A stretch of DNA of 64,000 nt from positions 1,984,001 through 2,048,000 of the forward strand of contig NZ_CP061038.1 of assembly GCF_014490665.1 (NCBI RefSeq), in the 5' to 3' direction. The DNA comes from Sphingomonas alpina (GTDB lineage Bacteria; Pseudomonadota; Alphaproteobacteria; Sphingomonadales; Sphingomonadaceae). The notes below the pieces were generated by a model. It ran no database searches, had not been told where the DNA came from, and saw only the letters and a list, made by a program, of their open reading frames with translations. Below, piece after piece: positions 1-64,000 of this stretch. How positions within the stretch are numbered: the first letter of the stretch is position 1; each line of letters begins with the position of its first letter. The translations under genes and the position numbers were made by a program.

Positions 1-1028
1 TCGCGGGGGACGGGACCATCCGCCTGATCAACCGTTCCGCCATCGAATTCCTCAACACCGGCGACAGCAATCCGGTCGGGCGCTCGCTTGGCGATGTATC
101 GCCCGAACTGGCCGCGCTGATCGGCAGCGACGCGCGCGATGCGATCGTCGAGATCGATGCCGGCGGCGAGGCGAAGACGCTCGCGGTCAAGATCGCGCGT
201 TCCGAGGACGGGCCGATCCTGACCTTCGACGACATCACGCAGCAATTGCTCGATCAACGCCGCGCCGCCTGGTCCGATGTGGCGCGCCGCATCGCGCATG
301 AGATCAAGAACCCGCTGACCCCGATCCAGCTTGCCGCCGAGCGCCTCCAGCGCCGTTATGGCAAGCAGATCGCCAGCGACGACGGCACCTTTGCCCGCCT
401 GACCGAGACGATCATCCGCCAGGTCGGCGACCTGCGCCGCATGGTCGACGAATTCTCCTCCTTCGCGCGGATGCCCAAGCCGTTGTTCCGGCCTGAGGTG
501 ATCGGCGACATCGCCAAGCAGACTCTGTTCCTGCACGAGGTCGCACACCCGGCGATTCGCTTCGTGATGGCCAATGACGATCCCGGCCTCGAGTTGGTCT
601 GCGACCGTCGCCAGATCGGCCAGGCGCTGACCAATATCGTGAAGAATGCGGTCGAGGCGATCGAAGCGGTCGACGGCGAGGGGGCGGGAGAGATCGCCAT
701 GACGGTCGGCCGGGACAATGACCGCACGGTCCGCATCACCGTGGCCGACAATGGCGTCGGTCTGCCCGCCGGGCGCGACCGCATCGTCGAACCCTATATG
801 ACGACCCGCGCCCGCGGCACCGGGCTTGGCCTCGCGATCGTCAAGAAGATCGTCGAGGAGCATTGCGGCACGATCTCCTTCGGCGACCGGGAGGGCGGCG
901 GAACGCTGGTCATCATGACGTTCGACGCGGCCGCGCTCGCGGCAATGGATACCGGTAACGGCGCGGATGCCGGCGCTGCCGATTGCGACGATCGTCGCCC
1001 CACTGAACTCACACGAAATCGGACCTGA
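1..1028 (+). CDS. ntrY: Nitrogen regulation sensor histidine kinase NtrY, C-terminal part
   Basis: The 5' end lies outside the window; the open frame runs from base 3 to the stop at 1028 (about 341 residues). It shows the end of a PAS-like domain (about residues 1-80). The phosphoacceptor helix ARRIAHEIKNPLTP follows at about residue 99. The ATPase N-box TNIVKNAVEAI and the G boxes DNGVGLP and GTGLGLAIVKK follow in the usual order. This is a membrane kinase that phosphorylates NtrX, which begins 3 bases downstream in the same operon. The N-terminal membrane and HAMP segments are not visible. The NtrY call rests on the ntrX-hfq-hflX context and the PAS-HisKA-HATPase order. Confidence 0.93.
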   Translation, partial: AGDGTIRLINRSAIEFLNTGDSNPVGRSLGDVSPELAALIGSDARDAIVEIDAGGEAKTLAVKIARSEDGPILTFDDITQQLLDQRRAAWSDVARRIAHEIKNPLTPIQLAAERLQRRYGKQIASDDGTFARLTETIIRQVGDLRRMVDEFSSFARMPKPLFRPEVIGDIAKQTLFLHEVAHPAIRFVMANDDPGLELVCDRRQIGQALTNIVKNAVEAIEAVDGEGAGEIAMTVGRDNDRTVRITVADNGVGLPAGRDRIVEPYMTTRARGTGLGLAIVKKIVEEHCGTISFGDREGGGTLVIMTFDAAALAAMDTGNGADAGAADCDDRRPTELTRNRT

Positions 1029-1031
1029 CCC

Positions 1032-2406
1032 ATGGCACTCGATATCCTCATCGTCGACGACGAGCGCGACATTCGCGAACTCGTCTCGGGCGTGCTCGAA
1101 GACGAAGGCTATGAAACGCGCAGCGCCGCCGACAGCGATGCGGCGCTGGAGGCGATCGCCGCACGCCGCCCCTCGCTCGTCCTGCTCGACGTATGGTTGC
1201 AGGGGTCGCGCCTCGACGGGCTGGAACTGCTCGACGAGTTGAAACGCCGCGATCCGTCGATTCCCGTGCTGGTCATTTCCGGCCATGGCAATCTCGATAC
1301 CGCGGTCGCCGCAATCCGCCGTGGCGCCGCCGATTTCATCGAAAAGCCGTTCGAGGCCGAGCGGCTGCTGCTGATGGTCGCCCGCGCGACCGAGACGGAG
1401 CGCTTGCGCCGCGAAGTCGCCTCGCTCCGCGCCAGCGCCGGGCGCGACAATGACCTGACCGGCAGCTCGACCGCGATCAACGGCGTCCGCGCGACACTGA
1501 AACGGGTCGCCTCGACCGGCAGCCGGGTGCTGGTGATGGGGGCGGCCGGCGTCGGCAAGGAAGTCGCCGCGCGCCTGCTTCATGGCTGGAGCCAGCGTGC
1601 CGATGCACCCTTCGTGATCGTCAGCGCGGCGCGCATGACTCCCGAACGCGTCGAAGAAGAATTGTTCGGCGCCGAGGAAAGCGGCGACATCGTTCGCCCC
1701 GGTCTGCTCGAACAGGCGCATGGCGGCACCCTGTTTCTGGATGAGATCGCCGATATGCCGATCGCCACCCAGGCCCGGATCCTGCGCGTGCTGACCGATC
1801 AGAGCTTTACTCGGGTCGGGGGCCAGCGCGTCGTCAAGGTCGATGTCCGGGTCGTCTCCGCGACTTCGCGCGACCTGATGTACGAGATCGCCGAGGGGCG
1901 GTTCCGCGAGGACCTGTATTACCGCCTCAATGTGGTACCGGTGCTGATCCCCGGCCTGAGCGAGCGGCGCGAGGATATCCCTGCGCTGGTCAATCATTTC
2001 ATGGCGCATTACGCCTCGGAAAGACGCGTCCCGACGCCGGAAATCGCACCCGACGCAATGGTCGCACTGCAATCCTATGAATGGCCCGGCAATGTCCGCC
2101 AGCTGCGCAATGTGGTCGAACGCACGATCATCCTCGCACCGGGCGACCGGATCGGGCAGAATCGATCTCGACCTGCTCCCGGCCGAAGTACTGGGCGAGC
2201 CGGGCGATATGGGCGGCGGCACCAACGCAATCATGGGGTCGCCGCTGCGCGAGGCGCGCGAGACGTTCGAACGCGAATATCTGCGCGTCCAGATCCGACG
2301 TTTCTCGGGCAATATCTCACGCACCGCGCACTTCATCGGCATGGAACGCTCCGCACTGCACCGCAAACTCAAGCTGCTCGGGATCACCGAAACACGCGAG
2401 GAATAG
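1032..2406 (+). CDS. ntrX: NtrX response regulator, with a 1-base frameshift
   Basis: Receiver domain with phosphoacceptor Asp53 (LLDVWLQ), then an AAA+ domain with Walker A GAAGVGKE and Walker B GTLFLDEIAD. A Fis-type helix-turn-helix closes the protein (ISRTAHFIGMERSALHRKL). The frame breaks at the GGG of 2154-2156: upstream codons read GDRIG, and downstream codons in the next frame read RIDLDLLPAE. Removing one G restores about 457 residues, the normal NtrX length. The loop after ELFG reads GAEESGDIVRPG, so the sigma-54 contact motif GAFTGA is absent, suggesting it does not act as a classical sigma-54 activator. The frameshift is probably a sequencing error, since the C-terminus is fully conserved. 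Confidence 0.93.
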
Positions 2407-2412
2407 ATGTGG

Positions 2413-2437
2413 GGGAGTAGACGTGAGGGAGTAGACG
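2413..2437. repeat. Short direct repeat GGGAGTAGACG x2
   Basis: The 11-mer GGGAGTAGACG occurs at 2413-2423 and 2427-2437, just after the ntrX stop and about 110 bases before hfq. It may be a simple slippage duplication. No function can be assigned. The remainder of the 138-base gap presumably carries the hfq promoter and leader. Confidence 0.5.
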
Positions 2438-2544
2438 CGAGACTGTCGCATCCCTAGATTAGCAACAAGCGCCCGATAGCGCCCATTCCGACGCCGGGAA
2501 CCGGCGCACAGCGGGAAAACCCGCCAAGAACAAAGGATCGACCG

Positions 2545-3036
2545 ATGGCCGACAAGCAAACCTCTCTTCAGGACCTGTTCCTCAATGCCCTCCGGCGCTC
2601 AAAGACGCCGGTGACGATGTTTCTCGTCAAAGGCGTGAAATTGCAGGGGATCGTAACCTGGTTCGACAATTTCTCGGTCCTGTTGCGCCGCGACGGCCAG
2701 TCGCAGCTGATCTACAAGCACGCCATTTCGACCATCATGCCCTCGGGTACCGTCGACGTCGCAGCGATCGTCAATGCGGTCGGCGAAGCCCAGAAGCGCG
2801 CGCCCCTGTTGCAGGAAATCTTTCTCAACGCGGTGCGCAAGTCGGATGACAATGTGACCATGTTCCTGGTCAATGGCGTCATGCTGCAGGGCCAGATCGC
2901 AGCCTTCGACCTGTTCTGCATGCTGCTCCAGCGCGACGGCATGTCGCAGCTGGTCTATAAGCATGCAGTGTCCACCATCCAGCCGGCCAATCCGCTGAAT
3001 TTGGCTGATGAAACAACGGATAGCGACGAGGTTTGA
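2545..3036 (+). CDS. hfq: Tandem-domain RNA chaperone Hfq
   Basis: 163 residues, about twice the usual alphaproteobacterial Hfq, because two complete Sm-like domains are fused. Domain 1 (about 6-66) has [21 protein letters not shown] and LIYKHAIST. Domain 2 (about 88-147) has [21 protein letters not shown] and LVYKHAVST. Both keep the proximal-face Gln, the FD turn and the YKHA signature (57-60 and 138-141). The rim basic pair is RR in domain 1 and RK in domain 2. A functional ring could be a trimer of tandem chains (inference). Hfq matches sRNAs to mRNAs. The stop overlaps the hflX start (TTGA), so the two are probably translationally coupled. Confidence 0.95.
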
Positions 3037-4325
3037 CCACAGGTTTCGAACGTGATCGCGATGAATTCTCGCGTGGTGCCCGTGCCGTTGTCGTGTTTCC
3101 CGAACATGGTGCGTCCTCACGCGACGTAGCCGCTCGCCTGGAGGAGACCGCCGGTCTCGCCGCGGCGATCGGCGTCGTCGTTGCAGAGAAAGTCTCCTAT
3201 CGCGTGCGCGGTGCACGGCCCTCGACTCTGCTCGGCAGCGGGCAGGTCGAGATGCTGGCCGCCACGGTGCGGATGGAAGAGGCCGAACTCGTCGTGTTCG
3301 ACGCCTCACTGACGCCGGTGCAGCAGCGTAATCTCGAAAAGGAGCTTGGCGCGAAGGTCATCGACCGCACCGGCCTGATCCTGGAGATTTTCGGCGAACG
3401 CGCCGCGACCGCTGAAGGGCGATTGCAGGTCGAACTGGCGCATCTCGATTACCAGGCCGGCCGGCTGGTGCGCAGCTGGACCCATCTTGAGCGCCAGCGC
3501 GGCGGCTTCGGCTTTCTCGGCGGCCCCGGTGAAACCCAGATCGAGGCCGACAGGCGCCTGATCCGCGACCGCATGGCGCGGCTGAAGCGCGAGCTCGAAC
3601 AGGTCAGCCGCACGCGTGGCCTGCACCGCGAACGGCGCCAGCGCGCGCCCTGGCCGGTGATTGCGCTGGTCGGCTATACCAACGCCGGAAAGTCGACGCT
3701 TTTCAATCGTCTGACCGGCGCTGACGTCATGGCGGAAGACCTGTTGTTCGCCACACTCGATCCGACGCTACGCCAGATCAGCCTGCCGGGCCTCGACAAG
3801 GCGATCCTGTCCGACACCGTCGGATTCGTGTCGGAACTGCCAACCCAGCTCGTCGCGGCATTCAAGGCGACGCTTGAGGAAGTCATTTCCGCCGATGTAC
3901 TGATCCATGTCCGCGATATCGCGCATCCCGACACCGCCGCGCAGCGCGCCGATGTCGAATCGGTATTGAAGGATATTGGCGTCGCGCTGGAAACGCCGCG
4001 GCTAGAGGCATGGAACAAGCTCGACCTGCTCGACCATGACGAACGCACCGAACTGCTTGGCGAAGCGGAACGTCGCGACGACGTGGTGGCGATCTCGGCA
4101 CTGAGCGGGGAAGGGGTCGATACGCTGATCCAGACCATCGCCGCGATGTTGACGCAAAATCATCGCCGCTACAGCATCACACTCGATTCGGCCGATGGCG
4201 CCGGCGCAGCCTGGCTGCACGCACATGGTGAAGTGCTCGGCCAGGATGTGGAGAACGATCAGGCGATCTATGAGGTGCGCATGTCGCCGCGCGATTACGA
4301 CCGGTTCAGCCAGCGCGGCGCCTGA
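3033..4325 (+). CDS. hflX: Ribosome-associated GTPase HflX
   Basis: 430 residues. An N-terminal HflX domain is followed by a glycine-rich linker ([19 protein letters not shown]). A GTPase domain comes next: G1 VGYTNAGKS near residue 213, G3 DTVGF and G4 NKLD. HflX binds stalled or heat-damaged 70S ribosomes and splits them. The start chosen is the TTG at 3033 because it overlaps the hfq stop codon and gives the expected N-terminus. The hfq-hflX pairing is widespread in Proteobacteria. Confidence 0.95.
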
Positions 4326-4368
4326 CCGCCGCCGCGAAGCCGGGCGTCTGAGGGGGATGGGCGCCGGG

Positions 4369-5229
4369 ATGGCAACGCGCATATGGCGACCGATATTGGT
4401 GACTGTCGCTGGTCTGTCGGCACTGATCCTGATCATTGCCGCGATCGGCCTGGCGAATGTTCAGGCCATACCGATCATGCGACGGGCAATGGTGAAGATG
4501 CCCGGCCTGGCCGCCGGCACGCCTCCGGTCCGGGTTGCACTGCTGTCCGACATCCATCTCGGCAACCACGGCATGCGGCCGGGACGACTGGCCAATATCG
4601 TCGATCAGGTGAACGCGGCTCGCCCCGACCTGATCGTGATCGCCGGCGATTTCGTGACCGGGCATGACGCCGAGGGGATTGAGGCACGGGCGACAGGACT
4701 GACCGCGCCCCTCTCGCGGCTGCGCGCACCGCTCGGCGTTTTCGCGGTGCTCGGCAATCATGATCACTGGACGTCTCCCACCGCAATCCGCTCCGCGCTG
4801 GAGAAGGCCGGGATCATCACTCTCGAAAATCAGGCCGAACGGCGTGGCCCGCTGGCGATTATCGGCATCGGCGATCGTTTCTCCGGCCATGAGGATATCG
4901 CCCGCTCGATCGCCGCGGCGCGCCGGATTGGCGGCGCGCCGATCATCGTCACTCACTCGCCCGATATCGTCCCGAACCTGCCGCCCGGCTTTCCACTGGT
5001 GCTGGCAGGGCATACTCATTGCGGACAGGTCGTGCTGCCCTGGCTTGGCCCGCTGATTACGCGCGCGCCACGCGACCATTGGAAGCCGCTCTACATGCTT
5101 CGTTATCGCTGCGGGCTGGTTCGCGATCCCGGTCGCCTGACCGTCGTCACCGCTGGGCTTGGTTCAGGATCCGCGCCCATCCGCCTGGGCGCGATGCCCG
5201 ACTGGTGGCTGCTGACGCTTCATCCTTAG
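4369..5229 (+). CDS. Membrane-anchored calcineurin-like metallophosphoesterase
   Basis: About 286 residues. An N-terminal hydrophobic helix (ILVTVAGLSALILIIAAIGL) anchors the protein with the catalytic domain probably outside the cytoplasm. The five metallophosphoesterase blocks are visible: LLSDIHLGNHG, VIAGDFVTG, VLGNHDHW, IVTHSPD and LAGHTHCGQ. This matches the YaeI/YkuE-like group, some of which hydrolyse lipid A precursors or other phosphoesters; the substrate here is unknown. ATG 4369 is preferred to the ATG at 4357, because the purine run at 4351-4356 would touch the latter. It starts 43 bases after hflX and may be its last co-transcribed gene. Confidence 0.88.
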   Translation: MATRIWRPILVTVAGLSALILIIAAIGLANVQAIPIMRRAMVKMPGLAAGTPPVRVALLSDIHLGNHGMRPGRLANIVDQVNAARPDLIVIAGDFVTGHDAEGIEARATGLTAPLSRLRAPLGVFAVLGNHDHWTSPTAIRSALEKAGIITLENQAERRGPLAIIGIGDRFSGHEDIARSIAAARRIGGAPIIVTHSPDIVPNLPPGFPLVLAGHTHCGQVVLPWLGPLITRAPRDHWKPLYMLRYRCGLVRDPGRLTVVTAGLGSGSAPIRLGAMPDWWLLTLHP

Positions 5230-5993
5230 CCGGCGTGACGCTTGACCGCTTGCCACAGGGCTTCCTTGGCATCGAGATCAAGACTGGCGAAGCTCTCGCC
5301 GGCTTCGGCTTCCATCGCTTTGAAACGCGCCTCGAACTTGGCATTGGCCACGCGCAACGCCGCTTCGGGGTCGACACCAAGGTGGCGGGCCCAGTTGACC
5401 ACCGAGAAGAGCAGGTCACCGACCTCTTCCTCGCGCTGATCGATGTCGGCCGCATCGATCTCGGCAATCTCCTCGATCACCTTTGCGCGTGGTCCCGCCG
5501 CATCGGGCCAGTCGAACCCGGTGCGTGCCGCGCGCTTCTGCAGTTTTTCGGCGCGAAGCAGGGCGGGCAGGCCGATCGCCACGCCGTCCAGCGTGCTGGC
5601 TTCGCCTTTTGCGGCGCGCTCGTCGGCCTTGATCTTCTCCCATAGATAATGGCCGCCTTCGGCCGCGCCGCCGAAGATATGGGGATGGCGGCGCTCCATC
5701 TTGTCGCTGATCGCGGTCGCGACATCACTGAGAGCGAACAGGCCGGATTCCTCGGCCATGCGGCTGTGAAAGATGACCTGGAGCAGCAAATCGCCCAGTT
5801 CATCCTTGAGGTCGGCCATGTCGCCGCGTGCGATCGCATCGGCGACTTCATAGGCTTCCTCGATCGTATAGGGGGCGATCGTCGCGAAATCCTGTGCGCA
5901 ATCCCATTCGCACCCTGTGGCCGGATCGCGCAGGCGCGCCATGATCGCGACAAGGCGGTCCATGGCAGCAGCGGGGGCGGCTTCGTCGCTCAC
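5226..5993 (-). CDS. mazG: Nucleoside triphosphate pyrophosphohydrolase MazG
   Basis: About 255 residues with two MazG folds. The first contains the family signature LRDPATGCEWD, IAPYTIEEAYEVADAI and LKDELGDLLLQV with its EExxE..D metal-binding acids. The second contains VIEEIAEIDAAD and REEEVGDLLFSVVNWAR. MazG hydrolyses NTPs and dNTPs to the monophosphates and PPi. Start chosen: GTG at 5993, ten codons before the first conserved segment; the ATG at 5963 is the alternative. It converges with the phosphoesterase gene, sharing 4 bases at the 3' ends. Confidence 0.93.
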   Translation of the reverse strand: MSDEAAPAAAMDRLVAIMARLRDPATGCEWDCAQDFATIAPYTIEEAYEVADAIARGDMADLKDELGDLLLQVIFHSRMAEESGLFALSDVATAISDKMERRHPHIFGGAAEGGHYLWEKIKADERAAKGEASTLDGVAIGLPALLRAEKLQKRAARTGFDWPDAAGPRAKVIEEIAEIDAADIDQREEEVGDLLFSVVNWARHLGVDPEAALRVANAKFEARFKAMEAEAGESFASLDLDAKEALWQAVKRHAG

Positions 5994-6213
5994 GGACGTT
6001 GTTTCTGATTTGAAAGTCACCCTTTCGCGTAGCAGCAATGCCGCCATCCGCGCAACGCGCGGTACGCGGTCAACGCCGGGCTCCGTCACCTTTCCCACGG
6101 CCCGCCGGGGGTGCAAATCGCGACTGGAAGGCCGGTCATTTTTCCTGTTTTCAGAAAGTCCTAGATAGCCTGTTTTGCGACTGGATCTTCGCGAAGCTGA
6201 TAAAAGGTGCCGT

Positions 6214-6538
6214 CATGACTTCCCCGATGGACCAGGATTGCATGGCAACGTGAGCGTTCCGAACTTGATGTCTCGGCAATGGCAGTCGTCGGTCGCGTCG
6301 TGCATCTGGGGCATCTGTTTGAAAACGATGCCGGAAAAAGCTTACGCACGGCCGGGTTGAGTTACTCGAACAAGCCGAACAGGCCGTCTCGGGTCTCAGC
6401 GAAATTGAACGCAACGAACTCGCCCGGCTGTTGCGCAAACTGCGCCTGCAACTGCGATCGCCGCTCGACATATGTGGCGAAAAGGGAAGGTGTCCCAGGC
6501 AGGCTTCTTGCTTCAGCGGTAGAGCCGCCCTCCATTGA
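6214..6538 (+). pseudogene. Remnant of a MarR-family regulator (frameshift plus internal deletion)
   Basis: A start with an upstream AAAGGTG reads MTSPMDQ and then loses frame at about 6231-6236. The next frame continues as IAWQRERSELDVSAM and GRVVHLGHLFE, the classic N-terminal helix of this MarR subgroup. After about 6340 the match jumps, in yet another frame, to GRVELLEQAEQAVSGLS and NELARLLRKL, the MarR C-terminal dimerisation helix. The winged-helix middle, about 80 codons, is missing. The intact MarR gene at 17996-18538 has the same layout (ELPDLDTEAMAILGR at its start, VLAVLLRKL at its end). The reading is by eye; the multiple lesions make this a true pseudogene, not one base-call error. 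Confidence 0.7.
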
Positions 6539-7121
6539 TGGTTTCCAATCCAGCCAGACGAACGATCTCATCCACTAAAGGCATCAACTTAGTAGGATGG
6601 CTGCACCCTATGCTGACTGACGAATATCTGTAGCCGTCGGCATTCGCCCGCTCCATTTCGAGCAATTGGCAGTGCATATAGATTTCATCGCCATCCCAGG
6701 ATCCGACGTCAAATTTCCATGGGTCGGATTGCGCTCCCAGAGCATTCAGTCTGGAAATCTGTTCCCGGGAAAGCTGCCGGGAACGATGAGGGGGGCGGGT
6801 GGCATGATCGCGCTTATCGTGATCCGCACCGCCTATCTTCATCTCTCCGGTACCATCCAGCTTCTCCGTGATCGTGACGAACCGGAAGAACGAGCCATGG
6901 CCTTCAGTGAATACGAACCGCGTAACCTGCTTCAGCTCGTTCGGAATCTTCTGCCACAACGTTGGTTCACCTGCGTCTTTCAAATCACAGTCAGACCATC
7001 CTGAGGCTATCACAGTCTCGTACACCGCTTCGGGATACATGCCGCATCCTTCGGCCGCGCGCGACTGACTTGCAGATGCAAGGGCCATGACGCCAAGAAC
7101 CAAGTGAACAAAATTTCTCAT
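6513..7121 (-). CDS. Hypothetical exported protein
   Basis: About 202 residues. I do not recognise the family. Start chosen at ATG 7121 because it gives a short signal peptide (MRNFVHLVLGVMALASASQ, likely cleaved after SRAA). The mature part begins with a Cys (EGCGMYPEAV). It has further Cys residues in SDCDLKD, MHCQLLE and SIGCSHP, so disulphides in the periplasm are plausible. The final codons overlap the MarR remnant by 26 bases on the opposite strand. Base composition looks less G+C-rich than the flanking genes, and the gene sits in a small accessory patch between mazG and the protease operon. Confidence 0.65.
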   Translation of the reverse strand: MRNFVHLVLGVMALASASQSRAAEGCGMYPEAVYETVIASGWSDCDLKDAGEPTLWQKIPNELKQVTRFVFTEGHGSFFRFVTITEKLDGTGEMKIGGADHDKRDHATRPPHRSRQLSREQISRLNALGAQSDPWKFDVGSWDGDEIYMHCQLLEMERANADGYRYSSVSIGCSHPTKLMPLVDEIVRLAGLETINGGRLYR

Positions 7122-7315
7122 CAAATCCGGCTCACAGCCACCAACTTTCACAAGTTGTCGAGATCGAGTCATTCTGACGTTTCTGATAAACTCCATTGCT
7201 CTGCGCAAAAGCAACGCCGCATTGCCGGGGACGGGATATTCCTTTGAAGCCCGGTCATCCTGCTGAGAGGGCATTTCGAACCGGGCACCATTCTACCTAA
7301 GTCCGATAATACACA

Positions 7316-7954
7316 TTATGTTAAATCAGTATCGGCATTCGGCTCATTTCCGCTCTCCGTCGGTTCAAGCACCAGCGTACCGTTCTCCACCCGCCATGAA
7401 CGCAGCCGCGACAGGAAATTCATTCCGATCACATCCACATCGCCGAATTTGGCCGATACCACCGCCTTGATATCGCGCGCATGCAATCCGTCGATATCTA
7501 GCTGCTTGATGGTTGCGCGCCACGCATCGACCATGCCGTTGGCGGTCTGGAGCTGGACCGGTTCGCTATTCTTGTCGAATTTGACGCCCACGGCGTTGGC
7601 GGTTGCTTCCGACAGCGAAACGGTGGTCGCGCCGCTGTCGATCATCATCGACCGCGTGACGCCGTTGATCGTCGCGCGCGCATAATAATGCCCGTCATCG
7701 CTCTGCGCGATACGGATCGTCTTGCCGTCGGTCTGCTGCTTTCCGATGCTTGCCCAATGCTCGAAGTCATTGAAACTGCCGACAATTGCCGAGCGATGGA
7801 TCACGCCGAGATAGATGATGCCGATGATCGCAGCCCAGGCCAGCGCCGATTTGACCGCAAAACTCAGCGGAATACGCCGCCCGGCCAGCGAACCGACCGC
7901 CAGCACCAGGCACAGCACTGAGAAGATCACGCCGGCAGATTGGCCATCGGTCAT
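7316..7954 (-). CDS. Retropepsin-like aspartic protease, membrane-anchored (TIGR02281 type)
   Basis: 212 residues. Two hydrophobic segments lie in the first 55 residues (SVLCLVLAVGSLAG; ALAWAAIIGIIYLGVI). A single clan AA aspartic protease domain follows: YYARATINGVTRSMMIDSGA carries the D-S-G catalytic triplet, and VDVIGMNFLSRL is the Gly-x-x-Leu flap-side motif. The active form is expected to be a homodimer. Substrate unknown. Start overlaps the MBL hydrolase stop by 4 bases (ATGA), so it is the last gene of the metG-tatD-MBL run. Confidence 0.9.
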   Translation of the reverse strand: MTDGQSAGVIFSVLCLVLAVGSLAGRRIPLSFAVKSALAWAAIIGIIYLGVIHRSAIVGSFNDFEHWASIGKQQTDGKTIRIAQSDDGHYYARATINGVTRSMMIDSGATTVSLSEATANAVGVKFDKNSEPVQLQTANGMVDAWRATIKQLDIDGLHARDIKAVVSAKFGDVDVIGMNFLSRLRSWRVENGTLVLEPTESGNEPNADTDLT

Positions 7955-8727
7955 GTGCTCAGCTCCAGCCCGTCATAGCCCGGCTCGACTCCGGCCGGCA
8001 ATTCGCTCAGCAAACTGGCATAATCCATCGAATGGTCCATATGGATCAGCGCCGATCTGGCCGGACGCAGTTCCTCGATCCACCCCAGCACCGCTGACAA
8101 TTCGGGATGTGTCGGATGCGGAAAACGCCGCAGTGCATCCACCGCCCAGATATCCAGATCCTGATATAATGATCGCATATCAGGTCTTAAGATATTGAAA
8201 TCGGTGGCATAGCCGATCGATCGGCCATCATGGTCGAAGCGCAGTCCCGCCGAACTGATATTGCCGTGCGGCTGATCGACCACACGGATCGCAATGTCGC
8301 CAATCTCGATCCTGTCGGGCAGGATTTCGCCATGGATCGTGGGCGGATACCCGTCACGGCCGCTAAAGGCATAAGCGAAACGCTCGCTCAGCGCGGCAAG
8401 CGTCGCCGGTCGCGCCAGCCCGCGCACCGGCCGGCCGCGCGCATGATAGAGTTGCCGCAGATCGTCGATGCCATGGCAATGATCGGCATGATCGTGCGTC
8501 CAGATCACCGCATCGACATCCGAGACATTGGCGCTGAGCAATTGCTCGCGCATGTCCGGACTGGTGTCGATCAGGATCCGGGTCGTGTCGGTCTCGACGA
8601 TCGCCGATGCGCGGGTCCGGCGGTTGCGTGACTCCGTCGGATCGCACTCGCCCCAGTCCCCGCCGTGATCGGGGCCGATCCGCGGCACGCCCGAGGAGGT
8701 GCCCGATCCGAGGATCCGGATCTTCAC
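7951..8727 (-). CDS. MBL-fold metallohydrolase (PhnP-like)
   Basis: About 258 residues. It starts with the PhnP-group N-terminus KIRILGSGTSSGVPRIG. The metal-binding HxHxDH motif is THDHADHCHG, and later ligands are in the VDQPHGN and HMDHSMDY segments. An ExxNRRTR-like stretch follows the N-terminus, as in phosphodiesterase-type MBL proteins. Cyclic phosphodiesterase activity is known for E. coli PhnP; here the substrate is not known, and no phn genes are nearby. GTG at 8727 was chosen since it starts 10 bases after the tatD stop and lacks a useless extension. Confidence 0.9.
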   Translation of the reverse strand: MKIRILGSGTSSGVPRIGPDHGGDWGECDPTESRNRRTRASAIVETDTTRILIDTSPDMREQLLSANVSDVDAVIWTHDHADHCHGIDDLRQLYHARGRPVRGLARPATLAALSERFAYAFSGRDGYPPTIHGEILPDRIEIGDIAIRVVDQPHGNISSAGLRFDHDGRSIGYATDFNILRPDMRSLYQDLDIWAVDALRRFPHPTHPELSAVLGWIEELRPARSALIHMDHSMDYASLLSELPAGVEPGYDGLELST

Positions 8728-8737
8728 CGGCCCGCTT

Positions 8738-9517
8738 TCACGCGACGGTCTTGGCAAACAACCGATGGAAGTTGCGCGCCGTCGCCTCGGTCAGCTGTTC
8801 GACCGTCTCGCCACGCAAATTGGCCAGGAATTGCGCGGTGTCCGCGACGAATGCCGGCTCTCCGGTCCTGCCACGATGCGGTACCGGCGCCAGGAACGGC
8901 GCGTCGGTTTCGATCAGCAGCCGGTCGAGCGGCAGGCGTGCAGCGGTTTCCTGCAGGTCCTTCGCGTTCTTGAACGTCACGATCCCCGAAATCGAGATCA
9001 TGAAGCCCAGATCGAGCGCGATATCGGCAAAAGCACCGCTGGCAGTGAAGCAATGGATGACGCCGGGATAGGCCCCCTTCCCCAGCTCGTCGCGCAGGAT
9101 CGCAGCGGTATCCTCCTCGGCGTCACGCGTATGCACGACGATCGGCAATCCGGTCTCGCGTGCCGCAGCGATATGTGCGCGAAAGCTGATCTGCTGCCGC
9201 TCGCGGTCGCTATGGTCGTAATAATAGTCGAGCCCGCTTTCGCCGATGCCGACGACGCGCGGATGCCGCGCGCGATCGACCAGCTTGGCGGTGTCGATAT
9301 GCGCATGCTGGTCGGCCTCATGCGGATGAATTCCGACCGTCGCCCAGACATCGGCCTCGCGCTCGGCAGTGGCCAGCACATCGTCCCACTCACTCTCGCG
9401 CGTCGCGATGTTGAGCATGGCTGTCACGCCCCGCGCGCGGGCACGCTCGAGCACGCCCGCCTGATCCTCGGCGAGCCCCTTGTAATTCAGGTGGCAATGG
9501 CTGTCGGCAAGCATCAA
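8738..9517 (-). CDS. tatD: TatD-family metal-dependent hydrolase
   Basis: 259 residues of TIM-barrel amidohydrolase. It shows the first metal site DSHCHLNY, then VGIHPHEAD, GIGESGLDYYY, VVHTRDA, GVIHCFTAS and LIETDAPFLAP, in the family order. TatD proteins have 3'-5' DNase activity and roles in nucleic-acid repair or turnover. The start overlaps the metG stop, and the metG-tatD-MBL order is common in bacteria. Confidence 0.94.
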   Translation of the reverse strand: MMLADSHCHLNYKGLAEDQAGVLERARARGVTAMLNIATRESEWDDVLATAEREADVWATVGIHPHEADQHAHIDTAKLVDRARHPRVVGIGESGLDYYYDHSDRERQQISFRAHIAAARETGLPIVVHTRDAEEDTAAILRDELGKGAYPGVIHCFTASGAFADIALDLGFMISISGIVTFKNAKDLQETAARLPLDRLLIETDAPFLAPVPHRGRTGEPAFVADTAQFLANLRGETVEQLTEATARNFHRLFAKTVA

Positions 9518-11052
9518 CCCGGCTCCGCCGCCAGTTCCAGCCGCGGGAACACGCCGCTCGGCGCAGGCAAGATCGTGCCAGACGCGACCGGCCGGTTCAG
9601 TGCGGTAAAGTCACGCGCATCGGCATTCTGTCCGAGCAGGTCGAGCAACCGGTCCGCACCGTCAGGGATTGCCCAGCGTGCCATGATCGCGATGCGGCGG
9701 ATCGCCTCGATCGTGAAGTGCAGGATGGTATCGGCCCGTGCCGGATCGGTCTTGCGCACGCTCCACGGCGCGGCATCGGCGAAATACTGGTTGGCGTCAC
9801 GCGCCGCCGACCACACCGCCTCCAGTGCATTATGCAGCGCGAGTTCACCCATCGCCGCATGCAAACCGGCTTCGGCCGCCGCAACGCTGGCCAGCAGGGC
9901 CTCTTCGGTCTCCGTCGGCGGCCCCGCCGGCGGTACCTTGCCATCGCAATTCTTGGCGACGATCGACAGGCAGCGCTGCGCGAGATTGCCGACATTATTG
10001 GCGAGATCGGCATTGCAGCGCGTAACGATCGCCTCTTCCGAATAGCTGCCGTCCTGGCCGAAGCTCACTTCGCGCAGCAGGAAATAGCGCAGCGCATCGA
10101 CCCCGAACCGTTCGACCAGCTCGATCGGGTCCGTGACGTTGCCGACCGACTTCGACATCTTCTCGCCGCGGTTGAGCAGGAAACCATGCCCGAACACCCG
10201 CCGCGGCAGCGCCAGCTTCGCAGACATCAGGAAGGCTGGCCAGTAAACGGCATGGAATCGCACGATATCCTTGCCGATCACATGCAGATCGGCCGGCCAG
10301 TAGCGCGCGAAATCAGCGGCATTGTCGGGATAGCCGGCGCCAGTCAGGTAATTGGTCAGCGCATCGACCCAGACATACATCACATGCCCCGGGCTGCCCG
10401 GCACCTTCACGCCCCAATCGAAGCTGGTGCGCGACACCGACAGGTCGGACAGGCCGCCCTCGACGAAGCGCATCACTTCATTGCGCCGCGTCTCGGGCAG
10501 GATGAAGTCGGGCTGTGCGTTATAGAGGTCGAGCAATGGCTGCTGATATTTCGACAGGCGGAAGAACCAGGTCTCCTCCGCGGTCCATTCGACCGGCGTC
10601 CCCTGCGGGGAAAGCTTGCCCCCTTCCCCGTCGACCAGTTCCTTCTCGTCATAGAACGCCTCGTCGCGGACCGAGTACCAGCCCTCGTAGCGATCGAGAT
10701 ACAGGTCCCCGGCATCGGCCATCGCCTGCCAGATCGCTGCGCTGGCGGCATGATGCTCGGGCTCGACCGTGCGGATGAAACGATCATAGGAGATGTTCAG
10801 TTTCTGATTCATCTCCTTGAAATAGGATGACATTTCATCGGCGAGCGCGCGCGTTTCCACGCCCCGGTCGCGTGCCGTCTGAACCATTTTCAGGCCATGT
10901 TCGTCGGTCCCGGTCTGGAACCGCACATCCCGCCCAGCCTGGCGATGATAGCGCGCGATCGCGTCGGTCGCGATCACTTCGTAAGCGTGGCCGATATGCG
11001 GGCGTCCATTGGGATAGCTGATCGCGGTGGTGATATAATAAGGGTCGCCCAT
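9514..11052 (-). CDS. metG: Methionyl-tRNA synthetase
   Basis: 512 residues, the short class Ia form. The HIGH-type motif is YPNGRPHIGHAYE and the KMSKS loop is GEKMSKSVGN. The segment between the Rossmann halves (YEGWYSVRDEAFYDEKEL) has no Cys pairs, so this is the zinc-free variety without the C-terminal tRNA-binding extension. It charges tRNA-Met in the cytoplasm. It lies 400 bases downstream of holB, separated by repeat element A, so it probably has its own promoter within 11053-11207. Confidence 0.96.
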   Translation of the reverse strand: MGDPYYITTAISYPNGRPHIGHAYEVIATDAIARYHRQAGRDVRFQTGTDEHGLKMVQTARDRGVETRALADEMSSYFKEMNQKLNISYDRFIRTVEPEHHAASAAIWQAMADAGDLYLDRYEGWYSVRDEAFYDEKELVDGEGGKLSPQGTPVEWTAEETWFFRLSKYQQPLLDLYNAQPDFILPETRRNEVMRFVEGGLSDLSVSRTSFDWGVKVPGSPGHVMYVWVDALTNYLTGAGYPDNAADFARYWPADLHVIGKDIVRFHAVYWPAFLMSAKLALPRRVFGHGFLLNRGEKMSKSVGNVTDPIELVERFGVDALRYFLLREVSFGQDGSYSEEAIVTRCNADLANNVGNLAQRCLSIVAKNCDGKVPPAGPPTETEEALLASVAAAEAGLHAAMGELALHNALEAVWSAARDANQYFADAAPWSVRKTDPARADTILHFTIEAIRRIAIMARWAIPDGADRLLDLLGQNADARDFTALNRPVASGTILPAPSGVFPRLELAAEPG

Positions 11053-11207
11053 GCGCGCCTCCTAGCGCGGTTTTCCGGTGATTAGAACCACCGACACAAT
11101 CGTTTGCGCACGATTCAATGTCGGCCTGAACTGAGGCAGGAGATGCTCTCGCGCGCAATGGCGGGCACAGCAGCTCTTTCTCATCGTCGATCCGGGATCA
11201 CAGCCAT

Positions 11208-11434
11208 GGCTGGCTGTTATCGCAGAAACAGCCATCAACACTGGCTGTTAGCTGGCTGTTAGCTGGCTGTTAGCTGGCTGTTACCTGGCTGTTATGCTGG
11301 CTGATAACTGGCTGATAACTGGCTGTTATTCGATAACAGCCAGCGCCCTGCAAGATCATGAAATTAAACAGGAAATCCTCAGTAGATATCCAACTTAACA
11401 GCCAGGAAAACAATATCGCGCGATTAACAGCCAG
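11208..11434. repeat. Repeat element A: array and hairpins of CTGGCTGTTA
   Basis: This fills most of the 401-base gap between holB and metG. From left to right it has five parts. Hairpin 1 is GGCTGTT (11212-11218) with AACAGCC (11227-11233). Eight direct units CTGGCTGTTA (two read CTGGCTGATA) start at 11241, 11252, 11263, 11274, 11285, 11297, 11308 and 11319, an 11-12 base period close to one helical turn. Hairpin 2 pairs the last unit with 11333-11343 as an 11-bp stem with a TCG loop. An A+T-richer spacer of 52 bases follows. Two inverted units TAACAGCCAG lie at 11396 and 11425, the first inside ATCCAACTTAACAGCCAG. Element B at 54194-54388 has the same layout. The stretch 11053-11207 shows only presumptive promoter sequence and the palindrome CAGCCATGGCTG (11201-11212). 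Confidence 0.9.
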
Positions 11435-11453
11435 GAACAGCGAGCTTTCGCCT

Positions 11454-12446
11454 TCACGACCGGGCCGGCTCGGCCAGAGTCGCGACAAGACCGGCCATCT
11501 CGAACACCGTCGCCTGCGCATCGAGCGACAGGCTGCGTGCACTGGCGGACAATGCGCGCGCGGCGTCATAACTGTTCAGGGCGGTCTGCAGCGCAGCGCC
11601 ATGCTTCGCCGGTGCAGCGGCGGCGATGAAGGCAGGCGCGCGGTCGAGAAACGCCTCGTACCGTGGTTGCGCCGCCTTGGGCGACAAAAGCTTGGCCAGC
11701 TTGGCGCGCTGCGTATTGCTCGGGTCGCCATCCCTGGCGATACCGGTCATCGCCTTGTCGAGCGCCGCCATATCGAGCCCGGCAAAGCCGAGCGCGCGGC
11801 CGGGCGAGCCCTGCCCCGCCGTCACCAGCGCCGCGATTTCGGTGGCATTGGCATCCGGCAATTGCGCGCGCAGCACACGCTCCATTGCCGCATCGTCGAG
11901 CGGATCGAAGCGCAGCAGGCGACAGCGCGAGCGGATCGTCGGCAGCAACCGGCCGGGCGCATGGCTGATCAGCAGGAAGATCGTGCCGGCCGGCGGCTCC
12001 TCCAGGCTCTTGAGCAAGGCGTTCGAGGCACCGGGTCGCTCCACCTCGTCGATCGCATCGATCAGGACGATACGACGCGACGACATGGATGGCGTGGTCG
12101 CGAACATCGGTCCCAATGCACGGACCTGCGCGATCGGAATGCTCCGCGCGAGATCCTGCCCCGGCTTGTCGGCATCCTTGGGCTGGCGCGTCAGTTCGCG
12201 ATAATCGGGATGCGATCCGGCAGCGATCAGCGAGCGCGTGCGATCCGTGCCCGGCACGTCATAGCCGGGCGGCAACGAACCGGGGTTTGCGCCTTCGGCC
12301 AGCAGGCGCAGCGCAGCAATCCGCGCGAAAGTCGCCTTACCCACGCCTTCGGGGCCCGCGAACAGCCAGGCATGGTGCAATGTCCCGCCCGTCATCGCCG
12401 AGGCAAAGGCGGCATGTGCGGCGTCATTGCCGATCGGCAGGGTCAT
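11454..12446 (-). CDS. holB: DNA polymerase III delta' subunit
   Basis: 330 residues. AAA+ clamp-loader type: LHHAWLFAGPEGVGKATFAR carries the Walker A, RRIVLIDAIDEVE the Walker B, NALLKSLEEPPA the sensor region and LPTIRSRCRLLRF the SRC motif. It is the delta' wrench of the clamp loader that places the beta clamp on DNA. It overlaps tmk by 4 bases; tmk-holB is a standard pair. Element A starts 20 bases after its stop codon. Confidence 0.95.
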   Translation of the reverse strand: MTLPIGNDAAHAAFASAMTGGTLHHAWLFAGPEGVGKATFARIAALRLLAEGANPGSLPPGYDVPGTDRTRSLIAAGSHPDYRELTRQPKDADKPGQDLARSIPIAQVRALGPMFATTPSMSSRRIVLIDAIDEVERPGASNALLKSLEEPPAGTIFLLISHAPGRLLPTIRSRCRLLRFDPLDDAAMERVLRAQLPDANATEIAALVTAGQGSPGRALGFAGLDMAALDKAMTGIARDGDPSNTQRAKLAKLLSPKAAQPRYEAFLDRAPAFIAAAAPAKHGAALQTALNSYDAARALSASARSLSLDAQATVFEMAGLVATLAEPARS

Positions 12447-13069
12447 GGCAGCAGATCGACCAGGCCGGCGAGCAAAGCCTCGGTTACCGTCTCGGGCGAT
12501 CCCGATGCATCGATCAGGCGTATCCGGTCGGGCTCATGCTCGGCATATCCCCGAAACGCGGACGCGACCTGGGCATGAAAATCGTCGCCACGTGCAGCGA
12601 ACCGGTCCGCTGCGGCGCCATCGCGGTCATCCGCCCGTGCGCGGCCTTGGTCGAGCGAGACTTCGAGGATGAAGGTGCGGTCTGGCAGCAGGCCGCGCGA
12701 TCCGAAGCCGTGCAGCGCGAGCACTGCCGCATCGTCGATTCCGCCAGCAACGCCCTGATAGGCCCGGCTGCTGTCTATGAACCGGTCGCAAATCACCCAG
12801 GTCCCGGCACCAAGCGCAGGCTGGATCTGCTTTTCGACATGGTCCGCGCGCGCCGCTGCGAACAGCAAGGCTTCGCTGTGCGGGCTCCAGCGCGTCACCG
12901 AACCCTGCATCAGCAAGCCGCGAATCGCTTCGGCACCTTCGCTGCCGCCCGGCTCACGCGTGACCAGTGTCTCGATCCCGCGCGCGCCCAGCGCCTCGGC
13001 GAGGCGCCGGACCTGAGTCGATTTACCCGCCCCCTCGCCGCCTTCGAGCGAGATGAAGCGTCCCCTCAC
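12443..13069 (-). CDS. tmk: Thymidylate kinase
   Basis: 208 residues with P-loop EGGEGAGKSTQ, the DR(Y/F) motif CDRFIDSSRAYQG and the TREPGGSEGA segment. It phosphorylates dTMP to dTDP for DNA synthesis. Start and stop overlap dacC and holB by 4 bases each, so the three are translationally coupled. Confidence 0.96.
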   Translation of the reverse strand: MRGRFISLEGGEGAGKSTQVRRLAEALGARGIETLVTREPGGSEGAEAIRGLLMQGSVTRWSPHSEALLFAAARADHVEKQIQPALGAGTWVICDRFIDSSRAYQGVAGGIDDAAVLALHGFGSRGLLPDRTFILEVSLDQGRARADDRDGAAADRFAARGDDFHAQVASAFRGYAEHEPDRIRLIDASGSPETVTEALLAGLVDLLP

Positions 13070-14250
13070 CCGCCGAACAGGCCCATCAGGCCAGCCCAGG
13101 CACGGCCGAAAAAGCCCGCCTCATCGACATCCTTGTCGGCCACCAGCGGCAGGCTCTGTGCCGGCATGTCGGGGGTCGTCACGACCAGGTCGGCGATATG
13201 CTGGCCCGCCTTGATCGGAGCCTTGATCGGGCCGTTATAAACGACGCGCAACTGAATGTCGGGCGCGGCGCCCGCGGGCAGAGTCGCGGTCAGGTCGGAT
13301 GGCGCAACCAAGCCGACACTGCTCGCAGTGCCAAGCTGGACCTCTGCGGTCTCGACCTTGCGGCCCTTGGCGACGATCGGCTTGGCCTGCCAGGCGCGGA
13401 AGCCCCAGTTCATGAACTTGACCGATTCCTCGATCCGCTGGTTCGAACTGGTCAGCCCGGCCATGACCATGATCAGGCGGCGGCCATTCTGCTGCGCGGA
13501 GCCGGTGAAACCATAGCCGGCCTCATCGGTATGGCCGGTCTTCAGCCCGTCCGCCCCGGCAACGCGGCCAAGCAATGGGTCGCGATTCGCCTGCGTGATG
13601 TCGGCACCGGCGCCCAGCGTCTTGCCCCAGGTGAAATTCGGCAGCGAATAGAACTTCTTGTAATAATCCGGATGGTCCTTGATCGTCGCCGCCGCCAGCT
13701 TCGCGAGGTCGCGCGCAGTGACATAGGTCACGCCATTGTCGGGCCAGCCGTTCGACGTGCCGAAATGGCTGTTGGTCAGGCCGAGCCGCTTGGCCGCCTG
13801 GTTCATCCGCTCGGTAAATGCCGCTTCGGTGCCGGAAATGCCCTCGGCCAGCACGACACAGGCATCGTTGCCGGAGAGCGTCACGATGCCCTTCAGGAGA
13901 TTCTCGACGCTGACCTTCTCACCGGTCGACAGGAACATCGTCGATCCCGCAGCCGGGCCATGCCACTGCTTCCACGTCTCGGGCCGGACGTCGAACTGCT
14001 GGTCGAGCTTGATCTCGCCCTTCTTCAGCATGTCGAACGCGACATAGACCGTCATCATCTTCGCCATCGACGCGGGCGGCATGCGCCGGTCCGGATCCTT
14101 CGAATAAAGGACGGCGCCCGACGACAGGTCAGTCAGATAGGCGACCGGCGCCGGCGTCTCGAACACAGGCGCGGCGGCCATGCTCGGATTGGCCAGGACA
14201 AGGGCGATGACGGAGGCGGCGGCGAGCTTCTTGATCGGCATGTTCTTCAT
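13066..14250 (-). CDS. dacC: D-alanyl-D-alanine carboxypeptidase (PBP5/DacC family)
   Basis: 394 residues with an N-terminal signal peptide (AAASVIALVLANPSMAAA). The three penicillin-binding motifs are present: SMAK with the catalytic Ser, SGN (TLSGNDACV) and KTG (LKTGHTDEAG). A C-terminal beta domain and a short amphipathic C-terminus (FFGRAWAGLMGLFGG) follow, as in membrane-tethered PBP5 proteins. It trims the terminal D-Ala from peptidoglycan stem peptides in the periplasm. It lies 27 bases after rlpA in an envelope operon. Confidence 0.94.
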   Translation of the reverse strand: MKNMPIKKLAAASVIALVLANPSMAAAPVFETPAPVAYLTDLSSGAVLYSKDPDRRMPPASMAKMMTVYVAFDMLKKGEIKLDQQFDVRPETWKQWHGPAAGSTMFLSTGEKVSVENLLKGIVTLSGNDACVVLAEGISGTEAAFTERMNQAAKRLGLTNSHFGTSNGWPDNGVTYVTARDLAKLAAATIKDHPDYYKKFYSLPNFTWGKTLGAGADITQANRDPLLGRVAGADGLKTGHTDEAGYGFTGSAQQNGRRLIMVMAGLTSSNQRIEESVKFMNWGFRAWQAKPIVAKGRKVETAEVQLGTASSVGLVAPSDLTATLPAGAAPDIQLRVVYNGPIKAPIKAGQHIADLVVTTPDMPAQSLPLVADKDVDEAGFFGRAWAGLMGLFGG

Positions 14251-14277
14251 GGGCAGTCCGTAACGCTAGGGGATGAC

Positions 14278-15345
14278 TCAGTTCGTTTTCACGATCCTCG
14301 CATCTCCATAACCACGTCTCGCCACATCGTCACGCGCCCGTTGCGCCAAAGCGTTGTTTGCAAACGGCCCGATCTGCACGCGGAAGATCGATCCGGCCAT
14401 TTCGACCCGCCCGCCAAGCTGCGTGGCCAATGCCTTGGCCCGACCGGCGTTCGACAGGGCTGCGACCTGGACATAGAGGCCCGGCCCGCCGCGTGGCGCC
14501 GCCACTGGCCGCTGGCGCGGTTGTTCGGGCGGTGGCGCCGGGCGCTGGCGCACCTCGCCCGGTGGCGCATAGGATGCGCCCGGCGCAGCGCGAACCGCTG
14601 CCCCCCGTACCGGTACAGGGTTTGCCGCTAAGGGATTTGCCGATGCACGGTTCGCCGGCACAGGCCGTCCCCGTACCGGCTGTGGCGGAGTTGCCGCCGC
14701 GCGCGCCGGCAGCTTGCGGCGCAATGCGGTGAGCAGCGTCGGCGGTGCATCGATGCGCTGTGACGCCGCCCGCCCCTGACGCAGCGCGATCTGTTCGGGG
14801 AGTGGCGGGTTGACCAGGCGTACGCGCACCGGTGCAAGGCCATTGAGGCCAAGCGACTGTGCGGCACCACGCGACAGGTCGATCAGCCGATCGCCGGCAC
14901 CCGGGCCGCGGTCATTGACCAGCACGACGATCGTGCGCCCGCTATCCAGCGCCGTAACCTCGACGAACGATCCGAGCGGCAGGCTGTTATGCGCCGCGGT
15001 GATGGCGTCGGGATTGAACGGCTCGCCAGATGCAGTGCGACCGCCGCCCACTTCCTCGCCATACCAGCTCGCAAAGCCGACTTCGTCATAGCGCTGCTGC
15101 TCGCCCGAGGTGCCGCGTGGCCCCGGACCGGACGGCATATCTGCCGGCAGCGGCTCGGAAGGGCGCGCCTGTTGCGACGGTTCCACGCGATTGGACGGCG
15201 GCGGCGGTGCGTAACGGGCGCCACGAGCGGCCCCGTCATTCGAACCATTGGATTGCTGCTGCGGCGTCGCCGCATGTCCCCCGCCCCCGCCGCACGCTGC
15301 GAGCAAGACCGTGAAACCAATGGCAAATCTATTGTTCAACTGCAT
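14278..15345 (-). CDS. rlpA: Septal ring lytic transglycosylase RlpA with SPOR domain
   Basis: 355 residues. A lipobox-like LLAAC suggests an outer-membrane lipoprotein. A double-psi beta-barrel domain (VGFASWYGEEVGGGRTASG; AAHNSLPLGS; VNDRGP; IDLSRGAAQ) lies at about residues 85-175. A long Ala/Pro/Arg-rich linker follows, then a C-terminal SPOR domain (GLYVQVAALSNAGRAKAL; FRVQIGPF). SPOR domains bind denuded glycans at the septum. RlpA cleaves such glycans during division. It overlaps the upstream mltB gene by 17 bases. Confidence 0.93.
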   Translation of the reverse strand: MQLNNRFAIGFTVLLAACGGGGGHAATPQQQSNGSNDGAARGARYAPPPPSNRVEPSQQARPSEPLPADMPSGPGPRGTSGEQQRYDEVGFASWYGEEVGGGRTASGEPFNPDAITAAHNSLPLGSFVEVTALDSGRTIVVLVNDRGPGAGDRLIDLSRGAAQSLGLNGLAPVRVRLVNPPLPEQIALRQGRAASQRIDAPPTLLTALRRKLPARAAATPPQPVRGRPVPANRASANPLAANPVPVRGAAVRAAPGASYAPPGEVRQRPAPPPEQPRQRPVAAPRGGPGLYVQVAALSNAGRAKALATQLGGRVEMAGSIFRVQIGPFANNALAQRARDDVARRGYGDARIVKTN

Positions 15346-16357
15346 CCGCGAGCAACCCGACCGAAAGAGCGTAAAAATTCGAGCAATTATAATCGAGGAT
15401 AACCCGATAATTTCCGGTTAGCAGATAAGCGGTTTTTCCCGGACCATCGGGTTCGAGCAATGTCGCCAGCACGCGGTCGCCCGGCAAGGTCCGGGTTTGC
15501 GGTGCAACGCCAAGCGCGCGCCACTCGGCCATCGTCTTCCACGCGCTGTGCCGCTCGAATACCCTGGGGCAGCGGGGCGACAAGGTGCGGTTGGTGATCG
15601 AGCTGCGATCAAACCCCGCGGGTACGTTGACCGCAAATCCCCAGGGCTGGCCGGCGCGCCAGCCGGCATTGGCGAAATAATTGCCGATCGAAGCGAGCGT
15701 ATCGGCATCGCTGGTCCAGATATCGGGCAGACCATCGCCATCGCCGTCCTTGGCGAGGCGCAGATAGATTGACGGCAGGAATTGTGGTCCGCCTGTCGCT
15801 CCCGCCCAGCTGCCCAGCAACCGGCCGCGCGGCAGGCCGCGATCCATCATCTGCAGCGTTGCGATGAACTCGGCTGAGAACAGCTCGCGGCGGCGTCCTT
15901 CAAAGGCAAGCGTCGCAAGTGCACGCGGCAGGTCGAAATTACCCATCACGCTGCCGTAATTGGTCTCATGTCCCCAGATCGCGACCATGATCGATTCGGG
16001 CACGCCAAGCTCGCGCTCGATCCGCTGCAGCCGGAAACGCTGCGCCTGATAGGCGGTGCGCCCGCGATTGATCCGCGAGGCATCGACATGGCGCGCCTTG
16101 TAGGGCGCGAAATTGAGGATGCCGGACGTGGTGGGGCTGGCCCCGGGCTGCGCCCGGTCGAGTTCGATCACCCGGGTGTTGAGCGTCAGCGTCGGCATGA
16201 CCGCATCGAGCGTCGCACGGCTCACCCCCTGTGCCTGCGCCTGTGCCCTGAGCGTGACGAGATACTCCTGGAAACCGGCCTCATCCTGGGCATGAGCCGA
16301 TCCGCTTGTCATCACGCATACACAGGCGGCGAGCACCGCCCCGAACCACTGCTTCAT
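15329..16357 (-). CDS. Lytic murein transglycosylase, MltB family
   Basis: About 342 residues. Start at ATG 16357 gives a clear signal peptide (WFGAVLAACVCVMTSGSAHA). The catalytic Glu is in IWGHETNYG, followed by GSWAGATGGPQFLPS. A calcium-binding EF-hand-like loop DGDGDGLPDIW comes next, as in E. coli Slt35/MltB. The C-terminus has NYRVILDYNCSNFYALSVG. It cuts glycan strands to 1,6-anhydroMurNAc ends. First gene of the mltB-rlpA-dacC-tmk-holB run. Confidence 0.93.
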   Translation of the reverse strand: MKQWFGAVLAACVCVMTSGSAHAQDEAGFQEYLVTLRAQAQAQGVSRATLDAVMPTLTLNTRVIELDRAQPGASPTTSGILNFAPYKARHVDASRINRGRTAYQAQRFRLQRIERELGVPESIMVAIWGHETNYGSVMGNFDLPRALATLAFEGRRRELFSAEFIATLQMMDRGLPRGRLLGSWAGATGGPQFLPSIYLRLAKDGDGDGLPDIWTSDADTLASIGNYFANAGWRAGQPWGFAVNVPAGFDRSSITNRTLSPRCPRVFERHSAWKTMAEWRALGVAPQTRTLPGDRVLATLLEPDGPGKTAYLLTGNYRVILDYNCSNFYALSVGLLADAVEQ

Positions 16358-16553
16358 TCTGATCAAATTCCCAAATACCGACCGACCTTGCCACAGCAGC
16401 ACCGCGAGACAAACCCCGATGGTCGCGCCCGGGGCACAAAGCGCCGCGACCGCATCGTTCAGTGCCGGCATTCCGGGCTTGCGCTCCGCCACGTCGGCGC
16501 ATTAAGCGCCACAACGCGCGGGTGAGATAGCCGAGTGGCCGCTGCATCGGTGT

Positions 16554-16643
16554 GGAAGAGTGTCCGAGTGGTTTAAGGAACTGGTCTTGAAAACCAGCGA
16601 GGGTGCAAGCTCTCCGTGGGTTCGAATCCCACCTCTTCCGCCA
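16554..16643 (+). tRNA. tRNA-Ser (anticodon TGA)
   Basis: The 90-base type II tRNA has acceptor arm GGAAGAG (16554-16560) paired with CTCTTCC (16633-16639), then G and an encoded CCA. The anticodon arm is CTGGT-CTTGAAA-ACCAG, giving anticodon TGA. A long variable arm (GAGGGTGCAAGCTCTC) and a T-loop GGTTCGAATCC are typical for serine tRNA. It reads UCA and UCG-type codons. Confidence 0.97.
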
Positions 16644-16669
16644 TTGTCCAACGCTGAGGTGGCGAGGCC

Positions 16670-17059
16670 ATGGAGTTCATATTTGAGGTGATCCTTCAGT
16701 TTTTTGGGGAAATCTTACTTCAAATATTTTTCGAGCTATTGGTCGAACTAGGCCTTCACAGCCTTGCAGACACGGTCAGGAAGCCAAGGCATCCGGCGCT
16801 CTCTACGATTGGATTTATCCTGTTGGGCGCAATCGCCGGCGGCATCAGCCTGTGGATTTTCCCGACATCAGCTATCCGAAATCCTAATTTCCGAATACCC
16901 AATCTCTTTATAACTCCGATCCTTATCGGCGGAGTTATGATGCTGATTGGAAAATTGAGGGACAAGAGGGGGCAGAATTTGGTCAAATTGGATCGATTTG
17001 GCTATGCTTTTGCTTTCGCTTTTACCATGTCGTTGATCCGCTTTATTTGGGCGGTATAG
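16670..17059 (+). CDS. Hypothetical small integral membrane protein
   Basis: 129 residues, family not recognised. The sequence is strongly hydrophobic. An N-terminal amphipathic or membrane helix rich in Phe, Leu and Glu (FEVILQFFGEILLQIFFELL) is followed by two central membrane segments (IGFILLGAIAGGISLWIF; FITPILIGGVMMLIGKL). A C-terminal one follows (FAFAFTMSLIRFIWAV). Codons are visibly richer in A+T than in neighbours. The gene begins only 26 bases after the tRNA-Ser, a frequent integration site, so acquisition by transfer is plausible. No integrase or repeated tRNA end was found. Confidence 0.72.
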   Translation: MEFIFEVILQFFGEILLQIFFELLVELGLHSLADTVRKPRHPALSTIGFILLGAIAGGISLWIFPTSAIRNPNFRIPNLFITPILIGGVMMLIGKLRDKRGQNLVKLDRFGYAFAFAFTMSLIRFIWAV

Positions 17060-17321
17060 CTCCGCCACCCATTTGGGACGCGGATTGTAATGGCTAAACG
17101 ACTTAAGAATTAAACGCCTGCTGACCGCCAGCCGCGCAACGATATCGACGCGCATGAAAAACCGATCCTATCCGCCGCCGGCCAAGGTCTTACCCTACAG
17201 TCCGCTGTTCGAAATTTGCGCCACTATGATCTTCCTGCCGAAATGGACGACACCGAAGCCAGGCAAGACCCCGTTCATGCAGCCCGATTATCCTCAGCGA
17301 AGATGTTTGCGAGGAACAGCC

Positions 17322-17957
17322 ATGAGCAGCGCGAGTGACGCCCGTTTCTGGGACCGGGTCTCCCCAAAATACGCCATGGGGACGATTGGCGACCAGGCCG
17401 GATATGAACGCACGCTCAACCGGACCCGCGCCCTGTTGGGGTCGGGTGACAGCGTGTTGGAACTGGGCTGCGGAACAGGCACGACGGCACTTCAACTCGC
17501 CGCCCATGTTCAAAATTATCTTGCGACCGATATTTCCACTGGAATGATCGCGATTGCCATGGACAAGCACGCTGCCGACCCTGCCCCGGCGCTTGTCTTC
17601 CGCACCGCGACCGCAGAAGCGCTTACCTCGGACGCCGGACCGTTCCATGCCGTTCTGGGATTCAACTATCTCCATCTGGTCCGCGACCTGCCCGGCACGC
17701 TGCACCGCATCCATGCCTTGCTTGCGGCGGATGGCTTGTTCATCTCAAAGACGCCCTGTGTCGGGGATATGAATCCGCTTATCCGGATTGCCCTTCCCGC
17801 GATGCGCGCGGTCGGCAAAGCACCTTATGCGGGTGTGTTTCGAGCAGCGGAGCTCAGCCAGCACATAAGCGCTGCAGGCTTCGACATTCTTGCTACTGAA
17901 AGCCACGCGACAAAGGGCAATGACCACCGACCTTACATCGTGGCTCGCAGAAAGTGA
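17322..17957 (+). CDS. Class I SAM-dependent methyltransferase
   Basis: 211 residues. Start ATG 17322 is set by GAGGAA eight bases upstream; the open frame extends further up without a better signal. Motif I is VLELGCGTGTTALQLA, followed by the acidic end of strand 2 (YLATDIS) and FHAVLGFNYLHLVRDL as motif II/III. This resembles UbiE/Methyltransf_11 type small-molecule methyltransferases; the substrate is unknown. It converges with the MarR gene at 17996. The 262 bases upstream hold only an unrecognised start-less open stretch (17114-17335). Confidence 0.87.
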   Translation: MSSASDARFWDRVSPKYAMGTIGDQAGYERTLNRTRALLGSGDSVLELGCGTGTTALQLAAHVQNYLATDISTGMIAIAMDKHAADPAPALVFRTATAEALTSDAGPFHAVLGFNYLHLVRDLPGTLHRIHALLAADGLFISKTPCVGDMNPLIRIALPAMRAVGKAPYAGVFRAAELSQHISAAGFDILATESHATKGNDHRPYIVARRK

Positions 17958-17995
17958 TATGAACCACCAGGGTTGCATGACTTCTGCCCGCAAGC

Positions 17996-18538
17996 TCAGC
18001 CTGCTGCGGGGAGCGCCTTGCCTTCAATTCCGACAATCAGCTTTCGTAACAAGACCGCGAGCACCTCACGCTCCTTTGCGTCCAGAGCGTGCAGGAAAGA
18101 GGATTCATTCGCCATGTCCGTGCGGAAGGCCTGCTCGGCGAGCTCAATGCCTGCCTGGGTTAGCGCCACCAACACGCTACGGCCGTCGCGCGGCGCTTTT
18201 TCGCGCTGAATCAGCCCCGCTTTCTCCAGCCGATCAAGCCTGTGGGTGAGGCCACCCGACGAGACCATCAGCAAGGTGTAGAGTTCGGTCGGGGTCAGCC
18301 GGTAAGGCGGCCCTGAGCGCCGCAAGGTCGCGATCACATCGAACTCCCCACGGTCTAGGTTAAAGTTCGCAAATGTCGCCTCAATACTCGCACGCACCAG
18401 ATTCGACAGTCGATAGGCGCGGCCCAGGATCGCCATAGCCTCGGTATCGAGGTCAGGCAGTTCGAGCGCCCATTGCCGACGCAGCCGGTCGATATGGTCA
18501 CCGCCTGCAGCGCCCTCGCCTGCTTCAAGCTCATTCAT
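17996..18538 (-). CDS. MarR-family transcriptional regulator
   Basis: 180 residues. An N-terminal dimerisation helix (WALELPDLDTEAMAILGRAY) precedes the winged helix: GEFDVIATLRRSG, LTPTELYTLLMVSSGGLTHR as recognition helix region, then DRLEKAGLIQRE and RDGRSVLVALTQ for the wing. The C-terminal helix ends in EREVLAVLLRKL. It is divergent from a cupin gene. The 135-base spacer contains two identical-geometry palindromes, TATCT-N8-AGATA, the likely operators, so autoregulation and control of the cupin are inferred. The same subgroup is represented by the remnant at 6214-6538. Confidence 0.93.
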   Translation of the reverse strand: MNELEAGEGAAGGDHIDRLRRQWALELPDLDTEAMAILGRAYRLSNLVRASIEATFANFNLDRGEFDVIATLRRSGPPYRLTPTELYTLLMVSSGGLTHRLDRLEKAGLIQREKAPRDGRSVLVALTQAGIELAEQAFRTDMANESSFLHALDAKEREVLAVLLRKLIVGIEGKALPAAG

Positions 18539-18606
18539 CAGGTCACGCCTCGGGCGCGAGCTGCGCCGGGGTCAAAGCATAGCGCATCAATCGCCATCAA
18601 GGAAGG

Positions 18607-18655
18607 TATCTTGACAGGAAGATAGTTCTGCGGAATATATCTTCTCGTCGAGATA
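18607..18655. promoter_or_regulatory. Two TATCT-N8-AGATA operators over a promoter
   Basis: Site 1 is TATCT (18607-18611) to AGATA (18620-18624). Site 2 is TATCT (18638-18642) to AGATA (18651-18655). Both have 8-base spacers and lie 31 bases apart, three helical turns. Site 1 contains TTGACA (18611-18616), a good -35. An A+T-rich -10 candidate, AATATA, lies 17 bases on and abuts site 2. The cupin ribosome site AAAGGAG follows at 18661. Palindromes of this size fit a MarR dimer; binding by the adjacent regulator is inference. Confidence 0.75.
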
Positions 18656-18673
18656 GTTTTAAAGGAGACGTCC

Positions 18674-19009
18674 ATGTACAGTGTCCTTCGTCATCGGGAG
18701 CCGCAGGCGGGCGAGAGCCGCACGGTGCGCTTCGAAGGCCGCAATTATGGCGGCGGGGTATCGTTTTTCCTGGTCGATAACGAACCGGGTCAGGGGCCTG
18801 GCTTGCACGTACACCCCTATTCGGAAACCTGGATCGTCAGGACAGGCGAAGCCGAGTTCACCGTGGGTGATGAAAAAATCCGGGGTTATCCGGGAGACAT
18901 ACTCGTCGGACCCGCCGGTATTCCGCATCGTTTCGAGAATGTCGGGACAGGACGGCTGGAAATCACCTGCATCCATGCCAGCGACACGATCGAACAGGAA
19001 TTTATCTGA
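18674..19009 (+). CDS. Single-domain cupin protein
   Basis: 111 residues with cupin motif 1 GPGLHVHPYSETWIVRTGEAEF (two His, one Glu) and motif 2 GDILVGPAGIPHRFEN (a His). It is therefore likely to bind a divalent metal in a small beta barrel. The function could be a dioxygenase, isomerase or stress/quorum-quenching cupin and cannot be told from sequence. AAAGGAG sits 7 bases before the ATG. It is divergent from the MarR gene and preceded by its predicted operators, suggesting ligand-induced expression. After the stop, 19010-19126 shows only a weak short reading frame. Confidence 0.9.
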   Translation: MYSVLRHREPQAGESRTVRFEGRNYGGGVSFFLVDNEPGQGPGLHVHPYSETWIVRTGEAEFTVGDEKIRGYPGDILVGPAGIPHRFENVGTGRLEITCIHASDTIEQEFI

Positions 19010-19126
19010 AGCGAAAGGCGGCCGGATTCGCCGCGCCGAGCCAACAGCTTTTGAAGACGATCAAGGAGGTAGCGATGGCCGTCCCAAAGGATATGGCGGT
19101 CATGGCAGCAATTCGGGCGTCAATTC

Positions 19127-19327
19127 CTAGCGGCTGTCGGGACGTGATTTGCGCGGAGCGCCATCGGTTTGATAATCACGGGTCGCGTCGAACGGGCGCC
19201 AATCACCGAGGGTTGCCTTGATCAGTGGAAGGCCGCACCGGCGACACGGCGCGCGGTAATTATGACCGTCATCCCACACCCGTGCGGCGTCGCGACGGTG
19301 GTTGAGGATCGAGCATAACAAATTCAT
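19127..19327 (-). CDS. Small Cys-containing conserved-looking protein
   Basis: 66 residues from ATG 19327. It reads MNLLCSILNHRRDAARVW, then a CRRCGLPLI pair and WRPFD. The spacing of one Cys and His near the start and a CxxC later suggests a mini zinc ribbon, though only by eye. I believe similar small proteins occur in sphingomonads, but no function is known to me. The C-terminus is Arg/Asp/Ser-rich and probably disordered. Confidence 0.65.
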   Translation of the reverse strand: MNLLCSILNHRRDAARVWDDGHNYRAPCRRCGLPLIKATLGDWRPFDATRDYQTDGAPRKSRPDSR

Positions 19328-19423
19328 CGCCGCGTTCCCGTCCGGCCCCAATCGATCTCGTGAAGAAAGCAGGGCCGTACATCGGCTTGCATACGTATAA
19401 TGGCCCTCCCACCGCCGCTCAAT

Positions 19424-19747
19424 CTATTTTGGACTGAGCGCAGCCAGCGTCTCGAACACTGCATCGTCGAGCGGGTGATGGAATTGGCAGCCGGCCTCGA
19501 AATCATCGGCCCACATGACCGTGGCGGCGATCTGGCCAATCAGCGGCAAGGTCAGCCAAATGACCGCGCCCCTGCGCAATCCTGAATAGCTATGGATGCG
19601 GGCGCCGTGCACCGACAGGTCATTCACCTTGCACAAGGTGCGATCGAGTCCGCCCCGCCCGATCCGCGCATCGAGCGACACCGGCGCCCGCGGCGTTCGC
19701 CGGAGTCCGTTGCTCATGACAGCAGGTTCGTATTCGGCAGCGAACAT
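19424..19747 (-). CDS. PilZ-domain protein
   Basis: 107 residues from ATG 19747, which has GGGGAG upstream. The PilZ fold is visible: an RRTPRAPV segment (the RxxxR-type c-di-GMP-binding arginines) and NDLSVHGARI (D/NxSxxG motif). Beta strands VIWLTLPLIG and TVMWADDFEAGCQF follow. It probably binds c-di-GMP and acts as a stand-alone effector; the output is unknown. Monocistronic by its neighbours. Confidence 0.85.
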   Translation of the reverse strand: MFAAEYEPAVMSNGLRRTPRAPVSLDARIGRGGLDRTLCKVNDLSVHGARIHSYSGLRRGAVIWLTLPLIGQIAATVMWADDFEAGCQFHHPLDDAVFETLAALSPK

Positions 19748-19841
19748 GGCTCCCCTTTCGTGCGGACGACGGACCGCCGACAACCTGGGGAAGCCTATGC
19801 TCGCTTGGCTAACGTGCCGTTAACGACGGCGCGCGACAGCC

Positions 19842-20069
19842 TTATTTCTTGAGGGTGAGCCCACCGAAGCGCTTGTTGAAGCGCGCGACCTGGCCGCCGG
19901 TGTCGAGCATCGTGCCACGACCGCCAGTCCATGCCGGATGCGCCAGCGGATCGATTTCGAGCGTCATCGTGTCGCCTTCCTTGCCCCAGGTGGAGCGGGT
20001 CTCGTACACGGTGCCATCGGTCATCTGCACCTTGATGGTGTGATAATCGGGATGGATGTCTTTCTTCAC
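19842..20069 (-). CDS. rpmE: Ribosomal protein bL31, zinc-free form
   Basis: 75 residues: [26 protein letters not shown] and FNKRFGGL are bL31 landmarks. There are no Cys residues, so this is the C-minus form that does not bind zinc. The 139-base upstream region holds a G+C-rich inverted repeat around AAGGCGCGCCTT (near 20110) that could be part of its leader. Confidence 0.96.
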
Positions 20070-20208
20070 GTCAAATCTCCGAGAGTGGCTGGTTCCGACC
20101 AGCCTGAAGGAAGGCGCGCCTTACAGAAGGCGCTGGTGAAACACAAGCGCAGCCCCGCCCGGGAGCCAGCGTTTCTGACGCAAGATGCGATACGCCGCGT
20201 CTGTATCG

Positions 20209-20685
20209 TCAGGATTTGGGAGGATCCGCGATCATCGCGGTGAAATTCGCTTCGGCGGCAAGTTGTCCGTCGATCGTAGCACGGCCGGCGAACTTGCATA
20301 CGCTCGAACGCTTTTGCACGAATTCGACTTCGAGCCGCAGCAGCACTCCCGGCTCTACCGGCTTTCTGAACTTTGCGCCCTCTATCGCCATGAAATAGAC
20401 GAGTTTGCCCGAACCGGCGAGGCCAAGTGATTCGACCGCAAGGATGCCTGCTGCTTGCGCCATCGCCTCGACGATCAGTACGCCGGGCATGATCGGCCGC
20501 CCGGGGAAATGTCCCTGGAAAAAGCCTTCATTGATCGTCACCGCCTTGATCGCCGCGATCGACCGGTCGAGGATCAGTTCCTCGACGCGGTCAACCAGCA
20601 GCATCGGATAGCGATGCGGCAGCGCGGCCATGACCCGCCCGATATCGAGCGGGCCAAGCGCTTCCGCGGTCACCGTATCCGTCAC
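20209..20685 (-). CDS. fabZ: (3R)-hydroxyacyl-ACP dehydratase FabZ
   Basis: 158 residues with the hot-dog fold signature: catalytic His in [25 protein letters not shown], and catalytic Glu in [11 protein letters not shown]. It dehydrates hydroxyacyl-ACP in fatty-acid elongation. It overlaps skp by 4 bases at the end of the bamA-skp-fabZ run. In many alphaproteobacteria lpxD lies between skp and fabZ; here it does not. Confidence 0.96.
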
Positions 20686-21362
20686 CGGCTTTCGGGCTGC
20701 TTCTTGGGCTTCGCGCCGGTCGCCGGCGCTGCGGGCGTTGCGGCGGCACCGGCCTGCTGGCCCTGCTGACCGGGCTGCCAGCCGGCAGGCGGCGTAATGC
20801 TCGCCTTGGGGAAAAGGCGATCGATCTCGGTCGTGATCGCCGGCGTAATGTCAGCGGCCGGGCTGGCGAAGAACGCAGCGTTCGGGCGGATCAGCACCGA
20901 GATGTTGCGCGTCTTGACGACATTGGTGACGGCTTCGTTCACCTTGGCGGTGATCTGCTCGATCGCATAGGCACGCGCGCGCGATGGCTGTGCGGTCATG
21001 CGGCCCAGCTCTTCCTGCGCCGCCTTTTCCTTGGCTTCGATCTGCGCCAGTTCCGACGCACGCGTGCTCCGCGCGGTGGCGATTTCAGCCTGGCTCAGCT
21101 GATTGTCGCCATTGGTATCGAACTTCTTGTAAAGCGGGGCCAGTTCGGCCGCGATCGCATCGCCGCGCGTCTTCGCCTGGTCGAGCTGCGTCTTGTAGGT
21201 CGTGCCGATCTCTGCCTGTGCCGCAGCCCAGACCTTTGAATTCTCGACCGCCGCTTCAGGGTCGGCAACCGCAACGGTCTGCGCCTGCGCCTGAGTGGCG
21301 GCGATGACTGCGCCGGGGGCTACCAGCACCGCGGCCAACAGAAGCTTCTTGTGCATATTCAT
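20682..21362 (-). CDS. skp: Periplasmic chaperone Skp/OmpH with an EF-hand-like loop
   Basis: 226 residues. A signal peptide ([22 protein letters not shown]) is followed by [17 protein letters not shown] long Ala/Glu/Lys helical region forms the coiled-coil tentacles, and [15 protein letters not shown] closes the beta body as in OmpH. The tail is Pro/Gln/Gly-rich. Residues 82-93 read [12 protein letters not shown], which fits the 12-residue EF-hand loop (acidic or amide at 1, 3 and 5, Leu at 8, Glu at 12), preceded by KKF. Calcium binding is inference. It follows bamA with a 1-base overlap and ferries unfolded outer-membrane proteins to BamA. Confidence 0.92.
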
Positions 21363-24091
21363 TAGAAGGATGTCCCTACGTTGAAAGTAATGAGTTTGGT
21401 GTCGTCGCCCTTATCCTTGAGCAGCGCATATGCAAGGTCGATACGCAGCGGACCAAAGGGTGAGGTCCAGTTGACACCGGCACCGATCGACAAACGCGGC
21501 TTGGCCGAATTGCCGACGAACTGCTCCTTGAAGGGTAGCTGTGTCGTGGTCAGCGCCGTGTTTCCGCTGCCGCCATTGCAAGTGCCGGATGCGTCGGGAA
21601 TGCCTGCCGGGCAGCTGGTGACGACCTGATTGCCGTCCGCCTGGGTGAAGTAATACAGCGGATTGCCGGCCGTATCGAGGACCGGCGAGACCTTGGGCTG
21701 GACGACGCCGTTCACCGTCTCGAATTCGATCGTCGGCCGTGGCTTGGTAATACCGAACAGTGCGCCTGTCTGGAGATAGATGGACGGACGCAGACCAAGC
21801 TCGCGCGCGCCGGCGCTGAGCGGGATTTCCAGTTCCAGTCGTCCGGAATAATAGGCCCGGCCACCCAGCGCATCGTCGATGATGTTGTTCTTGTCGGTGT
21901 CCAGAACCTGCTTGCCATCGACCGTCGTGTACTGAATGCGCTGGACGCGGGGCCCGACGCCGCGAATGTCGAAACCACGGAATTCCGGCTCACCAAGATA
22001 GAAACGATCCGTGATGCGCACCTTGTCAATGCCCGGACCGCGACTACCTTCAAGAGAATGGATGTAACCGCCCTCGACGCTTGCCGACAGGATGAAGCCG
22101 CCGCCGAGGCCCCAATATTTGTCGGCGTCGAAACGTGTGCGGATATAGCGCACGTCACCGCCAAGGCCGGCAAAATCCTGGCTCAGCACCAATCGTTGAC
22201 CGCGGCTTGGGCGCAACCGGCTGTTAAGGCTGTCGAAGATCAACGAATAGCCGACCGACGAGGTCGCGCGGTTGCCGATCGCTTCGCAGAGATACCTGCC
22301 CGCCTTGACCACATCGCACTGACCGCCGGTGAAATACTGGCTATCGAGGCTCACATCGTCAAACGTCAGGCCGTAACGGGCCGATGCAGACCAATATTCG
22401 GTGAGCGGAATGCCCGCGCGGATCTGGAATCCAGTCGAGACCTGACTGTAGGTCGTTTTGCGATCGTCACCGACATAGTTGAACGAGTTGTAATCGCGGC
22501 GGAAGATGTCACCGCCGATCGCGATATTCTTGTCGAACAGATACGGCTCGGTAAAGCCCAGCTCCACCGACTTGGAATAGCTGGAATAATTGACGCTCGC
22601 GCGCAGTTCCTGTCCCTTGCCGCGGAAATTGCGCTGGCGGATCGACGCCTGGACGATGAAGCTTTCAAGGCTGGAGAAACCGGCCGAAAGCTGCAATTCG
22701 CCGGTCGATTTTTCCTCGACATCGGCGGTCAGGACGACCCGGTCCGGGGCGGATCCGGGCGTCTGCTTGATCTCGAACTTTTCCTGGAAAAAGCCGAGCG
22801 AGTTGATCCGGTCCTGCGAACGCTTGACCTGGAAGCTGTTGAACGCGTCGCCTTCCGAAAGCCGGATTTCGCGCCGGATCACCTTGTCCTGCGTATTGGT
22901 GTTGCCGTTGATGTCGATGCGCTCGACATAGGACCGCTTCGCTTCGGCGATATTGAAGTTCAGCGACATGGTGAGCGTTTCACGGTCGCGCTGGAATTCC
23001 GGATTCACTTCGGTAAAGGCGTAGCCGAACAAGCCGGCCGTCTCGCTCAGGCTGTCGACCGAGCTTTCGACCAGCTTGGCGTTGTACCAGTCGCCCTTCT
23101 TGATCGCCAAACCCTTGGCCAGCGCCTCGTTGTTGAAGTCGCGGATCGAGCTATCGACGGTGACGTCGCCGAACTTGTAGCGCGGCCCCTCTTCCACGAC
23201 ATAGGTGATGATGAAGTCGGACTTGTCGGGGCTGAGTTCGGCAACGGCAGAGGTCACCTTGAAGTCGGCATAGCCTTCCGTCAGGTAGAATTGGCGCATC
23301 TTCTGCTGGTCATACGCCATGCGATCCTGGTCGTAGCTCGTGTTCGAGCTGAGCAGCCGGAACAACCGCGCCTGCTTGGTCGCCATCTGCTCACGCAGCT
23401 TGTCATCGTCGAACACCTCGTTGCCGATGATGTTGATCTGGCGAACCTTAGATTTCGGCCCTTCGCTGATTTCGAACACGACATCGACGCGATTCTGGTC
23501 GAGCGCGACCATCTTCGGTTCGATCGAGGCGCCGAAGCGGCCCTGGCGGCGATACAGTTCGACGATTCTCGCGACATCCTGACGCACGGCGGTCCGCGTG
23601 AAAATCTGGCGCGGGGCGAGTTTGATTTCCTTGGTGATCTTGTCGGACTTGAGGCGCTTGTTGCCCTCAAGCACGATGCGATTGATCACCGGGTTCTCCC
23701 GGATGCGGATGACGATGTCACCACTCTCGACGCCGGCGATCGACACATCGGCGAAGAAATCGCTCGCCAGCAGGTCGCGCAGCGCCTGGTCGAGCGTCTC
23801 ATTGGTGTAGGCCTGGCCGACGCGCAACTTGGTATAGGAGAGCACGGTATCAGGCTCGATGCGCTGCGATCCCTCGACGCGGAGCGACTTGATCGCGCGC
23901 GTCACCGGTGCCGCGACAGGGACCGGAGTCTCCGGTGCAGCGGCCTGAGGCGCACCGGCCTGGGGCGCGGCAGCCCGGGGCGCGGCGGGAGCCGGCGCGG
24001 TCTGTGCGCCGGCGATGCCCGACAGCATCGTGCCCGCAAGCAACGCCGCCGTGGCGCTAGCGCCGAATTTCGAAACCTTGATCGCTGTCAC
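21362..24091 (-). CDS. bamA: Outer-membrane protein assembly factor BamA
   Basis: About 909 residues. A signal peptide ends in GIAGAQ and is followed by an Ala/Pro-rich segment. Five POTRA domains start at IKSLRVEGSQRIEPDTVLSY, followed by the 16-strand barrel with VRGF-type motif FRGFDIRGVGPR and C-terminal Phe (FNVGTSF). It inserts beta-barrel proteins into the outer membrane. GTG 24091 is chosen because GGGGTGGA lies directly upstream; an in-frame TTG at 24103 is the alternative. The order rseP-bamA-skp-fabZ is conserved in Proteobacteria. Confidence 0.97.
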   Translation of the reverse strand: MTAIKVSKFGASATAALLAGTMLSGIAGAQTAPAPAAPRAAAPQAGAPQAAAPETPVPVAAPVTRAIKSLRVEGSQRIEPDTVLSYTKLRVGQAYTNETLDQALRDLLASDFFADVSIAGVESGDIVIRIRENPVINRIVLEGNKRLKSDKITKEIKLAPRQIFTRTAVRQDVARIVELYRRQGRFGASIEPKMVALDQNRVDVVFEISEGPKSKVRQINIIGNEVFDDDKLREQMATKQARLFRLLSSNTSYDQDRMAYDQQKMRQFYLTEGYADFKVTSAVAELSPDKSDFIITYVVEEGPRYKFGDVTVDSSIRDFNNEALAKGLAIKKGDWYNAKLVESSVDSLSETAGLFGYAFTEVNPEFQRDRETLTMSLNFNIAEAKRSYVERIDINGNTNTQDKVIRREIRLSEGDAFNSFQVKRSQDRINSLGFFQEKFEIKQTPGSAPDRVVLTADVEEKSTGELQLSAGFSSLESFIVQASIRQRNFRGKGQELRASVNYSSYSKSVELGFTEPYLFDKNIAIGGDIFRRDYNSFNYVGDDRKTTYSQVSTGFQIRAGIPLTEYWSASARYGLTFDDVSLDSQYFTGGQCDVVKAGRYLCEAIGNRATSSVGYSLIFDSLNSRLRPSRGQRLVLSQDFAGLGGDVRYIRTRFDADKYWGLGGGFILSASVEGGYIHSLEGSRGPGIDKVRITDRFYLGEPEFRGFDIRGVGPRVQRIQYTTVDGKQVLDTDKNNIIDDALGGRAYYSGRLELEIPLSAGARELGLRPSIYLQTGALFGITKPRPTIEFETVNGVVQPKVSPVLDTAGNPLYYFTQADGNQVVTSCPAGIPDASGTCNGGSGNTALTTTQLPFKEQFVGNSAKPRLSIGAGVNWTSPFGPLRIDLAYALLKDKGDDTKLITFNVGTSF

Positions 24092-24154
24092 TGTCCACCC
24101 CAACCGGAGAAAATTACGCGGGCCGCTTAATTCGCCTGCCCTGCCTCAACCGCG

Positions 24155-25297
24155 TCAGCCGATCAACCCGGCCAAATTCTTCCACAGCCCAAAAGCGCCC
24201 AAATCATTGAACGTTACGAGCATCATTAGCGCAAGCAGTGCCGCCAAACCTCCGCGAAAAGCCCATTCCTGGACTTGCGGCTTGACCGGCCGCCGCTGAA
24301 CCGCCTCGATCGCATAGAAAAACAAATGGCCACCATCCAGCATGGGAACTGGCAACAAGTTGATGAACCCCAAGTTAATCGACACCAGAGCGATCAGGAA
24401 AACAAAGGCATCGGGGCCCAGCGCCAGCTGCTCGCCCGACGCCTTGGCGATGCTGAGCGGCCCGCCGAGTTCCTTCACCGAGCGCTTGCCGGTGATGATC
24501 TGGCCGAGCGTTTCAACCATCATGGTGACGATATCGCGTACGCCACGAACAGCGACACCGGGCGCTTCCAGCAGCCCGACCGAAACGCGAACGGCCTGAG
24601 CCGGCGCGACGCCGAGCAAGCCAAGGCGGTACTCATTGTCGAAGCGGTCGCGCTGAATCTGCGTGCCGATCGTCACCGTGCGGCGGATCGACGTACCGCC
24701 GCGGTCAAAAGTGACCTCGGCCTGTTCGCCGGCTCGAATCCGGACATAGCGGCGAATATCTTCAAACCATTCGACCGAGCGCCCCCCCACCGAAGTGATG
24801 CGATCACCGGGCTGCAGTGCGATCGCCGCCGCCGCACTGCCCTTTTCAACCGCGCCAACGACGGTGGTGGTGCGGCTATCACCATAAGCGACAGCGAATC
24901 CCATCAGGATCAGGACCGCAAGGAGGAAATTCACCGCCGGTCCCGCCGCGACGATGATTGCGCGTTGCCATAACGGCTTCACCTGAAAAGTTTTGGCGCG
25001 CTCTTCCGCGGGAAGTGACAACCATTCAGCATCGGGCTGGCTTGCCGCATTCATGTCGCCGGCGAATTTGACATAGCCGCCCAGCGGCAGCCAGCCGAAC
25101 TTCCACCGCGTGCCGCGCTTGTCGGTCACCCCGAAAATCTCGCGGCCGAAGCCGATCGAAAACGCATCGGCCTTCACGCCGAACAGGCGACCGGCAAGAT
25201 AATGACCCATTTCATGAACGAACACGAGCGGTCCGATCACCAGCACGAATGCCAGGATGGTTAGCCAGAGGCCGGGGGTCTGGATCAAATCACGCAA
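24155..25297 (-). CDS. rseP: Site-2 intramembrane metalloprotease RseP
   Basis: 380 residues. Zinc site HExxH in VFVHEMGHYLAG on the first membrane helix, and the second metal-site motif LLPVPMLDGGHL near the C-terminus. One PDZ domain lies between (GSAAAAIALQPGDRITSVGG). It cleaves membrane-bound anti-sigma factors and leftover signal peptides. The start overlaps the dxr stop by 13 bases. Confidence 0.95.
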   Translation of the reverse strand: MRDLIQTPGLWLTILAFVLVIGPLVFVHEMGHYLAGRLFGVKADAFSIGFGREIFGVTDKRGTRWKFGWLPLGGYVKFAGDMNAASQPDAEWLSLPAEERAKTFQVKPLWQRAIIVAAGPAVNFLLAVLILMGFAVAYGDSRTTTVVGAVEKGSAAAAIALQPGDRITSVGGRSVEWFEDIRRYVRIRAGEQAEVTFDRGGTSIRRTVTIGTQIQRDRFDNEYRLGLLGVAPAQAVRVSVGLLEAPGVAVRGVRDIVTMMVETLGQIITGKRSVKELGGPLSIAKASGEQLALGPDAFVFLIALVSINLGFINLLPVPMLDGGHLFFYAIEAVQRRPVKPQVQEWAFRGGLAALLALMMLVTFNDLGAFGLWKNLAGLIG

Positions 25298-26442
25298 TCC
25301 TTCACACGTTCGCCCGCGATCCTCCGCGCTTCGGCGTCGATTGCCAATACCGCATCGAGCGTCTCCGGGGCGGGCGGGTCGTAACGATCCAGCGTATCGG
25401 CGACGATTGCGGCAATTTCGAGGAAGCCGATCCGGCGGTCAAGGAACGCCGCAACCGCGATCTCGTTGGCGGCATTGAGAATTGCCGGACGCGCACCGCC
25501 CGCCTCCAATGCCTCACGCGCCAGCCGCAGCGCCGGGAAACGCTCCGGATCGGGCGCCTCGAAATCGAGCCGGCCGATCGCGATCAGGTCGAGCGGCGCC
25601 ATCGGTGTCGCCATGCGGTCCGGCCAGGCAAGGCAATGCGCGATCGGCGTGCGCATGTCGGGTGGACCAAGCTGGGCGAGCACCGAGCCGTCGACATAAT
25701 CGACCAGCGAATGGATCACCGACTGCCGGTGCAGGATAATCTCGATCCGCTCGTGCGAGATCGGAAACAGCCGCGCCGCCTCGATCAGTTCGAGCCCCTT
25801 GTTCATCAGGGTAGCCGAATCGATCGAGATCTTTGCGCCCATCGACCAATTGGGATGCGCGATCGCCTGCTCCGGCGTCACGCCGCGCATCTCCTCGATC
25901 GACCAGTCGCGGAACGGGCCGCCGCTCGCGGTTAGGATGATCCGACGAATGCCTTCGGGCCGATCGAAATCGAAGCATTGAAAAATGGCGTTGTGCTCGG
26001 AATCCGCCGGCAACAGGGTCGCACCGTGGCGCTTGGCTGCGGCAAGCACGACATCCCCCGCCGAGACCAGCGGCTCCTTGTTGGCGAGCACCACCGTGCC
26101 GCCCCGTTCGACCGCCGCCATCACCGGTTCGAGCCCGGCACAGCCGACGATTGCCGCCATGGTCCAGTCCGCACCCATGGCCGCCGCATCGAGCAATGCT
26201 TGTGCGCCGCCCGTCGTCTCGATGCCGGTACCGGCCAGGGTGTCGCGCAACGCCGGCAAGCACCGTTCGTCCGCCACGACCGCGCGACGCGCATTGGTGC
26301 GAACTGCGGCCTTGGCGAGCTTTGCGACGTCGCAATTGGCGGTCAGCGCCAGGACTTCGAAGCGCTCGGGCTCGCGCTCGACCAGGTCGAGTGTCGAACT
26401 GCCGACCGATCCGGTCGCACCAAGGATGGTGATCGTCTTCAA
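25285..26442 (-). CDS. dxr: 1-deoxy-D-xylulose 5-phosphate reductoisomerase
   Basis: 385 residues. The NADPH-binding start is ITILGATGSVGSSTLDLV. The catalytic segments LLPADSEHNAIFQ, ILTASGGPFRD and NWSMGAKISIDSATLMNKGLE carry the metal-binding Asp and Glu residues. It makes MEP, the committed step of the non-mevalonate isoprenoid pathway. It overlaps cdsA by 4 bases and sits with uppS in the same operon, linking isoprenoid supply to undecaprenyl phosphate. Confidence 0.97.
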   Translation of the reverse strand: MKTITILGATGSVGSSTLDLVEREPERFEVLALTANCDVAKLAKAAVRTNARRAVVADERCLPALRDTLAGTGIETTGGAQALLDAAAMGADWTMAAIVGCAGLEPVMAAVERGGTVVLANKEPLVSAGDVVLAAAKRHGATLLPADSEHNAIFQCFDFDRPEGIRRIILTASGGPFRDWSIEEMRGVTPEQAIAHPNWSMGAKISIDSATLMNKGLELIEAARLFPISHERIEIILHRQSVIHSLVDYVDGSVLAQLGPPDMRTPIAHCLAWPDRMATPMAPLDLIAIGRLDFEAPDPERFPALRLAREALEAGGARPAILNAANEIAVAAFLDRRIGFLEIAAIVADTLDRYDPPAPETLDAVLAIDAEARRIAGERVKDCVI

Positions 26443-27221
26443 GGATAAAATCGCGGCAGGATGACCAGAAACGCAGCGATCGGCGCCACCGGCACCAACC
26501 CGTCGAGCCGGTCGAGCACCCCGCCATGGCCGGGCAGGATATTACCGCTATCCTTGACCCCTGCCCTGCGCTTCAGCCAGCTTTCGAACAGATCGCCACC
26601 TTGCGCGAGCACCGCCAGCACCGGCGTTGCCAGGGTCATGCGCCACGGCAAGCCGTAAAAGACGTGCATGACCATCGCGAACAGGCTTGCCAGCGCGACG
26701 CCGCCGATCAGCCCGGCCCAGGTCTTGTTCGGGCTGATTGCGGGCCACAGCTTCGGGCCGCCGATCGCACGGCCGGCGAAATAGGCGCCGATATCGCATG
26801 CCCAGACCAATGCCAGCGCCCATAGAGTAAAGACGATGCCTTCGTCCTGCCGGCGCATGAAGACCAGCGCCAGTACCGGGAGTCCGCAATAGATCACGCC
26901 CGCCGCCAGCGTCGGTCGCCGCGTCACGATCGCGACGAAAATGGCCGCACCGGCCAGCAGGCCGAGCGTGAAGAAATTATGGACCTCGATGACCAGTGAA
27001 GCCGGTGCCATCAGCGCGAGCGGCACTGACAGGGCGAACTGCGCCATCCGCCGGGTTTTCCGATCGACTCCATCAAGATCGGCCCATTCCGCCATCATGA
27101 CCAACGACAGGATGACGCAGACCAGCCAAAAACCGATCCCGCCGCACCATAAAGCCAGCGCCGCGACCACAACCAGCAGCACGGCGACGGCGGACCGCAG
27201 CCCAAGATCGGAGCTTTTCAT
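26439..27221 (-). CDS. cdsA: Phosphatidate cytidylyltransferase CdsA
   Basis: About 260 residues with at least six hydrophobic segments. The family signature near the C-terminus is KTWAGLIGGVALA, then LAQGGDLFESWLKRRAGVKDSGNILPGHGGVLDRLDG. It makes CDP-diacylglycerol at the inner membrane. ATG 27221 is chosen because it lies 3 bases after the uppS stop; an upstream in-frame stretch would overlap uppS heavily. CDP-diacylglycerol is the substrate of the pssA product encoded at 31826. Confidence 0.95.
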   Translation of the reverse strand: MKSSDLGLRSAVAVLLVVVAALALWCGGIGFWLVCVILSLVMMAEWADLDGVDRKTRRMAQFALSVPLALMAPASLVIEVHNFFTLGLLAGAAIFVAIVTRRPTLAAGVIYCGLPVLALVFMRRQDEGIVFTLWALALVWACDIGAYFAGRAIGGPKLWPAISPNKTWAGLIGGVALASLFAMVMHVFYGLPWRMTLATPVLAVLAQGGDLFESWLKRRAGVKDSGNILPGHGGVLDRLDGLVPVAPIAAFLVILPRFYP

Positions 27222-27223
27222 GG

Positions 27224-27967
27224 TCAAAGGCCGCCGAAACGCCGCTGACGCCGACCGAATTCGGCAACTGCGCTTTCGAGCGCCGCGGCGTCGAAATCGG
27301 GCCATAATGTGTCGATGAAGAGCAGTTCGGCATAGGCCGCCTGCCACAGCAGGAAATTGGACAGGCGCACTTCACCCGAGGTGCGGATCAGCAGGTCGAG
27401 CGGTGGCAAGTCGCTGGTGTCGAGTTCGGCTTCGATCGCCGCCTCGTCAATATGGGCGATGTCCAGTGCACCATCCGCAGCTTTGGCGGCAAGCCGCCGG
27501 GCGGCCGCCGCGATCTCGGCCTGCGCGCCATAATTGAGCGCAATCACCAATATCGGACCGCTATTGTTCGCCGTGCGCGCAATCGCATCCTCAACCTGAG
27601 CCACGAGATCGGCCGAAAAGCGCCGATAATCGCCGATCACGCGCAACCGCACATTTTCACGTACCAGTTCGTCGATGTCGGTGCGGATGAACAAGCGAAG
27701 CAACCCCATCAGGTCGCTCACTTCCTCTTCGGGTCGGCGCCAATTCTCCGATGAAAAGGCGTAAAGTGTCAGCGCCTCGATCCCCATCGAACGCGCCGCA
27801 CGCGTCACGGCGCGAACCGCTTCGACCCCCGCCTTGTGCCCGGCAAAACGCGGCAGGAAGCGCTTCTTCGCCCAGCGGCCATTGCCGTCCATGATGATCG
27901 CAACATGGCGTGGCAAATGCGTCGTCCCGGCAGCGGGAGGCGCAGCCGTGGCGGGCACGGGCATCAC
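27224..27967 (-). CDS. uppS: Undecaprenyl diphosphate synthase
   Basis: 247 residues. Starting motif [16 protein letters not shown] with the catalytic Asp, then [21 protein letters not shown] and the C-terminal [23 protein letters not shown]. It condenses isopentenyl diphosphate units into the C55 carrier for cell-wall precursors. The start overlaps the frr stop by 4 bases. Confidence 0.97.
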
Positions 27968-28521
27968 TTGCCGAGGATTTCCTTTTCCTTGGCCGATGCC
28001 GTGGCGTCGATCTCGCCGATCGTCTTGTCGGTCAGCTTCTGGACTTCGGTTTCGTGGCGCTTGCGGTCATCCTCGCCGAACAGCCCCTTCTTTTCGTCCG
28101 CCTTCAGGCTGTCCATGCCGTCGCGACGGACATTGCGCGCGGCGATGCGCGCATCCTCGGCATATTTTCCCGCAAGCTTGGCGAGTTCCTTGCGGCGCTC
28201 CTCGGTCAGATCCGGGATCGGCAGGCGCAGCGTGGTGCCGTCGACAATCGGATTGAGGCCGAGGCCAGCCGAGCGGATCGCCTTGTCGGCCGGGCCGACA
28301 TTGGATTTATCCCATACCTGTACCGACAGCATGCGCGGCTCGGGTGCCGATACCGTCGCAATCTGGTTGAGCGGCATGTGCGCGCCATAAACTTCGACCG
28401 TCACAGGATCCAGCAGAGAGGTCGAGGCGCGACCGGTGCGCAGGCCCTGCAGGTCGTGCTTAAGCGCTTCGACACTGCCGGCCATGCGGCGTTCGAGATC
28501 CGCCTTGTCATAAGCTGCCAT
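27964..28521 (-). CDS. frr: Ribosome recycling factor
   Basis: 185 residues. The sequence includes [14 protein letters not shown] near the start. Family segments follow: [32 protein letters not shown] and [17 protein letters not shown]. It splits post-termination ribosomes together with EF-G. It follows pyrH by 2 bases in the rpsB-tsf-pyrH-frr order found across bacteria. Confidence 0.97.
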
Positions 28522-28523
28522 GG

Positions 28524-29246
28524 TTACTGCTCCTTCTGAACCGTCGTCGACACGCCCTCACCTGCGAGAACGGCGGCAAAATTGCCATGCTCACGGATGT
28601 TGAAAACGACGATCGGGATATTGTTGTCACGGCAAAGCGCGATGGCGCTGGCGTCCATCACCTTCAAATTCTTGGCCAGCACCGTATCGTAGCTGACCGT
28701 GTTGTAACGCGTCGCACCCGGTACGACTTTCGGATCGGCATCATAGACGCCGTCGACCGAAGTACCTTTGAACAAGGCATCGCACTTCATCTCGGCGGCG
28801 CGCAGCGCGGCACCGCTGTCAGTGGTGAAATAGGGCTCGCCGACGCCTGCGGCGAAGATCACCACGCGGCCTTTTTCCAGGTGGCGTTCGGCGCGGCGGC
28901 GAATCACCGGCTCGCATATCTTGTCCATCGAAATGGCCGATTGCACACGAGTGGAGACGCCGATCTGCTCAAGCGCATTCTGCACGGCGAGCGCGTTCAT
29001 GACGGTCGCGAGCATGCCCATATGGTCGGCGGTCGCACGCTCGAAACCTTTGGCGGCCGCAGCCAGGCCGCGAAAGATATTGCCGCCGCCGACAACGACG
29101 CACAGCTCATAGCCTTGCGCCTTCACGTCCGCGATTTCGCCCGCGACGCGCGCAGTGACGGCCGGATCGATGGCGAGACCATTCTCGCCCATCAGGACTT
29201 CGCCCGACAATTTCAGCAATATGCGTTTGAAGCGAAGTACAGTCAC
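28524..29246 (-). CDS. pyrH: UMP kinase
   Basis: 240 residues of the amino-acid kinase fold. The sequence shows [30 protein letters not shown]-type [23 protein letters not shown] and [11 protein letters not shown]. It phosphorylates UMP to UDP as a hexamer. The start is GTG at 29246 with GGAA upstream. It is separated from tsf by a 176-base gap containing strong hairpins, so pyrH probably has its own promoter. Confidence 0.96.
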
Positions 29247-29346
29247 AAGGTTCCAACATACTGGCGGACGGGGCGGCGCGGACCTTAGTCGGCGCGACCG
29301 GCCATGGGAAGCGGGAAGGCGGGAGAATTACCCGCCTCTTTTACCA

Positions 29347-29385
29347 AGAAGGCCAGGGTCGACTAAGTGTCGGCCCTGGCCTTCT
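29347..29385. terminator. Strong hairpin between tsf and pyrH
   Basis: AGAAGGCCAGGGTCGAC (29347-29363) pairs with GTCGGCCCTGGCCTTCT (29369-29385), a 17-bp stem with one T-G mismatch and a 5-base loop. A second inverted repeat, GGCGGG/CCCGCC, lies close by at about 29319-29337 and is followed by CTTTT on the plus strand. Neither has a long U tract for the minus-strand transcript, so termination or mRNA processing after tsf are both possible. Confidence 0.6.
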
Positions 29386-29422
29386 GGTGCCCTCTCCCGG
29401 TGCGGGGAAAGGATATGTCGGA

Positions 29423-30356
29423 TCAAGCAGGCTGCTTGACGCCCGATGCTGCGGCGACTTCGGCGGCGAAGTCGCTGGCTTCCTTCTCGATGCCTTCGCC
29501 GAGCTGGAAGCGGACATAGTCCTTGAGCACGATCGTCTTGCCCGCTGCCTTGGCGGCATTGGCGACCACGTCGGAGATCTTGGTCTTGCCATCCATTACC
29601 AGCAACTGGCTGACCAGGGCGTTTTCCTTGCGATACTTGGCGATCGCACCATCGACCATCTTGGCGACGATATCCGCCGGCTTGCCGCTCTCGGCTGCCT
29701 TTTCGGTGGCGATCGCACGCTCGCGCTCGACGATCTCGGCATCGAGATCGTCTTCGTTCAGTGCCAACGGGAAAGCCGCCGCGATGTGCATCGCGATCTG
29801 CTTGCCGAGCGGTTCGAGCACATCGGCGCCCGCATCGCTTTCCAGCGCAACGAGCACGCCGATCTTGCCCAGGCCGGGAGCCGCCGCATTGTGCACATAA
29901 GGCACCACCGCACCCGACGTGACTTCGAGGCGCTTGGCGCGACGGATCGTCTGGTTTTCACCAATCGTGGCGATGTTGTTGGTCAGCACTTCCTCGACGG
30001 TCTTGCCGCCAAGCGATGCCGCCTTGATCGTATCGATCGAGATCGCCGAGCTCGAGCGCGACCGAAGTCACGTCGCGCACAAAGGTCTGGAACTGCACGT
30101 TCTTGGCAACGAAATCGGTCTCGGAATTGACCTCGACCGCTGCACCCTTGGTGCCGGACACTTCGATGCCGACCAGCCCTTCGGCCGCAGTGCGGCTGGA
30201 CTTCTTTGCGGCGGACGCAAGGCCCTTGGCGCGCAGCCAGTCGATCGCCGCAGTCATGTCACCGCCGGCTTCGGTCAGCGCCTTCTTGCAATCCATCATG
30301 CCTGCGCCGCTCTTCTCGCGCAGGTCCTTCACCGCTGCTGCCGTGATCTCGGCCAT
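29423..30356 (-). CDS. tsf: Elongation factor Ts, with a 1-base frameshift
   Basis: The N-terminal part (30356 downward) reads [20 protein letters not shown], the EF-Ts UBA signature, through [12 protein letters not shown]. The frame is then lost between about 30058 and 30034. It resumes in the next frame as [20 protein letters not shown] and runs to 29423. One extra base explains the break; corrected length is about 310 residues, normal for EF-Ts. It recycles EF-Tu from GDP to GTP form. AGAGGAAT precedes the ATG. An essential gene with a single lesion suggests a sequencing error, not loss of function. Confidence 0.95.
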
Positions 30357-30408
30357 GTCAAATTCCTCTTGTGCCCAGAAAATTAATATGGGGAATATGG
30401 GTACGGAC

Positions 30409-30431
30409 GGGGAAAGGCTGCGCCTTACCCC
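30409..30431. terminator. Hairpin in the rpsB-tsf gap
   Basis: GGGGAAAGG (30409-30417) pairs with CCTTACCCC (30423-30431) with one A-A mismatch and loop CTGCG. It lies in the 99-base gap after rpsB and before tsf. Such a hairpin could lower tsf expression relative to rpsB or be a processing site. No U tract is seen. Confidence 0.4.
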
Positions 30432-30455
30432 GCCCGCATGTCAGTTCCGCGACGC

Positions 30456-31408
30456 TCAGGCGTCGATCTGGCGCTCGCCCTCAGCAGCCGTTTCAGGCTC
30501 GGTCGAGGCAGCGGGTGCCTCGGGTTCTACCGGAGCTTCAACTGCGGCCGGGGCCTCAACTGCTGCCGGTGCTTCGGCGGCGGGCGCCTCAGGTGCGGCA
30601 AAGTCTTCGGCAGTGACCACGGTGTCGGCAATCGGCGCTTCTTCAGCGGCCGGCGCGACGGTCAAAGCTTCCTCGACCGGCGGACGCTCCAGAGCGCCGA
30701 CATCAACGCCACGGCGCTGCTGCTGTTCCTGGCCGCCACGGGTCGCGGCGATCGCGATCGCTTCGCAATACAGGCGGATCGCGCGGCTGGCGTCGTCATT
30801 CGCCGGTACCGGGAAAGCGATACCGTCGGGCGAGACGTTCAATCCAGGATCGCGACGACCGGAATACCCAGCGTATTGGCTTCCTTGATCGCCAGCTCTT
30901 CCTTGTTCGCGTCGATCACGAACATCACGTCGGGAATGCCGCCCATGTCGCGGATGCCACCGAGCGACAGCTCGAGCTTGTCCTTCTCACGGGTAAGCTG
31001 CAGCACTTCCTTCTTGGTCAGGCCGTGCGTGTCGCCGGTCAGCTGCTCTTCAAGCGTCTTGAGGCGCTTGATCGAACCCGAGATGGTCTTCCAGTTGGTG
31101 AGCATGCCGCCCAGCCAGCGATGGTTGACGAAATGCTGGCCCGACCGGCGCGCGGCCTCGGCGACCGGCTCCTGTGCCTGGCGCTTGGTGCCGACGAACA
31201 GCACCTTGCCGCCGGCTGCAGTCGATGCTGCGACGAATTCGAGCGCGCGTGCGAACAATGGCACGGTCTGCGACAGATCGAGGATGTGGACGCCGTTGCG
31301 GTCGCCAAAGATGTAAGGCTTCATCTTCGGGTTCCAGCGATGCGTCTGGTGGCCGAAATGCGCGCCCGTTTCGAGCAATTGCTGCATGGAGACGACAGGT
31401 GCCGCCAT
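30456..31408 (-). CDS. rpsB: Ribosomal protein uS2 with long acidic tail, 1-base frameshift
   Basis: N-terminal part: [34 protein letters not shown] and [16 protein letters not shown], standard uS2 landmarks. After VVAILD the frame is lost at 30840/30841, where one base is missing (GATT-GAAC instead of GATTCGAAC). It resumes as [20 protein letters not shown]. Corrected length is about 317 residues. The core ends near QQQQRRG, and about 75 residues of Ala, Pro, Glu and Val follow, a tail absent from E. coli S2. AAAGGAA precedes the ATG. The lesion is most likely a sequencing error. Confidence 0.95.
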
Positions 31409-31556
31409 AAGATAGTTCCTTTCCGGTTGAGCCTCTGGGAAGCGAGTAATCCGTCAAGCGCACCCAAGGGGCGAACTAGGCGGACACCGGCGATGTGTGC
31501 TTCCCATGCGGTGTGAAGGCGCGCCCTCTATCCGAAGCGATCCTGCAAATCAAGTG

Positions 31557-31586
31557 TTGACATGCAGAACATCAGTGGAACATACA
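31557..31586 (+). promoter_or_regulatory. SOS promoter with LexA box GAAC-N7-GAAC
   Basis: TTGACA (31557-31562) is a consensus -35. GAAC at 31567-31570 and GAAC at 31578-31581 are separated by exactly 7 bases. This is the direct-repeat LexA box known for Alphaproteobacteria (GTTC-N7-GTTC read on the other strand). The box fills the spacer and touches a weak -10 (CATACA). The same box type is found upstream of recA at 47610-47624. The downstream gene starts at 31672. Confidence 0.8.
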
Positions 31587-31671
31587 GTGTCCGTAAGGCG
31601 GACATGGAACGGAACGACGCTGCTCTTGTTGGCGTATCCTGACCTTGGCCCGGAATTCAGGGAGTTGGGCA

Positions 31672-31896
31672 ATGATGATGATCGTCGCACTGTTGGTTTT
31701 CACTGGCGCCTTCGCCGCTGCGATCGCCGTGTTCGCCTATACTTTGCTTCCTGCGATGCCGCGGATCACCGCGATCCTGTCGGGGCGCGAAGACCCGATC
31801 CTGTCGGCAACCCATCGTCTGGTGGTCAGGGATCGACGCTTTTTGCCTCCGTCGCGGGCGGTTGCGACGCCGGTTGTGCTCCGCGCAGCCGCTTGA
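31672..31896 (+). CDS. Small membrane protein under predicted LexA control
   Basis: 74 residues. The protein begins with one strong membrane helix (about residues 3-25: IVALLVFTGAFAAAIAVFAY), then TLLPAMPRITAILSGRED and a basic cytoplasmic-looking or periplasmic tail rich in Arg. No family is recognised. Start ATG 31672 was chosen among neighbouring ATGs by the GGGAG about 10 bases upstream. The 3' end overlaps the convergent pssA gene by 71 bases. The predicted SOS promoter, small size and single helix resemble the logic of the Caulobacter division inhibitor SidA, but no sequence similarity is claimed. A role in division arrest is inference. Confidence 0.65.
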   Translation: MMMIVALLVFTGAFAAAIAVFAYTLLPAMPRITAILSGREDPILSATHRLVVRDRRFLPPSRAVATPVVLRAAA

Positions 31897-32632
31897 CCCG
31901 CGCATAGGATGAGACGCTGAACGGCAGCGACGCGATATAGGCGATGCACAACAGCGACAACGTATGCCACGGCGCAGAGATGATCGCCGCCCCAAGCAGA
32001 ACGAACACCGCCAGCGCCTCGAACCGGATATTCCGGCGCAACTTGAGCGAGCTCCACGAATAGGTGGCGACGCTCGATACCATCAGCAAGGCAACCGCGG
32101 CCACCCAGGGCGCGACAAGATAAGGCGAGCGGAACACCGCTTCGCCGGTCCAGAACCATAAAAACAGTGGCAGCAATGCCATCGCGGCGGCAGCCGGTGC
32201 GGGAACGCCGGTCAGAAATCCGGCCGATTTATGCGGTTGTTCAGTGACATCGATATTGGCGTTGAAGCGCGCCAGGCGCAGCGCACAGAACACCGCGAGC
32301 ACCAGCGAGCAAAGCCAGCCGATCCGCGGCAAGGTCGACAGCGACCAGAGATATAGGATCAAGGCGGGCGACACGCCGAATGAGATCGCGTCCGCCAGCG
32401 AATCGAGTTCCGCACCGAATCTGCTTTCGCCGTGCAGCATTCGAGCGATTCTGCCGTCGAGACCGTCAAGCACGCCAGCAATCAGGATCAGGGCGACGGC
32501 AATTTCCCAATCATGGGAGATCGCAAAACGGATTCCCGTCAAGCCACAGCACAACGCCAGTGCGGTCACCGCATTGGGTGCGACCGCGCGCAACGGCAGA
32601 CCACGCGTGAATTGTCGGGGACGACGATTCAC
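31826..32632 (-). CDS. pssA: CDP-diacylglycerol-serine O-phosphatidyltransferase
   Basis: About 268 residues. The CDP-alcohol phosphotransferase motif is DGLDGRIAR followed by GAELDSLAD, with all conserved Asp residues, between membrane helices. GTG 32632 is chosen since it lies 22 bases after the psd stop and matches the usual start NRRPRQF..LPLRAVAPNAVT. It makes phosphatidylserine from CDP-diacylglycerol; the adjacent psd product then decarboxylates it to phosphatidylethanolamine. The C-terminal end overlaps the SOS-type ORF on the other strand. Confidence 0.94.
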   Translation of the reverse strand: MNRRPRQFTRGLPLRAVAPNAVTALALCCGLTGIRFAISHDWEIAVALILIAGVLDGLDGRIARMLHGESRFGAELDSLADAISFGVSPALILYLWSLSTLPRIGWLCSLVLAVFCALRLARFNANIDVTEQPHKSAGFLTGVPAPAAAAMALLPLFLWFWTGEAVFRSPYLVAPWVAAVALLMVSSVATYSWSSLKLRRNIRFEALAVFVLLGAAIISAPWHTLSLLCIAYIASLPFSVSSYARVKRLRGAQPASQPPATEAKSVDP

Positions 32633-32654
32633 CGGCGGGGAGACACTGAATAGG

Positions 32655-33383
32655 TCACTGGGATATGCCGGTCGGCACGATGCCGCCGAGCCGGCCCAGA
32701 ACCGTTTCCCCCGCCACGCTGCGTTGTCCAAGCGCGACCTGGCAGGCAATGTCATCCGGCAGATAGACATCTACCCGGCTGCCGAAGCGAATCAGCCCGA
32801 CGCGCTGACCGGTGGCGACCATGTCGCCCGGCTTGACGAAACCGAGAATACGCCGCGCCACCAGGCCAGCGATCTGCGTCATGCCGACACGGCGGCCATC
32901 GCGCCCCTCGACCACGATATGCTGACGCTCATTCTCCTCGCTCGCCTTGTCGAGATCGGCATTGAGGAATTTGCCCGAGATATAGACGACCTGACGGATC
33001 GTGCCGGCGATCGGCGTGCGGTTGATGTGCACATCGAACACCGACATGAAGATCGATACGCGGATCAGCGGCGCATCGCCCAAACCATTTTCTCCGGCCA
33101 GCTCACGCGGCACGGGCACACGCTCGATCATCGTGATCAGGCCATCGGCCGGAGCAATGATCAGCCCCTCTCCCGCCGGCGTTACACGGACGGGGTCGCG
33201 AAAGAAGGCCGCGACCCAAAGGGTGAGGCCGATCAAGGGCCATGCCCAGAAATCCCAGAAGATCAGCGACAGCATGACGACCACGCCTGCGATCAGAACA
33301 TATTTGCGCCCTTCAGGGTGCATGTCGGGGAACCGCCATCTAATGGTCGGGTTCGCCACCGGCGGTTTATCGAATGATGACAT
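32655..33383 (-). CDS. psd: Phosphatidylserine decarboxylase
   Basis: 242 residues, the short type. N-terminal membrane segment ([20 protein letters not shown]), then [10 protein letters not shown] and the autocleavage site [13 protein letters not shown]. Cleavage at Gly-Ser yields the pyruvoyl group. It forms the psd-pssA pair that makes phosphatidylethanolamine. Divergent from icd. Confidence 0.95.
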
Positions 33384-33540
33384 GGCGTTGTTCTATCCAT
33401 CGCAGCGCAGCGTGACAACGCTCCAGCGCGCGATCGACAGCTTCATCGCCATCAAACCATTTCTCTGGCTTGCCAAGGTTGATCGCGGCCCGCCTTGCTC
33501 CTAGACGCTTGGCGAAACCTCCCTTACGGAAAGAGTATCG

Positions 33541-34758
33541 ATGGCGAAGATCAAGGTGAAGACGCCTGTCGTGGAGATCGACGGCGACGAGATGACGCGG
33601 ATCATCTGGCAGTGGATTCGTGAGCGTCTGATCCTTCCCTATCTCGATATCGACCTCGACTATTACGATCTCGGCATCCAGAAGCGTGACGAGACGGATG
33701 ACAAGATCACCGTCGAATCCGCCCGCGCGATCCAGAAATACGGCGTTGGCGTGAAATGCGCGACAATCACGCCGGACGAAGCGCGGGTCGAGGAATTCGG
33801 CCTGAAGAAAATGTGGAAATCGCCCAACGGCACGATCCGCAACATCCTGGGCGGTGTGGTGTTCCGCGAGCCGATCGTGATGAAAAACGTCCCCCGCCTG
33901 ATCCCGGGCTGGACTCACCCGATCGTTGTCGGCCGTCACGCCTTTGGCGACCAGTATCGCGCGACCGATTACCGCGTTCCCGGCCCGGGCAAGCTGCGCA
34001 TGGTGTTCGAGGGCGATGACGGTACGGTGATCGACGAGGAAGTGTTCCAGTTCCCCTCGGCCGGCGTCGCGATGGCGATGTACAATCTCGACGATTCGAT
34101 CCGCGATTTTGCGCGCGCCTCGATGCATTACGGCCTCAATCTCGGCTGGCCGGTTTATCTCTCGACCAAGAACACCATCCTCAAGGCCTATGACGGCCGC
34201 TTCAAGGACATTTTCGCGGACGTTTTCGAGAGCGAATTCAAAGACAAGTTCAAGGAAGCGAACATCGTCTATGAACATCGCCTGATCGATGACATGGTCG
34301 CGTCGGCGCTGAAGTGGCACGGCGAATTCGTCTGGGCCTGCAAGAATTACGATGGCGATGTGCAGTCGGATCAGGTCGCGCAGGGCTTTGGCTCGCTCGG
34401 TCTGATGACCTCGGTGCTGCTCACCCCGGACGGCAAGACGGTCGAGGCGGAAGCGGCGCACGGCACGGTCACGCGCCACTTCCGCATGCACGAACAGGGC
34501 AAGGCGACCTCGACCAATCCGATCGCATCGGTGTTCGCCTGGACCGGTGGCTTGAAATATCGCGGCAAGTTCGATGGCACGCCCGAAGTGACCGAGTTCG
34601 CCGAACTGCTCGAAAAGGTCTGCATCGACACGGTCGAAAGCGGCAAGATGACCAAGGATCTCGCGATCCTGATCGGTCCGGAACAGCCCTGGATGACCAC
34701 CGAGCAGTTCTTCGAAGCGGTGCGCGTCAATCTCGAAACCGCGATGGGCGCCAAATAG
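33541..34758 (+). CDS. icd: NADP-dependent isocitrate dehydrogenase
   Basis: 405 residues of the dimeric eukaryote-like NADP-IDH type. Landmarks are [74 protein letters not shown] and [11 protein letters not shown]. It oxidises isocitrate to 2-oxoglutarate in the TCA cycle. GGAAAGAG lies upstream of the ATG. It converges with the flavoprotein gene, 4 bases apart. Confidence 0.97.
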
Positions 34759-34762
34759 GAAT

Positions 34763-35977
34763 CTAACGTGGCGGCTCGGCGACCGGCGATCGGACATGTT
34801 CCGGCCGGAAGCCGAGCCCCAATACCCGCGCCGGCAATCGTCGGAGCAGCGGCACCGAATTGAGCAGGCGAGCGGCGAACGGCGGTCGCTTCATCGGTTT
34901 GGTGCCCGCCAGCAGTGGCTGGATAATGCGATTCTGGATCGCGCGCTGCGCACCTTGAGTGAGTCGCGTCGGCAACATTCGGCGCCGTTCGACCTGTTCC
35001 AGGAACGCATCGACATCATCACCCCGCGCCATCGGACCTGCCAACACATTGGCGGCGGCGACCGCATCCTGTATCGCGAGATTGATCCCGACACCGCCGA
35101 TCGGCGACATGGCATGCGCTGCGTCACCGATCACCAGCAGGCCCGGGCGATGCCAGCGATCGAGTCGATCGACCGTCACCGTCAGCAGCTTGACGTCGTC
35201 CCAGCTTTTCACGCTTTCGCCGACCGCTGCCGTTTCCGGCCCGACCGTCCGAACACGAGCGAGAAAGGCATCAAGGCCTTCGGCTCTGATTTTCTCTGCG
35301 CCTCCCTTGGCAAAAACAAAGGCGCACTGCCAATAGTCTCCTCGGTCGATCAGAACGAACAGCCGCCCAGTATCGAACACGCCCATACTGTCATTCTGCG
35401 GCTGCGCGTTTTTCGGAATGTGAAACCAGAACACATCCATCGGTGCGCCGACTGTGGTGAGCGGAAGGCCGGCGCGAAAATGCGAATCGCGCCCGTCACA
35501 GGCAAGGACCAGACGGCTGCGGATCTCCGCGCCATCCATGGTGCGAACGCCGCTGACACGACCGCCTTCCTCGATCAGATCGACCGCCGCACAATCCTGT
35601 TTCAAGCTGAATGCGGGGTAGCCCCGTGCCTGATCTGCAACGAAATCGAGGAACTCCCATTGCGGCATCAGCGCGATGTACGGTGCGGGGACGCGGAGAT
35701 GACGGAAATCGACAAGCGTCAATTCCTGCCCCGCGATGCGACCACCCAATTGCTCGACCCGATTATGGGGGCGCTGTAAAAGTGCATCGAGCAAGCCAAG
35801 TTCGTGAAAAACCCGCAAGGTCGAGGGATGAACGGTGTCACCCCGAAAATCGCGCAGGAAATCACCATGTTTCTCAAGCACCAGCGTCTTGACGCCGGCG
35901 CGAGCGAATAGCAGGCCGGCGACCATTCCCGCCGGCCCTCCGCCAATAATGACCAGATCGGAAATTCGCTCAGTCAT
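34763..35977 (-). CDS. FAD-dependent class A monooxygenase-like oxidoreductase
   Basis: About 404 residues. FAD-binding GGGPAG motif at the start (DLVIIGGGPAGMVAG), the DG motif ACDGRDSHFR and the second FAD motif GDAAHAMSPIGGVGINLAIQDA. This places it in the UbiH/PHBH-like group (PF01494). The hydroxylated substrate is not evident, and no ubiquinone genes lie nearby, so a ubi symbol is not given. ATG 35977 was chosen because it gives the normal short N-terminus before the Rossmann strand. Divergent from the antiporter gene. Confidence 0.88.
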   Translation of the reverse strand: MTERISDLVIIGGGPAGMVAGLLFARAGVKTLVLEKHGDFLRDFRGDTVHPSTLRVFHELGLLDALLQRPHNRVEQLGGRIAGQELTLVDFRHLRVPAPYIALMPQWEFLDFVADQARGYPAFSLKQDCAAVDLIEEGGRVSGVRTMDGAEIRSRLVLACDGRDSHFRAGLPLTTVGAPMDVFWFHIPKNAQPQNDSMGVFDTGRLFVLIDRGDYWQCAFVFAKGGAEKIRAEGLDAFLARVRTVGPETAAVGESVKSWDDVKLLTVTVDRLDRWHRPGLLVIGDAAHAMSPIGGVGINLAIQDAVAAANVLAGPMARGDDVDAFLEQVERRRMLPTRLTQGAQRAIQNRIIQPLLAGTKPMKRPPFAARLLNSVPLLRRLPARVLGLGFRPEHVRSPVAEPPR

Positions 35978-36015
35978 CGGCTGACAAACCGCTCGCGTTA
36001 CGATTAGATGCACGG

Positions 36016-37818
36016 ATGGCATCACCGCTCAGTAACGCAGGATTCAGCGACGCACTCGTCATTCTCGGCGCAGCCGGTATTGTCATCCCTGCATTCGCAC
36101 GTTTCAAGATCAGCCCGGTCATCGGCTTCATCCTGGTCGGGTTGCTGGTCGGCCCGTCCGGCCTGGGTTCGCTCGTCCGAGATTATCCCTGGCTCTACTA
36201 TGTTACAATCTCGGATGCGCACTCGATCGAGCCGTTCGCGGAATTCGGCATCATCCTGCTGCTGTTCTCGATCGGGCTGGAACTCTCGCTCAAGCGATTA
36301 TGGGCGATGCGGCAATTGGTGTTCGGGACGGGCGCCGCCCAGCTGCTGGGATCCGCATTGTTCATCGGTTTCGCGCTCCATTTACTCGGCCAAAGCTGGG
36401 CGGGTTCGGCTGCGCTCGGCCTGGCCCTCGCTTTGTCGTCGACCGCTTTGGTGTTGCCGATCGCGGGTACTGCAAGCCCGGTTGGGAAGACGTCTTTTGC
36501 GATGCTGCTGTTCGAGGACCTCGCGCTGGTACCGATCATCTTCGCACTTGCCGCGCTCGCACCGAGCGCGGCCGGCGATGGATTGAGCGGGATATTGGGC
36601 GTCGCGATGCGTGGCCTGTTCACCATCGCGGTGATCTTCGTCGCCGGCCGGATCTTCCTGCCGCGCCTTTTCGCCCAGGCAGCACGGACCAAGAGCCCGG
36701 AACTATTTCTGGCTGCATCGCTGCTGGTTGTCATTGTCGCCAGCCTCGCGACCACCGCCGCCGGCCTGTCGCCGATCGTCGGAGCGCTGCTTGCGGGCCT
36801 GCTGATTGCCGAGACCGAATATCACAGCGAAGTCGAGGTCATCACCGCGCCATTCAAGGGATTGGCGCTCGGCGTGTTCCTGATCACCGTCGGCATGAGC
36901 CTCGACATCCGGCTCATCCTCGACAATTGGGTCAGCCTGTTGCTGGCGATCACCGCCGTGGTTGCGATCAAGACGGCGATGACCTTCGGCCTGCTCAAAC
37001 TCTCCGGCATTCGCAATGGCGTCGCGGCCGAGGCCGGCGTGCTGATGGCCAGCCCGTCGGAAACAACCCTCATCGTCCTTGGCGCCGCGGCGCAAGCGAA
37101 GTTGATCCTGCCGGCCACGGCGAATTTCTGGCAGACCGTGACCGCGATCGGGCTCACCTTGACCCCATTGCTCGCTGAACTGGGCAAGAAGGTCGCGCGC
37201 CGCATCGAACAACGAGACAAAAGCGATCAAGAAGCGGAAATTCCACCGGATGGCCCGGGAACGGTGGTCATCGGATTCGGGCGGGTGGGGCGGATGGTCG
37301 CCGACATGCTCAAGGTCCATGGCCAGCCCTTCATTGCGGTGGAGGCCGATATCGATGCGGTGTCGGCCGCCCGCGCCGAGGGCTATCCGGTGATCTTCGG
37401 CGATGTCTCCCGGGCGGAGCTGGTCGATCGTCTCAATCTCGGCCGCGCCAAGGCGTTGATTCTGACCATGGACGACCCGGTCCTGTCGGTTCGCCTCACC
37501 CGCCGCGTGCGCGGCTGGGTTCCGGGGCTGACCATCGTTGCGCGCGCGCGCGATACGAAACATGCTGCGGAACTCTACCGCGCCGGGGCCACCGATGCCG
37601 TGCCGGAAACGCTGGAAAGCTCGCTGCAATTGTCTGAGGCCGTGCTGGTCGATCTCGGCGTCGCGGTCGGGCCGGTGATCGCATCGATCCACGAAAAGCG
37701 CGACGAACTGCGCAAGGAAATCATGGCGGCGGCAAGCCTTGAACGCGAGCCGCGCATCCGGCGATTGCAGCGCAAATCCTCCGGACCCAGCGTATTGGGC
37801 GAGAATAACGCTCCGTAG
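36016..37818 (+). CDS. CPA2 cation:proton antiporter with TrkA-N domain (Kef/Ybal type)
   Basis: 600 residues. About 12 hydrophobic segments (FILVGLLVGPSGLG; LALALSSTALVLPI; LLFEDLALVPIIFALAAL; ALLAGLLIAETEYHSEVE) match the Na/H exchanger domain. They are followed by a cytosolic Rossmann domain (VIGFGRVGRMVADML; AVEADIDAV; LILTMDDP). It exchanges K+ or Na+ for H+ with nucleotide gating. Element C1 begins about 100 bases after its stop. Confidence 0.92.
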   Translation: MASPLSNAGFSDALVILGAAGIVIPAFARFKISPVIGFILVGLLVGPSGLGSLVRDYPWLYYVTISDAHSIEPFAEFGIILLLFSIGLELSLKRLWAMRQLVFGTGAAQLLGSALFIGFALHLLGQSWAGSAALGLALALSSTALVLPIAGTASPVGKTSFAMLLFEDLALVPIIFALAALAPSAAGDGLSGILGVAMRGLFTIAVIFVAGRIFLPRLFAQAARTKSPELFLAASLLVVIVASLATTAAGLSPIVGALLAGLLIAETEYHSEVEVITAPFKGLALGVFLITVGMSLDIRLILDNWVSLLLAITAVVAIKTAMTFGLLKLSGIRNGVAAEAGVLMASPSETTLIVLGAAAQAKLILPATANFWQTVTAIGLTLTPLLAELGKKVARRIEQRDKSDQEAEIPPDGPGTVVIGFGRVGRMVADMLKVHGQPFIAVEADIDAVSAARAEGYPVIFGDVSRAELVDRLNLGRAKALILTMDDPVLSVRLTRRVRGWVPGLTIVARARDTKHAAELYRAGATDAVPETLESSLQLSEAVLVDLGVAVGPVIASIHEKRDELRKEIMAAASLEREPRIRRLQRKSSGPSVLGENNAP

Positions 37819-37915
37819 CAAGACCACCAGATCCGCCAATCTCGGTCGTTGCGACCTGACGGGCGAGCCGGTCAGGCCGACGACGCCGCTCAGCTTCAAC
37901 CATCAAGCTAACTAC

Positions 37916-38000
37916 TTGATATATATCAAATTATATGGATTTTACACCGGAACGCGGCGGGAGATATGTTACACGACCGGTGTAACATATCTCCCGCCGC
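37916..38000. repeat. Repeat element C1: A+T block plus 21-bp hairpin
   Basis: TTGATATATATCAA (37916-37929) is a perfect palindrome and runs into AAATTATAT (37928-37936). After 23 bases a perfect 21-bp stem follows: 37954-37974 with 37980-38000, loop GACCG, centred on GGAGATATGTTACA. TTACACCGG (37942-37950) can also pair with CCGGTGTAA (37977-37985), an alternative fold. It lies between the convergent antiporter and alaS genes and could end both transcripts. A second copy with the same spacing is C2 at 44377-44454. Confidence 0.88.
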
Positions 38001-38056
38001 CAGTCCCTTCAGCTCTATCCGCACAGCTCGCTCGGAACCCCATGCGCCCGACGCCC

Positions 38057-40714
<2,658 letters not shown>

Positions 40715-40746
40715 GCCCGCCGATCTAGGCGAGGACTGCTCCCTAC

Positions 40747-41658
40747 TCAAGCCACCGGCAGCGGTGGCGCGATGACGGTCAGCGCCAGCGGATCGATCCG
40801 CAGCTTGAGCGGCAGATCCAGTTCCATGACCTCGCCGTCGAGAGCGATCTCGACCGAGCGGGACGTCCCCCCGATCTCCAGTTCCGGTACATCGCCGATC
40901 GCGACGAAATCCCGCTCGCGATGGACTCGTCGCAAGAGCGCGCGAACGGCAAAGCCGATCAGGGCGAAGCGATGGCTCGGACCGATCGCGAAGATGGACA
41001 ACAGCCCGTCATCGAGCCCGCTGCGCTTGCCGGGATGCCCTTCCTCGATCTCGTAATGATTGTTGCCGACGAACAGCATGGGAGTGATGATCTCGCGATC
41101 ACGACCGGCGCTCTTCAGACGCAGCCGATGATGACGGGCGCGACGCAGGGTCTTGGCACTGGCGGAAATGGCGGCGAGCCATTTCGCGACCTTGTGCCGA
41201 CGCTGGGTATCGTCGCGGACTCGCACCATTTCCGGGTAGAGGCCGATCGACGCATTGTTGAGGAACATCTGCTCTCCCGCCCAGGCGACATCGATCCGCC
41301 GCCTGATCCCCGAAGCGATGGCCGCCACCGCCCCGGGGAGATCCAGCGGGATACCCAGTTCGCGGGCGAGGTGGTTTCGTGTGCCGAGCGGGAGGATGCC
41401 GAGTGCACCGTTCTTGCCATGGTCCACCAGAACGCGCGCCACGCAGCCCAGCGTGCCATCTCCGCCCCCTACGATCACCAATGGTGCATCGGTCAGGCGC
41501 CGGGCGGCGCTGCGCATATCGTCTGCATCCAGCAATTCAAGATCGATCTCCAAGCCGGCTTCGGCAAATGCTGCGTGCACTTCGTCGGACAATGCAGCGC
41601 CCTTCCCCGCCGCAGCACCGCCTTCCCTGTTGATGAGAACCGGTATGCGCTGCGTCAC
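40747..41658 (-). CDS. Diacylglycerol kinase-like lipid kinase
   Basis: About 303 residues. [10 protein letters not shown] at the start and the nucleotide-binding [17 protein letters not shown] (GGDGT) with [17 protein letters not shown] are the diagnostic DAGK catalytic motifs. [11 protein letters not shown] follows. It resembles the YegS/BmrU group, which phosphorylates diacylglycerol, phosphatidylglycerol or sphingoid lipids; in a sphingomonad the lipid cannot be guessed. GTG 41658 overlaps the M24 peptidase stop by 4 bases. Confidence 0.88.
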
Positions 41659-42926
41659 CCGAATGGCTTGTCGATCGAGGTCGGCGGTACCGAAAACCAT
41701 TTCGGCCCAGCTGCCGTCATATGGAAACAATCTTCCAGCCGAATACCGAACTTGCCGGGCAAATAGAGCCCCGGCTCATTCGAGAAGCACATGCCCGGCG
41801 CGAGCGGCGTCTTTTCACCGCGCACCAGATTGACCGGCTCATGCCCGTCCATGCCGATGCCATGGCCGGTGCGATGCGACAGCCCCGGCAGCCGATAATC
41901 CGGGCCATAGCCGTTGGCAGTGTAGTAGCGGCGTACGGCATCATCGACCTGACCGGCGGGTGTCCCGAGCTTCGCTGCAGCGAAGGCGGTGGCCTGTCCC
42001 GCGCGAACCTGATCCCAGACCTTGCGCTGCTCCGCACTCGCTGCACCGAACACAAAGGTACGAGATACGTCGGACTGATAGCCCTGTACGGTGCAGCCGC
42101 AGTCCATCAGCACGACCTCGCCCTCCCTCACCAGCTGCGGCTTGCCGCTGCCATGCGGATAGGCGGCGGCCTCCCCCAGCAGGATCAAGGCGAATTCCGG
42201 GCTGCCGCCCAGTTTGCGCGTCGCTGCATTCATCAGCGCCCCGATCTGTTGCGGTGTCATGCCCTTTTCGATGCGTGGATATGTCCAGCGATAGGCCGCA
42301 ATGGTCACATCGGTTGCGGCCTGCATCAGCGCGATCTCGGTCGCCGTCTTGATCATCCGGCATCCGCGAACGACGGGGTTGGCGGAGACGATCTTCGCAC
42401 CGGGCAGCGCATGGGCAAGACCATCGACCGCGAAATAGCGCGTCGTTTCCTCGATACCGATCGGGCGCCCGGCCAGTTTTCGGTCGCGAAGGAACCCGGC
42501 GACAACGCCAAGCGCGTCCTGATCTTCCTGCCAGACCCGCACATCGGCCTCGATACCGAGCGATTCGCGGATCGACGGTTCCTCGAAAAAGGGAGTGACG
42601 ATGCAGGGAAGGCCCTCGACCGGAATTACCACGGCGGTCAGCCGCTCGCTCCGACTCCAACGAACGCCGGTGAAGTAGATCAAGCTCGATCCCGATTCGA
42701 TCAGCACCGCCCCGATGCCATTGGCCTTCATCAGCTTCTGGGCCTGAACAATGCGCGCCGCACGCTCCGCGCCGCCGATCGCCCGGGTCGCAGAAGTGAT
42801 ATCGCTTAGCGCGGAAAGGTCCGGATCCGCGGCGTGCGCGACACCAGCCCTGCCCAGGAGCGGAAGCGCCGCGACGCCCGCCACCATCCGACGTCGATCG
42901 ATCAAAAACGGCCGCTGCATCGTCAT
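41655..42926 (-). CDS. Exported M24-family Xaa-Pro-type aminopeptidase
   Basis: 423 residues. A twin-arginine-like signal (LIDRRRMVAGVAALPLLGRA) suggests Tat export. A creatinase N domain precedes the pita-bread catalytic domain. Its metal ligands appear in MDCGCTVQGYQSDVSRTF, HRTGHGIGMDGHEP, FSNEPGLYLPG and IRLEDCFH. It probably removes residues before proline from peptides in the periplasm. AGGAAAGAG precedes ATG 42926. Divergent from the symporter gene, so the two could handle peptides and the released amino or organic acids, but this is only inference. Confidence 0.9.
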   Translation of the reverse strand: MTMQRPFLIDRRRMVAGVAALPLLGRAGVAHAADPDLSALSDITSATRAIGGAERAARIVQAQKLMKANGIGAVLIESGSSLIYFTGVRWSRSERLTAVVIPVEGLPCIVTPFFEEPSIRESLGIEADVRVWQEDQDALGVVAGFLRDRKLAGRPIGIEETTRYFAVDGLAHALPGAKIVSANPVVRGCRMIKTATEIALMQAATDVTIAAYRWTYPRIEKGMTPQQIGALMNAATRKLGGSPEFALILLGEAAAYPHGSGKPQLVREGEVVLMDCGCTVQGYQSDVSRTFVFGAASAEQRKVWDQVRAGQATAFAAAKLGTPAGQVDDAVRRYYTANGYGPDYRLPGLSHRTGHGIGMDGHEPVNLVRGEKTPLAPGMCFSNEPGLYLPGKFGIRLEDCFHMTAAGPKWFSVPPTSIDKPFG

Positions 42927-43019
42927 TCTCTTTCCTAACCCGGCAGACACAGCGATACGGTCCTTGACCGCGCCGTCGCAATCCCCTTCCCTACCGGTAA
43001 TCGTTTCTCGGAGAATTTC

Positions 43020-44315
43020 ATGGCCAAGCGCCTTACATGGTTTATCCTGCTCGGGCTGGTGCTGGGCCTGGTAGTCGGCTGGGCGCTCAATGCCATCATC
43101 GATGACGGTACCCCCGCAGCGGCGGCGGAACTCAAGAACATCGCTTATTATCTCTCGATCGTGACGACCCTGTTCCTGCGGCTGATCAAGATGATCATCG
43201 CTCCCCTGGTCTTCGCAACATTGGTGGGTGGCATCGCGCATATGGGCGATACCGGTGCGCTCGGCCGGGTCGGGCTGCGCTCGGTCGCCTGGTTCCTGTG
43301 CGCAAGCCTCTTGTCGCTGACGCTGGGGCTCATCCTGGTTCATCTGTTCCAGCCGGGTGTCGGGCTGAACCTGGCAATTCCGGCCGCGACCGCCGCGAGC
43401 GGTGTGGATCAAAGCGCGTTCGATCTCGCCAAGTTCGTAACCCATGTCGTTCCCGCATCCGGGATCGCGGCGATGGCGGACAATGAGATCCTCCAGATCG
43501 TCATTTTCGCGCTGTTCATCGGCGTCGCCATCACGGCGGTCGGCGAAAAGGCCGCGCCGCTGGTACGCGGGATCGAAGGCCTCGCGGCAGTGATGCTTCA
43601 GGTCACCAATTACGTCATGCGATTCGCACCCTTTGCGGTGTTCGCGGCGGTCGCCAGCACCCTGACCGAGCGCGGCCCCGGCGTGATCGGCGACCTCGCC
43701 TACTTCATGGGCACTTTCTATATCGGGCTGTTCTCATTGTGGGCGCTGCTGATCGGGATCGGTTTCCTGTTCATCGGAAAGCGTACCGGGTTGCTGGTGC
43801 GCTACATCCGCGAGCCGTTGCTCCTCGCCTTTTCGACCGCCTCCTCCGAGGCGGCGTACCCGCGTACGCTCGAAGCGCTCGATCGCTTTGGTGTTCCGCC
43901 CAAGATCTCAAGCTTCGTCCTGCCGCTCGGCTATTCGTTCAATCTCGATGGGTCGATGATCTACATGACCTTCGCGTCGCTGTTCATCGCGCAGGCTTAC
44001 GGGATCGAACTGAGCCTGGGGCAGCAGGTGACCATGCTGCTGGTGCTGATGGTCACATCGAAAGGCATTGCCGGCGTCCCTCGCGCCAGCCTGGTGGTGA
44101 TCGCGGCGACCTTGCCGATGTTCAAGATCCCGGAGGCCGGGTTGCTGCTCGTTCTGGCGGTGGATCACTTCCTCGACATGGGCCGCTCGGCGACCAACGT
44201 CATCGGCAACGCTGTCGCCGCGACGGTGGTGGCGAAATGGGAGGGCGATCTCGATCCACGCGAGCCTGCGGAGATCGAACCGCCGCACGCTCCATCCAAG
44301 GGATTGATGGGATAG
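43020..44315 (+). CDS. Dicarboxylate/glutamate:cation symporter (SDF family)
   Basis: 431 residues, eight membrane segments with two re-entrant loops. Family motifs are LIKMIIAPLVFATLVGGIAHMG, the serine-rich STASSEAAYPRTLEAL (HP1), SFNLDGSMIYMTFASLFIAQ (the NMDGT-type Na site) and MVTSKGIAGVPRASLVVIA (HP2). DMGRSATNVIGNAVAA follows. It takes up glutamate, aspartate or C4-dicarboxylates with H+ or Na+. Divergent from the M24 peptidase. Element C2 follows about 60 bases after the stop. Confidence 0.93.
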   Translation: MAKRLTWFILLGLVLGLVVGWALNAIIDDGTPAAAAELKNIAYYLSIVTTLFLRLIKMIIAPLVFATLVGGIAHMGDTGALGRVGLRSVAWFLCASLLSLTLGLILVHLFQPGVGLNLAIPAATAASGVDQSAFDLAKFVTHVVPASGIAAMADNEILQIVIFALFIGVAITAVGEKAAPLVRGIEGLAAVMLQVTNYVMRFAPFAVFAAVASTLTERGPGVIGDLAYFMGTFYIGLFSLWALLIGIGFLFIGKRTGLLVRYIREPLLLAFSTASSEAAYPRTLEALDRFGVPPKISSFVLPLGYSFNLDGSMIYMTFASLFIAQAYGIELSLGQQVTMLLVLMVTSKGIAGVPRASLVVIAATLPMFKIPEAGLLLVLAVDHFLDMGRSATNVIGNAVAATVVAKWEGDLDPREPAEIEPPHAPSKGLMG

Positions 44316-44376
44316 GAAGCCGGGCGTTCAATCCGGCGCATTCGTGCTTCGAGACGATCGAATCACATTAAGTATC

Positions 44377-44454
44377 TGATATATAAAAAATTATATTGGC
44401 GTTCAGCCGATGGACGGCAGGAGATATGTTACATTTACGGTGTAACATATCTCC
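44377..44454. repeat. Repeat element C2: A+T block plus 14-bp hairpin
   Basis: TGATATATAAAAAATTATAT (44377-44396) is followed, after 23 bases, by GGAGATATGTTACA (44420-44433) and its reverse complement TGTAACATATCTCC (44441-44454) with a 7-base loop. Distances match C1 exactly (43 bases from TGATATATA to GGAG), while the filler differs. It occupies part of the 358-base gap between the symporter and the lipoprotein gene. The rest (44455-44673) shows no gene, only leader sequence. Confidence 0.88.
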
Positions 44455-44673
44455 CCCGCTCGTCCCGAAACCCGCGATCATGTCCTCACAGCCATGTCAT
44501 CGGCGGCGCTTCAACATGTGCCCTGAGCCACTGCGCGGATGTCTGATATTGCGCTCAAGGGTCTGGCCGGGAAGGAAGGCCCAATCTGTTTCGGCCAACG
44601 CTTTCCGCTGGACCCGTTGTTTCGTGCGTGAAACAACGGCATCGAACTGTAGTTGGTGATGAGGCGATCGGTG

Positions 44674-45222
44674 ATGATCTGGCAGCGGTTGCGATTGGTT
44701 CTGGCTGGGCTGATTGCGGTCGCGTTGCTCAACGGCTGCGCTCCGATCCTGCTGGTGCCGCCTTATGACGAGCAGATCGACAGCGGGCTGACGGCCCTTT
44801 ACAGCGATACGACAGCGTTCGTCGACCGGATGATCTCGCTGCGCGGCACGCCCGAAGGCAGCTATGCGAAGAACAGCGATTTCTACGAAACCGCGACCGC
44901 GAAGGTCGGTGCGCTGGTCGTGCGAGCCGAGGCGCACCGCATACTCAACGATTGCCCCTCGAGCGCGCTGGTGTCGCGCGCCTTCGCACTGGCTCGCATC
45001 CCGGAGGATGTGCGCGGCACGATCGGCACCTTGCCCAAGGACGATTGCCAGGTCGTGCTGCTGCGGCTGATCCAGGACGGCTATGGCAACATGGCCAAGG
45101 TGCACCAGATCCAGGGCGATGCCGGTCTGCCGCCAATGGCGCATGGCCAGTTCATCGATGGCGGCGTCGGCGCTCAGCTCCGGGCGGCGATCACTGTCGA
45201 AATCGCCAAGCGGGCGCGATAA
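44674..45222 (+). CDS. Hypothetical lipoprotein
   Basis: About 182 residues. Membrane-export helix LRLVLAGLIAVALLNGC ends in a lipobox (ALLNGC), so it should be a lipid-anchored periplasmic protein. The mature part is mostly helical (YDEQIDSGLTALYSDTTAFV; ETATAKVGALVVRAEAHRIL) with two further Cys residues (NDCPSS, KDDCQV). No family recognised. The start could be GTG 44671 or ATG 44674; GAGG lies a few bases upstream. It is followed after 16 bases by another unknown gene, forming a two-gene unit. Confidence 0.75.
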   Translation: MIWQRLRLVLAGLIAVALLNGCAPILLVPPYDEQIDSGLTALYSDTTAFVDRMISLRGTPEGSYAKNSDFYETATAKVGALVVRAEAHRILNDCPSSALVSRAFALARIPEDVRGTIGTLPKDDCQVVLLRLIQDGYGNMAKVHQIQGDAGLPPMAHGQFIDGGVGAQLRAAITVEIAKRAR

Positions 45223-45238
45223 TCCGGAGGAACGGGTG

Positions 45239-45562
45239 ATGGGGATCGATGTAGGAACGCTGGCGGACAAGATGATCGATGCCGGTAAAGGTCTTGCCGG
45301 CGGCATCTGGGCTGAGATGCAGACCTATGCGATCCCCGAGCTCAAGAAGATCGCGATCCAGATCGAAGCGCTGGCCGAACCCGATAATGGCTTCAAGCCC
45401 GAGGCGATCAAGCTGTTGTTCCAGATGCAGGTCAACGCTGCGGTCAGCGTGATCGTCGCAATGACCGCACTGACCATGCAACTGGTACAGGAAGCGATCA
45501 ATGCGATCCTGGATGCCGTGCGGGACCTGGTCAACGGCGCGGTCGGTATCGCGCTGATCTGA
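45239..45562 (+). CDS. Hypothetical helical protein, partner of the lipoprotein
   Basis: 107 residues from ATG 45239, which has a strong GGAGGAA. No family recognised. It starts with an amphipathic region (GIDVGTLADKMIDAGKGLAG), then IWAEMQTYAIPELKKIAIQ. It ends with a hydrophobic helix (VSVIVAMTALTMQLVQEAIN) and AILDAVRDLVNGAVGIALI. It has no signal peptide. The helical, weakly membrane-active look and tight coupling to a lipoprotein suggest a joint envelope function, but this is only inference. Confidence 0.7.
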   Translation: MGIDVGTLADKMIDAGKGLAGGIWAEMQTYAIPELKKIAIQIEALAEPDNGFKPEAIKLLFQMQVNAAVSVIVAMTALTMQLVQEAINAILDAVRDLVNGAVGIALI

Positions 45563-45580
45563 TCCTCGGACGGTTACCCT

Positions 45581-46219
45581 TCAGGCATAAGCATAGGGTC
45601 CGCCCTTCTCCAGCGCGGCCTGATAAGCCGGGCGGGTATGAACCTTGTCGAGCCAGGCGATGGTCGCGGGACGTGACGCATCAAGCCCAGCACGGCTCCG
45701 CGCAGCTTCGAGCGGAAAGCTCATCATGATGTCCGCCGCGGTCATTTCGTCACCGGCGAACCAGGGTCGGCTGGCAAGCTCTGCCTCGACATAGTCGAGA
45801 TGCACGTCGATCATCGGCTGGATACGCTTCATCGCCTTCTTGCCGAACAAGGGAATGCGCGCGAGGACCAGTTTCAGCAGCAGCGGCGGCATCATCGAAC
45901 CCTCGGCATAATGCAGGAACTGACGATAGCGCAGCACCGAATCGCGGTGCGCCAGCGGGCCGAGCTTGCCGTCGCCTTTTTCGACCAGATATTCGACGAT
46001 CGCACCGGTCTCGGCAATCACGCGTCCCCCCTCTGCGTCGGTATCCTCGATCACCGGCGACTTGCCGAGCGGGTGAATGCGCTTGAGCTCGGGCGGGGCG
46101 AGCATCGTCGCCTTGTTTCGTTCATAACGCTTGATCTCATAGGGCAGCCCAAGCTCCTCGAGCATCCACAGGATACGCTGCGAGCGCGAGTTTTCGAGAT
46201 GATGGACGATGATGGTCAT
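45581..46219 (-). CDS. Glutathione S-transferase family protein
   Basis: 212 residues. Thioredoxin-like N domain (VHHLENSRSQRILWMLEELG; cis-Pro in GKSPVIED; ETGAIVEYL) and an all-helical C domain (FAGDEMTAADIMMSFPLEA with the N-capping box). It conjugates or reduces electrophiles with glutathione; the substrate is unknown. AGGAGAGGA lies upstream of ATG 46219. Convergent with the hypothetical gene at 45239, downstream of recA on the same strand but beyond a terminator. Confidence 0.92.
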   Translation of the reverse strand: MTIIVHHLENSRSQRILWMLEELGLPYEIKRYERNKATMLAPPELKRIHPLGKSPVIEDTDAEGGRVIAETGAIVEYLVEKGDGKLGPLAHRDSVLRYRQFLHYAEGSMMPPLLLKLVLARIPLFGKKAMKRIQPMIDVHLDYVEAELASRPWFAGDEMTAADIMMSFPLEAARSRAGLDASRPATIAWLDKVHTRPAYQAALEKGGPYAYA

Positions 46220-46326
46220 GGCAGTCCTCTCCTGCTTTCTCGGCACGCTAGCGGCTCGGGAGATGATGTCGAGCGAGTCACGATCTTCGGGCGACAGCCT
46301 TCACTCGAAAACGCCATGAAACGCGA

Positions 46327-46352
46327 AAGGCCCGCCATGACAGGCGGGCCTT
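46327..46352 (-). terminator. recA terminator hairpin
   Basis: AAGGCCCGCC (46327-46336) pairs with GGCGGGCCTT (46343-46352), a 10-bp G+C stem with a 6-base loop. It lies 86 bases past the recA stop. On the minus strand the stem is followed by TTCGCG, so the U tract is poor, but the position between recA and the GST gene fits a terminator. Confidence 0.7.
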
Positions 46353-46437
46353 CCCATGTGTTTGCGACGCGCGGGACGCCGACTTGAAACTGGCGTGATC
46401 GTGACACCATCCCTCTCCCCGTCGGGAGAGGAAGGCC

Positions 46438-47533
46438 TCACATCTCCTCGCCATCATCCTCTGGCTCGGGGCCGGCCATCATTTCCTCGGCAACCTTGTC
46501 GGTACGAGTGCGGATCGACTTTTCCAGGCGATCGCACATTTCCGGGTTTTCCTTGAGGAAGGTCTTCGAATTCTCACGACCCTGGCCGATGCGGACACTG
46601 TCATAGGAGAACCAGGCGCCCGATTTCTCGACCAGGCCGGCCTTGACGCCGAGGTCGAGGATCTCACCGATCTTCGACACGCCCTGGCCGTACATGATGT
46701 CGAACTCGACCTGCTTGAACGGCGGTGCGACCTTGTTCTTGACGACCTTCACCCGGGTGGTGTTGCCGATGATCTCTTCGCGATCCTTGATCTGACCGGT
46801 GCGGCGGATATCGAGCCGGACGCTGGCATAGAATTTCAGCGCGTTGCCGCCGGTCGTGGTCTCCGGATTGCCGTACATTACGCCGATCTTCATGCGCAGC
46901 TGATTGATGAAGATCACCATGCAGCGCGAACGGCTGATCGATCCGGTCAGCTTGCGCAGCGACTGCGACATCAGGCGCGCCTGAAGGCCGACATGGCTGT
47001 CGCCCATCTCACCCTCGATTTCCGCACGCGGCACGAGCGCAGCGACCAGAATCGATCACCAGTACGTCGATCGCATTGGAGCGAACCAGCGTATCGACGA
47101 TCTCGAGCGCCTGCTCGCCGGTATCGGGCTGCGATACGATCAGCTCGTCGATATTGACGCCGAGCTTCTTGGCATAGACCGGGTCGAGCGCGTGCTCGGC
47201 ATCGACGAACGCTGCGGTACCGCCGCCCTTTTGTGCTTCGGCGATGACATGCAGCGCGAGCGTGGTCTTGCCGGAGCTTTCCGGACCATAGATCTCGATC
47301 ACGCGACCGCGCGGCAAGCCGCCGACGCCGAGCGCGATGTCGAGACCGAGCGAGCCAGTCGAGATCACTTCGACCTGCATCGTCTCCTTCGAGCCGAGCT
47401 TCATCGCCGACCCCTTGCCGAAGGCACGGTCGATCTGTGCGAGTGCGGCGTCGAGCGCCTTTTGGCGCTCGGTGGCCGCCTTATCGTTGGAAACTGCCAT
47501 TTTGCTGTCGATGACCTTCAAATTCGCCGCCAT
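46438..47533 (-). CDS. recA: Recombinase RecA, with a 1-base frameshift
   Basis: N-terminal half: [20 protein letters not shown], Walker [22 protein letters not shown] and [13 protein letters not shown]. One extra base near 47047 (GATTCTGGTCGC where GATTCGGTCGC-like sequence is expected) shifts the frame. The protein resumes as [16 protein letters not shown] and continues through [21 protein letters not shown]. Corrected length is about 364 residues. RecA drives homologous pairing and LexA self-cleavage. GGAGG precedes ATG 47533, and a LexA box lies upstream. The lesion is almost certainly a sequence error. Confidence 0.96.
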
Positions 47534-47609
47534 TGGAGCCTCCGCCGCTAGACCTATACCGCCACGCATTCAATGCATGTTGGAACCATGTATCGCGTTT
47601 GTTCCTATA

Positions 47610-47624
47610 GAACAAGAGCGGAAC
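47610..47624 (-). promoter_or_regulatory. LexA box upstream of recA
   Basis: GAAC (47610-47613) and GAAC (47621-47624) are separated by 7 bases, the alphaproteobacterial LexA direct repeat. It is 77 bases upstream of the recA start. TTGTTC on the minus strand overlaps the box as a possible -35, with TACATG 17 bases on. recA is the reference SOS gene, so this validates the box definition used for the promoter at 31557. Confidence 0.85.
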
Positions 47625-47721
47625 ATGAGATTTTTCACGGTACCCGTGGCGAGCCTTTCCCGGGCATGCGCGTTAAACTGCCGAACCCATCCAATCGGCA
47701 GGAGAAATCGCCATACTGGTG

Positions 47722-47932
47722 AAACTCACATCTTCGCGCGAAGAATGGCCTGGCGGACTGGTATATCGATGACGGCGGTCCACTCGACCTGTGACGCGGC
47801 TGGTGTCGCGATGTCCTTGGCAAATCGGTCTCGGCGGGGCATTTCTTCCCGGAGGAAGCACCGGTCTTCCCGGAGGAAGCACCGGAAGAAATTATAGCAG
47901 TCCTGCGAAACTTCTTTTTCGACGGATCGGGA
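47722..47932 (+). pseudogene. C-terminal remnant of an alpha/beta hydrolase (haloacetate dehalogenase-like)
   Basis: On the plus strand one frame reads LRAKNGLADWYIDDGGPLDL, then a TGA where Trp is expected, then RGWCRDVLGKSVSAGHFFPE. A seven-residue duplication (VFPEEAP) and PEEIIAVLRNFF follow. The GHFxPEEAPEE stretch with its catalytic His is characteristic of the C-terminus of fluoroacetate/epoxide-hydrolase-type enzymes. The upstream three quarters of the gene are absent; only the recA promoter region lies there. A stop codon, a duplication and truncation make it a dead fragment. Reading by eye, so family assignment is moderate. Confidence 0.65.
47845..47886. repeat. 21-bp tandem duplication
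   Basis: CTTCCCGGAGGAAGCACCGG recurs in tandem at 47845-47864 and 47866-47885, units of 21 bases. It lies inside the hydrolase remnant and duplicates the FPEEAP coding segment in frame. Likely a replication-slippage event in a gene no longer under selection. Confidence 0.85.
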
Positions 47933-48286
47933 TCAGCCCAATGCATCCAGTGCCTTGGCAACTCCGTCCATCGTGAAGGGCTTGGCCAGCGTCGCGCGAT
48001 CCCGATGCGCTTCGGAAATGCTCTCGGAGGTTCCACCGCTTGCGAACACGAACGGAATGCCGTTCCGGGCAAGCGCGTCCGCGATCGGAAAGCTTTTCTC
48101 TCCGCCGCGCAAATTCACGTCGAGAATGGCGGCATCGATCCCGCCTGCTTCGACGAGCTGAAGCGCGTCAGCGATATTGTCCACACTGCCAGCCAGCTTC
48201 TTGCCAAGCACATCGAGAAAATCCTCGAGCATCATGGCAATCAGGGGCTCGTCCTCAACGATGAGGATATTCTGCGGTGAGCTCAT
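47933..48286 (-). CDS. Single-domain response regulator (FAT GUY-like)
   Basis: 117 residues, receiver only. Acidic pocket VEDEP, phosphoacceptor Asp in AAILDVNLRGGEKS, and Lys in TLAKPF. The segment FVFASGG resembles the FATGGY signature of the FAT GUY subgroup described in Sphingomonas (for example SdrG of the general stress response), with Ser for Thr and no aromatic residue after. With no output domain it likely acts as a phosphate sink or relay. It lies 37 bases downstream of cckA on the same strand. Confidence 0.88.
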   Translation of the reverse strand: MSSPQNILIVEDEPLIAMMLEDFLDVLGKKLAGSVDNIADALQLVEAGGIDAAILDVNLRGGEKSFPIADALARNGIPFVFASGGTSESISEAHRDRATLAKPFTMDGVAKALDALG

Positions 48287-48323
48287 CTCGCGCCCTTAGC
48301 CAAACACAGCGCGCGCCGCCAAG

Positions 48324-50737
48324 TCATTTCGGCATCAAAACGCTACGAGCTGCCTCGGCAAGCTGCTGAACCGAAAAGGGTTTCGCAAGAAATTGTACGT
48401 TGTCGAGGTCGATAGACTTGCGCAGTGTCTCCTCGGCATAGCCTGACATGAACAGGATCGGCAGGTCGGGATAGCGCTGGCGAACCTGACGAACCATGGT
48501 CGGACCGTCCATCAGCGGCATCATCACGTCGGAGATGAGCAGATCGGGCTTCTCGCTGCGCGCCAGCACCTCCAGCGCCGCTTCGCCATGTTCGGCCGTG
48601 AGCACCGTATAGCCCTGGCGGCTGAGCGCGCGTTCGGCCACGGCACGAACCATGTCCTCATCCTCGACCAGCAGGATCGTCCCTGTGCCCCAAAGGTCGG
48701 CCGGCTTTTCCTTCGGCGCAGCGCGGACAGTGGCCGGCGCGGAAGCTTCGACGATGCCGCTCGCGGTATGAACGGGCAAATAGATGGTGAAGATCGCGCC
48801 GGGGCCGGCCTTGTTGTTGTCGGCGAAGATATAACCGCCCGACTGTTTGACGATGCCATAAACGGTCGACAGGCCGAGCCCGGTCCCCTTCCCCACCTCC
48901 TTGGTGGTGAAAAAGGGTTCGAAGATCTTGGGCAGGATATCGGCCGGGATGCCGCTGCCGGTATCGGCGATCTCAAGTGCGATATAGTCGGCGATCGGCA
49001 GGATGTCGGATCCCATCTTGCGGACATCGGCGATGGAAACCGACTTGGTCAGGATCGACAGCGTCCCGCCGCCACGTGGATCTCGCGCGAGCATCGCATC
49101 ACGCGCGTTGACCGCGAGATTGACCACGACCTGCTCGAGCTGGCCGGGATCGGCGCGCACCGGACCGAGATTGCGGCCATGCTTGACGGTGAGCGCCACC
49201 GTTTCGCCGAGCAGCCGCTTGAGCAGGTTCGACACTTCGGAAATGACGTCGGGCAATTGCAGTACCTGCGGCCGCAAGGTCTGCTGGCGCGAAAAGGCGA
49301 GCAGCTGGCGGGTCAGGCTGGCCGCGCGGTTCGAATTCGCGCGGATTTGCTGGATGTCGTCATAATCGCTGTCGCCGGGCGTGTGGCGCATCAGCATCAG
49401 GTCGCAATGCCCGATGATCGCGGTCAGGATATTGTTGAAATCATGCGCCACGCCCCCGGCAAGTTGACCCACTGCCTGCATCTTGGTCGCTTGCGCGACT
49501 TCGCGTTTGAGCCGGGTTTCTTCGCCATTATCCTTGAGGCTGAGCAGTACGGCGGCATCGCCCAGCCCGCGCGCGCCGGCGATCGACAGCGCAACCGGCT
49601 CATCGGGATGGTCTTTCAGCCGCACGGCAAGATCGGTCGAATGCGTCGCGCCATTGGCGAAGCGACGGATCGCGTCGGCGACGACACCCTTGTCCTCACG
49701 CACCAGCAGATCGCCCGGATAGAGCGGCGGCGCGGCGGCATCGACCAGGGCCGCGCGCGCAAAGGCGTCGTTCATCTGGATGAAGCGGCCGTCGCGATCG
49801 ACCAGCGCCATACCGAACGGCATCAGGCTGACCAGGCTGCGCACATGCGCCGAGGCGCTGGCTCCGATCGCCGGCGTTTCGCCGCCACCCTCATCATCGA
49901 GCAAGGCGATGAGCATCGGTGCATCCTCGCCCTCGAGGAACGGGATTTGCAGCACGCGCAGGGGAATGCCGGTCAGCCCCTCACGTTCGAACCGCACCAG
50001 GCCATGACTGTCGGTGATCAGGAAACGTGCAAAATCGCGCCCCGTAATCGCGCCTTCCTCATGCCCCATCGCGCGCGCGCGAAACACTCGATTGGCGGCA
50101 CGGATACGGCCGTCGGGGCCGATCAACGCGGTCATGATGCCGGCCGCGGCTAGACGATCACCCGTAGCCCCCCGATCATCCCTTCGACCGAGGAGGCGAG
50201 ATCGAGACCTTCTGCGCCGCGGAAGCGCCACACCAGCAAATCCTCGTCGCGCCCCGCCCGCTCGACATGCGCCATAAGTGGAGTGCCCCGCGCAAGCAGG
50301 CGGTCGACTCCGGCTTCACCATCGCGCCATGCGGCGCGCCCGGCGGCACTGAGGCGGTCGATGCCGGCATCGTCGACCGGCAGACCCGGCGGGGTCGGAA
50401 AGCCACCGAACAATGTTTCATAGCGGTCATTGGCGCAGATCAGGCGACCAGCGCGATCGGTGATGGCAACGGCGTCAGCGCTGCTTGCGGCAAGCGTGCG
50501 CGCGACGGTCCAGTCGGCCTCGACTTCACCGGGGCGAACTGGCGGGAACAAGCGTCGCGCGGCGACAAGGCCGCCCGCGATAACCAGACCAGTGGCGAGG
50601 AAGGAACCCGCAATCGCAAGGCTGCCAACCAGTCCGAGAATGACCAGCGCCGCCGCCGCACCGCACCCGCTCGCGATCAGCGCCGCGGTGCGTGCGGGAC
50701 TGAGCGAAGCAGCGGGAGGGGTGGGAAGACTGGCCAT
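48324..50737 (-). CDS. cckA: Hybrid histidine kinase CckA, with a 1-base frameshift
   Basis: Reading from 50737: two membrane helices (about residues 17-62), a first PAS domain ([20 protein letters not shown]), and then a break in the C-run 50168-50173. One missing base explains it: VEGMIGG continues as [15 protein letters not shown] in the other frame. Further PAS domains, the kinase core [20 protein letters not shown], the ATPase boxes ([22 protein letters not shown]) and a C-terminal receiver ([19 protein letters not shown]) follow. Corrected length is about 804 residues. CckA phosphorylates ChpT, and through it CtrA and CpdR, in alphaproteobacterial cell-cycle control. Confidence 0.93.
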
Positions 50738-50780
50738 CGTCCGCCCCTCTTTGGCCGCCCTCGGAGTCGCGTCAAGCCGA

Positions 50781-52844
50781 TTACCAGATCCGGACGCGCT
50801 GTTCCGGCGTCAGATACAGTTTTTCGCCTGCCTTGGGCTGAAATGCGCCGTACCAGGGATCGAGATTGCGGACGATCCATGCCCGCTGCTGCGACGGGGC
50901 GTGCGGGTCAGTCTTGAGCCGCTGGATCAGATCCGCCTCGCGATAGCTGCGCCGCCACACCTGCGCCCAGCCGAGATAGAAACGCTGGTCGCCAGTAAAG
51001 CCGTCGATCACCGCCGCAGGCTTGCCGCCGAGCGACGCATGATAAGCATCGAACGCAGCGCTCAGACCCGCGAGATCGGCAGTGTTTTCGCCCAGGGTCA
51101 GGGTGCCATTGACCTTGCGACCCGGCAGCGGTTCATAAGTCTCATATTGCGCGACAAGATTGCCGGTCAGTTTCTTGAAGCTTTCGACGTCCCGGGGCGT
51201 CCACCAGTCGGTAAGCTGGCCTTTCAGATCATATTTTGATCCCTGATCGTCGAAATGATGACTCATCTCGTGACCAATGACTGCACCGATGCCGCCATAA
51301 TTGATCGCTGCGTCTGCATTGGGGTCGAAAAAGGGCGGCTGCAGTATCGCCGCCGGAAACGTGATTGCGACCAAAGTCGGGTTGGCCTGGGCATTGACCG
51401 TCATGGGAGCCAGTCCCCATTCCCAGCGATAGATCGGCTTGCCGAGCTTCTCGACATTATACTGATGCGCCCATTGATTGGCGCGCAGCGTGTTGCCGAA
51501 TGCGTCGCCGGCCACGATGCGCAACGCGGCATAATCGCGCCATTTGTCGGGATAGCCGATGCGTGGCGTGAAGGCCGCCAGCTTGGCATGTGCCTTCACC
51601 TTGGTTTCCGGTGCCATCCAGTCGAGCTTGTCGATCCGCACATTCATCGCCGCGATGATGTTCTTGACCAGCGCATCGGCCGCCGCCTTGGTCTCCGGCG
51701 GGAAATAGCGTGCGACATAAAGCTTGCTGACATCGTCGGTCAGGATGCCGCTGGTATAATCGACGCCCCGCTTCCATCGCGCCGGCTGCTCCGGGGTACC
51801 CGACAGCACGGTGCTGAACATCGCAAAGGCTTCCTTGTCGAACGCTGCCGGGAGCACATTCGCAAAACCATCGAGCGAGCGAATCAGCAGCTGATCCTTC
51901 AGGACGCTCACCGGCGTTTCGCTGATCAGCTTGGCCGTACCGGTGATTGCGCTTGGCTGGCCGACGATCACCGTCGCGGCGGGGATGCCGATCCCCTTGA
52001 AATAGGTGACGAAGTCGAAGCCGGGCGCAGCTTTGGCAAGATCGGCGCCAGTCATCTTGTTGTAGGTCTTGTTGGCGTCGCGGCTCTCGGCGCGGGTCCA
52101 GCTGATCCGGGCGATGCCGGTTTCGAAATCGACCACCGCCTTGGCGCGCGCCTCCGCATCGGATTCACCCGCCAGCGTGAACATCCTGGCGATATGCGCC
52201 TGATAAGCCGCCTTTGCAGCGACCAGCTTGGCGTCATTCGCGTCGATGTAGAAATCACGATCCGGCAGGCCCAGCCCGCCCTGGCGCATCTGCAGCGCAT
52301 AATGTTCCGGATCTTTCTGATCCTGCGAGACCCCGGCATTGAAAGGTACGCCAACCCCGTTGCGATCCGCCTCGGCCACCAGCGCAGCATAGCCCGCGCC
52401 GGATTTCAGCGCCTTGATCCGGTCGAGCCAGGGTTTGATCGGAGTCAGTCCCTTTGCTTCGATCGTTGCCTGATCGAGATAGGCGGCATAGGCGGCGCCG
52501 ATCTTCGATCCGGGCTTGGCCGCCTCAACCTCGAGAATACCCCTGGTGCGATCGCGCGACAGATCCTGCAGCAGGTCAAACGCACCATAATTGGCCTTGT
52601 CCGCGGGGATCGGGGTGTTTGCCGACCAGGTTCCATTAGAGAAACCGTAGAAATCGTCGCCCGGCGCAACGCCGCGGTCCATGCCCGTTTCGTCAAAGCC
52701 GAAGCTGCCGATGGATGGCTTGGCTGCCGTCGGCGCGGGCATTTCCGCCGTCATATCGGGGGCGGTCACCGGCGCGCTGGCGGCGGCGCAGATTGCGAAA
52801 ACGGAGATCGACAAAAACAGGGTGGTGATGCGTGATCTGGACAT
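50781..52844 (-). CDS. Exported M13-family metallopeptidase (neprilysin/PepO-like)
   Basis: 687 residues. Signal peptide from ATG 52844 (ITTLFLSISVFAICAAASA). Zinc motif HExxH in IGHEMSHHFDDQG, the third ligand in LGENTADLAGLSAAFDAY, and the family C-terminus ending in PEQRVRIW. Substrate-binding NAxYNP-type segment is APMTVNAQANP. It degrades peptides in the periplasm. Monocistronic. Confidence 0.94.
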   Translation of the reverse strand: MSRSRITTLFLSISVFAICAAASAPVTAPDMTAEMPAPTAAKPSIGSFGFDETGMDRGVAPGDDFYGFSNGTWSANTPIPADKANYGAFDLLQDLSRDRTRGILEVEAAKPGSKIGAAYAAYLDQATIEAKGLTPIKPWLDRIKALKSGAGYAALVAEADRNGVGVPFNAGVSQDQKDPEHYALQMRQGGLGLPDRDFYIDANDAKLVAAKAAYQAHIARMFTLAGESDAEARAKAVVDFETGIARISWTRAESRDANKTYNKMTGADLAKAAPGFDFVTYFKGIGIPAATVIVGQPSAITGTAKLISETPVSVLKDQLLIRSLDGFANVLPAAFDKEAFAMFSTVLSGTPEQPARWKRGVDYTSGILTDDVSKLYVARYFPPETKAAADALVKNIIAAMNVRIDKLDWMAPETKVKAHAKLAAFTPRIGYPDKWRDYAALRIVAGDAFGNTLRANQWAHQYNVEKLGKPIYRWEWGLAPMTVNAQANPTLVAITFPAAILQPPFFDPNADAAINYGGIGAVIGHEMSHHFDDQGSKYDLKGQLTDWWTPRDVESFKKLTGNLVAQYETYEPLPGRKVNGTLTLGENTADLAGLSAAFDAYHASLGGKPAAVIDGFTGDQRFYLGWAQVWRRSYREADLIQRLKTDPHAPSQQRAWIVRNLDPWYGAFQPKAGEKLYLTPEQRVRIW

Positions 52845-52902
52845 TGGGACATCCCTGGGGACAGGAGGAGGATGCCGTGTTCTAGTCAAACAATACGCTG
52901 CG

Positions 52903-53481
52903 TCAATTTGCAGGTTCCACCAGTTTGGACCGGTGGCGATTGCGCCATTTGCGCGCGATCCACAGGCGCCAGCCCAGTGCGCTGCCGACATACCCGACCA
53001 CAGCAAAAACGATCGTGATCACGAACAGTCCGACGATCGTCGCCGGCGCGGCTTCGGACATGATCCAGCTCAGCCAGCTCGCATTGGCGGCAACAGTATC
53101 GGCGATCGGGCTCCCCGGCACATGCGCATCCAGTCGCAACACCCAGCGTCCGATCCAATAGGCCGCGACCCAAAGCGGTGGCGTGGTGAAGGGGTTGGTG
53201 ATGAAAGTGGTCAGCGCCGCCGCCGGAATATTGGCGCGGAACGGCAGCGCGAGGACCGCCGACAATGGCACCTGCGCGACGGGCGCGAGGATGCCGGTCA
53301 CCATGCCGAGCGCAACGCCACGCGGCACTGACCGGCGGGTAAAGCGCCACAGCTCGGGCCGCAGCACGCGGTGCGCGACGGGCTTGAGAAAGCGGTTGCT
53401 TTCCATGCTCTCGCGCGTCGGCATGTTGCGGCGGCACCATGCGACGAACTTGGCGAACACCCCCTGCTCAGCCACGATCAC
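52903..53481 (-). CDS. DUF2062 membrane protein
   Basis: 192 residues. Conserved DUF2062 stretch [20 protein letters not shown], then [20 protein letters not shown] and [15 protein letters not shown] final membrane helix ([20 protein letters not shown]) and a basic tail follow. Function unknown in the family. It overlaps the smpB stop by 14 bases on the same strand. Confidence 0.9.
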
Positions 53482-53950
53482 GCATCAGTCTTCCCTGCTC
53501 GCGCTTCCAGTCGCGCTCCTTGATCGTCTCGCGCTTGTCATGCGCCTTCTTGCCCTTCGCCAATGCCAGTTCCACCTTCGCCTTGCCCGACGAATTGAAA
53601 TAGATCGACAGCGGCACCAGGGTCATCCCTTCGCGCGCCACCGCCCCGTGCATCTTGTTTATCTCCCGCTCATGAAGGAGCAATTTACGGGGGCGCTTCG
53701 GCTCATGGTTGAAACGATTGCCATGGGAAAATTCCGGCACGTTGGAATTGATCAGCCAGACCTGGCCATCATCGACCTCGGCGTAGCTTTCCGCAATCGA
53801 GCCCTGGCCGGTACGAAGGCTCTTCACCTCGGTGCCGGTCAGCGCGATGCCCGCCTCGTAGACCGTCTCGATCGAATAATCGAACTTGGCGCGCCGGTTC
53901 TCGGCGACGATCTTGGTCTTTTCGAAGGTAGCGGGTTTGGGACGTGCCAT
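53468..53950 (-). CDS. smpB: tmRNA-binding protein SmpB
   Basis: 160 residues from ATG 53950. SmpB landmarks: [61 protein letters not shown] and the basic tail [20 protein letters not shown]. It delivers tmRNA to stalled ribosomes. No tmRNA gene is seen next to it. Downstream of dapA, separated by element B. Confidence 0.96.
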
Positions 53951-54193
53951 GGGAGGTGGGCATGTAGGCGCGAGCGCGGCAGATTGGAAGCGGGTGCGCA
54001 TCTCCCCTGAGATATCGTCACCATCCGATCGTGCGATGGGGCTGCATTTGACGACAATGAGGTGGCCGGGAGCGCCGATTCAACAATATGGCGGATGATG
54101 AAATCGTGGCGGCGGACGGAAAAACCGGTCGGCTCACCGTCCCGCTCTTTCTCATGACTGGAAAAACCATCGGCCTGATCCGCCGATTTGGTC

Positions 54194-54388
54194 GGCTGGC
54201 TGTTCCGATCAATAACAGCCAGCGTGCTGGCTGTTATTCGCTGTTCGGTTGGCTGTTATGCTGGCTGTTCCATGGCTGTTATTCGATAACAGCCAGGTCG
54301 GACATAAACATCTGAAATACATAAGTAATTTTGGCCGAAAAATCCAACTTAACAGCCAGCAAAATTCATTCCCGGAAATAACAGCCAG
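54194..54388. repeat. Repeat element B: second copy of the CTGGCTGTTA element
   Basis: It fills part of the 494-base gap between dapA and smpB. Hairpin 1 is GGCTGTT (54198-54204) with AACAGCC (54214-54220). Direct CTGGCTGTTA-like units start at about 54227, 54249, 54261 and 54272. Hairpin 2 is TGGCTGTTAT-TCG-ATAACAGCCA (54273-54295). After 53-54 bases come ATCCAACTTAACAGCCAG, with its unit at 54350-54359, and a final TAACAGCCAGGA with its unit at 54379-54388. The 29-base spacing of the last two units equals that in element A. The rest of the gap (53951-54193) shows no convincing gene. Confidence 0.9.
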
Positions 54389-54444
54389 GATCGATTAGAA
54401 AATCGCACCAGCGATTGAACGTGAAACGGCTTATTGCGCCGATA

Positions 54445-55326
54445 TCAACGAATTCCCGCCTGCTTCAGCGCCGCATCCACGGCATGCTGACTGGCCTCAC
54501 CCGGCCAGGTCATCGGCAGGCGCAGACCGGTCGGCCATTCCGGCTTCACCTGGCCCAGGGCATATTTCACCGGCCCCGGAGAGGCGTCGGTGAACAATGC
54601 CGTATGCAGCGGAAAGAGCTTGTCCTGATGCGCCAGCGCCTTGGCATAATCGCCTGCAGCGCAAGCCGCCTGAAACTCCGCGCACAGCCTTGGCGCGATA
54701 TTGGCAGTGACTGAAATGCATCCCACGCCACCGCTGGCGTTGAACGCCAGCGCCATATCGTCATTGCCGGATAGCTGGCAGAAGGCCTCACCGCATATGT
54801 CACGCTGAGCCGAGGCGCGCTGAATGATACCGGTCGCGTCCTTCAGTCCAACCACGCTCGGGAAAGCCTTCGCGATCCGGCCGATCGTTTCGACATGGAT
54901 ATCGGTGACGGTGCGGGCGGGAACATTGTACAGGACGATCGGCAAATCGCACGAATTGGCGACCGCTTCGAAATGGCGGAAGATACCCTCCTGATTGGGA
55001 CGGTTGTAATAAGGCGGGACCATCAGTGCCGCATCGGCGCCCGCGTCTTTCGCGGCCCGGATATTCTGGATCGCCACGCGCGTGTCGTTGGATCCCGCAC
55101 CGGCGATGACCGGGACCCTGCCCTTCGCCTGATCGACACAGACGCGCACGACGTGGAAATGCTCCTCCGCGCTCAGCGTCGCCGCTTCACCGGTCGTGCC
55201 ACATGGCACCAGACCGGCAGAGCCCTCCGCGATCTGCCACTCGACGAAATCGCGATAGGCATTTTCCGCAAAGGAGCCGTCCGCCTCGAACAGCGTGACG
55301 AGCGCCGGGATCGATCCCGAAAACAT
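54445..55326 (-). CDS. dapA: 4-hydroxy-tetrahydrodipicolinate synthase
   Basis: 293 residues. The sequence starts FSGSIPALVTLFEADGSFAE. Landmarks are GTTGEAATLSAEEH, AGAGSNDT, YYNRPNQEGIFRHF, YNVPARTVTD and the Schiff-base Lys in VVGLKDATG. It condenses pyruvate with aspartate semialdehyde for lysine and diaminopimelate synthesis. ATG 55326 was chosen because it matches the family start. Divergent from slt. Confidence 0.96.
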   Translation of the reverse strand: MFSGSIPALVTLFEADGSFAENAYRDFVEWQIAEGSAGLVPCGTTGEAATLSAEEHFHVVRVCVDQAKGRVPVIAGAGSNDTRVAIQNIRAAKDAGADAALMVPPYYNRPNQEGIFRHFEAVANSCDLPIVLYNVPARTVTDIHVETIGRIAKAFPSVVGLKDATGIIQRASAQRDICGEAFCQLSGNDDMALAFNASGGVGCISVTANIAPRLCAEFQAACAAGDYAKALAHQDKLFPLHTALFTDASPGPVKYALGQVKPEWPTGLRLPMTWPGEASQHAVDAALKQAGIR

Positions 55327-55354
55327 GGTTGATTTGCTCCCGCGGGGCGACGAA

Positions 55355-55382
55355 TCCCCACTTTTTCGTGATTTGTGGGGGA
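55355..55382. promoter_or_regulatory. Inverted repeat between dapA and slt
   Basis: TCCCCAC (55355-55361) and GTGGGGGA (55375-55382) form a hairpin-capable inverted repeat with a 13-base A+T-rich centre, in the 87-base gap between the divergent dapA and slt genes. It may be an operator or just part of overlapping promoters. Confidence 0.45.
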
Positions 55383-55413
55383 CAAATAGGGACCGATCGC
55401 CTATTCTGTCCAT

Positions 55414-57405
55414 ATGATAGCATCGGTCTTCAAATCGGCAGTGTTCTTTGCCGGCGTATCCGGACTTGCCGTCGCGTCAGGCGTACCGCAGGAACAGCTC
55501 GGCTGGGGCCGTGCGCAGCAATTGCTCCAGGGGCAGACTCCCCAAAGCAGCGCAATGGCCGCGGCGATCAGCGAATGGAATTCGCTGCGTCAATCGAGTA
55601 GTTATCCGTTCGACAGCTATGCCCGTTTCCTGATCGCGCACCCCGGCTGGCCCGGAGAGAATGCGCTCCGCCGTACCGCTGAACGGTCGATGGAAACCGG
55701 CAATTGGTCGCCAGCAACTGCCGTTGCGTTTTTCCGCCGCCACCCGCCGCTGACCGGGACGGGCAAGACACGGTTTGCTGAAGCGCTAGCGCTGACCGGA
55801 GCTCGGGACGAAGCGCAATTCGCGGCACGCAAAGCCTGGGTGTCGGGACCGCTTTCGGTAACCGACGAGGCGAAGCTGATCTCGGGCTTCGCGGGAGCGC
55901 TCCGTCCGGAAGACCATGACGCCCGCATGGACGAGCTGTTGTGGCAGGGCTCGACGCAATCGGCGCAACGCCAGATGGCATTGGTCAGCCCGGGCAGGCG
56001 CGCCCTGTTCGAGGCACGTCTCGCCTTCCGCACCAACGCCGCCAATGCCTCAGATCTTTCCGCTGCGACGCAGGCAGCCGGCGCCAACGACCCCGGCTAT
56101 ATCGCCGACCGCGCGACATGGTTGCGCAACAACAATGCCGGACCGAGCGCGCGGTCCTGGCTGGCGCGTCCCCGTTCGCTGACCAACCGGCCCGGCGATG
56201 TCGAGAAGTGGTTCGAGGTGCTGCTCACCAATGCACGCGGCGCCGCCAACGACAGCCAGTATCAGACGGCCTATGACATCGCGAGCAAGGTCGATGACGC
56301 CTATCCCGCGGGTACAGATATCAGCCGGACGCCACTTGGCGAGCGCGACGATTACACCAGCCTGGTATGGCTGGCGGGGCAGACCGCTCTCAAGAAACTC
56401 TACAAGCCTGCCGATGCGGTCGGCATGTACGAACGCTATGCTCAGGGATCACTGACGCCACAGTCGCAGTCCAAGGGCTATTATTGGGCGGGCCGTGCGG
56501 CCGAGGCGGCCGGACGCACGACCGAGGCAAATGCGTTCTTCACGCGAGCCGCCGGCTATCGTGACCTGTTCTATGGTCAGTTGGCCATCGAACGCCTCGG
56601 CCAGCCGATGACGCCGCCGGCCAATACCGCGCCGCGTCAGGTCACCGATGCGGTAAGCAACGCTTTCTATGCACGCGAAACGGTGCGTGCCGCGCAGTAT
56701 CTCGGCACGGTCGGGCGCTGGGAGGATCAGACCGCGTTCGTGCGCCAGATTGCGATCGACGCAAAGACGGATAGCGATCACATCCTGGCGACCGAATTGT
56801 CGCGTACGCTCGGCCGGCCCGACCTCGGCGTGATGGTGGGCCGCAGTGCGCTGCAGAACGGCTTCACCGACTATACTTCAGTGGCCTTCCCCAATGTACG
56901 CGTGCCGGAAACTCAGGCGAGCAACTGGACGATGATCCATGCCATCGCCCGCCAGGAAAGCCAGTTCGACCGCGCCGCGATCAGCCATGCCGGCGCGCGC
57001 GGGCTGATGCAGTTGATGCCCGGCACCGCACGCGAAACCGCCGGCAAGATGGGCCTGTCCTATGATGCTGGCGCACTGACCACCGATACCGATTACAATA
57101 TCCAGCTCGGATCGACCTATTTCCAGCGCATCTACAATAATTATGGCAGCTACCCGCTGGCCGTCGCAGCATATAACGCCGGGCCGGGCAACGTGAACAA
57201 ATGGCTCCGCGCCAATGGCGACCCTCGCACCGGTACGGTCGACATGATCGACTGGATCGAGGCGATTCCGATCCAGGAAACCCGCAATTACGTACAGCGC
57301 GTGCTGGAGAATGCGGTCGTCTACGATCTGATGAACCCCGCACGGTCACGCTCCTCCGGCGCCAACCGGATCAGCTGGTATCTGGGCAAGCAGCGACCGG
57401 GCTGA
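55414..57405 (+). CDS. slt: Soluble lytic murein transglycosylase
   Basis: 663 residues. Signal-like N-terminus (SAVFFAGVSGLAVASG), a long alpha-superhelical region (residues about 40-480) and a C-terminal catalytic domain. The catalytic Glu is in IARQESQFDRAAIS, followed by GARGLMQLMPGTARETA and AVAAYNAGPGNVNKWL. It cleaves peptidoglycan glycan strands in the periplasm. It is followed 5 bases later by greB. Confidence 0.95.
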   Translation: MIASVFKSAVFFAGVSGLAVASGVPQEQLGWGRAQQLLQGQTPQSSAMAAAISEWNSLRQSSSYPFDSYARFLIAHPGWPGENALRRTAERSMETGNWSPATAVAFFRRHPPLTGTGKTRFAEALALTGARDEAQFAARKAWVSGPLSVTDEAKLISGFAGALRPEDHDARMDELLWQGSTQSAQRQMALVSPGRRALFEARLAFRTNAANASDLSAATQAAGANDPGYIADRATWLRNNNAGPSARSWLARPRSLTNRPGDVEKWFEVLLTNARGAANDSQYQTAYDIASKVDDAYPAGTDISRTPLGERDDYTSLVWLAGQTALKKLYKPADAVGMYERYAQGSLTPQSQSKGYYWAGRAAEAAGRTTEANAFFTRAAGYRDLFYGQLAIERLGQPMTPPANTAPRQVTDAVSNAFYARETVRAAQYLGTVGRWEDQTAFVRQIAIDAKTDSDHILATELSRTLGRPDLGVMVGRSALQNGFTDYTSVAFPNVRVPETQASNWTMIHAIARQESQFDRAAISHAGARGLMQLMPGTARETAGKMGLSYDAGALTTDTDYNIQLGSTYFQRIYNNYGSYPLAVAAYNAGPGNVNKWLRANGDPRTGTVDMIDWIEAIPIQETRNYVQRVLENAVVYDLMNPARSRSSGANRISWYLGKQRPG

Positions 57406-57410
57406 AGCCC

Positions 57411-57914
57411 ATGGATCAGCCTAATTACATCACGCCCGCCGGCTATGCCGCGCTCAGCGCCGAATATCGCCAGCTGCTCGGTGAGGAACGGCCCAAGCTG
57501 GTCGATGTTATTTCCTGGGCAGCCGGCAACGGCGACCGGTCGGAAAATGGCGACTATATCTATGGCCGCAAAAGGCTGCGCGAGATCGACCGGCGGCTCG
57601 CCTGGCTGGCCCGGCGCATGAAGGCGGCCAAGGTGATCGACCCGGCGGCGCAACCGGATCGCCACCGGGTCTTTTTCGGCGCGACCGTCACCATTGCCGA
57701 TGAAGACGATGCCGAACGCGTCCTGACCATCGTCGGCGATGACGAAACCGAAACCGGATCAGGCCGGATCGGCTGGGGCGCGCCGCTCGCCCGTGCGCTG
57801 CGCGGTGCCGCGGTCGGCGATGTCCGCCGTGTGATCCTGCCCGGCGGCGAGAAGGAATATGAAGTCATTGCGATCGCCTATCCGGCAACCGAGCGTTTCG
57901 CCTCGACTGATTGA
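57411..57914 (+). CDS. greB: Transcription elongation factor GreA/GreB family
   Basis: 167 residues. N-terminal coiled coil ends in the acidic tip (AAGNGDRSENGDYIYGRKRLRE), matching GreB (NGDRSENADY). The C-terminal FKBP-like domain includes FFGATVTIADEDD, IGWGAPLARALRGAAVGD and GGEKEYEVIAI. It rescues backtracked RNA polymerase by stimulating transcript cleavage. ATG 57411 lies just after the slt stop. Confidence 0.92.
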   Translation: MDQPNYITPAGYAALSAEYRQLLGEERPKLVDVISWAAGNGDRSENGDYIYGRKRLREIDRRLAWLARRMKAAKVIDPAAQPDRHRVFFGATVTIADEDDAERVLTIVGDDETETGSGRIGWGAPLARALRGAAVGDVRRVILPGGEKEYEVIAIAYPATERFASTD

Positions 57915-57967
57915 CCCACCGACATGTGCGTGAAACGATGCGGTATCGAAACAAGAGGATATCCGTC

Positions 57968-58348
57968 ATGCCGATACCAGCCAACTGGTCACCCAAACTA
58001 CTCGCTTTGCTCCGCATCGTTGCCGGCGTCACATTCCTGCATCACGGCGTCTCGAAATTCTTCAACATCCCGCCCTTCCCCATGCCGCTCAATCCGTTGC
58101 TGTACGCCGCGGGCACCCTGGAGCTGGTTGGCGGCGCGCTGATCATCATCGGTCTGTTCACCCGACCGGTCGCGTTCATCCTGTCGGGTATGATGGCGGT
58201 GGCATATTTCATGGCTCACGCACCCAAGAGCCTATATCCATCGGTCAATGGCGGCGAAGCGGCAATCCTGTACTGCTTCATCTTCCTCTACCTTGCAGCT
58301 GCAGGCGCCGGCGCCTGGAGTGCCGACGCAGCCCGCAATCGCGCCTGA
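57968..58348 (+). CDS. DoxX-family membrane protein
   Basis: 126 residues with four membrane helices. LRIVAGVTFLHHGVSKFFN and the central GTLELVGGALIIIGLFTRP are the DoxX signature. The start is ATG 57968, with AGAGGAT upstream. The family is of uncertain function, tied to redox or sulphur metabolism in some bacteria. Confidence 0.88.
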   Translation: MPIPANWSPKLLALLRIVAGVTFLHHGVSKFFNIPPFPMPLNPLLYAAGTLELVGGALIIIGLFTRPVAFILSGMMAVAYFMAHAPKSLYPSVNGGEAAILYCFIFLYLAAAGAGAWSADAARNRA

Positions 58349-58484
58349 CGGCTCGCAGCACGACCAAGGCTGCCGGGAATACGACGGATTCCCGGCAGCT
58401 TGCGTCGCAACATGGGGATGCTGTGCTAGGCCTGCCATGACGGCGCTCTTACCGGGTGTTCGTTGGGTAAATGGGTGGGGTGGA

Positions 58485-58763
58485 ATGGCGTCGACGCAAC
58501 GTGTCTTTATCAGCGGCAAGGTTCAGCATATCGGTTTTCGCGACTGGATCGTGCGTCGGGCGCACGACAGCGGCGTAACCGGCTGGGTTCGCAACCTGCG
58601 GGACGGCCGGGTCGAGATGCTGGTGATCGGCGACGGAGATGCGGTAACGGCCTTTCTCGACGCATGCCGGCAGGGTCCGGAGCTTGCCCGGATCGACAGC
58701 CTCGAAGCGCGCCCCGACACGGAACGCGCGCCCAAGGGATTCACCAAGCGATTTACCGCCTGA
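58485..58763 (+). CDS. acyP: Acylphosphatase
   Basis: 92 residues. RVFISGKVQHIGFRDWIVRR contains the catalytic Arg of the phosphate loop, and VTGWVRNLRDGRVEML the catalytic Asn. It hydrolyses acyl phosphates. The ATG at 58485 matches the family start; the open frame extends further 5' without a better signal. Hydrolysis is independent of metals in the family. Confidence 0.92.
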   Translation: MASTQRVFISGKVQHIGFRDWIVRRAHDSGVTGWVRNLRDGRVEMLVIGDGDAVTAFLDACRQGPELARIDSLEARPDTERAPKGFTKRFTA

Positions 58764-58813
58764 AGCGATAAACGCGGGGTGACGCCATCGTTTACCCGGT
58801 GCAGAATGGCGTA

Positions 58814-59542
58814 ATGACCGATACCCTTCCCACCGGCAATGTCGCGCTGCTGATCGATGCAGACAATGCTTCACCCGTCGCGATTGACCCCGTGCTGACC
58901 GCGCTTGCCGATCTCGGCACCGTCAATGTCCGCCGCATCTATGGCAATTGGAACAAGCCGGCCTTGAAGGGTTGGGAAGCGGTCGCACTGCGGTACGCGC
59001 TCGAGCCGCAGCAACAGTTCGACCTGACCAAGGGCAAGAACGCGACCGACATGAAGATGACGATCGACGCGATGGACCTGCTCGCCAGCGGCCGCGTGAC
59101 CGGTTTCGGCATCATGTCGTCGGACAGCGATTTCATGCCGCTGGTGACACGTATCCGTCAGGATGGGCTGAAGGTCTATGGTTTTGGGCGATCCACCACG
59201 CCGGAGGGCTTTCGAGCGGCCTGCAATCGTTTCATCGACGTCGCTGAACTGGTCGCACGAAAGGAGCCCGCACCTCCCATCCCCGCGTCGACGACTCCAG
59301 GCAAAGTGCGGGAGGGGATCGAGTCCGAGGTGGTGAGCATGTTGATCGACGCCTATAACGCCTCGAAACGCGATGCTGGCGGTTTCGCCTCGCTGAGCGA
59401 AGTCGGCCTGCGCGCCAGCAATCGGTCGAGTTTCGATGTCCGCAATTATGGCTATGGCCGGCTGTCGGACATGTTCGAGGCCGTCCCTGGCTTCATCGTC
59501 GATCGCCGCGATGGCGGGGCATTCGTCAAACTGAAAAAATAA
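58814..59542 (+). CDS. NYN-domain nuclease-like protein with LOTUS/OST-HTH domain
   Basis: About 242 residues. NYN (PIN-like) domain with acidic residues in LLIDADNASP, KNATDMKMTIDAMDLL and IMSSDSDFMPLV. A C-terminal OST-HTH/LOTUS domain follows (SMLIDAYNASKRDAGGFASL; LSDMFEAVPGFIVDRR). It resembles the LabA/DUF88 group, predicted RNases or RNA-binding proteins. The start is ATG 58814; an ATG at 58799 is possible. Eleven bases separate it from the peptidase gene. Confidence 0.88.
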   Translation: MTDTLPTGNVALLIDADNASPVAIDPVLTALADLGTVNVRRIYGNWNKPALKGWEAVALRYALEPQQQFDLTKGKNATDMKMTIDAMDLLASGRVTGFGIMSSDSDFMPLVTRIRQDGLKVYGFGRSTTPEGFRAACNRFIDVAELVARKEPAPPIPASTTPGKVREGIESEVVSMLIDAYNASKRDAGGFASLSEVGLRASNRSSFDVRNYGYGRLSDMFEAVPGFIVDRRDGGAFVKLKK

Positions 59543-59552
59543 GGAGGTCGCC

Positions 59553-61220
59553 ATGCGCGGACTGATCATCGCTACCGGAGCCCTTTTGCTGGCGCCGCCG
59601 GCACTGGCGCGGGATGCCGCGCCGCCACGCGCAACCGTCGATCCGGCGCGCCTGTCGGACGTCGTGAAGACGCTGGCGTCGGATGAGTATGAGGGACGTG
59701 CCCCGGGGACGGCCGGTGAACGCAAGACGATCGATTTCCTGATTGCGCGCTTCAAGGCGATGGGACTTGAGCCCGGCGGCGACAAGGGCAGCTGGACCCA
59801 AGCGGTGCCGCTGATCCACACCCGGATCGGCTCAGGGGGATCGGTCTCGCTGACAGTCGCCAATGGCCAGCCCATCGGGCTCGCTCAATCGACTCAGGTC
59901 AACCTGACCACCGTGCGCGATACGCCGCGGATCGACATCGCTGCGGCTCCACTGGTGTTCGTCGGCTATGGTGTCAGCGCGCCCGAAGCAGGTTGGGACG
60001 ACTTCAAGGGCATCGACCTGAAGGGCAAGGTCGCCGTCTTTCTGGTCAATGATCCCGATTTTGAAGCCGTGGCTGGAGAGGATTCCGCGGGCAGGTTCGG
60101 CGGGCGCCGCATGACCTATTATGGGCGCTGGACCTATAAGTTCGAGGAAGCCGCACGGCGCGGGGCGATCGCCGCGCTGATCGTGCATGACACCGCCGGG
60201 GCCGGCTATGGCTGGAGTACGGTGGCGGCGTCGAACGGCGAGAATTTCGACATTGTGCGCGCAGCCGACGATCCGCGTATCCCGCTGCAGGGATGGATCG
60301 AGCACGATACCGCAACTCGCATTTTCACTGCCGCCGGGCTCGATCTTGCCGCACTGCGGGTCCAGGCACGCTCGGCCGCGTTCCGGCCAGTGGAGCTCAA
60401 GGGCCTGCGCTTCAACGCCGCGCTGCCGGTCAATGTCGAGCGGATCGAAAGCGCCAACGTCCTGGCCACCCTGCCAGGTCGGACACGCCCGGAGGAAAGT
60501 ATCATGTTCGCCGCGCACTGGGACGCCTATGGCGCTGGCCCGGCCGATGCACAGGGTAAGACGATCCGCCCCGGCGCCAACGATGATGGGCTCGGTGTCG
60601 CCGGCGTGCTCGAACTGGCGCGCGTACTCAAGGCAGCGCCGCGCGCCGACCGGACCATGGTCTTCGCATTGTGGACTGGGGAAGAGCGCGGCCTGCTCGG
60701 GTCCGAATATTACGCCACCCATCCGCTTCGCCCGCTCGGCAAGACGGTTGCGAACCTGACCCTGGACATTCTGCAAACCGCAGGCCCGGCGAGCGACGTG
60801 ATACTGGTTGGCGCAGGCAATTCCTCGCTCGACGCGGACCTGACGGCGGCGGCGAAAGCGCAGGATCGCGTGATCACGCCGGAGACGTTTTCCGAGCGCG
60901 GCCTGTTCTATCGCGCCGATCATTTCTCCGTCGTCCGCCGGGGCGTGCCTTCGTTACTGCTGATGGCGCTGGGCGGCGCATCGGACCTGAAAGCCGGTGG
61001 GCGTGCCGCCGGCCAGAAATGGCTCGATGAATATATGACCTGCTACCACAAGACCTGTGATGCCTGGTCCGCCGGCTGGGACCTGCGCGGCGCGGCGGCG
61101 GATGTGGCACTGTTCCAGACCATCGGCGGATCGCTCGCCAATTCGCGCAGCTGGCCGGCGTGGAGCAAGGGCTCCGAATTCGAAGCGATCCGGGCGAAAA
61201 CCTCAGCCGAACGCCCTTAA
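59553..61220 (+). CDS. Exported M28-family metallopeptidase
   Basis: 555 residues with signal peptide (LIIATGALLLAPPALA). An inserted PA-like domain lies at about residues 110-260. Zinc ligands are visible: MFAAHWDAYG, GANDDGLGVAGV, the catalytic Glu in WTGEERGLLG, LDILQ and YHKTCDAW. It is probably a periplasmic aminopeptidase. AAGGAGGT precedes the ATG. The 3' end converges on ettA with a shared terminator between. Confidence 0.93.
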   Translation: MRGLIIATGALLLAPPALARDAAPPRATVDPARLSDVVKTLASDEYEGRAPGTAGERKTIDFLIARFKAMGLEPGGDKGSWTQAVPLIHTRIGSGGSVSLTVANGQPIGLAQSTQVNLTTVRDTPRIDIAAAPLVFVGYGVSAPEAGWDDFKGIDLKGKVAVFLVNDPDFEAVAGEDSAGRFGGRRMTYYGRWTYKFEEAARRGAIAALIVHDTAGAGYGWSTVAASNGENFDIVRAADDPRIPLQGWIEHDTATRIFTAAGLDLAALRVQARSAAFRPVELKGLRFNAALPVNVERIESANVLATLPGRTRPEESIMFAAHWDAYGAGPADAQGKTIRPGANDDGLGVAGVLELARVLKAAPRADRTMVFALWTGEERGLLGSEYYATHPLRPLGKTVANLTLDILQTAGPASDVILVGAGNSSLDADLTAAAKAQDRVITPETFSERGLFYRADHFSVVRRGVPSLLLMALGGASDLKAGGRAAGQKWLDEYMTCYHKTCDAWSAGWDLRGAAADVALFQTIGGSLANSRSWPAWSKGSEFEAIRAKTSAERP

Positions 61221-61227
61221 GTCATTG

Positions 61228-61254
61228 CCCCGACCGATTGAGCATCGGTCGGGG
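61228..61254. terminator. Bidirectional hairpin between M28 peptidase and ettA
   Basis: CCCCGACCGAT (61228-61238) pairs perfectly with ATCGGTCGGGG (61244-61254), loop TGAGC. It lies in the 45-base gap between two convergent genes. No U tract on either strand, but the position is ideal for a shared terminator. Confidence 0.78.
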
Positions 61255-61265
61255 ATACCGCGTGA

Positions 61266-62945
61266 TCAGCGTGTAAGCTTCTTGTAGGCGAGGCGCGTCG
61301 GGCGGTCCGCCGCATCACCCAGGCGACGGCGCTTGTCTTCCTCATAGCTCTCGAAATTACCTTCGAACCATTCGACATGGCTGTCGCCCTCGAACGCGAG
61401 GATGTGCGTGGCGAGGCGATCGAGGAAGAAGCGGTCATGGCTGATGACCACGGCACAGCCGGCGAAGCTTTCCAGCGCCTCTTCGAGCGCACGCAGTGTT
61501 TCGACGTCGAGATCGTTGGTCGGTTCGTCGAGCAGCAGGACGTTGCCGCCCTCCTTCAGCATCTTCGCGAGATGGACGCGGTTGCGCTCACCGCCTGACA
61601 GCTGGCCGACCTTCTTCTGCTGGTCCTGGCCCTTGAAGTTGAACGCGCCAACATAAGCGCGCGTCCCGATTTCCTGCTTGCCGAAGCGGAACACGTCGGA
61701 ACCGCCGGACACTTCCTCCCAGACGGTCTTCGTCGGTGTCAGGTCATCGCGGCTTTGATCGACATAGCCAAGCTTGACGGTCTGGCCGACCTCGATCTCG
61801 CCGCCATCGGGCTGCTCCTGGCCCGTGATCAGCTTGAACAAGGTCGACTTGCCCGCGCCGTTCGGGCCGATCACGCCGACGATGCCGCCCGGCGGCAGGT
61901 TGAAGTCGAGATTCTCGAACAGCAATTTGTCGCCATAAGCCTTGGTCAAGCCCTTCGCCTCGATCACCCGGCCACCAAGGCGTTCGGGCATCTGGATCAG
62001 GATCGCGGCCTTGCCGACGGTGCGATTCTCCTGCGCAGCGACCAGTTCGTCGAACGCGCGGATACGTGCCTTGGACTTGGTCTGGCGCGCTTTGGGGGTC
62101 TGGCGGATCCAGGCGAGCTCGTCCTGGATCGCCTTCTGCTTGCCTTGCTCCTCGCGCTCTTCCTGTTCGAGCCGCTTGGCCTTCTTTTCGAGATAGCCGG
62201 AATAGTTGGATTCGTAGGTGTAATAGCGCCCACGATCGAGCTCGAGCACCCAATTCACGACATTGTCGAGGAAATAGCGGTCATGGGTCACGAGAATGAC
62301 GTTGCCGGTATATTCCTTGAGGAAATTCTCCAGCCAGCCAACGCTTTCGGCATCGAGATGGTTGGTCGGTTCGTCGAGCAGCAGGATATCGGGCTTTTCG
62401 AGCAGCAGCTTGCACAGCGCAACGCGGCGCTTTTCACCGCCCGAAAGGTTGGTGACCGGCGAATCGCTCGGCGGGCAGCGCAATGCTTCCATCGCCTGTT
62501 CGAGCTGGCTGTCGAGCGCCCAGCCATCGACCGCGTCGATCTTTTCCTGCAACTCGCCCATTTCGTTCATCAGCGCATCGAAATCGGTCGTGTCGGTCGG
62601 ATCGCCCATCTCCGCAGTGATCGCGTTGAAGCGCTCGACCATCTGCGCGACGGGGCCGGCGCCCATCTTCACATTCTCGATCACGGTCTTGGTCGGGTCG
62701 AGCTGCGGCTCCTGCGGGAGATAACCGACCTTGATCCCCTCGGCGGCCCAGGCCTCACCGGTGAAATCGGGGTCGATGCCGCCCATGATCTTCATCAGGG
62801 TCGACTTGCCCGACCCGTTCGGCCCGATGATCGCGATCTTCGCGGTCGGCAGGAACTGCAGGTGGATATTGTTGAGCACCGGCTTGGCGGCACCGGGGAA
62901 GGTCTTGGTCAGACCCTTCATCACATAGCTATACTGGACGGCCAT
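61266..62945 (-). CDS. ettA: Energy-dependent translational throttle protein EttA (ABC-F)
   Basis: 559 residues. Two ABC domains: GPNGSGKST with LSGGEKRRVALCKLLL and LLLDEPTNHLD, then GPNGAGKST with LSGGERNRVHLAKML and LLLDEPTNDLD. A P-site tRNA interaction linker rich in charged residues (KKAKRLEQEEREEQGKQKAI) lies between them. No membrane domain. EttA gates entry of ribosomes into elongation according to the ATP/ADP ratio. ATG 62945 was chosen since MAVQYSYVMKGLTKTF is the family start. Confidence 0.96.
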   Translation of the reverse strand: MAVQYSYVMKGLTKTFPGAAKPVLNNIHLQFLPTAKIAIIGPNGSGKSTLMKIMGGIDPDFTGEAWAAEGIKVGYLPQEPQLDPTKTVIENVKMGAGPVAQMVERFNAITAEMGDPTDTTDFDALMNEMGELQEKIDAVDGWALDSQLEQAMEALRCPPSDSPVTNLSGGEKRRVALCKLLLEKPDILLLDEPTNHLDAESVGWLENFLKEYTGNVILVTHDRYFLDNVVNWVLELDRGRYYTYESNYSGYLEKKAKRLEQEEREEQGKQKAIQDELAWIRQTPKARQTKSKARIRAFDELVAAQENRTVGKAAILIQMPERLGGRVIEAKGLTKAYGDKLLFENLDFNLPPGGIVGVIGPNGAGKSTLFKLITGQEQPDGGEIEVGQTVKLGYVDQSRDDLTPTKTVWEEVSGGSDVFRFGKQEIGTRAYVGAFNFKGQDQQKKVGQLSGGERNRVHLAKMLKEGGNVLLLDEPTNDLDVETLRALEEALESFAGCAVVISHDRFFLDRLATHILAFEGDSHVEWFEGNFESYEEDKRRRLGDAADRPTRLAYKKLTR

Positions 62946-63172
62946 CGGGGGTCGTGCTCCGCGAGATTGAATGTTCGAAATGGATGTTCGAAAAGGTCGG
63001 GGCGCATGTAGTGGGCGTTGGCGCGGTTGGCAAACATCGCCCGCCGCAAATTCCGTGCGCGCGACGCTTGTGGAACCCCTGCCCTTGGCTCTAAGCCGCT
63101 CGCCATCACAAAAAAGCCGTTGAGCGACGCTCGCCTTGCGAGCCGACAGGCTCGGGGCAAATGGAGACCCTA

Positions 63173-64000
63173 TGTCGCGCACCACAGCCCTGATCGCGGC
63201 GCTTGCCGCCACTGCCCTCACCACCCCGGTCCTGGCCCAGAACCGCCCGACCTCCGCGGCTTCCGCATCGGTCGCCGCCGACGTGGCAAAGCTGCGTGAT
63301 GCCGCCCTGAAGGACGAGGTGGCATACGATATCATCGAAGGGATCACGACCGAGGTGGGACCGCGCCTTGCCGGCACTGAGGCTGAGGCACGGGCGCGAA
63401 CCTGGAGCGTCGCGAAGTTGAAGGCGCTCGGGTTCAAGAATGTCCGGATCGAACCCTATCAGATGCCGGTCTGGGTGCGCGGCGAGGAGACTGCCGAAGT
63501 GGTTTCCCCCTTCCCGCAAAAGCTGCGCCTCACCGCACTGGGCAATTCCGGCGCCACTCCACCAGAAGGGCTGACGGCGGAGATCGTCTATTTCCCCAGC
63601 GTCCAGGATCTCCAGGCCGCGCCGGAAGGCAGCTTGAAGGGCAAGATCGCCTTCGTCTCGAACGCGATGGTCGCGACTCAGGACGGGTCTTCCTATGGCA
63701 CCTTCGGTCTTGCGCGCTTTGCCGGGCCGAACATCGCCGCGACCAAGGGCGCGGCGGCGATCGTCATTCGCTCGATCGGCTCCGACCATGGCCGCGGCCC
63801 GCACGCCGGCCTCACCAATTTCGCCGCCGGCGTAACGCCGATTCCCTCGGCCGCACTATCGACCGCGGATGCCGACAATCTTTCGCGCATGGTTGCGCGC
63901 GGCAAGCCGATCACACTCAAACTGGTGCTAACGCCACGCCAGATCGGCACGCAGGAATCGGGCAATGTCGTCGCCGAAGTGCCGGGTTCCGACCCGGCGG
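63173..64000 (+). CDS. Second exported M28-family peptidase, 3' truncated by the window
   Basis: Starts ATG 63173 with GGAGA upstream and stays open to the window end (276 residues visible). Signal peptide LIAALAATALTTPVLA. It then reads DIIEGITTEVGPRLAGTEAE, a typical M28 start, and a PA domain (LKGKIAFVSNAM; GPNIAATKGAAAIVIRSIGS). A new segment, ESGNVVAEVPGSD, leads into the peptidase domain, which lies outside. Zinc ligands are therefore not visible. It has its own promoter, divergent from ettA. Confidence 0.88.

Follow-up and report, generated by a model that had tools for sequence, protein, structure and literature searches.

A large dispersed family of elements with a boxA-like head and co-varying word arrays in Sphingomonas alpina, possibly genes for structured non-coding RNAs

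In Escherichia coli the rRNA promoter is followed by boxB, boxA and boxC, of which boxA is bound by NusB, and tethering may help the helix between rRNA leader and trailer to form (PMC10250234). This paper and PMC7862264 are the sources for the comparison with rRNA leaders and with the boxA of CRISPR leaders. The boxA consensus of the gamma-proteobacteria has been given as GYTCTTTAANA, in a study from which non-coding RNAs were left out (PMC5725501). Among dispersed repeats, REP and REPIN sequences are 20-40 bp palindromes with the tetranucleotide GTAG or CGTC on one of the two ends (PMC3733652). An RNA from an intergenic repeat, naRNA4 of the E. coli REP325, has been placed in a model of RNA contacts with cruciform DNA (PMC6907758), and BOX and RUP are dispersed small interspersed repeats of Streptococcus pneumoniae (PMC3049150).

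The element described here belongs to a large dispersed family of Sphingomonas alpina and its relatives. Its members have a common head and words that co-vary within the element, their units are under selection, loci shared between species carry switched words, and some copies have spread recently. Two copies, A and B, lie in the window, the whole stretch of 64,000 nucleotides that was analysed (Table 1). Allowing one mismatch, the 10-mer CTGGCTGTTA has 24 matches in the window against 0.94 expected (100 shuffles, largest 5), and 21 of these fall within copies A and B. A first-pass annotation had proposed an element built from this 10-mer between holB and metG, and the array, hairpins and inverted units are found where it placed them. 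Its extent of 11208-11434 for copy A covers the core as it was described, but the element really runs from 11112 to 11444, with a conserved head beginning at GATTCAA (11112) and an imperfect third tail unit (11435-11444).

Copy A has eight direct units at 11241-11328 in steps of 11-12, two of them reading CTGGCTGATA and the eighth forming the left arm of hairpin 2, followed by inverted units at 11396 and 11425. Copy B has its units, hairpins and tails in the same order (54196-54388) and, as had been claimed, at nearly equal spacing: the right arm of hairpin 2 and tail 1 are 62 bases apart, start to start, in copy A and 63 in copy B, while tails 1 and 2 are 29 apart in both. The z-scores of the RNA folding energy are -7.16 and -7.01 for copies A and B respectively. 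Copy A is flanked by a metG match (9514-11052) and a holB match (11454-12446), both on the minus strand; for the latter, holB-type models score below their cut-offs and Pfam DNA_pol3_delta2 above its cut-off. The neighbours of copy B are smpB (53468-54001) and dapA (54445-55413), also both on the minus strand.

Table 1. Positions of the features of copies A and B, numbered from the first base of the window.
Copy	Feature	Position	Strand	Remark
A	GATTCAA, sharp left end; TTCAAT (11114-11119) read as -35 hexamer	11112..11118	+	GATTCAA in 35/35 CTGG elements, upstream unconserved
A	Putative -10 hexamer CAGGAG, 17 bp after -35; conserved base A at 11138	11137..11142	+	A in 33/35 CTGG elements, 156/168 heads
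A	boxA-like GCTCTTTCTCAT; preceding 5' hairpin unconvincing	11173..11184	+	GCTCTTT on same side in 33/35 CTGG elements; weak stem
A	Hairpin 1, CTGGCTGTT / AACAGCCA	11210..11234	+	
A	Seven direct CTGGCTGTTA units, period 11-12	11241..11317	+	
A	Hairpin 2, CTGGCTGTTA-TTCGA-TAACAGCCAG	11319..11343	+	
A	ATCCAACT and tail arm 1 TAACAGCCAG	11388..11405	+	Recurs in other sub-types and relatives
A	Tail arm 2 TAACAGCCAG and degenerate tail arm 3 GAACAGCGAG; right end of element	11425..11444	+	
B	GATTCAA, left end; TTCAAC (54079-54084) read as -35 hexamer	54077..54083	+	
B	Putative -10 hexamer AATCGT	54102..54107	+	
B	5' hairpin, CGGACGG (54113-54119) / CCGTCCC (54137-54143)	54113..54143	+	
B	boxA-like GCTCTTTCTCAT	54144..54155	+	
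B	Hairpin 1	54196..54222	+	
B	Direct units	54227..54270	+	
B	Hairpin 2, ATGGCTGTTA-TTCGA-TAACAGCCAG	54272..54296	+	
B	ATCCAACT and tail arm 1	54342..54359	+	
B	Tail arm 2; right end	54379..54388	+	

The exact 10-mer, referred to as the CTGG word, occurs 170 times in the 5.20-Mb S. alpina genome, and 169 of the occurrences are contained in 35 elements of one plan. Both of the copies known from the window are real, but they are two of 35 with this 10-mer. A pattern of two CTGG units has 102 matches in the genome. For the exact 10-mer, the reversed word used as a control (48) has other dinucleotides and is no fair guide to the number expected; scaled shuffles give about 2-3. The loci were grouped from the matches listed for the exact 10-mer and the two-unit pattern, and the 35 elements were collected by the 10-mer alone, GATTCAA being sought afterwards within 250 bases. 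The search for more copies that had been proposed at the outset found many in S. alpina and further ones in relatives, and the libraries searched gave no match to a described family, in keeping with the earlier statement that the 10-mer belongs to no named one. Among 75 S. alpina elements, 71 are 257-370 bp long and four are 93-97 bp. One CTGG copy, L089 (G000 4400398-4400646), has an array of twelve mostly identical units, from which it appears that array length grows and shrinks.

GATTCAA is present in all 35 CTGG elements, in one orientation and 90-143 bases ahead of the first unit match. Upstream of it there is no conservation across the 35, which gives the element a sharp left boundary. 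GCTCTTT lies on the same side in 33 of them, being absent from L065 and L082. The head pattern has 91 matches in the S. alpina genome in its strict form and 115 when relaxed, with 0 for the reversed control, and 168 heads were parsed, 108 from S. alpina (among the matches listed) and 60 from seven relatives. All 168 contain GCTCTTT by search design; the CTGG elements had been collected without it. With TTCAAC/T set at -35 to -30, the A at offset 26, which is the most strongly conserved single base downstream, falls at -11 and the hexamers are exactly 17 bp apart. The A is found in 33 of the 35 CTGG elements and in 156 of the 168 heads, the flanks having 19% A; the -35/-10 reading depends on the spacing and this one strong base, as the -10 letters are unlike TATAAT. 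A promoter resembling that of RpoH on the reverse strand (TTGAATC) was rejected, the side of its would-be -10 being unconserved. The GATTC of the -35 region is also a GANTC (CcrM) site, the N being T in each of the 35 CTGG elements and fixed as T by the search in the heads beyond those. Control by methylation or the cell cycle is possible at such a site; with regard to GcrA/CcrM control, no GATTCAA rule is given in the passages of PMC7987155 used here.

The expected transcription start would coincide with the beginning of a GC-rich hairpin. In the set of 143 heads that are 58-72 nt long, out of the 168, the stretch before boxA has a mean folding energy of -11.4 kcal/mol against -7.4 kcal/mol in shuffles; 129 of the 143 are below their own shuffle mean, and in 104 the stem ending at boxA exceeds the mean stem length of the shuffles. 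Such a hairpin is all but lacking in copy A, and between genomes G143 and G144 the stretch is no better conserved (177/203 identical) than the spacers (1272/1435). The order in the element is the putative -10, a 5' hairpin in most copies, the boxA-like GCTCTTTnnCAT, and then array and tails. The letters of the boxA-like site are GCTCTTT[CG]nCA(T), with the CA after two variable bases in 167 of the 168 parsed heads. They would agree with the alphaproteobacterial rRNA boxA, GCTCTTTGACAT; no 16S genes were found in the genomes searched, S. alpina included. From boxA to the first word there are 31-41 nt in 61 of 85 S. alpina elements. The site stands where it would be expected in a Nus-dependent transcript, soon after a putative promoter and ahead of what would be an untranslated RNA.

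Arrays with the CTGTT core, which array elements share by definition, are carried by 119 of the 168 heads (85 of them in S. alpina) and are lacking from 49. The words have the form N4-CTGTTA, and there are at least five sub-types with words other than CTGG. By commonest word, the S. alpina array elements divide into CTGG (33, omitting the two CTGG elements without GCTCTTT), ACCC/ACCG (27), GCCC (12), CATG/GATG (6), CTCC (5) and two others. Of the 119 array elements, 83 have a recognisable ATCCAAC-TAACAG tail, type d being one that differs, and in 68 of these 83 the tail-1 word is identical to a word in the array of its own element (shuffled mean 17.7, maximum 32). The definition of hairpin 2 applies to 78 of the 119, and in these the N4 positions are Watson-Crick paired in 248 of 312 cells, against shuffled fractions of 0.39 (mean) and 0.52 (maximum), with two or three pair types at each position; the five columns of the core follow from the search pattern and are uninformative. 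The loop is 3-6 bases in 77 of the 78, the definition having allowed 1-7. Since array, hairpins and tails of one element share a word, it is indicated that the words pair.

In predicted folds of these 78 elements, hairpin 2 pairs internally in 56 and has no partner above 0.3 in 15, whereas tail 1 pairs with the next array unit in 30 and with the unit after that in 12, and is without a partner above 0.3 in 27. The tail arms thus fold onto successive array units in most of the folds but not all. A right arm that runs straight into a T-run was found in 26 of the 27 elements of type c, in one of 12 of type b and in none of types a and e, and in type c this combination looks like an intrinsic terminator. 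Seven elements of G143 and G144 (L166, L167, L169, L173, L174, L175 and L177) were seen by eye to have a hairpin 2 with a bulged G, whose left arm is fitted by tail 1 free of the bulge. Two exclusive pairings would be possible as a result, and the alternative looks like a built-in switch. In L183 (G293) and L195 (G168) the array stops at CTGTT and runs into alike sequence, GTTAGGTGACAG..., perhaps an insert that targets the word.

The same head is also joined to other arrays. In S. alpina, 18 heads (17 aligned) lie not before an array but after hairpins GAGATATG...CATATCTC; these form class h (L230, L232-L236, L238-L246, L249 and L260). In class h the boxA that closes the head leads into (g/a)tgtcgaaaac, and the preceding hairpins, of the type GAGATATGnnACA...GGTGTnnCATATCTC, number up to three and show compensating TT/AA and GG/CC variants. 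To judge from these sequences, class h represents a second kind of array linked with this head. A further 14 of 18 aligned heads without a CTGTT array, 11 in G049 (L096, L102, L104, L106, L108, L110, L114, L118, L120, L122 and L267) and three in G168 (L188, L192 and L194), follow a TTCCCG array that has a GATTCA start of its own. The order in this class II is GATTCAG or GATTCAA, a stem, TTGAATC, TTCCCG words ending in CGGGAA, GATTCAA, often GCTA, a stem and boxA, and by this layout class II is a third array type. Heads that follow class h hairpins and TTCCCG arrays suggest that the head is a module joined to several arrays. In the flanks of L236 and L237 of S. alpina, an extra short repeat, CTGAGCTTGTCGAAG, and its reverse complement were observed after some heads.

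Of the 295 genomes searched in the genus, eight contain the head pattern, the matches numbering 68 in S. alpina and 39 in G168 and falling to one in G271, and an independent tail pattern picked out the same eight together with a single match in G265. Element numbers in this Sphingomonas group range from a handful to more than 100 per genome. CTGG tails are found in G266 as well, so the word is not unique to one species. When the order was sampled evenly with 396 genomes, including 350 from outside the genus, S. alpina alone matched the head pattern. Of 25 stretches recovered by a scan of genome contigs, 18 bear Sphingomonas titles, one comes from an uncultured bin and six have other titles, which are taken for chance. 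The two-unit CTGG pattern gave 0-3 matches in each of 40 relatives, as in the control, and copy A had no match in a distant search of plasmids and phages. An exact 18-mer scan of viral contigs returned two contigs, identical to each other over 600 bases and with no head.

At several loci the element is shared between species and its word differs. The locus of copy A, matched by its downstream flank only, has an element with the word TCCG in G143 (L167) and G144 (L175). That of copy B has the word TTCC in the same two genomes (L168 and L176, downstream flank) and TGCC in G293 (L182, upstream flank). With both flanks matching, words differ at L068/L185, L075/L203, L079/L190/L116, L089/L193 and L150/L112, and the word is retained at L263/L269. 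In total, the word differs at seven of the eight S. alpina loci with an array in both genomes. Three further S. alpina elements, L153, L085 and L160, match G049 loci where the head is present and no CTGTT array accompanies it. The flanks of L079 are 91-93% identical; here an alignment across species is possible for the head, hairpins and tails, and opposite every CCAG in S. alpina there is CATG or a near form (CATA, CGTG, CAAG or CAGG).

Purifying selection on the units is supported by seven orthologous pairs from G143 and G144, in which 374 of 380 unit bases are identical against 1272 of 1435 spacer bases (Fisher p 3e-11), with a mild bias from units having been defined on one genome. Selection on the motifs had also been suggested by the first-pass annotation. 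In the same seven pairs GATTCAA is identical at 49/49 bases, boxA at 89/91 and the -10 region at 59/63. The upstream flanks of 300 bases, which are partly coding, are identical at 1757/2100, or at 1651/1800 when the poorly aligning L169/L177 is left out.

The reading favoured here, to which a slightly better than even chance is given, is that these are multicopy genes for structured non-coding RNAs, assisted by Nus factors, built like a miniature rRNA leader and also spreading as small elements. From the arrangement of motifs we infer a promoter, transcription, Nus loading, folding into a ladder and action within the family. The promoter, of the GATTCAA type, would lie wholly inside the element, and RNA polymerase would start some seven bases downstream of its -10, near 11149 in copy A and 54114 in copy B, at a distance of about 37 bases from the G of GATTCAA. 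The first bases transcribed would fold into a hairpin in most copies. GCTCTTTnnCAT would then act as boxA and load NusB/NusE onto the polymerase, which would keep Rho off the untranslated transcript and tether its 5' part. The N4-CTGTTA array would pair with its own reverse complements, hairpin 2 forming first and the tail arms pairing next with earlier units, to give a ladder of short helices comparable to a tethered rRNA leader awaiting its trailer. This array-word pairing is supported by the co-varying words. The word itself may be a private address common to many loci of one genome. Since CTGG, the one word tested, is almost absent elsewhere in S. alpina, the partner of the RNA would be the family itself or a dedicated protein, by way of RNA-RNA contacts from word to word, of RNA contacts with the DNA of other copies, or of a word-specific protein. 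Antisense action through the full word on mRNAs or operators elsewhere is disfavoured, with one of 170 exact words outside the CTGG elements. Occasionally, copies would spread as short elements with fixed ends. A simple RNA-gene model leaves unexplained the heads that follow other arrays, in class h and in class II of G049 and G168.

An unlikely, though not negligible, alternative is a selfish miniature mobile element, whose promoter, hairpins and words serve its own spread as ssDNA or RNA with a transposase encoded elsewhere, and whose words co-vary because the mobilising enzyme reads the hairpins. Copying has happened: eleven copies of sub-type b (ten in S. alpina, one in G168), with fixed ends and unrelated flanks, are 69.5-93.5% identical end to end, and G049 and G168 have no element at the L146 locus, their flank matches being separated by 106 and 51 nt where S. 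alpina has 434 and 444. The earlier view that the pattern does not reflect recent copying therefore fits copies A and B, whose loci are apparently old, but not sub-type b. A preference for convergent neighbours (31 of 75 S. alpina elements) and an avoidance of divergent ones (5 of 75), against an assumed 25% each, is as expected of tolerated insertions. Y1 transposase domains (PF01797) are present in six of seven element-bearing genomes tested (1-4 each) and in one of nine others (1). However, S. alpina, which has most of the copies, has 0 PF01797 matches, and none of the ten Y1 loci fetched from relatives (L282-L291, out of 15 matches) contains an element, which also led to the rejection of mobilisation by a RAYT. 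No terminal inverted repeats were seen by eye, and no target duplication was recognised at L146, the single empty site compared, where the flanks have diverged. Against this alternative there are also the loci of A and B, common to other species, and the purifying selection on the units.

It is decidedly less probable that the array acts as DNA, with a protein binding 10-mers phased by the helical turn for chromosome folding or regulation and the head serving as an accessory promoter. The period of 11-12 bases is about one helical turn, both orientations of the word occur at fixed distances and one word family is common to many loci of a genome. A concerted change of words would also be expected of a DNA-binding protein, which counts against reading the element as RNA only. 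The short loops of hairpin 2 and the right arm joined to a T-run in sub-type c are nevertheless RNA-like, the narrow boxA-to-word distance and the promoter-like spacing argue in the same direction, and the near absence of exact words outside the elements leaves no wider set of sites to be bound. Least credible, at a very small probability, are transcription terminators or insulators between genes that halt read-through or convergent transcription, whichever way it runs. Gene calls made with a simple program place 69 of the 75 S. alpina elements between genes, a neighbouring gene ends towards the right end of the element in 53, and type c has its T-runs. A promoter-like start and a boxA-like antitermination site would be unexpected in a terminator, though, and T-runs are missing from types a and e and nearly so from b; both orientations are found in tandem gene pairs (21 and 17, one of the 75 elements being left unassigned). 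Of the candidates listed by the first-pass annotation, then, the structured RNA is best supported, by the promoter-like head, the 5' hairpin of most copies, the boxA-like site, the pairing words and the T-run of one sub-type, while a REP-like element in the strict sense does not fit and the protein-binding array keeps the low rank given above.

If the elements are genes for structured RNAs, the word differing between species at one locus hints at an unrecognised RNA system. A tentative and rather doubtful extension is that of a genome-wide address system, in which more than 100 Nus-tethered RNAs of S. alpina would recognise each other, or each other's DNA, by a private word that drifts in concert while the loci stay fixed, so that lineages come to have different dialects. 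Should the RNAs be made, they would form a large unannotated RNA class in this genus, the function of Nus factors would reach beyond rRNA, CRISPR and mRNA leaders, and the family would be a natural experiment on how one genome keeps dispersed sequences alike.

The defining features of the known repeat and RNA classes are not those of this family. The words N4-CTGTTA and TAACAG-N4 were seen by eye to lack the GTAG or CGTC tag of REP/REPIN, and the ends, GATTCAA and AACAG-N4, form no inverted repeat with each other such as a MITE would have. The units abut (1-2 base linkers) or have irregular gaps and recur inverted, unlike a CRISPR array, in which unique spacers of nearly uniform length part the repeats and cas genes lie close by. 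At the gathering threshold the window gave only a tRNA among the Rfam families, and a permissive Rfam scan of 10 loci gave one sub-threshold match, off the element. The literature searched, mainly open-access and with large result sets sampled in part, holds no description of the family. With the features of REP, MITE, CRISPR and Rfam families tested for and not found, and with this literature result, the kind is rated as new. No class was found that combines a promoter of its own with a boxA head of the rRNA type and an array of self-complementary words, in numerous copies lying mostly between genes, or that shows concerted word change at loci staying put.

The 'boxA' of the pneumococcal BOX is the name of a module and not a NusB site. 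Like BOX and RUP, the present elements are dispersed small interspersed repeats, but the host is unrelated and so, presumably, are the sequences. Like REP/REPIN with their RAYT, they are numerous hairpin repeats found mainly between genes, with word families that vary from genome to genome and a bias towards convergent genes, but they are about ten times longer and have a promoter-like start of their own. They resemble the rRNA leader in the order of a promoter-like start, a hairpin, the boxA-like GCTCTTT and then, farther on, a 3' arm whose pairing partner is a 5' arm, and in that the RNA would be untranslated. In contrast to the rRNA leader their pairing arms are multiples of one word, and in contrast to both rRNA and CRISPR leaders nothing of rRNA or CRISPR lies downstream, the array-bearing elements being about 260-370 bp long and at more than 100 chromosomal places. 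Like naRNA4 they would give an RNA from an intergenic repeat, as the sequence suggests, although neither a promoter-boxA head nor word switching is named for naRNA4 in the passages of PMC6907758 cited here. The closest analogues would therefore seem to be the rRNA leader for the head and the REP-derived naRNA4 for a possible role, membership being claimed in neither.
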